Source: an uncultured bacterium (GTDB lineage: Bacteria > Cyanobacteriota > Vampirovibrionia > Gastranaerophilales > Gastranaerophilaceae). Taken from it: a stretch of 34,751 bases of DNA. Numbering within the stretch: position 1 is the first letter of the stretch; every line of letters starts with the position of its first letter. Below the pieces are notes generated by a model. The model was not told the DNA's origin. It did no database searches and saw nothing but the letters and a program-made list of their open reading frames with translations. The DNA is taken from NCBI GenBank assembly GCA_949293185.1, contig CASFCQ010000014.1:1-34751 (forward strand), read 5' to 3'. The position numbers and the translations under genes were made by a program. Below, one piece after another: positions 1 through 34,751 of this stretch.

Positions 1-144
1 GAGTTGACTAAATGTCAACTTGAAATAGAGGCAGTCAAAGGAAAAATAAAATTTTTCCGTGACGTATTAAAATTAGAAAAAATGAACGTAAAGAAAAAAA
101 TATTTGTTAATAGAATGCAATTGTTTATAAAACATAAATTATAG
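1..144 (+). CDS. 3' end of an unidentified gene (partial)
   Basis: Frame 1 is open from the first base to a TAG at 142-144, giving 47 C-terminal residues that begin ELTKCQLEIEAVKG and end LFIKHKL. The segment is rich in Lys, Glu, Leu and Ile and is probably helical with a basic tail. No domain can be recognised from so short a piece. It is followed within 20 bases by a long hairpin (161-206) that could terminate it. It is called because the frame is open to the window edge and the composition looks protein-like; a chance open frame in AT-rich DNA cannot be excluded. Confidence 0.45.
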   Translation, partial: ELTKCQLEIEAVKGKIKFFRDVLKLEKMNVKKKIFVNRMQLFIKHKL

Positions 145-160
145 GTTTAGTTTTTTATTT

Positions 161-206
161 GTTCATTTCTTTTCTTTTTTTGCGACGAAAAAGAAAAGAA
201 ACGAAC
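161..206 (+). terminator. Long T-rich/A-rich hairpin after the partial gene, also the tail of repeat copy A
   Basis: The arms 161-179 and 188-206 are inverted repeats of 19 bp with one mismatch, around the 8-base loop TTGCGACG. The left arm is pyrimidine-rich and the right arm purine-rich. It lies 17 bases after the TAG of the partial gene and may end its transcript, but there is no clean T-run after the hairpin. The right arm belongs to the pyrimidine tract (GGTTCGTTT box, minus strand) of structured element A. Confidence 0.4.
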
Positions 207-368
207 CAAAGAAAAGAAAAAGGACGCTAGTCAAAAAACACTGTAAATTTTTAGAATAAATTTTGCATCCACTCCACTGCGTTACGGTCTGTCAAAATTC
301 ACTCTAAAAACTAACAGTGTTTAATCGTAATCCTGCGGCAGAGCCGCTTACACTGCTTACGCAGTTTT
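161..368 (-). repeat. Structured repeat element, copy A (reads leftward)
   Basis: Read on the minus strand it has two small GC-rich hairpins (plus coordinates 352-365 and 335-347), then a GGATTACGATTA box (333-322). A large imperfect hairpin follows, with arm pairs 314-322/236-244, 303-310/248-255 and 293-299/259-265. Its loop carries GACCG (289-285) and GAGTGGA (274-268). Then come TAGCGT (229-224), a pyrimidine tract with GGTTCGTTT (207-199) and TCGCAAA (185-179). The same boxes occur in the same order in copy B at the right edge, while the arm sequences differ but remain complementary. No reading frame explains it. Function is unknown; a multicopy structured RNA or a DNA-hairpin repeat are both possible. 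Confidence 0.7.
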
Positions 369-502
369 AATTTATCTTATGTTAAGAAATAATTATTTTG
401 TTATGGACAATTACAAGAATCACTGTCATTTTATAGTATCCTTGGAATTAGCTATATGAGTTTTGAATATTAATTTTGAATGAATAATGAAAGGATTATA
501 AA

Positions 503-982
503 ATGTCTATTGAAATAGCAAAAGAGTATCTTAAAAAATTTAATAAAGACAAAGATGTAATTGAGCTGGGTGAATCTACAGCGACTGTCGAACTTGCTGC
601 TAAAGCTCTCGGGGTAATACCTGCAAGAATAGCTAAAACACTGTCTTTTAAAACAGACAGCGGCTGTGTATTGATAGTTGCCGCCGGTGACACAAAAATT
701 GATAATAAAAAATACAAGCAATACTTTGGAACAAAAGCAAAAATGCTCACTCCTGATGAGGTTGTTGAAAACATAGGTCATGCTGTGGGCGGTGTATGTC
801 CGTTTGGTATTAGGGATGATATCAACATCTACTGCGATGTGTCTATGCAGAGATTTGATACGGTTTTTCCTGCATGCGGAAGTGCTAATTCTGCAATAGA
901 GCTGACCTGTGACGAGCTGTTCAACATTGCAAACGCCAGAGACTGGGTCGATGTTTGCAAAATTCCTGAAATGACTGCATAA
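503..982 (+). CDS. YbaK/EbsC-family aminoacyl-tRNA deacylase (Cys-tRNA(Pro)-type editing)
   Basis: The 159-residue protein spans one YbaK/EbsC domain, the usual full length of this family. The hallmark GHAVGGVCPFG loop lies near residues 92-102, and a conserved Lys sits in AKTL (residue 45), the position that is essential in E. coli YbaK. Members hydrolyse mischarged aminoacyl-tRNA such as Cys-tRNA(Pro) in the cytoplasm; the exact substrate cannot be told from sequence. The ATG follows GAAAGGATTATAAA, a good ribosome-binding site. It has no operon partner: the next gene downstream has its own promoter and a palindrome between. Confidence 0.88.
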   Translation: MSIEIAKEYLKKFNKDKDVIELGESTATVELAAKALGVIPARIAKTLSFKTDSGCVLIVAAGDTKIDNKKYKQYFGTKAKMLTPDEVVENIGHAVGGVCPFGIRDDINIYCDVSMQRFDTVFPACGSANSAIELTCDELFNIANARDWVDVCKIPEMTA

Positions 983-1007
983 TTTTTATTAATAGAAAAA
1001 ATGAATT

Positions 1008-1056
1008 GTTGTCATAATAACATGTTGTTATTATGATAACATTATGTTAGTATAAT
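1008..1056 (+). promoter_or_regulatory. Palindromic operator and promoter of the TolC-like gene
   Basis: A near-perfect inverted repeat lies at 1008-1040, with outer arms GTTGTCATAATAACA and TGTTATTATGATAAC. The central 11 bp (1012-1022 against 1026-1036) are exact around a 3-base spacer. A perfect -10 box TATAAT follows at 1051-1056, 27 bases before the ATG, so the palindrome covers the -35 region. This is the geometry of a TetR/MarR-type repressor site. No such regulator is encoded in the window. The repeat could instead be a weak terminator for the upstream gene, but it has no T-tail. Confidence 0.6.
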
Positions 1057-1082
1057 AACAATAATTCTTCGAGGAGAATAGA

Positions 1083-2462
1083 ATGAAGTATAAAAAAGCA
1101 CTGGCTGCACTTATAACACTTAGTATTAGCGGCATGTACATGCTTCCGCTGCCGGCATTAGCCAAAAATAAAAATAAAGATGAAAATAAAGTTATAAAAT
1201 CTCAGGTATCACAGTACCAGATAGATTATATCAATATGCCATGGTGGGAAACCTTTAACGATGAGTATCTTAACGGATATATTGATAAAGCGATAAGAAA
1301 CAATCATGACCTTAAGGTTGCCACACTTCGTATAGAACAGTACAGACAGCTTGAAAAAATGCAGCTGGCTAATGAACTTCCGACTGTGTCCGGAGGATTT
1401 GCGCCGGCAGGTCTTAAGCTTCCGGGGCAGACTAACACATCCGGAATGTGGGCATTCCCGCTTATGGTGCATTATGAGGCTGATATTTTCTTAAAAAACA
1501 GAGACAAAACCCGCTCCGCTAAAAAAGACTGGGAAAAAGCAAAAATAGAAGAGAGAGCGGCTTTTATTACGGTAGCTTCGGCTGTCGGCTCTACATATTT
1601 TAATATAATTAAAGCTGACAAGCTTATTGAACTGCAAAAAGATATTATTAAAGACAGAAAACAGATATATGAGCTGATGTCTGAAAGAAACAAAGTCGGC
1701 TTAACTTCAACAGCTGATGTTGTCAGGGCAAACAAGTCTTATGTGGCAGCACAGGCTGATTTGCTTGACCTTGAAAAATCAAGAACAACGCTGCTCAACT
1801 CTCTTGCTGTTTTGATTGGCGAAAGCCCTGTTAACAGTGCGTCATTGCCCAGAGCAAGCTATGAAGATTCTTATCTTGTAAAAGTACCGGAATCTATTCC
1901 GTCGGAAATCATTGACCAGCGTCCTGATTTCCTTGCTGCTGAAATTTCTGTCGAAAAAGCAGGTATAGATAAAAGAGCCGCCAAAAAAGAATTTTTGCCG
2001 CGTATTAATTTAATAGGGCTGCTTTCATTCAGTTCTTCCGCATTAAATACTGCTTTTAACTGGAGTAATGTACTGGGTATGCTCGGCGCAAGCGCCATGT
2101 TGGACCTGTTTGCCGGAGGAAGAAAAGTTGCAAATTTAAAATTGCAAAAAAATCTGTTTAATCAGACACTCGAAAACTATTACAAAACCAACCTGACAGC
2201 GATACAGGAGGTTAATGATTCTCTTGCCGTTCTAAAACAGGATGATAAAAAATACAAAACAAATCTTGATGTATTTAACCTGGAAAAAGAGGATTTTGCC
2301 TACAGTACGCATAAGTATGATGAAGGCTTGATTTCTTATCTGGACTTGCTTCAGAGAAGAGAAAATCTCTTATCAATGAACAAACTTGTTGTATCTAACA
2401 AACTTGACTGTAATATTGATTACATAGGATTGTACAAGGCAACAGGGGCAAAAATTCAATAA
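1083..2462 (+). CDS. TolC/NodT-family outer membrane efflux protein
   Basis: The 459-residue protein starts with a clear signal peptide (KYKK, hydrophobic stretch, PALA cleavage near residue 27) and then shows the OMF fold. The MPWWETFNDEYLNGYIDKAI segment is the typical N-terminal motif, followed by two long helical repeats around residues 90-250 and 280-450. Such proteins trimerise into an outer-membrane and periplasm channel for tripartite pumps or type I secretion. There is no lipobox Cys, unlike OprM. No membrane-fusion or inner-membrane pump gene is adjacent, so its partner must be elsewhere. Start: ATG after CGAGGAGAATAGA. It is single-gene, with its own promoter and a terminator at 2518-2562. 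Confidence 0.9.
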   Translation: MKYKKALAALITLSISGMYMLPLPALAKNKNKDENKVIKSQVSQYQIDYINMPWWETFNDEYLNGYIDKAIRNNHDLKVATLRIEQYRQLEKMQLANELPTVSGGFAPAGLKLPGQTNTSGMWAFPLMVHYEADIFLKNRDKTRSAKKDWEKAKIEERAAFITVASAVGSTYFNIIKADKLIELQKDIIKDRKQIYELMSERNKVGLTSTADVVRANKSYVAAQADLLDLEKSRTTLLNSLAVLIGESPVNSASLPRASYEDSYLVKVPESIPSEIIDQRPDFLAAEISVEKAGIDKRAAKKEFLPRINLIGLLSFSSSALNTAFNWSNVLGMLGASAMLDLFAGGRKVANLKLQKNLFNQTLENYYKTNLTAIQEVNDSLAVLKQDDKKYKTNLDVFNLEKEDFAYSTHKYDEGLISYLDLLQRRENLLSMNKLVVSNKLDCNIDYIGLYKATGAKIQ

Positions 2463-2517
2463 AAATTGGACTAATCCAATATTCATAATAACCACACACT
2501 TCTTATATAAGAACTTT

Positions 2518-2562
2518 ATACCGCAGACACGAACCTCCCAATGTTCAATGCGGTATTTTTTT
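2518..2562 (+). terminator. Rho-independent terminator of the TolC-like gene
   Basis: Arms ATACCGCA (2518-2525) and TGCGGTAT (2549-2556) are perfectly complementary around a 23-base loop and are followed by a T-run to 2562. The T-run overlaps the TAA of the convergent PHP gene (2561-2563). Confidence 0.8.
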
Positions 2563-3895
2563 ATGCTCTGCTGTATATTCTAAAACCGTGGGAATCTATA
2601 CCGCCTGTCTGCTTAAGATTGTATTTTTCGGCTGTTGATTCTATTGCTTTTAATCGTTCGTAATGTTTTTTGCCTGAATATGACTGGTAATATTTTTCAT
2701 ATGCATAGGCTCTGTCTTTACCGTATTTTTTATAGAAATACCAGAATTCATCAAAAAATGAAAATAAATCTGCATCAACATAATTTGTATTTATTCTTGC
2801 AGGATGGGCAATGCTGGCTAATCCGTATTCAATGGTATTTATAAACTTAAGCGTGTCCAAAAAGTCTGAAAACGCTTCTATTTTTCTTGTTTTATCGGGA
2901 TGTGATTTTTCGCATATTGCTTTTGCCTGCAAAAGATATTGCTCAATATGTTGGGGAATTTGTGAAAGTACTATGTTGTATTTGTTGTCTGTAATAAGGT
3001 TCAGGTATTTTTCAAGAGCATCTTTGTATATGTAAAAATATTTTTCGTTGTTAAATAAACTTTTAAATTTAAAAACAGGCTTTTCATAGCTCAAAAGATT
3101 TTTGTCTGTATTTTCTTTTATTAATATTTTTTGTATTTCAGGGTTATTGTCCACATAATAAGAGTACAAAGTGCGGGCAAAAATATATTTTTTTAACGGA
3201 TGGCTTACCTCGTCCTGACCTTTGGTAATCATTGGATGAATTTTGGACGCCTCATCAAGTGACAGATTGAGTTTCAACTCTGTTAATAAAGGTGAAAGCA
3301 TCTCTTTTAAATTATTAAGCGTTTTATTGGCGAGTTCGAGCTTTAAGTTCATCTTGTTTTCAAGAAAATGGTTCAGACTCTGTTCAAACGGGTTTACACA
3401 GTATAAAAGTGTATGAATATCAAGTGTCTTAAGCTGATTTGAAAACCCTGTTGCTACTGTTGAAATTTCAACGCCCAAAACAATTTTTAAGTTTTTGTAT
3501 TTGTCAGGAGTTTTGGTAATTATTGGCAAAACTTTTTGAGCACTTTGTACTGTATCGTGATCAGTGATTCCTATAAGGAATCCAAAGCATCCGTTAGCTG
3601 CATTGTCATCGGCTATCTTTGATGCTGAGTCGAGTATTTGTTCAATATCGGCAAGTCCGTCAGAGGCGTTTGTGTGCACGTGTAAGTTTGCACAAAACTT
3701 GTGATTTTTTACATTTGATAAATCAAATGCATCAATTTTATTCTTGTCAATACGTATTCCAGGGGAAAAGTTTTGTATATCCAGTTTGGGAAGAATTGTG
3801 CAAAACTCATTTTCCCCGACAATCGGATTTAATAAAGACAAATCTGTTATACCGAGTCTTTTCGCCAGTGCTTTTTTATAATTCTCATCAAACAT
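2561..3895 (-). CDS. PHP-domain metal-dependent phosphoesterase
   Basis: The 444-residue protein carries the full set of PHP metal ligands: HVHTNASDG at residues 72-80, GITDHDT near 110-116, the GVEIS Glu near 142, AHP in SIAHPARI late in the protein, and GIDSHGF near the end. The PHP fold uses a trinuclear metal site to hydrolyse phosphoesters, in families ranging from histidinol-phosphatase to YciV/TrpH nucleases. A helical insertion of about 190 residues between the third and fourth motifs, and about 65 extra residues at the N-terminus, make it larger than TrpH (about 290), so substrate prediction is unsafe. It lies 26 bases after the L,D-transpeptidase gene and is probably co-transcribed. 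The ribosome-binding site is weak. Confidence 0.82.
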   Translation of the reverse strand: MFDENYKKALAKRLGITDLSLLNPIVGENEFCTILPKLDIQNFSPGIRIDKNKIDAFDLSNVKNHKFCANLHVHTNASDGLADIEQILDSASKIADDNAANGCFGFLIGITDHDTVQSAQKVLPIITKTPDKYKNLKIVLGVEISTVATGFSNQLKTLDIHTLLYCVNPFEQSLNHFLENKMNLKLELANKTLNNLKEMLSPLLTELKLNLSLDEASKIHPMITKGQDEVSHPLKKYIFARTLYSYYVDNNPEIQKILIKENTDKNLLSYEKPVFKFKSLFNNEKYFYIYKDALEKYLNLITDNKYNIVLSQIPQHIEQYLLQAKAICEKSHPDKTRKIEAFSDFLDTLKFINTIEYGLASIAHPARINTNYVDADLFSFFDEFWYFYKKYGKDRAYAYEKYYQSYSGKKHYERLKAIESTAEKYNLKQTGGIDSHGFRIYSRA

Positions 3896-3921
3896 ACTGC
3901 AATAATATCATGAATAAGTGG

Positions 3922-4623
3922 TTATTGTATAAGCACCAAATCTCCTCGTTTTACTTCTTTTGCAATTTGTTTAATGATTTCGTTATCCATTCTTATGCAG
4001 CCTAAAGATGCATATTTGCCAAGACTTCGGGGATTGTTGTTGCCGTGGATAAATTCTCCTGTCTTTGCTCTTTTGCCGGTTTCAGGGTCGAGTTTTTCCA
4101 GTATAAGTGCTCTCGGACCATAGTCCCAGGGCTTTTTGTGACGTTTGGTAGATGCAGGAGCAGATTTGTACGGATAAGATTCAACCGCTATAACGACTCT
4201 CAGCCCCTTGTCTGTCGGTGTTCTGGGTTTTCCTGTGGCGACGAGATACGCGCATTGAGCTTCTCCGTCTTTGTTATATTTATAAAGAACATTTTTTGAT
4301 ACATCAACTACTATCTTAACCAGTGTATCTTTGCCGCACAGTTTTATTTTCGGGCTGGGTGCGTTTTTTAACACTAGCGGGTTATTTGTGCCTTGCGGCA
4401 AAATTTCTGCAGATGCTGTATCCGCTGCTAATACAGGAGTGTCTTTAGCATTTTTCAATGAATCCTGTTTGACTGTTAAGGTATCAATATTGTTGTGTAA
4501 AAAAGTATCGCGTGGAAGCGTCATACTGTTTACTTTTCCGCAGGAAGCAACTCCGCACACTGTTGCTGCAGCCAGTGTAATTCCAAGGGCTTTTTTTAAA
4601 CTGATGTTATTAATTATTTTCAT
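3922..4623 (-). CDS. L,D-transpeptidase (YkuD) lipoprotein
   Basis: The frame extends upstream to 4776, but the ATG at 4623 is preferred because it begins a good lipoprotein signal (KK, hydrophobic core, VASC lipobox with Cys 28); the 51 residues upstream look untranslated. The protein is 233 residues. A Ser/Thr/Asn-rich linker leads to a C-terminal YkuD domain with HGNNNPRSLGKYASLGCIR, which contains the catalytic His and Cys. YkuD enzymes form 3-3 peptidoglycan crosslinks or attach lipoproteins to peptidoglycan in the periplasm. It is the first gene of a likely two-gene unit with the PHP gene and is divergent from the 771-residue orphan. Confidence 0.88.
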   Translation of the reverse strand: MKIINNISLKKALGITLAAATVCGVASCGKVNSMTLPRDTFLHNNIDTLTVKQDSLKNAKDTPVLAADTASAEILPQGTNNPLVLKNAPSPKIKLCGKDTLVKIVVDVSKNVLYKYNKDGEAQCAYLVATGKPRTPTDKGLRVVIAVESYPYKSAPASTKRHKKPWDYGPRALILEKLDPETGKRAKTGEFIHGNNNPRSLGKYASLGCIRMDNEIIKQIAKEVKRGDLVLIQ

Positions 4624-4759
4624 ATTGATTTTATAAAACAATAATAAAAATAAATTTGCTATTTCAAGATATTTTATATTGTAAAATTTTATGACAACTA
4701 AAATCCATATACAACAAAAAAAATCTTTACGGTTTTTTGTTAAACTGCAGGAGAGATAA

Positions 4760-7075
4760 ATGAAAATTAACAACATTACAACAGGTTTTTACAGCCCTAA
4801 ATTTAAAAATCTAAAAAATAATACAGAAAATAATACAGAAGTTACACACAGCAGACATATTGAATATCTGCCTGCCTATAGCTATATTTCATTTAAAGCT
4901 AAAAATAAAAAGATTAATCCGGAAAATGAAACCCAAAAACTTCTAAAACAGTTTGATAGTATTCTTGCATCGGATATGGATATTGACGGACTTATTCGTT
5001 TGTACGAAAGACAGCTCTTTGCACAGATGGAGCAAAAAAAGAAAAAAGCCGACGAACTTTTGAAAGAAGCAGAGATGCTGGAAAAGGCAACATATTTAAA
5101 TCCCCAACAAATGGCAGAGAGAATGTTGACATTAGAAAAAGAGTTTAACAGTATTCAGAAAAATCTTTTGAAGTTTAAGCCTTTTGTAATTCCCAAGCCT
5201 GTTGCTCCGGAGCTGGATAATGCATTGATTAGCAGATTCAAATTTGCCCTGCAGGAAGATAACTACAACCTTGATAAGGTTTTTAAAGCTTATTACGCTT
5301 CATTGAATGAGATAAATAGCATTGAGGACTTGCATAAAAATTATCCCAAAATAGAAATTCCTGACAATCCTGCCGATGTTGTCGCCAAAAAGATTTCTGA
5401 AATTTTAACACGGGATTTTTATGAAAATCTTGATGTGCTGATGCATAAGAAAGATGAACAGGAAATTTATAACTTTGTTACGGGCAAAATAAAAGAAATA
5501 ATAAAACAAAGCCGCAAAACTGATACAAATGAAATTTATGCTCTTGTTGTTATTCCTGCTTGCGAAATAATACTCGACAAATACGACAAATTGCGCACAA
5601 CTGATGCTTTTGCTTCTGTTCCGCAGTTTAGAAAAAACAAAACAATACAAATCAGCGACAACGATGTAAAATTGCTTGCAATAAATTTTGATGATTTTGT
5701 GTTGCACGTGTTAAGGGAACATTATTTAAATGACAAAAAGCTGAACGATATAACTTATACGGAAAAAGGGCTGACAATACCTGTTGCTTCGCTCAAAGAG
5801 AACTGCTATAAGTTTGATAAAATATCAGAAAAAATACGCGCAATGATATTGGCTGCCAAACAAATTCAAGCAGCAAAACGTGATTATGAAAATTTTGATG
5901 ATACGAAATTGAGAGAAAGTTTAAATAATCTTGCTGCAAGTGAAGTTGGTAATAATGAGGAGATTTTTGAACACATTGTTGCTTTTGACTCCTGCAACTT
6001 TGGAGAACAGGACAAAAAATATCTGATTAAATTTTTGAGGCTGCTTGATTCGCTTAAAGATAATGAACTTTCAGAAGAGCAGGCTCTTGAGATTATTAAA
6101 AAAGAAAACCTTCGCCCATTAGAGACAGAAACGTTAAATGAGCTGGAAAAACAAAATGTTGTTGAATCACTAAAACTGCGACAAAAACAAGCCCTGCAGC
6201 TAAATTTTATGAAATCGGAATTTGACAGTGCTATGAATTTGCTTTATCAGAATGATTTAAGCAATGTTGCAGCAATATGCGCAAAATATCGACCGGTTAA
6301 TCTTGATGAAGAATCAATTCAAAATGCTAAATTTGTTATCAATCTTGTTTTAAGCAATGACAATGATGATTTTACAAATGTAAAAAATACTATAAAAAAC
6401 TGGGATACGTATAACTATTACAAAGATAACGAATACAGCCTGTTTTCGGAATCTCAAAAATATGCAGCAAAACAAGACGGCTCAATCGATATTAACAAAG
6501 CCGGAATCTATTTAGGCTGTGCCGAAATTGTTTTAAATTCAGAGCAGGCTCTTGAATATCTTCCTGATAAAGATATTGTAAGCGCTGTTATTCAAAAATC
6601 CGGCTCGCAGAAAAAAGCAATAGAACACCTTAGTAAATATGAAGAATACAAGCAGCTTTCCCCCGAGCAAAAATCGCATTTATTAAACTTTGTTGACAAT
6701 TTTAACCCGAAAGATAATGTTGAAAAGTTTATACTGAAAAATATTATTGAAAATGAATATGCCAAAACAGACACTGTGTCTAAAGCTAATGTAAACTCCA
6801 ATGATACTGTTGATGTAACAATAACAGCATCAGCAAAACAACAAATACTGGATAAGTATATGTTTCCGGGATGTTTGGATTTTATGTGCGATTTTGAAAG
6901 AGCAATGACCTCTTTTGCTACGGAGCGCGGAACATCCGGCATAAAGAGAACAACCAAAAATAACAAAGCTATGGAATACAAGATGGAAATAAAGCTTGCA
7001 AATCACGATGACAGGCTGTTTGCTTCTAAAAAAGATTACTGTTTTGATGTGTTTTCCGATAAAGGACTGCACTGA
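4760..7075 (+). CDS. Large helical orphan protein with SFKAK N-terminal motif
   Basis: This 771-residue protein is not recognised. It starts at an ATG after CAGGAGAGATAA, a strong ribosome-binding site. Residues 1-43 are Asn/Thr-rich and disordered-looking and lead to a SFKAKNKK motif (44-51). Charged helical sequence follows, including a coiled-coil-like stretch at about 85-115, and then many Lys/Glu/Asn-rich helices. The last 100 residues look more ordered (MFPGCLDFMCDFERAMTSF). There is no signal peptide and no membrane segment. Comparable short Phe-Lys or Phe-Gly N-terminal motifs occur in the nucleotidase at 14520-16127. It is divergent from the transpeptidase and ends 11 bases from gcvPA. 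No function is assigned. Confidence 0.8.
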   Translation: MKINNITTGFYSPKFKNLKNNTENNTEVTHSRHIEYLPAYSYISFKAKNKKINPENETQKLLKQFDSILASDMDIDGLIRLYERQLFAQMEQKKKKADELLKEAEMLEKATYLNPQQMAERMLTLEKEFNSIQKNLLKFKPFVIPKPVAPELDNALISRFKFALQEDNYNLDKVFKAYYASLNEINSIEDLHKNYPKIEIPDNPADVVAKKISEILTRDFYENLDVLMHKKDEQEIYNFVTGKIKEIIKQSRKTDTNEIYALVVIPACEIILDKYDKLRTTDAFASVPQFRKNKTIQISDNDVKLLAINFDDFVLHVLREHYLNDKKLNDITYTEKGLTIPVASLKENCYKFDKISEKIRAMILAAKQIQAAKRDYENFDDTKLRESLNNLAASEVGNNEEIFEHIVAFDSCNFGEQDKKYLIKFLRLLDSLKDNELSEEQALEIIKKENLRPLETETLNELEKQNVVESLKLRQKQALQLNFMKSEFDSAMNLLYQNDLSNVAAICAKYRPVNLDEESIQNAKFVINLVLSNDNDDFTNVKNTIKNWDTYNYYKDNEYSLFSESQKYAAKQDGSIDINKAGIYLGCAEIVLNSEQALEYLPDKDIVSAVIQKSGSQKKAIEHLSKYEEYKQLSPEQKSHLLNFVDNFNPKDNVEKFILKNIIENEYAKTDTVSKANVNSNDTVDVTITASAKQQILDKYMFPGCLDFMCDFERAMTSFATERGTSGIKRTTKNNKAMEYKMEIKLANHDDRLFASKKDYCFDVFSDKGLH

Positions 7076-7086
7076 TTATTTTGTCA

Positions 7087-8340
7087 CTATACAGCAAAAT
7101 AAACGTAGTTTTCAATTTCTTCATCCGTGTTCATTTCCGTAACACAAACAAGAACCCTGTTATCATCAAGTTTTATACCGCCGAGTATTTTATTGTCTTT
7201 TAAATTAGACAAAAACTCATTGGCATTGCTGACTTTTAGCACAAATTCATTAAAAAAGTTTTTTGATTGCAGCTCAAATCCCTTGTCCGTAAGTTTTTCC
7301 GCCAGTGTATGCGCATTTTGCGCGCTGAGCAGTGCCGCCTGCCTTAATCCTTTTAATCCCATAACAGTTAAATAAACAGTCGTCTGCAATGCTACAAGAG
7401 CCTGATTGGAACAAATATTGCTCGTAGCTTTTTCTCTGCGTATATGCTGTTCGCGTGTTTGCAGAGTAAGGCAAAAAGCCTGATTTCCGTCAGCATCTAC
7501 TGTTCTGCCGACTACACGCCCCGGCATTTGCCTTTTGTATTTATCAAGGCAGGCAAAGTATCCTGCGTAAGGACCGCCAAATGAGAGTGTGTTTCCGACC
7601 GGCTGCAGACTGCCGACCATAACATCGCATTTAGGAGGTTCTAATACAGAAAGCGACATCAAATCACAGCAGCAAATCAGCATTGTTTTGCTGTCTGTAA
7701 TTTTTTCCTTCAGCTGTTCAACATTGTGTACAGCACCGTAGTAATCAGGTGTTTGCAGCAATACGCAGGCTATATCAGAGCCTATTTCTGACAGGTCATT
7801 TGATACCTCGATATCAGCAGCATCCGCGTAGGTATTAATTACCTGTTGATATTGAGGATTAACCCTTTTACAAACAAGCACCTTGTTTCTGCCAGTAATT
7901 CTTGCTGCCATAAGCACAGCTTCTGCACATGCTGTAGCTGCATCATACATAGAAGCATTTGAAACATCCATGTTGGTTAAATTGCATATCATTGACTGGT
8001 ATTCATAAATCGACTGCAATGTTCCCTGAGAAATTTCAGCCTGATAAGGTGTGTAAGCAGTGTTGAACTCAAACCTTGATGATATTTGAGAAACACATGC
8101 CGGAATAAAATGTTTGGAAGCGCCGCCTCCCAAAAAACAGGCATAATCTGTTTTGTTCTCAGATGCCAGTTTTTTAATTTCTCTTGTAACCTCAAGTTCT
8201 GACATTCCTTTACCGAGGTTCAGTGCACCTGTTTTTATATTCTCAGGCAAAGCTGAATACAAGTCATCACAAGACTTTAGTCCGATTGAATTTAGCATTT
8301 CCAATCGTTCAGCTTCTGTATGTGCTTCAAAATTTAGCAT
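7087..8340 (-). CDS. gcvPA: Glycine dehydrogenase (decarboxylating) subunit 1
   Basis: The 417-residue product matches the N-terminal half-type P-protein subunit: FLGGGASKHFIPACV near 70, TAYTPYQAEISQGTLQ near 95-110, and LTNMDVSNASMYDAATA near 122-138. With GcvPB it forms the PLP enzyme that decarboxylates glycine and loads aminomethyl on GcvH. The PLP-binding Lys is in GcvPB, so this subunit cannot work alone. It is slightly shorter than the B. subtilis form (about 448) but has a normal end. It is the last gene of gcvT-gcvH-gcvPA, 8 bases after gcvH, with an AAGGAAC ribosome-binding site. The usual next gene, gcvPB, is absent; a convergent orphan sits there instead. Confidence 0.93.
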   Translation of the reverse strand: MLNFEAHTEAERLEMLNSIGLKSCDDLYSALPENIKTGALNLGKGMSELEVTREIKKLASENKTDYACFLGGGASKHFIPACVSQISSRFEFNTAYTPYQAEISQGTLQSIYEYQSMICNLTNMDVSNASMYDAATACAEAVLMAARITGRNKVLVCKRVNPQYQQVINTYADAADIEVSNDLSEIGSDIACVLLQTPDYYGAVHNVEQLKEKITDSKTMLICCCDLMSLSVLEPPKCDVMVGSLQPVGNTLSFGGPYAGYFACLDKYKRQMPGRVVGRTVDADGNQAFCLTLQTREQHIRREKATSNICSNQALVALQTTVYLTVMGLKGLRQAALLSAQNAHTLAEKLTDKGFELQSKNFFNEFVLKVSNANEFLSNLKDNKILGGIKLDDNRVLVCVTEMNTDEEIENYVYFAV

Positions 8341-8348
8341 ATTGTTCC

Positions 8349-8732
8349 TTATTCTAATTCTTCTTTGTAATCCGAATATTCAAGCAAATCACCTGATTCA
8401 GCGTGAGCATCGGCGCTTTCTATTTTTACAAGCCAGCCTTCTTCAAACGGACTTTCGTTAAGAATTTCCGGTGATTCAACAATTTTTTCATTGACTTCAA
8501 TAATTTTTCCGCCAACCGGCATATAAATTTCAGAAGCAGCTTTAACAGATTCAACAGTTGCAAATACTTCGCCCTTTGAATATTCAGTACCAACTTCCGG
8601 TAATTCAACAAAAACAATATCGCCGAGCTGTTCGACTGCATAATCTGTCAAACCGATAACAAATTCGGTTTCTGACTCTTCTAGTAAATATTCATGGCTT
8701 TTGGAACATAAAATACCTTCCGGCACAATCAT
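8349..8732 (-). CDS. gcvH: Glycine cleavage system H protein
   Basis: The 127-residue length is typical of GcvH. The lipoyl-attachment motif ATVESVKAASE is present, with the modified Lys at residue 64, within the usual lipoyl fold (HEYL at the start, IGLTDYAVEQLGDIVFVELP near 26-45). It carries the aminomethyl group between the P, T and L proteins in the cytoplasm. The ATG follows TAGGAGAAAAACT. It is 21 bases from gcvT and 8 from gcvPA, so the three are one transcription unit. Confidence 0.96.
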   Translation of the reverse strand: MIVPEGILCSKSHEYLLEESETEFVIGLTDYAVEQLGDIVFVELPEVGTEYSKGEVFATVESVKAASEIYMPVGGKIIEVNEKIVESPEILNESPFEEGWLVKIESADAHAESGDLLEYSDYKEELE

Positions 8733-8753
8733 AGTTTTTCTCCTATATATGTC

Positions 8754-9860
8754 TTAACTTATTTTATATTTCTTTGCTACAAACGGTCTTTTGACAACTT
8801 TTGCTTTATATAATTTATTTCTTACCATAATCTCTATGGTCGCGTCCAGTGTTATATTATCCTTGGTATCAACATACCCCATTCCGATGTTTTTGTCCAG
8901 AGTGGGGGAGTATCCGCCGCTTGTTACAACACCTGTTTTGTGACCGTTAAAATATATGTCGTATTCGTGTCTTGGTATGGCTCTGTCTGTCATGACAAAA
9001 CCTATAAGCTTTTTTTGTACCCCGTTTTTTATCTGTCCGAGTATTACATCTTTTCCGTTGTAATCAGGAATTTTTTCAACAGGAATTGACCATTTTAATC
9101 CTGCTTCAACCGGTGTTGTTTTTTCTGTTAAATCATTACCGTAAAGCATAAGTGCAGCCTCAAGACGAAGTGTGTCGCGCGCCCCTAGCCCTATCGGTTT
9201 TACATTGAACTGTTCACCTGCTTTAAAAATCATATCCCACAGAATAGCAGCGTATTCATTTTTTACAATAAATTCAAATCCATCCTCGCCTGTATAACCG
9301 GTTCTTGAAATATAACCGTTTAAGCCGTCAATATTAAAGTCTTTTATTGTAAAGAAAGCAGGTTGATTTTCAATAGAGAGTCCCAGTTTTTCTACAATAT
9401 TTGCAGCTTTTGGTCCTTGCAGCGCAAGCATTGAATAATCCTGTGATTTGTTATCAATTGTTACATCAAAATTTTTAATATTAGCTTTTAGCCAGTCGAA
9501 ATCTTTTTGTATATTTGCTGCGTTTGCAATAACCAGAAAATTATCTTCCTCAAGCCTGTATATAATCAAATCATCAACCAGACCGCCGTCAGTTTGCGGC
9601 AGCTGGCAGTATTCAGCCTTTAACAGTTTTAATTTCGAAATATCCTGCGGCACAATACTTTGCAAAAAGTCGACAGACTGTTTTCCACTTACAAAAATCT
9701 GCCCCATATGAGATACATCAAATACTCCGGCGAAACTTCTTACGGTTTTATGCTCTTCAATAATGCCCGTATATTGAACAGGCATATCCCATCCGCCGAA
9801 TTCTACCATTCTTGCACCCAGTGCCGTATGTTTGTTATATAAAACTGTTCTTTTTCCCAT
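8754..9860 (-). CDS. gcvT: Aminomethyltransferase (glycine cleavage T protein)
   Basis: The 368-residue protein has the full GcvT order: N-terminal LYNKHTALGARMVEFGGWDMP, FDVSHMGQI near 46-54, the GYTGEDGFE motif near 196, GLGARDTLRLEAALMLYGNDL near 225-245, and a C-terminal barrel with SGGYSPTLDKNIGMGYV. It transfers the methylene group from lipoamide-bound aminomethyl to tetrahydrofolate and releases ammonia. It is first in the gcv operon. Only 59 bases separate it from rnhC, and no glycine riboswitch fits in that gap; a TTGACA box there suggests its own promoter. Confidence 0.96.
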   Translation of the reverse strand: MGKRTVLYNKHTALGARMVEFGGWDMPVQYTGIIEEHKTVRSFAGVFDVSHMGQIFVSGKQSVDFLQSIVPQDISKLKLLKAEYCQLPQTDGGLVDDLIIYRLEEDNFLVIANAANIQKDFDWLKANIKNFDVTIDNKSQDYSMLALQGPKAANIVEKLGLSIENQPAFFTIKDFNIDGLNGYISRTGYTGEDGFEFIVKNEYAAILWDMIFKAGEQFNVKPIGLGARDTLRLEAALMLYGNDLTEKTTPVEAGLKWSIPVEKIPDYNGKDVILGQIKNGVQKKLIGFVMTDRAIPRHEYDIYFNGHKTGVVTSGGYSPTLDKNIGMGYVDTKDNITLDATIEIMVRNKLYKAKVVKRPFVAKKYKIS

Positions 9861-9890
9861 TAAACTGCCTCATAATATTTTATATATTAT

Positions 9891-9919
9891 GTTTTAGGCT
9901 ATTTTTTTAATATTGTCAA
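9891..9919 (-). promoter_or_regulatory. Candidate promoter before gcvT
   Basis: On the minus strand a perfect -35 TTGACA (plus 9914-9919) starts just after the rnhC stop. A 17-base spacer leads to a weak -10, TAAAAC (9891-9896). AT-rich TATA-like alternatives lie further down. The -35 box is convincing; the -10 is not. Confidence 0.35.
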
Positions 9920-10816
9920 CTATACTTGAGAATAAGTTTTAAAATGCGTTTTAACCGCGTTTTTTAACTCTTCTTTAGAAAAATTTTTCGCAATATTTTT
10001 AGCGGTTTCAAGTACTTTAGATGATGCGCCTTTTGGTATATCTACTCCGTATTTTAAAGAAATTTCAGATATACCTTTTAAAAACTGTTCTCTTGCTAAG
10101 ATAGAAGCAGCTGCTACCGCTATATCAGCTTCGGCTTTGCATCTTTGTTCAAGATGTATATTTTTTCCTTTTTTCATTAATGCGTTTTTAATAAGTCTTT
10201 CGTCTCCGAATTTGTCAGAGAGAGCATATGAGCATTCTTGTTTTTCCAGAATATTTTCTATTGCTCTTGCATGCCCCCAGGCGAGCAGGCTGTTTAGATT
10301 CCCAATCTTTGCATACAGCTCGTTATATTTGAGCGGGTTAATTGTAATAACAGAGAACACGCAGTTGTTTTTAATAACAGAAGCCATTTTTGTTATATTT
10401 TTGTCCTCAACTTTTTTGCAGTCTTTTATACCTGCGTCAATAAGTATTTTTGTGCTGTTTTCGTCTACCTGAACGGCAGCCACAACAAGAGGTCCGAAAA
10501 AATCCCCCTTGCCGGATTCATCGCTGCCTATATGGTTTGCCGGTATATCTAAATCAGAGAGTGTATTTTGCGTAACTGAATTTTTTACTGTTTCTTGATT
10601 TGTTGTGTATAAGTTTTGGATTTCAGAGGCAATATCGGATACTTCCGCTCCTTGTACGAGCAGTTTGCCCGTAGTGTAAAATGTGGCTGTGTATTTTGAT
10701 GTTTTAGCACGCCAGAGAGCATTTTGTACGGTTGAAAATACTACACCTTTTGACTCAAAAAAATCTTTTACGGATTCATACTGTGATTTATCAAATTTTT
10801 GTGAATATGAATTCAT
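9920..10816 (-). CDS. rnhC: Ribonuclease HIII
   Basis: The 298-residue protein has an N-terminal TBP-like substrate-binding domain (residues 1-80, WRAKTSKYTATFYTTGKLLVQG), which separates RNase HIII from RNase HII. The catalytic domain opens with SDESGKGDFFGPLVVAA (Asp99, Glu100), then IKDCKKVED and EADIAVAAASILAR with the further acidic ligands. It cleaves the RNA strand of RNA/DNA hybrids. The usual Ser after the second catalytic Asp is Cys here (DCKK for DSKK), a mild change. The ATG follows GGGGAAGGTTA. It is divergent from the AsmA-like gene. Confidence 0.95.
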   Translation of the reverse strand: MNSYSQKFDKSQYESVKDFFESKGVVFSTVQNALWRAKTSKYTATFYTTGKLLVQGAEVSDIASEIQNLYTTNQETVKNSVTQNTLSDLDIPANHIGSDESGKGDFFGPLVVAAVQVDENSTKILIDAGIKDCKKVEDKNITKMASVIKNNCVFSVITINPLKYNELYAKIGNLNSLLAWGHARAIENILEKQECSYALSDKFGDERLIKNALMKKGKNIHLEQRCKAEADIAVAAASILAREQFLKGISEISLKYGVDIPKGASSKVLETAKNIAKNFSKEELKNAVKTHFKTYSQV

Positions 10817-10923
10817 TAACCTTCCCCCCGCATACTAAATAAATCCATAGTTTAAACTATAACACAATAATGACATGCGCTAAAAAGTGTTATATAATTT
10901 TATTCGAATCCGGGAGTGGTAGG

Positions 10924-13900
10924 ATGAAAATTTTAAAATGGATTTTAATATTTTTCTGTTCGCTCGTAATACTCGGCTATCTCGGGCTTTATCTTATACT
11001 GCCGTACTTTTTAAATAAAAAAGACTATTCAAAAGAACTTGCAAAAATTATTAAAGATGAGACAGGGCTTGTTGTTTTGATTCACAATTACAAGCTCAAT
11101 GTATCACCGGCTTTGAATCTTAATATAAAAGCCGGTGAAATAAAAGCTTTTTATCCGGATTACAGGCAGTTTTTAAACATAAAAAATTCGGATTTAACCG
11201 TATCAACCCTTTATTTGCTGAGAAAAGAAATAAAAATAAATAAACTAAAAGCTGACGAACTTCAGTTTTCCACAAAACTTTTAAAAAACGGAAAAACCAG
11301 TATTCAACAATATTTTGAAAAAAATATAAAAAGTGACAAATACGCTTACAAGTTTTCCAAAAAACATCCTAATATCTATATAAATAACTATATAATCAAA
11401 TTAAAAGACGAGGAGTCCGGTCAAAAATTCAAACTAAAAGGCAAAAACTATAAATCCGTTCAAAGTCTTGATTTTAAAAATATAAATATTCGTACAGAAG
11501 GTGATTTGTACTGCTTCGACAAAAAATATCTGCATTACAATGCTGCACTTGAAGTTCCGTCTGTGTTATTTGAAAACACTGATAAAATGCTTATTGATTT
11601 TACGATTGATGACTTATATAAGTACGATTTTTTTGCAAACGTCACTGCTAACCTGAAAATCCATGAAAAGAACAAAAAGTTCGACTACGTAAGCGGCAGA
11701 GCTGATGTTGACAACTTTAAACTAAAACTGGGGAACAAAATATTGCCGCCCAGCTACTTCCATATAGTATTCAGCAAAGATAATGCAAAATTAAACTCAA
11801 AATTCTATACAAATATCAATGAAGCTGCTGATATAAATGCGGATATAAAACTTTCACGACCGTATAAAATTAATATGCGCTGCAAGTGCCCTAATGCCGA
11901 TATATCTAATTTACAAAAGACTGTTGTGCCTGTTTTGAACTTGTTCAAGATAAAAAATAACCTGTCCGACTTTTCGGCAAACGGAAAGTTAAGCGCAGAT
12001 TTCAGGCTTTTAACGGATTTAAAAACAATAAATTCAAGCGGTACATTAAAAATAACAAATGCCTCGCTTTCTCACAAGAGTGTGCCGCTAAGGATAATGA
12101 AAGCGAATGCATTGATTGATTTTTCCAACAATGCTGTTAATATCAGACAATCTGATATGCTTGTCAACAATCAGCCGCTTAAAATCACCGGTAATATAGA
12201 TAAACATGCAATCGGCGACATAACAATTACTGCGGATAATTTGGATTTAAACCACATATTGAATGCATTTCCATCCTTTAAACCCGATAAAAATATTAAT
12301 GTAATCTCAGGCAAAGTTTCATTAAAAGCAAATCTGAAAGGTAAATTAGATACAGTAAAACCTGCAGTAAAAATTAATATAAAGAATTTTGCCGCCATAG
12401 AGACAATAAAAAATATAAAAATTTCAGTATCTGAAATTTTTGTAAAAGCCTCCTCAAATCAACAAAAATATTCAGGTGATATTAATTTAAAAAATATAAA
12501 TTGTTTTTCAAAATTAATACCTAATGCAGCCAATACAATAAAATCAGATATAATCACAGCTAAAATAACAAATGAAAAAATTCAAATATTACCGGCAAAA
12601 ATAAATGCCGGCAATGCAAAATTAACACTCAGCGGAACTATCGACAACTACCAGACGACACCTGCTGCAGATATTCTTGTACAGGGAACAATTGATACAG
12701 CTCTTATAAAAAGCTTTATCCCTGACGGGCAAAAAATTCTCGCAAAAGGCTATCTGCCCGTTAAAGCCAATATAAAATATAAAAATGATAAAACGGAACT
12801 TGTGCTAAAACTTCTCGCTAACAGATATAATTATTTAACCCCGTTAATAATAAAAAGTTTTAATAATATAACAACCCTCACAGAGATTAATGCACTGCTA
12901 ACAGGGGATGAATTATTGGTTAACAACGCTGTAATGTACTATGCCGGAGGCACAAACAGTCTGTTAAAAGAAATAAATACAACAAAACTGAAAAAAGCAT
13001 TTATTGCTGAAGGAAAAATAAATAATTTAAAATCGACTCCGCAGATTGAACATTTGCATATTGTTGTGCCTAACGACCTCGATATTAATATTCCAAACAC
13101 AAAAGACGGAACAGTCAGGGTTAATGCGGATATAACGGCAGCCGGCAGTCTGAATCAACCTAAAATCAGCGGCAAAATTAATGTCTCGCAGCTGTCGATA
13201 CCTTCACTTTTTGTTAACGCTCAGAATGTACTTGTAAATCTTAATCAAAATAAAATAGAGGCAAAGATAGAAGATTTGAACATAAACGATATGAAAGTGT
13301 CGTTAGCAATAAATGCCGAACCTGATGTACTTTCAACCAACAAAATAGATTATATAAAATTAAGTTCCCAATACATTGATATGGATTATCTGATGGGATT
13401 GATGTCCGTTGTTAATCCCAGTAAATATGCACCGGGCAATGATTTTCCTTATATAATTTCATCAGGAGATATTGATATTAAGTCTTTTAAAATGGGGGTT
13501 ATAAAAGCTCAAAATATAACTGCTCAAATAACTTCAAAATCAAATATTCTGTATATAAATAATCTGTTTGCCGATGCATACGGAGGAAAAGCAGCCGCAA
13601 AAATAACATACAGTTTTCCTTATACAAATATAAATGCGGATATACAAGCAAGAGGTCTCAATGCCACATCAGCTGCAGCAGCTTTTATGCCTGCTGATAA
13701 AGGAATATCCGGAACATTGGATTTTGATGCATCCGTAAATATGATTGGCACAACGCCTCAGCAGCAGCTGAATACATTACGCGGCAATGCCGATATACTG
13801 ATAAAAAACGGAAGATTGGGACAATTAGGACGTTTTGAACATTTTCTGTATGCACAGAATCTGTTATCTCAAAAACTTATCTATGCAAGTCTTAACAGTG

Positions 13901-14523
13901 CAAAACAGGCAATAAGCCCTCAGGATACAGGGGTAATATCATATCTTAAAGCTAAGGTTAAATTTTCATCAGGTTATGCCCACATTAATCCAGTACTCAC
14001 CTCAGGACCAAAGATGAGTATGTTTGTTAAAGGAAAAATTAATCTTAAAAATCAGCACGTTGATTTAAAAATTCTTGGAACAATATCACAAAACGTTTCA
14101 AGCTCATTAGGGTTGTTAGGTTCAATGACAATCAAGGATTTTCTTGATGAGCATACAAAATACGGCTCTGTTGTTGCTAATTTGTTCAATTCATATAATA
14201 TTGAGCTTCCTGAGGTTGATATAAGTAAAATTCCGCAGTTGACTCCGAATTATAAGCAACAGACAAAGAATTTTCAGGTCATTATATCAGGTGATCCTAA
14301 CAGTGTAAGTGCTGTCCGCTCATTTACCTGGGTAAATCCTCAGGGGACAAAAGAAAAAATTCTTACTGAAAAAGTTAAAAAAGCTATAAATGAGGCGCTT
14401 CCGGAAAAAAATCCGCAAAACAACAGCACCAATTTGCCAAAACCTCAGCCTCAAACACAAACAGCTCCTGTTGTTACAACACCTGACTTTCTGGATAAGA
14501 TTCCGGACAATTTTAAAAATTAG
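10924..14523 (+). CDS. AsmA-like inner-membrane/periplasmic protein (bridge-like lipid-transfer type)
   Basis: The frame begins at 10870, but the ATG at 10924 is chosen: it follows GGGAGTGGTAGG and starts directly with MKILKW and an N-terminal membrane anchor (residues 4-28). The 1199-residue product is built of repeating beta-strand segments with NLNIKAGEIKAFYPDY near 60-75 and a C-terminal AsmA-like domain (about 940-1150: GNADILIKNGRLGQ, then LDEHTKYGSVVANL). It ends in a Pro/Gln/Asn-rich tail. E. coli relatives (TamB, YhdP, YdbH) form hydrophobic grooves carrying phospholipids between membranes. It is consistent with a diderm envelope. Its TAG overlaps the TAA of the convergent nucleotidase gene. 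Confidence 0.82.
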   Translation: MKILKWILIFFCSLVILGYLGLYLILPYFLNKKDYSKELAKIIKDETGLVVLIHNYKLNVSPALNLNIKAGEIKAFYPDYRQFLNIKNSDLTVSTLYLLRKEIKINKLKADELQFSTKLLKNGKTSIQQYFEKNIKSDKYAYKFSKKHPNIYINNYIIKLKDEESGQKFKLKGKNYKSVQSLDFKNINIRTEGDLYCFDKKYLHYNAALEVPSVLFENTDKMLIDFTIDDLYKYDFFANVTANLKIHEKNKKFDYVSGRADVDNFKLKLGNKILPPSYFHIVFSKDNAKLNSKFYTNINEAADINADIKLSRPYKINMRCKCPNADISNLQKTVVPVLNLFKIKNNLSDFSANGKLSADFRLLTDLKTINSSGTLKITNASLSHKSVPLRIMKANALIDFSNNAVNIRQSDMLVNNQPLKITGNIDKHAIGDITITADNLDLNHILNAFPSFKPDKNINVISGKVSLKANLKGKLDTVKPAVKINIKNFAAIETIKNIKISVSEIFVKASSNQQKYSGDINLKNINCFSKLIPNAANTIKSDIITAKITNEKIQILPAKINAGNAKLTLSGTIDNYQTTPAADILVQGTIDTALIKSFIPDGQKILAKGYLPVKANIKYKNDKTELVLKLLANRYNYLTPLIIKSFNNITTLTEINALLTGDELLVNNAVMYYAGGTNSLLKEINTTKLKKAFIAEGKINNLKSTPQIEHLHIVVPNDLDINIPNTKDGTVRVNADITAAGSLNQPKISGKINVSQLSIPSLFVNAQNVLVNLNQNKIEAKIEDLNINDMKVSLAINAEPDVLSTNKIDYIKLSSQYIDMDYLMGLMSVVNPSKYAPGNDFPYIISSGDIDIKSFKMGVIKAQNITAQITSKSNILYINNLFADAYGGKAAAKITYSFPYTNINADIQARGLNATSAAAAFMPADKGISGTLDFDASVNMIGTTPQQQLNTLRGNADILIKNGRLGQLGRFEHFLYAQNLLSQKLIYASLNSAKQAISPQDTGVISYLKAKVKFSSGYAHINPVLTSGPKMSMFVKGKINLKNQHVDLKILGTISQNVSSSLGLLGSMTIKDFLDEHTKYGSVVANLFNSYNIELPEVDISKIPQLTPNYKQQTKNFQVIISGDPNSVSAVRSFTWVNPQGTKEKILTEKVKKAINEALPEKNPQNNSTNLPKPQPQTQTAPVVTTPDFLDKIPDNFKN

Positions 14524-16127
14524 TCGTGCGTAATTCGTCCGTCTTCGTGAATATCTATTGGTTGTCCGTTAAATGATTTTATGTAATCAATAAGCATCTG
14601 CGTTTCATTTTTTTCGCATTTATGTATTATTTTCTCGGGACAAGCAAGTGCCTCCAGCCCTTCGCTGCCGCCGGCTACAAATGTGTTGTAAGCAACTTTA
14701 AAGAATCTGTCGCTGCTCGGGTTTTGTGCATTTAACGGAACTTGTGTACCGTCTTGTTTAACCAGTACAACATCTTTAACTTTGTCATCTTTGCCTATTC
14801 GGTATCTCAAACCGCTGACCTGCAGTGCTCCTGTTCTGTGATATTTGCTTGTAGCCTGAACTGCGCTGTTTAATACATCTATAATGTCTTTTTCGCTTAA
14901 TTTATAAACATTTACATCGTTATAAAACGGCATTAAATCCATAATATCCCTGTCCGTAACAGGTCCTGCCGGCAAACTTGCACGAATACCGCCCATATTG
15001 TTAAATACAATATCAGCATCGGAATATTTCATATATGCATCACTTAAAAATGCGCTCAGCGGACTTTCTTCTAAAATTGTTTCCGGTTTTGACTTAACTT
15101 CATGTGCAATAACACCGATAGTTTCAGGAGCGCCGAGAGACATATCTTCCATCATTTTGATTACGAGGTTTTCCGGCTCTTTATCAAGGTTTTTAACCTC
15201 ATTTTTTGCTTGAATGATTCTTCCATCCTTGTCATATACAACATCCAGCACTCCGTAAGAATGTCCGTTTTTCCCTGCTTGTGTGACAATTACCCATTCA
15301 CCGCGGGGGGATTTAAACAGATTTTTTCCGTATTGCAGTCCTTCCAGAGTATCATGAGAGTGTCCGTCATTGATAACATCTATACCGCCGACTCTTTGTG
15401 CAAGTTGGGTAGCTGCGTCTTTCCCTAGGTGAGAAACAAGTTTTATAATGTTTACACCTTGTTTTTCGAGTTTTTCAACTTCTTTACGAACAGCATCTTC
15501 AGTTTCTTTTATATTTAAGATTTTAATGTCCTGTGTGCCTTCTTTGCTCTGTGTGCTGAGTCTGGAAAACAGGTCAACTGGGACAAGTCCGATATAGCCG
15601 ATTTTTCTGCCGTTTTCTTCTACTACCATTGATGATGCAAACCTGCCCGCTTTAATATCATCATTTAGCGGAAATGCTGCAGCCGAGTTGTTGTCTTTTG
15701 GAACGAGATTTAGGGCAAGTGTTTTAAATTTTGCAAAATCAAGCATCTCAGAAAGTCCGATTGCTCCTTTATAATCCATATTATGATTGCCGGGTGCTGC
15801 AGCTGTGATATTGCACATGTTCATCATTTTGACAATAGCTATATTCTTTTCGCGTCCTGAGCCGACCCATTCATCACCTGAAAAAATAACATCACCTGTC
15901 GGATTTTCCAGTTTAAATCTGTCAGAAACGGTTTTGAATTTTCTAAAAGCTTTCAAATGTCCGTGAAAATCGTTTCCGTAGAGAGTTTTTTGCCTGAATA
16001 CATCAGTTTGGCTTTGAGTGTTTTTGGGGGAGACATTATTATTTGATTGATTAGCTGCAGTCTGATTATTCTGACCAAATTTGACTTTTGGTAAATTAAA
16101 ATTTGTAAAATTGTTATTTATAAACAT
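14520..16127 (-). CDS. UshA/CpdB-family 5'-nucleotidase or metallophosphoesterase
   Basis: The 535-residue protein has the two-domain 5'-nucleotidase layout. Metal motifs in the N-terminal domain are NDFHGH (about 53-58), SGDEWVGSG, PGNHNMDYKG, LVSHLGKD and DGHSHD. The C-terminal substrate domain has NNMGGIRASLPAGPVT and NTFVAGGSEGL. Family members hydrolyse nucleotides, UDP-sugars or cyclic nucleotides outside the cytoplasm. Oddly, no signal peptide is seen: the start is Asn-rich with NLPKVKFGQ at 11-19, so either export uses another signal or the enzyme is cytoplasmic. The GNHE Glu is Asn. The ribosome-binding site is weak. It is convergent, overlapping the AsmA-like gene by 4 bases, and divergent from the glycine-zipper gene. 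Confidence 0.9.
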   Translation of the reverse strand: MFINNNFTNFNLPKVKFGQNNQTAANQSNNNVSPKNTQSQTDVFRQKTLYGNDFHGHLKAFRKFKTVSDRFKLENPTGDVIFSGDEWVGSGREKNIAIVKMMNMCNITAAAPGNHNMDYKGAIGLSEMLDFAKFKTLALNLVPKDNNSAAAFPLNDDIKAGRFASSMVVEENGRKIGYIGLVPVDLFSRLSTQSKEGTQDIKILNIKETEDAVRKEVEKLEKQGVNIIKLVSHLGKDAATQLAQRVGGIDVINDGHSHDTLEGLQYGKNLFKSPRGEWVIVTQAGKNGHSYGVLDVVYDKDGRIIQAKNEVKNLDKEPENLVIKMMEDMSLGAPETIGVIAHEVKSKPETILEESPLSAFLSDAYMKYSDADIVFNNMGGIRASLPAGPVTDRDIMDLMPFYNDVNVYKLSEKDIIDVLNSAVQATSKYHRTGALQVSGLRYRIGKDDKVKDVVLVKQDGTQVPLNAQNPSSDRFFKVAYNTFVAGGSEGLEALACPEKIIHKCEKNETQMLIDYIKSFNGQPIDIHEDGRITHD

Positions 16128-16225
16128 ACAAAGAACCCGTCGCTACTGTTACCAGTATAAAACATGTAAAAGACAAAATTTGCCCGATTGTTAACATTTG
16201 TTTACAAAGAGATTAAAAAAGTAAA

Positions 16226-16254
16226 TTCAGTAGAAAAAATTGTTTTTATATAAA
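16226..16254 (+). promoter_or_regulatory. Possible promoter of the glycine-zipper gene
   Basis: A weak -35 (TTCAGT, 16226-16231), 17 bases, then TATAAA (16249-16254), lies 27 bases before the ATG at 16282. The intergenic region is AT-rich, so this could be chance. Confidence 0.3.
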
Positions 16255-16281
16255 TAAGGTTAGAAATAGGAAGTATTTATA

Positions 16282-17493
16282 ATGGTCAATGGTATCTCAT
16301 CTCAAAATCCAAATTATTACGCATTTTATAGAGCAGCAGCAGGCAACGCTGTAGTTAACCAGAATGATGTAAAAAATATGGTTAACTTTTTAAACGGTCA
16401 GCCTGTTACTGTATATCCAGAACCTTCAATAGCCGAAGTTACAGTTCAAACACTTCCTTTTGCAGCAGCATTCGGCGGTATTCAAGGGTTCAATGCATTA
16501 AGAAAAAACAATTTTAAATTTAAAGAAACTATTAATAATGTAAAAGCTGCTTCTCCTTACACTCAAAGAAGCGAAGCAATTAAATCAGGTTTGGACAGTA
16601 TCAAAAAAGAATACGGCGACATTCTTAAAAAGAATGTAACTCCTAACTCTTCCAGAGCACCTTTTGGATTTTCCAAACTATTAGATAAAATTCCCGGATA
16701 TACAAAATTAAGATCATCCGGTTTCGGTAAAGCAATGGGCAAATCAGGTGCAGGTTGGATGATGGCATTCGACGCTGTCGGCAAGACATTATCTGATGTT
16801 GTTCCTACTTTCCAGCAGCTCGGTTTTTCAGCAGGTATGAAACAGGTTGCTAAATCAGGCACACAGGTTGTAGCAGGCGGTGCAGGATGGTTGGCTGGCG
16901 ATGCTATAGGTACAGCAATCGGTACTGCAATCGGTACTGCAATTTGTCCGGGTATCGGTACAACAATCGGCGGTTTCTTAGGTAAGTTTCTCGGCGGTGT
17001 TGTTGGCAGTGCAGTAGCAAGCAAAGCTGCTAAAGCTATTACCGGTAAAAATGAACTTGAAAAAGTTCAGGAACAACAAATGAACGAAGTAACTCAACAA
17101 ATTGACAGTGATCCTAATACAAAACTTGCATTAGCTCAGCAAACACTTGAAGCAGCAAATCAAATACTCGCTCAAGATCCTAACAATCAGGATGCACTTG
17201 CAGCAAAAGCATCAGCAGAAAAAATTATTGCAGAGTATCAGGCAACTGCACAACAAACAGTCCAACAGCCTGCTCAAACTCAGGTTGCACAACAGGGCGG
17301 ATTCGCTACAACAATGAACGGTGTACCTGTTGTTCCCGGATTTAACGGAATGGGCTATGATATGAACATCTACAGACAGTCAATGCAAAAAGCTTCTATG
17401 CCTTTCGCTAACAACTATCAGGTAATGTCTAATCCGATTGCAAATCCTTTTATGCAGCAGCAAGTTCAACAAACTCAACAAACAGCTCAATAA
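16282..17493 (+). CDS. Glycine-zipper orphan protein with Gln-rich tail
   Basis: This 403-residue protein is not recognised. The start, after AGGAAGTATTTATA, is MVNGISSQNPNYYAFYRAAAG. A first hydrophobic patch lies at about 55-70. A long glycine-zipper region (about 199-246) includes three tandem IGTA units encoded by 12-base repeats, followed by GGFLGKFLGGVVGSAVASKAA. Residues 255-330 are helical and the last 75 are Gln/Asn/Met-rich. Glycine zippers occur in membrane-inserting or pore-forming proteins, but that is only an analogy here. There is no signal peptide. Codon choice is strongly biased (GCA, GGT, AAA, CAG/CAA), suggesting high expression. It is monocistronic, closed by a strong terminator. 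Confidence 0.82.
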   Translation: MVNGISSQNPNYYAFYRAAAGNAVVNQNDVKNMVNFLNGQPVTVYPEPSIAEVTVQTLPFAAAFGGIQGFNALRKNNFKFKETINNVKAASPYTQRSEAIKSGLDSIKKEYGDILKKNVTPNSSRAPFGFSKLLDKIPGYTKLRSSGFGKAMGKSGAGWMMAFDAVGKTLSDVVPTFQQLGFSAGMKQVAKSGTQVVAGGAGWLAGDAIGTAIGTAIGTAICPGIGTTIGGFLGKFLGGVVGSAVASKAAKAITGKNELEKVQEQQMNEVTQQIDSDPNTKLALAQQTLEAANQILAQDPNNQDALAAKASAEKIIAEYQATAQQTVQQPAQTQVAQQGGFATTMNGVPVVPGFNGMGYDMNIYRQSMQKASMPFANNYQVMSNPIANPFMQQQVQQTQQTAQ

Positions 17494-17529
17494 TAATTCC
17501 TATTTAATATAAACTAACCATATAAAAAA

Positions 17530-17560
17530 GCGGTCTGAATATATCAAGACCGCATTTTAT
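17530..17560. terminator. Bidirectional Rho-independent terminator
   Basis: GCGGTCT (17530-17536) pairs with AGACCGC (17547-17553) around a 10-base loop. An A-run precedes it and a T-rich tail follows, so it can serve both the glycine-zipper gene (plus) and the ribbon-helix-helix gene (minus). Confidence 0.85.
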
Positions 17561-17587
17561 TTTTATAAACCTATTCCTTATTCCCCA

Positions 17588-17652
17588 TTAGTCCAGTATT
17601 GCGTCTAGTAATTTAAATTAAAGCTTTTTTTAGTCCAGTAATGCCTCTAAGA
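17588..17652 (-). repeat. Duplicated 3' end of the ribbon-helix-helix gene
   Basis: The last 23 bases of the gene (17630-17652) recur at 17588-17610 with five differences, 42 bases further downstream and in the same frame. The gene ends ILEALLD-stop; after two short stop-interrupted codon runs the second copy reads LLDAILD-stop. It looks like a decayed local duplication. Confidence 0.6.
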
Positions 17653-17818
17653 TTGTTGCGTTTTTCGCAGCCAGTGTGTTTTCTCTTACTTTATTTCTGT
17701 GAATGTAAGTTCTCAGAGCTTCGCGAATGAGTTCGCTTCTTGAACGATTTTCGTTTTCTGCAACTTGATCGATTTCATCTAAGAATTTTTCTGGCATAGA
17801 AATAAGTACTCTTGACAT
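17630..17818 (-). CDS. Ribbon-helix-helix (CopG/ParD-like) DNA-binding protein
   Basis: This 62-residue protein shows a clear RHH fold. Beta-strand residues SRVLISMPEKFL come first, then helix A (DEIDQVAENEN), the RSRSELIREALRTYI turn and helix B, and a short variable tail. Dimers insert the paired strands in the DNA major groove. The ATG follows CAGGAGGAAACTTT, an excellent ribosome-binding site. Four exact and one degenerate CGAGAGA repeats lie directly upstream (17837-17893), probably its own operators. No toxin gene is adjacent, so it looks like an orphan regulator rather than a toxin-antitoxin pair. Confidence 0.85.
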   Translation of the reverse strand: MSRVLISMPEKFLDEIDQVAENENRSRSELIREALRTYIHRNKVRENTLAAKNATILEALLD

Positions 17819-17836
17819 AAAGTTTCCTCCTGTGTT

Positions 17837-17893
17837 CTCTCGTTTTCTCTCGTGTTTTGTTTCTCTCGGTTGTTTCTCTTAATTATCTCTCGT
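17837..17893 (-). promoter_or_regulatory. CGAGAGA iterons, probable autoregulatory operators
   Basis: On the minus strand CGAGAGA occurs exactly at plus positions 17837-17843, 17847-17853, 17863-17869 and 17887-17893. A partial copy (TAAGAGA) is at 17876-17882. Spacings of 10, 16, 13 and 11 bases are close to helical turns. They fill the 5' leader of the RHH gene between an AT-rich, promoter-like block and the ribosome-binding site. RHH repressors typically bind such tandem short sites. Confidence 0.6.
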
Positions 17894-18115
17894 ACTTATA
17901 TAAAAAATTTTTTTATAGAAAAATTGCTTATTTTGTATATAAAAAGTATATTTTAGTTAACAAAACTTAATACTTTTGTAAAAAATCAAGCTATATGCGG
18001 CTTTTAGGCTAGTGCTAAATAGCCGGTACTAGAGAGTCATTTTTTATATTGAGGAAGAGTTTCGGAGTAGACTTTAGTCTGCCATTACTATATTTTTATT
18101 GATTTCTGCCGGTTT
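17894..18115. other. Intergenic stretch with small hairpins, no gene seen
   Basis: This part of the 405-base gap holds an AT-rich block (17894-17990) and two small hairpins: CTAGTGC/GTACTAG-type arms at 18009-18032 and GTAGAC/GTCTGC at 18067-18082. A weak plus-strand promoter (TTGCTT, 17 bases, TATATT near 17926-17954) could drive a short RNA. No protein frame with a plausible ribosome-binding site and no known RNA family was recognised. Confidence 0.3.
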
Positions 18116-18167
18116 ATTGTCATTCTTAGAAAGAGAAACGACCGAAGAATCTGCCGCGCATGACAAT
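18116..18167. repeat. REP-like interspersed hairpin repeat
   Basis: Outer arms ATTGTCA (18116-18122) and TGACAAT (18161-18167) and inner arms ATTCTT (18122-18127) and AAGAAT (18145-18150) form a nested hairpin. The TGTCATTCT...GAAGAATCT layout resembles a widespread bacterial extragenic repeat type, as recalled from general knowledge. It sits just downstream of the uridine-kinase-like gene. Confidence 0.55.
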
Positions 18168-18223
18168 TACTTTTACTCAAGCAGCATTCTGTTGTTTGCT
18201 TTAATACAGCTTATATGCTAAAT

Positions 18224-19081
18224 CTATGACACAAAACAATTGGTTGCAGCGTGTATGAACTCAATAATTTGTGAGAAATAATCCAGTGATGAAGCGCCGT
18301 TAATAATTATATCAGCATCCGGCTTTGACGGTCTTATGTATTTTCCTGCTGCGATATCAACATATTCCCAGTGTTTTAATGCATTTTCATGGGTCTGGTT
18401 TCTCTTTGCAGCACGTTCCATAAACCATTTTTTCTGAATTTTTCTGTCTATATCAATATAAATTTTTACATCAAACAAATCTTTTATGTCTTTATACATT
18501 GCTGCCATACCTTCAACAAGTATAAATTTTTGTGAGTGTATAGGAATTGACTTGGGAACACTTACCCCTGTTCCGTTAATCAAATACTCAGGCGCAAGTA
18601 TATCTTCGCCGGAAGACAATTTTGTCAAATCTTCTTTCAAAAGCTCAAGCTGAAAACTTTCCGGAGAATCAACATCATAGCCGTTATCTCTTAATGCGTC
18701 AAAAGTCCCGTATTTTTTTATCAAATCGGAAATATCATTAAAATAATTGTCTATACTTAAAAATTCCAACGGAAAATCAAGCTCATTGCTTGTCTTTTTT
18801 ATTTGTTTGCATATAGTTGTTTTGCCGCTTGCTGACTCACCTGTAACACCAATCAAAATTCTTTTTTGCGGGTTTTCTATAAGACGGCGGGAAAATTTTG
18901 ATATAAAATTTGGGTTAATTTCTTTAAAAATAGGGCGTTCGGTTTTTCTGTCATATGCCAGAATTTGTTTGAACTTTGTTTGCAGATAAAAAGCGAGGAA
19001 CTCTCTGCCGGTTTTGGTTGAAAAATCCGGTTTTATAATTTTATCTTTTGAAGAGTTTTCTTTGTCTATTAACATTTGCAT
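18224..19081 (-). CDS. Uridine kinase-like P-loop kinase (uridine kinase/phosphoribulokinase family)
   Basis: The 285-residue protein has about 70 N-terminal residues without a recognised domain, then a Walker A motif GESASGKT (81-88) in the GVTGESASGKTT context typical of uridine kinases. SIDNYFNDISD (substrate region) and ILVEGMAAMY (Walker B-like) follow. RAAKRNQTHENALKHWE and IRPSKPDADIII form the lid and C-terminal part. Family members phosphorylate uridine, cytidine, ribulose-5-phosphate or pantothenate; the substrate here is not resolved. Two start codons (MQM) are close together and the ribosome-binding site is weak. It lies after the lysC terminator, so it is probably transcribed separately. 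Confidence 0.75.
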   Translation of the reverse strand: MQMLIDKENSSKDKIIKPDFSTKTGREFLAFYLQTKFKQILAYDRKTERPIFKEINPNFISKFSRRLIENPQKRILIGVTGESASGKTTICKQIKKTSNELDFPLEFLSIDNYFNDISDLIKKYGTFDALRDNGYDVDSPESFQLELLKEDLTKLSSGEDILAPEYLINGTGVSVPKSIPIHSQKFILVEGMAAMYKDIKDLFDVKIYIDIDRKIQKKWFMERAAKRNQTHENALKHWEYVDIAAGKYIRPSKPDADIIINGASSLDYFSQIIEFIHAATNCFVS

Positions 19082-19144
19082 ACAATACCCAATACTTGTA
19101 AATAAAAAAATTTGACAAAAAATTTAAAAAGATTAATAAATATT

Positions 19145-19173
19145 AAGCGTCTCTGAAAAATTCAAAGACGCTT
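19145..19173 (-). terminator. Terminator after lysC
   Basis: AAGCGTCT (19145-19152) pairs with AGACGCTT (19166-19173) around a 13-base loop. On the minus strand it follows the lysC stop by seven bases and is followed by an AT-rich, moderately T-rich stretch. It closes the fliO-to-lysC operon. Confidence 0.65.
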
Positions 19174-19180
19174 ATTAAAT

Positions 19181-20440
19181 TTATACATCAGGCAAATCGC
19201 CCATAACAACAGCTGTTTCCTTTGCATCGAGATGGAATGCTGTGTGGAGTGCCTTTATTGCAGCGTTAGATTGGTCTTTTTGCACAAGGCAGCTTATTTT
19301 AATTTCGCTGGTGGAAATCATTTTTATGTTAATGCCGCTTTCTGCAAGAGCCTTAAACATAGAAGCCGCAATACCAGGTCTGTCTACCATGCCTGCACCT
19401 ACAATTGAAACTTTTGCAATATCTTCATCAACCAGAACGCCGGAGGCATTAATTTCTTTTATGATTTCTTTTACAATTTCCATTGTTTTTTCGTAGTCAG
19501 ACTTGCATACAGTAAAAGCTATGTCATTTGTATCGTCGCTTCTGCCGTAGGATTGAATAATCATATCAACGCTTATATCAGAGTCAGACAGCATTTCGAA
19601 TATTTTTGCAGCGTTACCAGGAACATCAGGGACTTCGGTTATCACAACCCTTATCTGCGACAAATCTGCAGCAACACCTGCTACGGGTTTATTTATTTCC
19701 ATTTCATCGACTCCTATAATATAAGTTCCTAAATCATCAAGTTTGAATGTGCTTCTTACCCTCATTGGCACGTGGTATTGTTTTGCTGTTTCAACTGAAC
19801 GCGGGTGAAGAACATTTGCTCCAACGTGAGCGAGTTCAAGCATTTCTTCATAAGAAATTTCTTTAAGCTTTGTTGCATTGGGTACAATACGCGGGTCTGT
19901 TGTATAAACCCCTTCTACATCAGTATAGATATCACATCTGTCAGCATGCATAGCACCGGCAATAGCTACAGCTGATGTATCAGAGCCGCCTCTGCCGAGT
20001 GTTGTAATTTCTCCTTCCGGCGTAACCCCCTGAAAACCTGCAACAACTATTATTTCGCCTTTATCTAAATGCTCTTTAAGTTTGTTGGTTTTAATATCAA
20101 CGATTCTTGCTTTTGAATGTACGCATTCAGTAATTATGCCTACCTGCATTGCATTCATGCTGACTGCTGCATAGCCTTTTGCCTGGATAGCCATTGTCAA
20201 AAGAGCGATAGAAACCTGTTCGCCTGTAGCAAGCAGCATATCGAGTTCTCTTGAATTCGGATGGTCAGAAATTTCGTTAGCCATTTTAACAAGATAGTCT
20301 GTAGTATGTCCCATTGCTGAAACAACTACAATAACATCATTGCCTTTGTCTTTTTCTCTGATGACAGCCGATGCGACATTTTTTATTTTATCTGTATCAG
20401 CGACTGATGTACCGCCAAATTTTTGAACAATTATACCCAC
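19181..20440 (-). CDS. lysC: Aspartate kinase (monofunctional, two ACT domains)
   Basis: The 419-residue protein matches single-function aspartokinases. It has the N-terminal VQKFGGTSVAD kinase motif, LGRGGSDTSAVAIAGAMHA near 150-170, YTDVEGVYTTDPRIVP near 180-195, and two C-terminal ACT domains (about 265-400, with VSIVGAGMVDRPGIAASMF and ISTSEIKISCLV). It phosphorylates aspartate, the first step to lysine, diaminopimelate, threonine and methionine; the ACT domains suggest feedback control. It starts with GTG at 20438-20440, which shares its first G with the TAG of the upstream TPR gene (TAGTG), implying translational coupling; GAGG lies 11 bases before. It is the last gene of the operon. 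Confidence 0.96.
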   Translation of the reverse strand: MGIIVQKFGGTSVADTDKIKNVASAVIREKDKGNDVIVVVSAMGHTTDYLVKMANEISDHPNSRELDMLLATGEQVSIALLTMAIQAKGYAAVSMNAMQVGIITECVHSKARIVDIKTNKLKEHLDKGEIIVVAGFQGVTPEGEITTLGRGGSDTSAVAIAGAMHADRCDIYTDVEGVYTTDPRIVPNATKLKEISYEEMLELAHVGANVLHPRSVETAKQYHVPMRVRSTFKLDDLGTYIIGVDEMEINKPVAGVAADLSQIRVVITEVPDVPGNAAKIFEMLSDSDISVDMIIQSYGRSDDTNDIAFTVCKSDYEKTMEIVKEIIKEINASGVLVDEDIAKVSIVGAGMVDRPGIAASMFKALAESGINIKMISTSEIKISCLVQKDQSNAAIKALHTAFHLDAKETAVVMGDLPDV

Positions 20441-22173
20441 TATTGATTAGCCTCAATTTGATATTTTTTCTCTGACAAAATATTTTTTATTTCAAGTATC
20501 TTATCGTTATTATACTGCTCTAAAAATTTATTACAATATTTCAAAGCGTAATTTACTACGGAATGTGTAGTATTGTTATCATTTGCAACGCAGTTTAGAA
20601 CAAGGTACAGAATATTCATATATTCATTAGTATTTTTTACCTGTTCGGATAAAGATTCAAACACCTCGAATGATTTTTCATATTTCCCCTGTCTGCAGTA
20701 AACTTCTGCAATGCCTAATGATGCAATATAATAGTCAGGGCTGAGCTTTAGCGCATATTCAAATCTTTCTGCCGCATCATCGAACTTGTTTAATTTTAAA
20801 TAAACAGCCCCGACTGCAAAATTGGTATAGCTGGATTCCTTATCCATTAAATATGCACTGCGCGCTTTCCGTTGTGCTTCAAGGCTGTCGCCTTTGTCTG
20901 CAAGCAGGTGGGCGTAGCTTATATATGCCTGAGTCAGATTGGGGCAGTATTCAATACATTTTTTAAAATATTGAGCTGCATTATCCAGTTCAGTGAGTTT
21001 GTAATAGCAGTTTGCCATGTTGTAGTAGATTCTGGTATTTTTTTTGTCCAGCTGCAGTGATTTCTTGTAAAAATCCAGCGCCTGTCTGTAATCTCCTTTG
21101 TCAAACGAAAGTGCTCCCAGATTAAATAATGCCTGTGCGTGGTTGGGGTTGAGTTCCAAAACTCTAGCAAAAAATTCTTCCGCTTGAGTATACTCTTTGC
21201 TTAGCAGGTAATTTACTCCGAGATTGAATATTGCAATTATATTATTAGGTTCAATCATTATTGCTTGATTTAATTTTTCTCTGGCTTCATCAATATGGTG
21301 ATAATGCTGCAGAGCAAGACCCCAGTTAATAAAAAACTGGGTGTTCGTTTGTGTAGTATTATTTGCTTCCGTAAAAGCATTAAGGCATTTCTCTTCTTCA
21401 CCTGTTTTTAAATATGCATCAGCAAGCACTGTGTATGCGTCGTTCTGGGTGTTATCGCTTTTGATTGCTTCTTTTGCATATTTTATAGCTGATTCATAAT
21501 TGTTGAGTTTAAGGTGGCACAAGGAAAGATAATACAAAGCATCATATTTATCCTGTGAGTATATCAATGAGTGGCTGAATTTGCTGATTGCCTCCTGATA
21601 TTCCGCATCCTCATACAGGATAAGCCCCCATAAAAATGATGTTACGGGGTTGATAGGATTTAAGGATACGGATTTTTTGAATTTTTCTCTTGCCTCCCGC
21701 TTTTTACCCGCTTTGGCGAGTGATATTCCCCAGTTAAGATAAACATCAGGGTCGCGTGAGTCATACTTTTGTGCAAGTTTGTATATATCTATAGCACCTT
21801 TTAAATCGCCTATTTCAGACAAGGCAGATGCCCACAGCGCATACGCTTTGGAATTGTATTTATCAACTTTGACAGCCTGTCTGAAATTTTTAATAGCTTC
21901 TTCAAAATCTTTTTTACGCAAAAATGTTATGCCAAGATTTATATATGCTCCGGGATTTTGGCTTGCCATTAGCGTGGCTGTCCGCAGTTTGTCAATAGCT
22001 TCGTCAGTCTTTCCGTTTTGCGCCAGTTCTATACCCCAGTTCATATAGGCTGTTGAAGGTATTTGAGAAGTTTGGGAAACTGCTTTGTATTTTTTTACAA
22101 AAATATCAAACTTCTCTATATTCTTTTTTATTTCCTCTCCAAAATTCCAAAGGACATCTTTAACATTAGTCAT
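20440..22173 (-). CDS. TPR-repeat protein
   Basis: The 577-residue protein is almost entirely tandem tetratricopeptide repeats from about residue 40 to 540, roughly 14 copies. Examples are AYMNWGIELAQNGKTDEAID, AYINLGITFLRKKDFEEAI and IYYNMANCYYKLTELDNAA. TPR arrays are scaffolds for protein binding; similar proteins occur in glycan and secretion clusters, including O-GlcNAc transferase-type proteins, but no glycosyltransferase domain is seen. There is no signal peptide. It overlaps the HAD gene upstream by 8 bases and lysC downstream by 1, so it is a core member of the operon. Partner proteins are unknown. Confidence 0.88.
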   Translation of the reverse strand: MTNVKDVLWNFGEEIKKNIEKFDIFVKKYKAVSQTSQIPSTAYMNWGIELAQNGKTDEAIDKLRTATLMASQNPGAYINLGITFLRKKDFEEAIKNFRQAVKVDKYNSKAYALWASALSEIGDLKGAIDIYKLAQKYDSRDPDVYLNWGISLAKAGKKREAREKFKKSVSLNPINPVTSFLWGLILYEDAEYQEAISKFSHSLIYSQDKYDALYYLSLCHLKLNNYESAIKYAKEAIKSDNTQNDAYTVLADAYLKTGEEEKCLNAFTEANNTTQTNTQFFINWGLALQHYHHIDEAREKLNQAIMIEPNNIIAIFNLGVNYLLSKEYTQAEEFFARVLELNPNHAQALFNLGALSFDKGDYRQALDFYKKSLQLDKKNTRIYYNMANCYYKLTELDNAAQYFKKCIEYCPNLTQAYISYAHLLADKGDSLEAQRKARSAYLMDKESSYTNFAVGAVYLKLNKFDDAAERFEYALKLSPDYYIASLGIAEVYCRQGKYEKSFEVFESLSEQVKNTNEYMNILYLVLNCVANDNNTTHSVVNYALKYCNKFLEQYNNDKILEIKNILSEKKYQIEANQ

Positions 22174-22666
22174 GATTTTTGAGCTCTATTATATTATCAA
22201 CAACTTCTCTGAAAGCACCGTCGCCGGCATCTGCCTGTGTAATCTGTATGGTATCCAGCTCTTTTACTCTGTAATTTGCCTGTTTGACTGTTATTGCATA
22301 TTTTACGCATTTTAGACATTCAATATCGTTGACATCATCTCCGATGTAAACTATTTCACTTTGTTTGAGATTGTATTTTTGCATTATCTCTTGAAGTACC
22401 GGGAGTTTGTTTCTTATTCCCTGATGAATGTCCTCCAGATTAAATTTTTCTGCAATATAGTCGATTTCTTTACTCTTTTCACCGGATATAATACCTACTT
22501 TGATATTGTTTTTTACCGCAACAGATACTCCCATTAAATCTTTAAAACTAAGCTTTTTCACCTTATTGTTTTCATCGAAAAAATACACGGAGTTGTCAGT
22601 AAAAATTCCGTCAAAATCAGAAACTATCATTTTTATATCATGTGATAGATTTAATGTTTTATACAT
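22166..22666 (-). CDS. KdsC/YrbI-type HAD phosphatase
   Basis: The 166-residue length is typical of cap-less C0 HAD phosphatases of the KDO-8-phosphate phosphatase group. It has the nucleophile motif SDFDGIFTDN, a GIISGEKSKEI motif II, a Lys-containing motif III, the GDDVNDIECL motif IV, and the group-specific AGDGAFREVVDNII C-terminus. These enzymes remove phosphate from 8- or 9-phosphorylated 2-keto-3-deoxy sugars. Adjacent to a NeuB-like synthase (1 base apart), it most likely dephosphorylates that enzyme's product. The ATG follows ACCGGAGTATAAA. KDO itself is an alternative pathway, but no kdsA, kdsB or kdsD is nearby. Confidence 0.87.
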   Translation of the reverse strand: MYKTLNLSHDIKMIVSDFDGIFTDNSVYFFDENNKVKKLSFKDLMGVSVAVKNNIKVGIISGEKSKEIDYIAEKFNLEDIHQGIRNKLPVLQEIMQKYNLKQSEIVYIGDDVNDIECLKCVKYAITVKQANYRVKELDTIQITQADAGDGAFREVVDNIIELKNHD

Positions 22667-22667
22667 T

Positions 22668-23555
22668 TTATACTCCGGTCTTACTTACGGAAGATTTTCT
22701 CAATTTATTTTTTACAGGAATTTCGGATTTGTATACGACCTTCTTCCCGTCGCCGAGAACAGTCTTAACTTCTCTTATATCCCTTACCATACGTCTTAAT
22801 CCTTCCGGCTCAAGGCTGGCTGCCTGATCAGAACCCCAGAGAGTTCTGTCTGTAGTAATATGTCTTTCAACCGCATTTGCGCCCAATTCTACTGACAAAA
22901 TCGAGGGCAAGAGTCCTTTTTCGTGTCCGCTGTAACCAACAGGGCAATTAAATTCTTTCCTGAATTCTTCTATGACTCTGAGATTTATTTCGCTGTGTGC
23001 GGTAGGGTAGGTTGAGGTGCAATGAAACAGAACTAAATTCTCCTGTCCTAACAAATCAACTGCGTGTCTTATTTCTTCCATTGTGCTCATGCCTGTTGAA
23101 AGGAGTATTGGTTTACCGAGTGATTTTAGCTTTAGAAGAAATTCGTCATTAGTCAGCATTGCTGATGCGACTTTATGACAGGGCACATTAAACTGCTCAA
23201 TAAAGTCTATTGAATCAACATCCCAACAGGAGGCAAACCACATTATGTTTTGTGATTTACAGTATCTGTCTATCTCGCAGTAATCTTCATAACTCAATTC
23301 GAGCCCCAGTTTTAAATCACGGTTTGTGTTGCCGTAATAATTCGGTCTGTATACATCAAGCTCTTCAGGTGTATATACCTTTGTAACCGTTCTTTTTTGA
23401 AATTTTACGGCATCACAGCCTGCCGCAACAGCTTCGTCAATCATCTTTTTGGCAAGAACAACTGTTCCGTTGTGGTTTATACCGATTTCTGCAATTATAA
23501 AACACGGGAAATCGTCCCCTATAGTTTTGTTTCCTATTTGTACGTTGTATCTCAC
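22668..23555 (-). CDS. NeuB-family nonulosonate (sialic acid-like) synthase, no SAF domain
   Basis: The 295-residue TIM-barrel synthase has IIAEIGINHNG (about 20-30), GCDAVKFQKR, KVASAMLTNDEFLLKL, ILLSTGMSTMEEI, FHCTSTYPT, VGYSGHE, and ERHITTDRTLWGSDQAASLEP. The family condenses phosphoenolpyruvate with an N-acyl-hexosamine (or its phosphate) to a nine-carbon acid. Canonical NeuB has about 350 residues with a C-terminal SAF/antifreeze-like domain; here the protein stops at EIPVKNKLRKS, right where that domain would begin. The end is clean and operon spacing is intact, so this looks like a natural short form. It starts with GTG after GGAGCACATT. The sugar made (sialic, legionaminic, KDN-like) cannot be decided. 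Confidence 0.9.
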   Translation of the reverse strand: MRYNVQIGNKTIGDDFPCFIIAEIGINHNGTVVLAKKMIDEAVAAGCDAVKFQKRTVTKVYTPEELDVYRPNYYGNTNRDLKLGLELSYEDYCEIDRYCKSQNIMWFASCWDVDSIDFIEQFNVPCHKVASAMLTNDEFLLKLKSLGKPILLSTGMSTMEEIRHAVDLLGQENLVLFHCTSTYPTAHSEINLRVIEEFRKEFNCPVGYSGHEKGLLPSILSVELGANAVERHITTDRTLWGSDQAASLEPEGLRRMVRDIREVKTVLGDGKKVVYKSEIPVKNKLRKSSVSKTGV

Positions 23556-23567
23556 AATGTGCTCCGT

Positions 23568-24092
23568 TTATTTTTTATATTTTTTATAAAGTTCGTCAAA
23601 ATTTAAAGAGTGTAAAGAGCGGTTTAATTCAGCTTGCTTTTCAACTTTGGTATTATCAACAGTCTCTTCTTCATTCTTAATTTCGATTTTTGATAAAGAA
23701 ATATCATCTGATTTATCAAATTCTTTGAGTAAGTTTATATGACTCGGGGTTGACGCAATGAGCATAACTTTGCCGTTCATTTCAATAGAATAAAGATATC
23801 TCTGCTGTCCAAGCGGCATTGACTGCAATATGTTAAATCTGTGAGAGTCTGCATTTTTGCTGACAATCTTTTTTAACTTATCACGGTTAATAATATTCAG
23901 CTTTGCATAAATCCAGCCTGTAGCATAAATTAATGCAATAACAATAATCATTGATACAAGCAAATTAAGCATTCCCGGCATACTAATCGGATCTTGAGCC
24001 ATTGTCTGTTTCATAACAGAAGGAAGCTCAACAGCAAATGATGCATTAGAACTCAACAACAAAACGAATAAATATAAAAATACTTTTTTCAT
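23568..24092 (-). CDS. FliO-like flagellar export-associated membrane protein
   Basis: The frame reaches a TTG at 24101, but the ATG at 24092 is preferred, with GAGG about 10 bases before. The 174-residue product has a signal-like N-terminus (KKVFLYLFVLLLSSNASFA), then a membrane helix at about 41-62. The FliO/MopB signature follows: FNILQSMPLGQQRYLYSIEMNGKVMLIA, then HINLLKEF. A charged tail completes it. FliO supports assembly of FliP in the flagellar type III export gate. No other flagellar gene is in the window. It heads the operon, 12 bases before the NeuB-like gene. An unrelated small membrane protein is possible but less likely. Confidence 0.7.
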   Translation of the reverse strand: MKKVFLYLFVLLLSSNASFAVELPSVMKQTMAQDPISMPGMLNLLVSMIIVIALIYATGWIYAKLNIINRDKLKKIVSKNADSHRFNILQSMPLGQQRYLYSIEMNGKVMLIASTPSHINLLKEFDKSDDISLSKIEIKNEEETVDNTKVEKQAELNRSLHSLNFDELYKKYKK

Positions 24093-24244
24093 AATATCCA
24101 AACCTCAACCGTAAACTGTATGTAACATCTTAACACAATAACACATATTCATAAATATACGCTAAAAAAATGAATTACAAAAATTTAATTAAATAAATCA
24201 AAAAAATTGCCGATGTTCTTATAAAAATCAGAGAAAGGTTCTCA

Positions 24245-24460
24245 ATGACATATACTGTACTTGAATATCCCGCACTGGTATATAAAAGCAAAAACAATAC
24301 CTATATAGCCAACTGTATTATAAAAAAGATGGTTGGCTACGGTAAAAGTGAATATATTGCCGTAAAAAATCTTGAAAACATTCTAAACCGTAACAAAACG
24401 GATTTTGCCGTGAAGGTAAAGCCGGTTTACAAGTTTCTTTCAAAACTTAACGCAAATTAA
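24245..24460 (+). CDS. HicB-like small protein
   Basis: This 71-residue protein has an ATG after GAGAAAGGTTCTCA. The first 50 residues (YPALVYKSKNNTYIANCIIK, then GYGKSEYIAVKNLENIL) fit the HicB partial-RNase-H-like pattern: two strands, a Gly turn, then an amphipathic helix with the EA-L-NL type spacing. No DNA-binding extension follows. HicB proteins are antitoxins to HicA, but no HicA-like gene is adjacent. It could be a solitary HicB-fold protein. Its TAA interlocks with the TAA of the convergent 54-residue gene. Confidence 0.5.
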   Translation: MTYTVLEYPALVYKSKNNTYIANCIIKKMVGYGKSEYIAVKNLENILNRNKTDFAVKVKPVYKFLSKLNAN

Positions 24461-24621
24461 GCTATCTTAAGTTCAAAGTTTTCCGCAATAGATATTTTAG
24501 GAAGAGTTAATTTTATTTTTGGCAGCTTGCCTATAGGCATGGTAGCTATGTTGCTTACTCTTTCAGAAATGTTGTAATCATACGGATAGTTTTGTTGTCT
24601 TTTCTCTTCAAAATAATACAT
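24457..24621 (-). CDS. Small unknown protein of 54 residues
   Basis: This gene is below common length cut-offs. The minus-strand ATG at 24619-24621 is preceded by AAAAAGGGATAAAAT, a good ribosome-binding site, and the frame runs 54 codons to a TAA at 24457-24459. The protein starts MYYFEEKRQQNYPYDY and has a repeated Pro-Lys-Ile pattern (IGKLPKIKLTLPKISIAE). There is no signal peptide or membrane segment and no recognised family. Three CTCTCG-type iterons lie just upstream. It may pair with the convergent HicB-like gene or belong to the RHH regulon; both are inference. Confidence 0.5.
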   Translation of the reverse strand: MYYFEEKRQQNYPYDYNISERVSNIATMPIGKLPKIKLTLPKISIAENFELKIA

Positions 24622-24636
24622 ATTTTATCCCTTTTT

Positions 24637-24669
24637 ACTCTCTAGTTTTACTCTCGATTTAATCCCTCG
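24637..24669 (-). promoter_or_regulatory. Second set of CGAGAGA-type iterons at exact 13-base spacing
   Basis: On the plus strand ACTCTCT (24637-24643), ACTCTCG (24650-24656) and TCCCTCG (24663-24669) are spaced exactly 13 bases apart. They match the TCTCTCG (minus CGAGAGA) units before the RHH gene at 5 or 6 of 7 positions. They lie between the 54-residue gene (minus) and the glutamine synthetase gene (plus), so they could control either. The RHH protein at 17630-17818 is the obvious candidate binder. Confidence 0.5.
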
Positions 24670-24729
24670 TATATTTATAAAAACTTTTAGGTAAAAAATA
24701 TTTACTATTTATATATCCTTTATTAAGAA

Positions 24730-26109
24730 ATGTTAAAAGATATTTACTTGACCTTATGGCAAAAACTGTCAGATAATTTATTTATGCCGTCTGATAAAGA
24801 TATTAAAGAGTTAATAAAAAAATCAAATATAAAAACTATTTTTCTGCAATTCATTGATATAAACGGCGGAATAAAATCTTTGCAAATACCTTCGTCTCAT
24901 ATTGAGGAAATATTAAATAATGAGATAATGTTTGATGGCTCTACAATCAGCGGATTCAGGGATAATGAAACCCTGGATTTAAGATTATTTCCGGATAAAG
25001 ATACTTTTTTAATATTTCCTTTTAAAATTTCCAAACTGAAAAACACTGCAAGATTAATATGTGATATTCATAATTCCGACGGTACTCCGTTTGCTGGCTG
25101 TCCGCGCTCAAACCTAAAACGCGTTATCGAGAATGCGCGGCAATACGGATATACAATGCAGGTTGGACCTGAGGTCGAGTTTTTTCTCTTTAAGGTGGAT
25201 GAAAACCAAAATATTGTAAAAAGTGCGGAAAAAACAGGATACTATGATGTTAACCTTTCCCACAAATACGATGATGTTTTAACAAAAATCATGTTAACAC
25301 TGGGAGAAATGGGGTATGAAATTTCTGCACTTCATCACGAAGGCGCTGCCTTCCAGCATGAGATTGATCTCGGGTATGATGAAATATTAAAAACAGCTGA
25401 TAAATTGATAACATTTAAATTCGTGACTAAAACAATTGCACGCGATTTCGGTTTTCTGGCTTCTTTTATGCCTAAACCGGTGTACGGACAAAACGGTTCA
25501 GGCTTGCATTTAAATGTATCTTTGACGGATAAAAACGGAAAAAATGCTTTTTTTAAAGAAGATATGCCTAATCAATTATCAAATGAGGCTTTATATTCAA
25601 TAGGTTCTGTTTTAAAGAACATTAAAGGTATATCAGCGGTATTTAATTCAACGATAAACAGTTATAAAAGACTAGTTAAAGATTACGAAGCTCCGATATA
25701 CATTGTGTGGTCTGCTGTGACAAGAAGTGCGCTTATCAGAATACCTGTGAAAAAAGGTGAGTCAACCAGATTTGAACTCCGCTCGCCGGATTTTAGCATG
25801 AATCCTTATATCGCTTTTGCAGTACTTATGCAAACCTGCATGGATGGTTTGCGTAACAAAACAGAACCTCCTGCGCCTGTTGAAAAAAATTTATTCCTTC
25901 TTTCAAGCAATGAAATTAAACAGAGAAGAATAAAGTCTTTGCCGCGCAACCTGTTCAGCGCACTGGAGGAATTTGAAAAAAGCTATGTTGCAAGGATTGC
26001 ACTTGGAGATTATATTTTTGAAAACTTTTTATCTTCAAAGCAAAAAGAATGGAATGATTACCGAAAACAGGTTACACCCTGGGAACTGAAAAAATATTTA
26101 GACGTATAA
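24730..26109 (+). CDS. glnA: Glutamine synthetase, type I, short (alpha-like) form
   Basis: The 459-residue enzyme carries the core active-site motifs: MFDGSTISGF latch, GPEVEFFLF, HHEGAAFQHEID, NGSGLHLN, NSYKRLVKDYEAP, RSALIRIP and RFELRSPD. It condenses glutamate and ammonia with ATP. The adenylylation Tyr site is replaced by NLFLLSSNEIK (Phe), so covalent control by GlnE is not expected. Several normally fixed positions differ (HHEVA is HHEGA, and NRSP-type is TRSA), suggesting a divergent paralogue, though the metal and substrate ligands look intact. The ATG at 24730 has a weak ribosome-binding site; ATG 24784 fits the usual family start better. It is followed by gltD after 55 bases. Confidence 0.88.
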   Translation: MLKDIYLTLWQKLSDNLFMPSDKDIKELIKKSNIKTIFLQFIDINGGIKSLQIPSSHIEEILNNEIMFDGSTISGFRDNETLDLRLFPDKDTFLIFPFKISKLKNTARLICDIHNSDGTPFAGCPRSNLKRVIENARQYGYTMQVGPEVEFFLFKVDENQNIVKSAEKTGYYDVNLSHKYDDVLTKIMLTLGEMGYEISALHHEGAAFQHEIDLGYDEILKTADKLITFKFVTKTIARDFGFLASFMPKPVYGQNGSGLHLNVSLTDKNGKNAFFKEDMPNQLSNEALYSIGSVLKNIKGISAVFNSTINSYKRLVKDYEAPIYIVWSAVTRSALIRIPVKKGESTRFELRSPDFSMNPYIAFAVLMQTCMDGLRNKTEPPAPVEKNLFLLSSNEIKQRRIKSLPRNLFSALEEFEKSYVARIALGDYIFENFLSSKQKEWNDYRKQVTPWELKKYLDV

Positions 26110-26164
26110 ACATATTTTTATTATAATTTATAACAGTAAGGGAGAATGAACGGAGAATTTTAAT

Positions 26165-27550
26165 ATGGAAAAAGTCGAAAGACAACACCCTGTGGAACAG
26201 GACCCTCAAATAAGAAGAACCAATTTTGAGGCGGTTGAAAGCAATTTTACCGATGAACAGGCTTCTTTGGAAGCTTCAAGATGCTTGCACTGTAAAAACG
26301 CAAAATGTGTACAGGGCTGCCCTGTTAATATACATATTCCTGATTTTATTGCAGCAGTTAAAGATGGCGATATCGAAAAAGCCGGAGATATTATCAGAGA
26401 AACAAGTATGCTTCCGTCTGTTTGCGGTCGTGTATGCCCTCAGGAACGTCAGTGCGAAGGTAACTGTATTTTAGGTATTAAAGGCAAACCTGTTGCCATA
26501 GGTGCTCTTGAAAGATATGTAGGCGACAAAACCAACGCAAAAACCGGTGAAATTAAAGACAATGGCAAAAAGGTAGCTATTGTTGGTTCAGGTTGTGCAG
26601 GTATTACTGCTGCTGCAGACTTAAGAAAAGCAGGTTATGACGTAACTGTGTTTGAGGCATTACACGAATTTGGCGGGGTATTGAGATACGGTATTCCTCC
26701 ATTCAGACTTCCGAGAACTGTTTTAGACAGAGAGCTTGACGGTCTGAAAAATATCGGGGTTAAGTTTGAAAAGAATGTAATCGTCGGTAAATCTATAACA
26801 ATCAACCAGCTTAAAGAAGAAGGCTATGATGCAATCTTCCTTTGCTCCGGTGCAGGATTGCCAAAAATGATGCACATTCCGGGTGAAAACCTTAACGGAG
26901 TATACAGTGCAAATGAATTTTTAACACGTGTAAATCTTATGCATGCCAATGATGCAGCTACTCCTACACCTCTTAAAGTTGGAGAGAAAGTTGCCGTTAT
27001 CGGCGGCGGTAACGTTGCTATGGACGCTGCAAGAACTGCGGTAAGAGTCGGGTATAAAGAAGTCTATATTGCTTACAGAAGAACCGAGGCTGAACTTCCA
27101 GCACGTCTTGAAGAAATCAGGCATGCTAAAGAAGAAGGTGTTGTCTTCAAATTTTTACATGCACCAGCTGAAATTATCGGCGAAAACGGCTATGTTAAAG
27201 CAATGAAATTTGACATTATGGAACTCGGAGAGCCTGATGCTTCCGGAAGAAGACGTCCTGTGCCGACCGGTGAATCTGTGACAATGGAGCTTGATGCTGT
27301 AATTGTTGCATTAGGTACAGGTCCGAATCCGATTATTCAAAAATCAGCGGAAAAAGAGGGGTTAGACCTTGAAACTAATAACAAAGGCTATATTATTGTC
27401 AATGCTGAAACCGGAGAAACTTCTATCCCAGGCGTATATGCCGGCGGTGACGTAGCTCCGACAGGTGAATCCAATGCAATTAATGCAATGGGTGCAGGTA
27501 AACGTGCCGCAAAAGCTATGGACGAATACTTAAGAGCTGCAGTAAAATAA
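26165..27550 (+). CDS. gltD: Glutamate synthase small-subunit-type FAD/NAD(P)H oxidoreductase
   Basis: The 461-residue protein begins with a Cys-rich iron-sulfur domain (CLHCKNAKCVQGCP at about 40-53, then CGRVCPQERQCEGNC). A FAD-binding VAIVGSGCAGITAA motif follows near 138-151, then an NADPH motif VAVIGGGNVAMDAARTA near 277-293 and a C-terminal GVYAGGDVAPTGESNAINAMGAGKRAA FAD motif. It transfers electrons from NAD(P)H for glutamate synthesis. This long form also covers homotetrameric GltA-type and NfnB-type enzymes, so the true partner is uncertain. The FAD motif has Cys where Pro is usual (GSGCAG). Codon use suggests high expression. It follows the glutamine synthetase gene, as in a GS-GOGAT pair; no large subunit gene is in the window. 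Confidence 0.88.
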   Translation: MEKVERQHPVEQDPQIRRTNFEAVESNFTDEQASLEASRCLHCKNAKCVQGCPVNIHIPDFIAAVKDGDIEKAGDIIRETSMLPSVCGRVCPQERQCEGNCILGIKGKPVAIGALERYVGDKTNAKTGEIKDNGKKVAIVGSGCAGITAAADLRKAGYDVTVFEALHEFGGVLRYGIPPFRLPRTVLDRELDGLKNIGVKFEKNVIVGKSITINQLKEEGYDAIFLCSGAGLPKMMHIPGENLNGVYSANEFLTRVNLMHANDAATPTPLKVGEKVAVIGGGNVAMDAARTAVRVGYKEVYIAYRRTEAELPARLEEIRHAKEEGVVFKFLHAPAEIIGENGYVKAMKFDIMELGEPDASGRRRPVPTGESVTMELDAVIVALGTGPNPIIQKSAEKEGLDLETNNKGYIIVNAETGETSIPGVYAGGDVAPTGESNAINAMGAGKRAAKAMDEYLRAAVK

Positions 27551-27572
27551 CTTTTGGTTTTAGAGTTAATAA

Positions 27573-27616
27573 AAACATTCGCTTATTACTTTTGTAAAGA
27601 GCGAATGTTTTTTTAT
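27573..27616. terminator. Bidirectional terminator between gltD and rpe
   Basis: AAACATTCGCT (27573-27583) pairs with AGCGAATGTTT (27600-27610) with a T-run after and A-run before. It serves gltD (plus) and rpe (minus), which converge here. Confidence 0.88.
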
Positions 27617-27630
27617 TGATATTAAATTTT

Positions 27631-28275
27631 TTAATATTTTAGTGAGTCAATAGCATCTTTTTTATTAGGTGCTTTAAAAATATAAGAGCCAGCAACAAGT
27701 GATGTTGCCCCCAGTTGTTTGCAGATTTTTCCTGTTTCTTGATTTATTCCTCCGTCAACCTGTATGATAAGATTTTCAGGGGCATTTTGCCTTATTACAG
27801 GTATTTTTTGCGCACAATCAAGCATAAAAGATTGTCCGCCAAAGCCCGGCTCTACTGTCATAATCAGCACCATATCAACCATTAGAAGGTATTTTAAAAT
27901 TTCCTGAGGTTCGGTTTTGGGCTTTATTGAAATTCCGGCTAGAACATCGTGGGATTTTATGTGAGATATGATGTCTTCTGTTAAATCTTTTGCTGCCTCA
28001 TAGTGGAAAGTTATTATGTCAGCCCCTGCCTTTACAAAGTCTTCCACATAGTTTTGCGGATTTTCTATCATCAAATGTACATCAAGAGGGATGCTGCAAT
28101 GAGGTTTTATAGCTTTTACAACCGGTGCTCCTATTGTAAGGTTGGGGACAAAATGTCCGTCCATAACATCAATATGTATCCAGTCTGCCCCGCATTCCTG
28201 CAGCTCTGTAACCTCGTTTTCCAGGTTTGCAAAGTCCGCTGAAAGGATAGACGGTGATACTATAATTTTACTCAT
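27631..28275 (-). CDS. rpe: Ribulose-phosphate 3-epimerase
   Basis: The 214-residue TIM barrel has all family motifs: SILSADFANLENEV, HIDVMDGHFVPNLTIG, DVHLMIENP, VEPGFGGQSF, and VDGGIN. It interconverts ribulose-5-phosphate and xylulose-5-phosphate in the pentose phosphate pathway. It is the last gene of pyrH-frr-cdsA-rnc-rpe; its ATG (28275) overlaps the rnc TAA by 8 bases, with an AAGGA site inside rnc, so it is translationally coupled. Confidence 0.96.
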   Translation of the reverse strand: MSKIIVSPSILSADFANLENEVTELQECGADWIHIDVMDGHFVPNLTIGAPVVKAIKPHCSIPLDVHLMIENPQNYVEDFVKAGADIITFHYEAAKDLTEDIISHIKSHDVLAGISIKPKTEPQEILKYLLMVDMVLIMTVEPGFGGQSFMLDCAQKIPVIRQNAPENLIIQVDGGINQETGKICKQLGATSLVAGSYIFKAPNKKDAIDSLKY

Positions 28276-29002
28276 TTAGTGTTCCTTCTGTTTTTATTAT
28301 TCCTAATTTTTGACAGGCAAGAAATGCAGCCTCTTGTTGTGCCTGTTTTTTAGTCTTTCCGCTTGCGGAAGCTAGTTCTTCGCCATGGTAAGTAACCCGC
28401 ATGGTGAAGGTTCTGTTATGAGCTGCACCGGTTGTATTAACAAGTTCATACTCCGGCAAGTCTTTGCTTTTACTCTGTGTATATTCCTGTAAGAGTGCTT
28501 TTGCATTGTATACGGTTTTGTTTGAAGCAATGTCGTCAATTAGCGGAGTCAGATTTTTTATAATAAAATTCTTTAACGTTTCTTGGTCGGCTGAAAGGTA
28601 CAAAGCCCCGAACAGCGCTTCCATAACGCATGCCTGAATTGATTCCAGCTTTTTGCCGCCGCATTTTTCTTCGGCATCGCTTACCTTTATGTACGGTTCA
28701 ATATTTAATTTGATTGCGATTTTGTGTAAAATTTCATCGCAGACAGCTACCGCACGGATTTTGGTCAAATCGCCTTCGTGAGAGTCAGGGAATTTTTTGT
28801 ACAAATAATCGGTAATCGCCATTTTTAATACGGCATCGCCAAGAAACTCCAGACGCTCATAACATTCATTGTACGGCAGATTTTTTTCTTTGGTGTAAGA
28901 ACTATGGGTGAATGCTATTTTAACGAGTTCTTGCGAAAACTCGTTAAAGCCTAAACTTTTTATAAAATTTTTTAAATTCGTGTCACTACAGTCCGACTGC
29001 AT
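28268..29002 (-). CDS. rnc: Ribonuclease III
   Basis: The open frame starts with TTG at 29020, but the ATG at 29002 is preferred, with AAAGG six bases upstream, giving 244 residues. The RNase III signature YERLEFLGDAVLKM lies near 45-60, with the second acidic cluster VMEALFGALYL. A C-terminal dsRNA-binding domain follows (about 170-240, YELVNTTGAAHNRTFTMRV, then ASGKTKKQAQQEAA). It processes rRNA precursors and mRNAs. It overlaps the end of cdsA by 17 bases. Confidence 0.95.
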   Translation of the reverse strand: MQSDCSDTNLKNFIKSLGFNEFSQELVKIAFTHSSYTKEKNLPYNECYERLEFLGDAVLKMAITDYLYKKFPDSHEGDLTKIRAVAVCDEILHKIAIKLNIEPYIKVSDAEEKCGGKKLESIQACVMEALFGALYLSADQETLKNFIIKNLTPLIDDIASNKTVYNAKALLQEYTQSKSKDLPEYELVNTTGAAHNRTFTMRVTYHGEELASASGKTKKQAQQEAAFLACQKLGIIKTEGTLNE

Positions 29003-29897
29003 GAATAGCCTTTCTGGCAAAACTTATAAAATCTAATGTAAGCTGGTTGCTGGCAACAAAATAATTGAAATAAAAGTAAGCAACCGGAGTGCTGAACAGA
29101 TAGCTGTCTGCTCTGTCTAAAAATCCGCCGTGTCCCGGAAGAGAGTTGCCTGAATCTTTAACTCCCGCATCTCTTTTAATGAGAGATTCTGCCAGGTCTC
29201 CGATTTGAGCAAATGCAGTAATCAATATGCCGGCAATCAGTGCTTGATACCATTCTATGTGGATTATAAAACCTATTATCAATGCTGTTGTGATTGCCAG
29301 CAGAGAGCCTCCGACAGCTCCTTCAACAGTTTTTTTAGGGCTTACAACAGGTGCTAGCGGGGTTTTTCCGAACTTTGAACCGAAAACATAGCCGCCTACA
29401 TCTGTCATTAATATTGTAAAGAATAACAGTACTAAAAAACCGAGTCCTGAATTCATTTTTATGCTGAAAAAGCCTAAAGAGGCATCCATATTTAATTGTC
29501 TTAACAAAATGACAAAGCAAGGCAGCCATCCGCCGTATATAAAGCCCAGCACTGTTGTAGCCACGTTTGCTATATACGGCTGGCGTCCTTTGCATAAAAC
29601 GAGGGTAAATGCTCCTATTGTTCCAAAAGTCAATACAACAGGAACTAAATCAAATCTTTTTAACGCTGTAAGAGCAACAAAGCATACGTCAGCAACTATA
29701 ATTAAATGTAAAAACGGTCTGAATCCTTTTTTTTCTAATATGCTGACATACTCTTTAGAGCCGATATAAGCCACGTACATAACAAGAAGCATTAACGGTA
29801 TGCCTCCTGCTATAACACAGCCCAGTACCAAAATTCCGATAAGTACTCCGGTTATGAGTCTTAACGTATTATTGTTAAAAAGTTTTGAGATATCCAC
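28986..29897 (-). CDS. cdsA: Phosphatidate cytidylyltransferase
   Basis: The 303-residue integral membrane protein has about eight hydrophobic segments and the CdsA signature LIKRDAGVKDSGNSLPGHGG followed by FLDRADS. It makes CDP-diacylglycerol from phosphatidate and CTP for phospholipid synthesis. The start is GTG at 29895-29897, overlapping the frr TAG by one base (TAGTG), the same arrangement as TPR-lysC. There is some length before the first helix and no signal peptide is needed. Confidence 0.95.
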   Translation of the reverse strand: MDISKLFNNNTLRLITGVLIGILVLGCVIAGGIPLMLLVMYVAYIGSKEYVSILEKKGFRPFLHLIIVADVCFVALTALKRFDLVPVVLTFGTIGAFTLVLCKGRQPYIANVATTVLGFIYGGWLPCFVILLRQLNMDASLGFFSIKMNSGLGFLVLLFFTILMTDVGGYVFGSKFGKTPLAPVVSPKKTVEGAVGGSLLAITTALIIGFIIHIEWYQALIAGILITAFAQIGDLAESLIKRDAGVKDSGNSLPGHGGFLDRADSYLFSTPVAYFYFNYFVASNQLTLDFISFARKAIHAVGL

Positions 29898-30457
29898 TAT
29901 ACTGTCATAACCTCTTTTTCTTTTTCTGCAGCGTGTTCATCGATTATTTTTACATATTTGTCAGTAATTTTTTGGATTTTATCCTGATTATCTTTTACTG
30001 CATCTTCCGGAAGGTTGTCAGCTTTTTCTATTTTTTTGAGCTCATCAGTCATATCGCGTCTGATGTTTCTTATTGCTACTTTAGCTTCTTCACCTATCTT
30101 TTTAACATCTTTGGATATTTCTTTTCTTCTGTCTTCGGTAAGAGGCGGGAATGTTAATCTTATCACAATACCGTCAGAGTTGGGTGTTATACCTAATTCT
30201 GCTTTAATCATTGCTTTTTCAATTTCTTTGATAATTGTTTTATCATAAGGTGTGATAACCAGTGTTTGACCGTCTTGTACACTTACCTGTGACATTTGTC
30301 TTAATGGTGTTGGTACTCCGTAGTAGTCTACAACAACTTTATCGAGTATTAGCGGATTTGCTCTGCCTGTACGGATTGAAGCAAATTCTTTTTTTAAAGC
30401 GTTAATAGCTTTTTCCATTTTCTCTGTGCCGTTAGATAGCATTTCTTCTACTGTCAT
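29897..30457 (-). CDS. frr: Ribosome recycling factor
   Basis: The 186-residue protein matches RRF along its length: a helical domain with FASIRTGRANPLILDKVVVDYYG near 25-47, the PTPLRQMSQVSVQDGQTLVI domain II, and the C-terminal DRRKEISKDVKKIGEEAKVA helix. With EF-G it splits post-termination ribosomes. The ATG follows TAGGAGAATAAAT. It is 2 bases after pyrH, the widely conserved pyrH-frr pair. Confidence 0.97.
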   Translation of the reverse strand: MTVEEMLSNGTEKMEKAINALKKEFASIRTGRANPLILDKVVVDYYGVPTPLRQMSQVSVQDGQTLVITPYDKTIIKEIEKAMIKAELGITPNSDGIVIRLTFPPLTEDRRKEISKDVKKIGEEAKVAIRNIRRDMTDELKKIEKADNLPEDAVKDNQDKIQKITDKYVKIIDEHAAEKEKEVMTV

Positions 30458-30459
30458 AT

Positions 30460-31185
30460 TTATTCTCCTACAATAGTACCTAGTTTTTCACCTTTTAAAA
30501 GCTTTGCGATGCTGCCTTTTGCCGCAAAATCAAACACAATAATCGGTATGTTATTTTGTTTGCACAATGCACACGATGCAGTATCCATAACTTTTAGACC
30601 TTTAACAATTATATCATCATAAGATATTCTGTCATATTTTTTAGCATCCGGATTAATTTTGGGGTCGTCAGAGTATACGCCGTCGACTCCGTTTTTAGCC
30701 ATAAGCATAACTTCTGCACCGATTTCTGATGCTCTGAGAGCAGCTGCTGTATCGGTTGTAAAGAACGGGTTGCCTGTGCCTGCCGCGAATATTACTACTC
30801 TGTTTTTTTCCAGGTGTCTTATTGCTTTAAATCTTATATAAGGTTCTGCAATTTTATCCATATCTATTGCGGATTGAACTCTGCAGGATACATTAAGTTT
30901 TCTTAATGCACTTTGCAGGGCGATTGCGTTCATAACCGTTGCCAGCATACCTACATAATCACCGGATGCCTGATCCATACCGAGTTTTGCGCTGTTTTTC
31001 ATTCCGCGGAATATATTTCCTCCGCCGACTACAACTGCTATCTCTGCTCCCATATCGTGGGCTTCTTTTATTTCATTTGCAATCATTTCTACAGGCTTTT
31101 GGTCAATACCAAATTCCTGATCTCCGAGCAGTGCTTCACCGCTTACTTTTAATAATATCCTTTTGTATTTTAAATTGTTGTCCAT
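30460..31185 (-). CDS. pyrH: UMP kinase
   Basis: The 241-residue amino-acid-kinase fold enzyme has [16 protein letters not shown] at the N-terminus, [10 protein letters not shown] near 50-60, [19 protein letters not shown] near 134-152 and a [12 protein letters not shown] motif. It phosphorylates UMP to UDP with ATP. It is first gene of the operon pyrH-frr-cdsA-rnc-rpe, behind the promoter at 31218-31246. Confidence 0.97.
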
Positions 31186-31217
31186 GTTAATACCTGTGTA
31201 AATTGTATATACAAAAG

Positions 31218-31246
31218 ATTATACAGAAAAACGCAATTGCTGTAAA
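31218..31246 (-). promoter_or_regulatory. Sigma-70 promoter of the pyrH operon
   Basis: On the minus strand TTTACA (plus 31241-31246), a 17-base spacer and a perfect TATAAT (31218-31223) lie about 33 bases upstream of the pyrH ATG. The -35 sits just after the stop of the upstream 301-residue gene (31257). It is the best promoter match in the window. Confidence 0.78.
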
Positions 31247-31256
31247 TCTATCTGTT

Positions 31257-32162
31257 TTACCTCTCCGGCGGTAATTGAGGAAGCGGTTGAAGTCCGTTTT
31301 GGCTGTCAGAAGGGGTTTGTGTTTCCTGTTCAGGTGTTTCTTTTACTGTTTCTGTATTATTTTCTACGTATTTTAAAGCGGGATAGCTTGACTTATATTG
31401 TAAGTACCCGTTTTTTAGCTGGTAATTATCAACGCTTCTTTTGATACGTGTTGAACCGTTGTAATTTATCGTAAGTGTTCCGTCTGTATCAATTAAAGTG
31501 ATATCGGCAGCAGGTTGTCCGTTTCTTTCCGTGGTTTCAAACAAGTAGTTTGACATTTGATATACGTCATCTACTTTTTTGTAGATATAGAACTTCTTTT
31601 GTATATAAGATGAACTGTTCAAATTGGAGTTGCCGCTGTCTGAAATTATAGCAAATGTCTCATCGTTTAATTTAAAACTTATTTCTATTGTGTAATTATC
31701 AAGACGATTTCCTGTCGAATCTGTAATATATCCGCCAGATACATTAATAACAGTTAAAATTTTGCTTGTTGTTTTTTGTGACGACTGTGACGGAGTGTTA
31801 TCATTTTTTGTTGTATTAGTTTGGTATTTTGGGGGATATCTATAGCCTTCATCCGGTGATTCAAAATCTTGAGAATCGTTTTCATCCGCAGCTGTTTCTG
31901 CTTTTTGCTTTGCGCTCAGTTTTTTAAATTTTTGCATAACATCATCAGGAACATCCTGCTTGTTGGCAGCTGCTTTTTGTTGTTGTTCCATCTGTTGCTG
32001 AGCATAATAGCTCTGTGCAATCTGTTGAGATTGTTCTTGCATTTTTGCGCCTTTATCTTTTTTCATTGCGTTGTATCTGGTGTTTGCATCCAGTGTTAAA
32101 ACAACTACAACTATCAGCAAAAACATTGTTGCTATTATAATGTATTTAATTTTTTGATACAT
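31257..32162 (-). CDS. Membrane-anchored protein of unknown function
   Basis: This 301-residue protein is not recognised. Residues 7-24 form a single hydrophobic segment (IIIATMFLLIVVVVLTL) without a lipobox, so it is either a membrane anchor or an uncleaved signal. A Gln/Lys/Ser/Asn-rich disordered linker covers residues 40-130. A probable beta-rich domain (about 133-260) starts SKILTVINVSGGYITDS, alternating polar and aromatic strands. A Pro/Gln/Glu-rich tail ends it. The layout suggests a periplasmic domain on a flexible stalk. The ATG follows TAAGAGGGGTAAA. It lies after the pnp terminator and before the pyrH promoter. Confidence 0.8.
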   Translation of the reverse strand: MYQKIKYIIIATMFLLIVVVVLTLDANTRYNAMKKDKGAKMQEQSQQIAQSYYAQQQMEQQQKAAANKQDVPDDVMQKFKKLSAKQKAETAADENDSQDFESPDEGYRYPPKYQTNTTKNDNTPSQSSQKTTSKILTVINVSGGYITDSTGNRLDNYTIEISFKLNDETFAIISDSGNSNLNSSSYIQKKFYIYKKVDDVYQMSNYLFETTERNGQPAADITLIDTDGTLTINYNGSTRIKRSVDNYQLKNGYLQYKSSYPALKYVENNTETVKETPEQETQTPSDSQNGLQPLPQLPPER

Positions 32163-32181
32163 TTTACCCCTCTTATTAATT

Positions 32182-32215
32182 AAAGAGGTAACTTAAATGT
32201 TTAAGTTACCTCTTT
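32182..32215 (-). terminator. Terminator after pnp
   Basis: A perfect inverted repeat with 16-base arms (32182-32197 and 32200-32215, GAGGTAACTTAAA against TTTAAGTTACCTC) has flanking A- and T-rich ends. It starts 12 bases from the pnp stop (32227). On the minus strand the T-tail is TTTAATTAAT; on the plus strand it is a T6 run, so it could act in both directions. Confidence 0.8.
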
Positions 32216-32226
32216 TTTATGCAATC

Positions 32227-34356
32227 TTATACAGAAGCTTTTTCTTCTTCTGAAACGCCTTTAATTGTCAGATTTACTCTGCCTTTGTCATCAATTTTGA
32301 TAACCTTGACGATTACTTCATCACCGACTTTGAGGTGCGGTTCGATTGATTCAATTCTTTCCTGACATACTTGAGAAATGTGAACCATACCGTCTTTGCC
32401 CGGAGCCAGTTCAACAAAAGCTCCGATAGGAATGATTCTTACAACTTTACCTTTTCTAATCATACCGACTTCCGGTTTAAAGGTAATTGCATCAATCATT
32501 CTGATAGCTATATCAGTGCCTTCTTTGTCATTGCTTGTGATAGTAACAGTACCGTCATCCTGAATATCGATTTCTGCACCTGAGCATTCGATGATGTGTC
32601 TGATGTTTTTGCCGCCAGGTCCGATAACAGCGCCGATATCTTCGTTAGCAATTTTCATTGTATGAATTCTCGGTGCGTAAGGTGACATTTCTTTTGCCGG
32701 TTCTGTGATTACCTCTCTCATTTTGCCTAAGATATGTAATCTGCCTTCTTTAGCCTGCAAGAGAGCTCTTCTTAAAGTTTCGTTAGAAATGCCTTTAGCT
32801 TTCATATCCATTTGAAGAGCGGTGATACCGTCATCGTTACCTGTAACTTTGAAGTCCATATCGCCAAGGAAGTCTTCAATACCCTGAATATCAGTTAATA
32901 CGATGTCTTCATCAGGTTCTTTAATAAGACCCATTGCAACACCGCCTATCATACATTTAACAGGAACACCTGCGTTCATTAAAGCCATTGAAGTTGCACA
33001 GGTTGACCCCATTGATGTAGAACCGTTTGATTCCAATACATCTGATGTAACTCTGATAGTGTAGCCGAACTCGTCTTGAGAAGGCAATGCCGGAACATTT
33101 GCTCTTTCTGCAAGGTGTCCGTGACCTACTTCACGTCTGCCCGGACCTCTCAGCGGTTTAACTTCGCCTACGGAGAAGCCTGGGAATATGTATTTGTGCA
33201 TAAATGTTTTTTTAGTTTCAGGGTCAACACCGTCAAGCTCCTGTGCCATACCCGGACCTGCAAGTGTTGCAACAGAAAGGATTTGTGTCTGACCTCTTGT
33301 GAATACTGCAGAACCGTGTGCTCTCGGGATAACTCCGACTTCGCACCAGATAGGACGAACTTCGTTGAATTTACGGCCGTCTGCTCTGACTCTTTCTTCT
33401 TTAATCATTTTTCTCATGATTTTCTTTTCAAGAGCTTTGAATTCTTCGGCAACAAAGTCAATACCTGTTTCTGCCATCATTATTTTAGCTTCGTGGTCAT
33501 CGCCGTATGAGTCGAATTCTGCTTTGACCATATTTTTAGCTTCTTCAAGTTTTGCTTTTCTGCCTTCTCTGTCAAAGTCGTGATAAGCTTCTGTTACTTT
33601 GTCATAAGCAATATCATTGATGATTTTTGCAATAGCAGAAGTGTCATAAGGGTTAACAAATTCCGGTTTTACAACACCGCAATCGTTCATAAACTGGATT
33701 TGAAGTTCGCACTGTCTTGCGATTTCTTTTTGTGCAAATTCAACGGCATTCATAATATCGTCTTCTGTTACAAATTTTGCACCTGCTTCGACCATGATTA
33801 CGGAATCATGAGTACCTGCAACAACAATATCAATATCTGATTTAGCAGCATCAGCGTATGACGGGTTAGCTATAAACTGACCGTCTATTCTGCCTACTCT
33901 TACAGCACCGATTGGACCTTCAAAAGGTGCTTCCGTCAACATTAAAGCTGCTGATGCGCCTAACATAGCCAGAGTATCAGGCTGGTTTTCGTGGTCCAAG
34001 CTGACAAGCTGACCTACGATTTGTACGTCATTTCTGTATCCTTTAGGGAATAAAGGTCTGATTGGTCTGTCTATTAATCTTGAAATCAAGATTGCTTTAT
34101 CGGAAGCTTTGCCTTCGCTTCTGTTATAACCGCCGGGTATTCTTCCTACAGCGGACATTCTTTCTTCATAATCAATAAGTAACGGGAAAAAGTCTATCCC
34201 TACTCTCGGTTCAGAGCTTACAACAGCGTGAACCAGTAACATTGTGTCGCCGCAACGGACGACTACCGAACCGCTCGCTGATTTGGCATACTTTCCTGTT
34301 TCGATGGTAACTACCTTGTTACCTACAGGAATTTCAATTCTTTTAACATCTACCAT
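32227..34356 (-). CDS. pnp: Polyribonucleotide nucleotidyltransferase
   Basis: The 709-residue length is normal. The first RNase PH domain has RPIRPLFPKGYRNDVQIV near 95-112, and a helical domain spans about 235-320. The second RNase PH domain has GRRKFNEVRPI-like and RGPGRREVGHGHLAERA motifs, plus GSTSMGSTCATSMALMNAG. A KH domain (IGAVIGPGGKNIRHI near 583) and an S1 domain (GMVHISQVCQERIESIEPHL) follow. It degrades RNA 3' to 5' phosphorolytically. The ATG follows AAAAGGAAAAAAAC. rpsO, the usual upstream neighbour, is not present; the structured repeat copy B lies upstream instead. Confidence 0.98.
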   Translation of the reverse strand: MVDVKRIEIPVGNKVVTIETGKYAKSASGSVVVRCGDTMLLVHAVVSSEPRVGIDFFPLLIDYEERMSAVGRIPGGYNRSEGKASDKAILISRLIDRPIRPLFPKGYRNDVQIVGQLVSLDHENQPDTLAMLGASAALMLTEAPFEGPIGAVRVGRIDGQFIANPSYADAAKSDIDIVVAGTHDSVIMVEAGAKFVTEDDIMNAVEFAQKEIARQCELQIQFMNDCGVVKPEFVNPYDTSAIAKIINDIAYDKVTEAYHDFDREGRKAKLEEAKNMVKAEFDSYGDDHEAKIMMAETGIDFVAEEFKALEKKIMRKMIKEERVRADGRKFNEVRPIWCEVGVIPRAHGSAVFTRGQTQILSVATLAGPGMAQELDGVDPETKKTFMHKYIFPGFSVGEVKPLRGPGRREVGHGHLAERANVPALPSQDEFGYTIRVTSDVLESNGSTSMGSTCATSMALMNAGVPVKCMIGGVAMGLIKEPDEDIVLTDIQGIEDFLGDMDFKVTGNDDGITALQMDMKAKGISNETLRRALLQAKEGRLHILGKMREVITEPAKEMSPYAPRIHTMKIANEDIGAVIGPGGKNIRHIIECSGAEIDIQDDGTVTITSNDKEGTDIAIRMIDAITFKPEVGMIRKGKVVRIIPIGAFVELAPGKDGMVHISQVCQERIESIEPHLKVGDEVIVKVIKIDDKGRVNLTIKGVSEEEKASV

Positions 34357-34540
34357 GTTTTTTTCCTTTTTCTTTTTCTACTTTCACTTTATGTGTTCAA
34401 ATTTAGTATATATTAAACATTACGGATAAAATTAATACAAACTATTAACATTTTTGTTTGTATATATAACCTGTTGTAAGCAGTGATAATATTTATTATG
34501 TAAAAATAAATTGATTATAGAAAATTCATTAAAAAACTAT
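34357..34540. other. AT-rich leader upstream of pnp, no gene seen
   Basis: This region precedes pnp on the minus strand. Weak promoter-like pairs exist (TTGTAT, 17 bases, TTTAAT; also TATACT near the start), but none is convincing. No small gene with a good ribosome-binding site was found. Confidence 0.3.
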
Positions 34541-34751
34541 CACGGCTCACAATGTGAGCCGTATGGGGTTCGGGGCGAAGCCCTGATGGAATACGATTAG
34601 AGATTTTTAAATGAAGGAATGAAAATTTACCGGACCGATTTTATCATTTTGGGAGTGGACGGAAATTTTCGTTTCTGAATTTTAAAATCTCTTTTGATAT
34701 AGCGTGTTTTTCTTTTTTGGTTCGTTTTTTCTTTTTGCATCGCAAACAAAA
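34541..34751 (+). repeat. Structured repeat element, copy B (reads rightward, runs to window end)
   Basis: It has the same architecture as copy A. Two small GC-rich hairpins come first: ACGGCTCAC/GTGAGCCGT at 34542-34562, and a GGGGTTC/GAAGCCC-type at about 34565-34584. The GGAATACGATTA box (34588-34599) follows. The large hairpin has arm pairs 34599-34607/34684-34692 and 34621-34628/34663-34670. Its loop boxes are GACCG (34633-34637) and GAGTGGA (34653-34659). Then come TAGCGT (34700-34705), a T-rich tract with GGTTCGTTT (34719-34727) and TCGCAAA (34740-34746). Copy B ends close to the window edge, so the full length is unknown. Confidence 0.7.

Follow-up and report, generated by a model that had tools for sequence, protein, structure and literature searches.

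The window, which is the whole stretch of 34,751 nucleotides analysed here, belongs to a genome of 2,196,429 bases in 95 contigs that is 99% complete. On its minus strand are two small genes, each preceded by repeated units of the GAGAG type. The features concerned are the following.

24457..24621, minus strand: gene for a 54-residue protein of a conserved family, with the motif LPKI-x3-LPKI; a Pfam search gave no match
24622..24669, minus strand: 5' leader predicted for the mRNA of the 54-residue gene; it contains GAGGG, GAGAG, GAGAG and the RBS AGGGA; predicted pairing site of the candidate small RNA sRNA-A
24670..24705, minus strand: core promoter predicted for the 54-residue gene, TAAAT-N20-TATAAA, a variant of the GCAAT-N20-TATATA class
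24720..24736, minus strand: TTAA-type box TTTAACATTTCTTAATA, common to promoters of the class
17630..17818, minus strand: gene for an RHH_1 (CopG-type) regulator of 62 residues, Pfam RHH_1 40.2 bits
17819..17892, minus strand: 5' leader predicted for the mRNA of the RHH gene; it contains four GAGAG units and is likewise a predicted site of pairing with sRNA-A
17887..17927, minus strand: RHH promoter core, GCAAT-N20-TATATA-GTAC-GAGAG

Judged by its conservation, the 54-residue ORF is a real gene. It is present in 19 of 23 genomes of the same genus and in 0 of 17 others, pN/pS values range from 0.23 to 0.39 (six orthologs), and Y-x-Y as well as LPKI-x3-LPKI are invariant among the orthologous proteins. 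An ORF of 71 residues (24245-24460, plus strand) is convergent with it, and the stretch coding for the C-terminal VKPVYxFL of this ORF recurs beside several orthologs of the 54-residue gene. The RHH protein is a true member of RHH_1. Its gene was detected with 90-100% identity in 21 same-genus genomes, which are metagenome-derived and labelled Candidatus Gastranaerophilales, and two clear paralogs (81% and 58% identity) are found in its own genome.

Between the 54-residue ORF and the glutamine synthetase gene glnA, where the original prediction had located them, the plus strand contains CTCTCT (24638-24643), CTCTCG (24651-24656) and CCCTCG (24664-24669) with a step of exactly 13 bases. Positions and steps of these three CTCTCG-type units were as described, with only the middle unit being an exact CTCTCG. 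Trios with this step, no more than one mismatch per unit and one or more exact units were counted post hoc: the window has one, and none appeared in 60 dinucleotide shuffles. The distance to the RHH gene, stated as 7 kb, was measured as about 6.8 kb. The units had also been said to match iterons of the RHH gene in sequence and clustering. The RHH leader does contain four exact CTCTCG sequences; in the window, however, they are spaced by 24, 16 and 10 bp, and in the RHH leaders of relatives by 9-40 bp. Of the orthologs of the 54-residue gene, a single close one (L032) retains the 13-bp spacing, which the others have lost. Since the RHH spacings are variable, the match in clustering fails, and phased 13-bp iterons were rejected as an explanation.

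Read on the minus strand, the unit region is ACGAGGGATTAAATCGAGAGTAAAACTAGAGAGTAAAAAGGGATAAAATATG, the leader of the 54-residue gene. A predicted -10 element (TATAAATATA) lies immediately ahead of the first GAGAG-type unit, and the RBS AGGGA follows immediately past the last one. In the RHH leader, TATATAAGTACGAGAGATAATTAAGAGAAACAACCGAGAGAAACAAAACACGAGAGAAAACGAGAGAACACAGGAGGAAACTTTATG, the units likewise read GAGAG on the sense strand, and in both leaders all of them are located 3' of the predicted -10 elements. From this layout it follows that both sets of units read in the sense direction of what is probably a transcript.

Inclusion of glutamine synthetase in a common regulon, as had been proposed, was not borne out, because the units belong to the divergent 54-residue leader and the glnA leader is devoid of them. 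Its pairing with the sRNA seed described below is worse than that of 388 of 403 leaders. Both promoters might be served by the TTAA box that lies between these genes. Conservation is lacking for the start of the glnA ORF at 24730, where the ATG is missing from several orthologous regions; the ATG at 24784, in better agreement with the usual GlnA start, is the more likely one.

The two promoters show a related architecture, consisting of a TTAA-type box, an A/T-rich GCAAT-like element and a TATATA-like -10 followed by GAG. The pattern GCAAT-N{18,30}-TATATA-N{1,8}-GAG was found at 20 places in the genome vs 0 for the reversed pattern, and at about 22 vs 1-2 places per same-genus genome. Of 122 distinct sites, 112 have a gap of 20 between GCAAT and TATATA. 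With GAG taken as the start of transcription, GCAAT would be positioned at about -36 and may therefore represent an unusual -35 element or the site of a regulator. The class, with its upstream TTAA box, is genome-wide (17887-17927 in the window; loci L066-L083). Small uncharacterised proteins, RHH genes and sRNAs are preceded by class promoters, which become thinner in other families of the order. The flagellin gene (L088/L222; contig C55 of the same genome, about 23464-23495, minus strand) has a sigma-28-like promoter (TAAA...CCGATATAAG) and three GAGAG units in its leader.

These counts bear on a possible, though on balance unlikely, reading in which the two genes share only the promoter class: one factor would act at both, transcripts would start at GAGAG, and the remaining GAGAG units would be Shine-Dalgarno-like or would form purine-rich, open, Rho-resistant leaders, with no sRNA pairing involved. 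It is consistent with the abundance of the class over its control and with the strand bias of the unit, GAGAG being present 37 times vs 5 for CTCTC in 403 leaders. For some bacteria, protection of nascent RNA against Rho by purine bias has been described (PMC13323073). What this reading does not account for is the fit of an invariant sRNA seed to the 54-residue and RHH leaders and not to other GA-rich class leaders or that of flagellin; fit beyond the CU repeat of the seed is left unexplained as well.

A more specific connection was revealed by the composite module CGAGRGAN{0,4}TTAAN{0,4}GAGA. In the whole 2.2-Mb genome it is present at two places, 17875-17892 in the RHH leader and 24652-24669 in the 54-residue leader. 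Among same-genus relatives, the RHH leader was matched in every genome having this RHH gene; further matches were in multicopy sRNA loci (four genomes) and at one place inside a coding region. Among other families the module was detected in 1 of 15 genomes, and the reversed module at 2 places in 40 genomes. As the module is confined to the two leaders in the genome, the link between the two small genes is real; the shared architecture of their promoters and the joint absence of both genes from two genomes of the genus agree with it. One regulator had been suggested to connect the small protein, glnA and the RHH gene itself. Of this suggestion the connection of the two small genes stands, and RHH iterons and glnA are unsupported.

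The same distribution could be expected if the RHH protein bound CGAGRGA-TTAA-GAGA as DNA just downstream of both starts and repressed its own gene and the 54-residue gene. RHH_1 proteins often autoregulate, one of the two modules lies ahead of the RHH gene itself, and both genes are jointly absent from two same-genus genomes, G004 and G005. Such an operator is nonetheless improbable. Paralog 2 (81% identical) has the same beta-strand RVLISM and a class promoter, but no GAGAG units are present in its leader in this genome, and the leaders of RHH orthologs from other lineages contain none or one. An operator at GAGAG was rejected on these grounds, the units not following the RHH protein; moreover, their spacing shows no phase, and they are probably transcribed. 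It is possible that RHH acts on the promoters at their GCAAT/TTAA part.

Outside the window, one class promoter on contig C51 has no ORF behind it. The locus runs from about 10,620 down to 10,420 on the minus strand and would specify an RNA of about 173 nt, designated sRNA-A. Immediately 5' of an intrinsic terminator it contains a CU-rich seed, 5'-GUUUUAUCCAUAUACUCUCUCUCUCUUAAUAUCCUCGUGUUUAUUUAAUG-3'. In orthologous loci, an invariant 5' end is followed by a diverged middle part, the invariant TTTTATCCATATA(CT)nTTAATATCCTCGTGTTTATTTAATG and the terminator, in whose stem changes between species are compensated (CTTG/CAAG, TTTG/CAAA, TTGCC/GGCAA). All 23 same-genus genomes contain a 30-nt core as a single perfect copy. 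The two remaining genomes of the family have it with 0 and 1 mismatch, the 15 genomes from other families lack it, and the reversed core gave no matches. The 5' arm TTTTATCCA is not retained in two sister genera. With a promoter and an intrinsic terminator of its own, the locus has the properties of an independent transcription unit as far as sequence can tell, and we infer that sRNA-A is made. In G004, G005, G023 and G024 sRNA-A is conserved, but the 54-residue gene and this RHH leader module were not found. Other targets must therefore hold the seed in these genomes, and the target set would be larger than the two mRNAs.

Duplex energies were calculated with ViennaRNA duplexfold, which ignores folding of either RNA, against a background of 993 leaders, taken from stretches that together make up about 38% of the genome; ranks are within this background and do not constitute a complete target ranking. 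By this measure, again with folding of either RNA ignored, the 54-residue leader and the seed gave -38.4 kcal/mol, first of 993 leaders, with the next at -32.7 kcal/mol and a background mean of -13.9 (sd 4.7). The RHH leader was third with -29.7 kcal/mol, the 54-residue leader being one of the two stronger ones. None of 300 shuffles of the 54-residue leader was as strong (z -5.8). When the seed was shuffled, 0 of 500 shuffles reached the value of the 54-residue leader and of two RHH orthologs, and 11 of 500 that of the RHH leader of the window, for which the pairing is modest. Across 21 genomes of the genus, the RHH leaders ranged from -28.2 to -40.6 kcal/mol (median -34.7), and nine RHH leaders outside this group had a median of -15.9 kcal/mol. 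For the 54-residue leaders of 19 genomes the median was -24.0 vs -13.5 for the background (p 9e-12 on the assumption that the sequences, though related, are independent); in relatives two are near background and many are 1-2 sd beyond shuffles. In conservation the predicted RHH pairing thus comes first; in strength, within this genome, the predicted 54-residue pairing does.

The CU repeat pairs with any GA-rich leader. With the repeat left out, the seed still fits: the 3' arm to the RHH leaders at the 5' end (0-1 of 403) and the 5' arm to the RBS of the 54-residue gene (4 of 403). The CGAGRGA-TTAA-GAGA module is complementary to the 3' arm, and both of its places in the genome are in these two leaders. 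In terms of predicted pairing, the seed is complementary to the target leaders beyond chance. sRNA-A as a general reader of class mRNAs was rejected, since most class leaders are only 1-2 sd beyond background.

According to the explanation we prefer, the GAGAG units would be transcribed, untranslated parts of leaders serving as pairing sites for the trans-acting sRNA-A. Its 3' arm (CUUAAUAUCCUCGU) would pair with the initial bases of the mRNA, ACGAGGGAUUAA in the 54-residue leader or ACGAGAGAUA(A)UUAAGAGA in the RHH leader, the CU repeat with the GAGAG units, and the 5' arm (GUUUUAUCC) with the RBS of the 54-residue gene (GGGAUAAAAU). Bound sRNA-A would cover the RBS and lower translation of the 54-residue protein and the RHH regulator. 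From the predicted duplexes and their conservation we infer that this pairing takes place in the cell and that its effect is repression. To co-repression of both mRNAs by the CU-rich sRNA-A as a whole we assign an even chance. The 5' end of sRNA-A itself could mask part of the seed.

For the purine-rich leaders, regulation by a protein of the CsrA type may also be considered. A CsrA gene is present and GGA is contained in both RBSs. It is GGA that CsrA reads, however, and the repeated unit is GAGAG; in addition, the leaders look unstructured, and regulation of the CsrA type is very improbable here. Hfq was not found with the Pfam model.

Further candidate sRNAs were noted. sRNA-B (L271/L193; contig C19 of the same genome, about 11340-11430, plus strand) has TTTTCTCTCTCTCTCTAATTCCTCTCTCTAATATGTGG ahead of a terminator; 32 of 40 genomes from across the order contain its 30-nt core, in 28 without mismatch, and its best-scoring partners among those tested were the flagellin leader and RHH paralog 2. 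sRNA-C (L169, L170, L171, L182, L183, L291-L297) is multicopy and has a GAGAGAT head and a terminator; ACACACTGACCTACCACACTAACCTACAC and CACACGAGGAATCA are conserved in it. Duplexes of multicopy sRNAs with GAGAGATAAATTAAGAGA heads and sRNA-A were calculated at -24 to -27 kcal/mol by duplexfold, folding of either RNA being ignored, and sRNA-C is a possible partner or sponge of sRNA-A. Two candidates, D and E, are located at L174/L201 and L172/L200, respectively: D of about 90 nt with CTACCACACACGAGGAA and a terminator, E of about 230 nt with CCACATAAACATATTAGAGATATTA, complementarity to sRNA-B and a terminator. In a search of the candidate sRNAs against Rfam none came near the gathering score. 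Rather doubtfully, these elements could be joined into an RNA network specific to the Gastranaerophilales, in which the class promoter would produce mRNAs and sRNAs headed by GAGAG, the CU-rich sRNA-A (in one family) and sRNA-B (across the order) would read these ends, and sRNA-C would act as sponge, with the RHH regulator and flagellin among the targets.

If co-repression by sRNA-A is correct, a non-photosynthetic sister lineage of cyanobacteria has a candidate sRNA whose targets can be named, and a repeat resembling a protein operator finds its explanation in RNA. It would also suggest that riboregulation operates there although no Hfq is recognisable. In the full-text literature searched, as judged by titles and abstracts, no work on sRNAs or promoters of Gastranaerophilales was found. 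Comparison of sRNA-A with Rfam 15 yielded nothing at or near the gathering score, LhrC, RepG and other described families included, so that the best explanation appears to be a known mechanism exerted by a new sRNA family.

Among known systems, autoregulators of the CopG/RHH_1 type with operator repeats resemble the present case in that the RHH gene product is a true RHH_1 protein. Here, however, the repeats are unphased and do not track the RHH protein across paralogs or lineages. RepG of Helicobacter pylori targets a simple repeat, a G-repeat, in an mRNA leader (PMC8295292). sRNA-A would read a leader repeat too, without kinship being claimed, but RepG reads a variable homopolymer, whereas sRNA-A would recognise GAGAG units scattered in two unlinked leaders, with its arms on the 5' end and the RBS. 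The LhrC sRNAs of Listeria monocytogenes are multicopy and trans-acting, bind mRNA through redundant CU-rich sites, impede translation and do not need Hfq for target interaction (PMC4132741). sRNA-A is likewise a CU-rich trans-acting candidate, with no kinship in sequence implied. LhrC exists in five copies with separate CU sites, whereas sRNA-A has a single copy, in which two specific arms flank one continuous CU repeat, and the predicted targets of sRNA-A are themselves repetitive.
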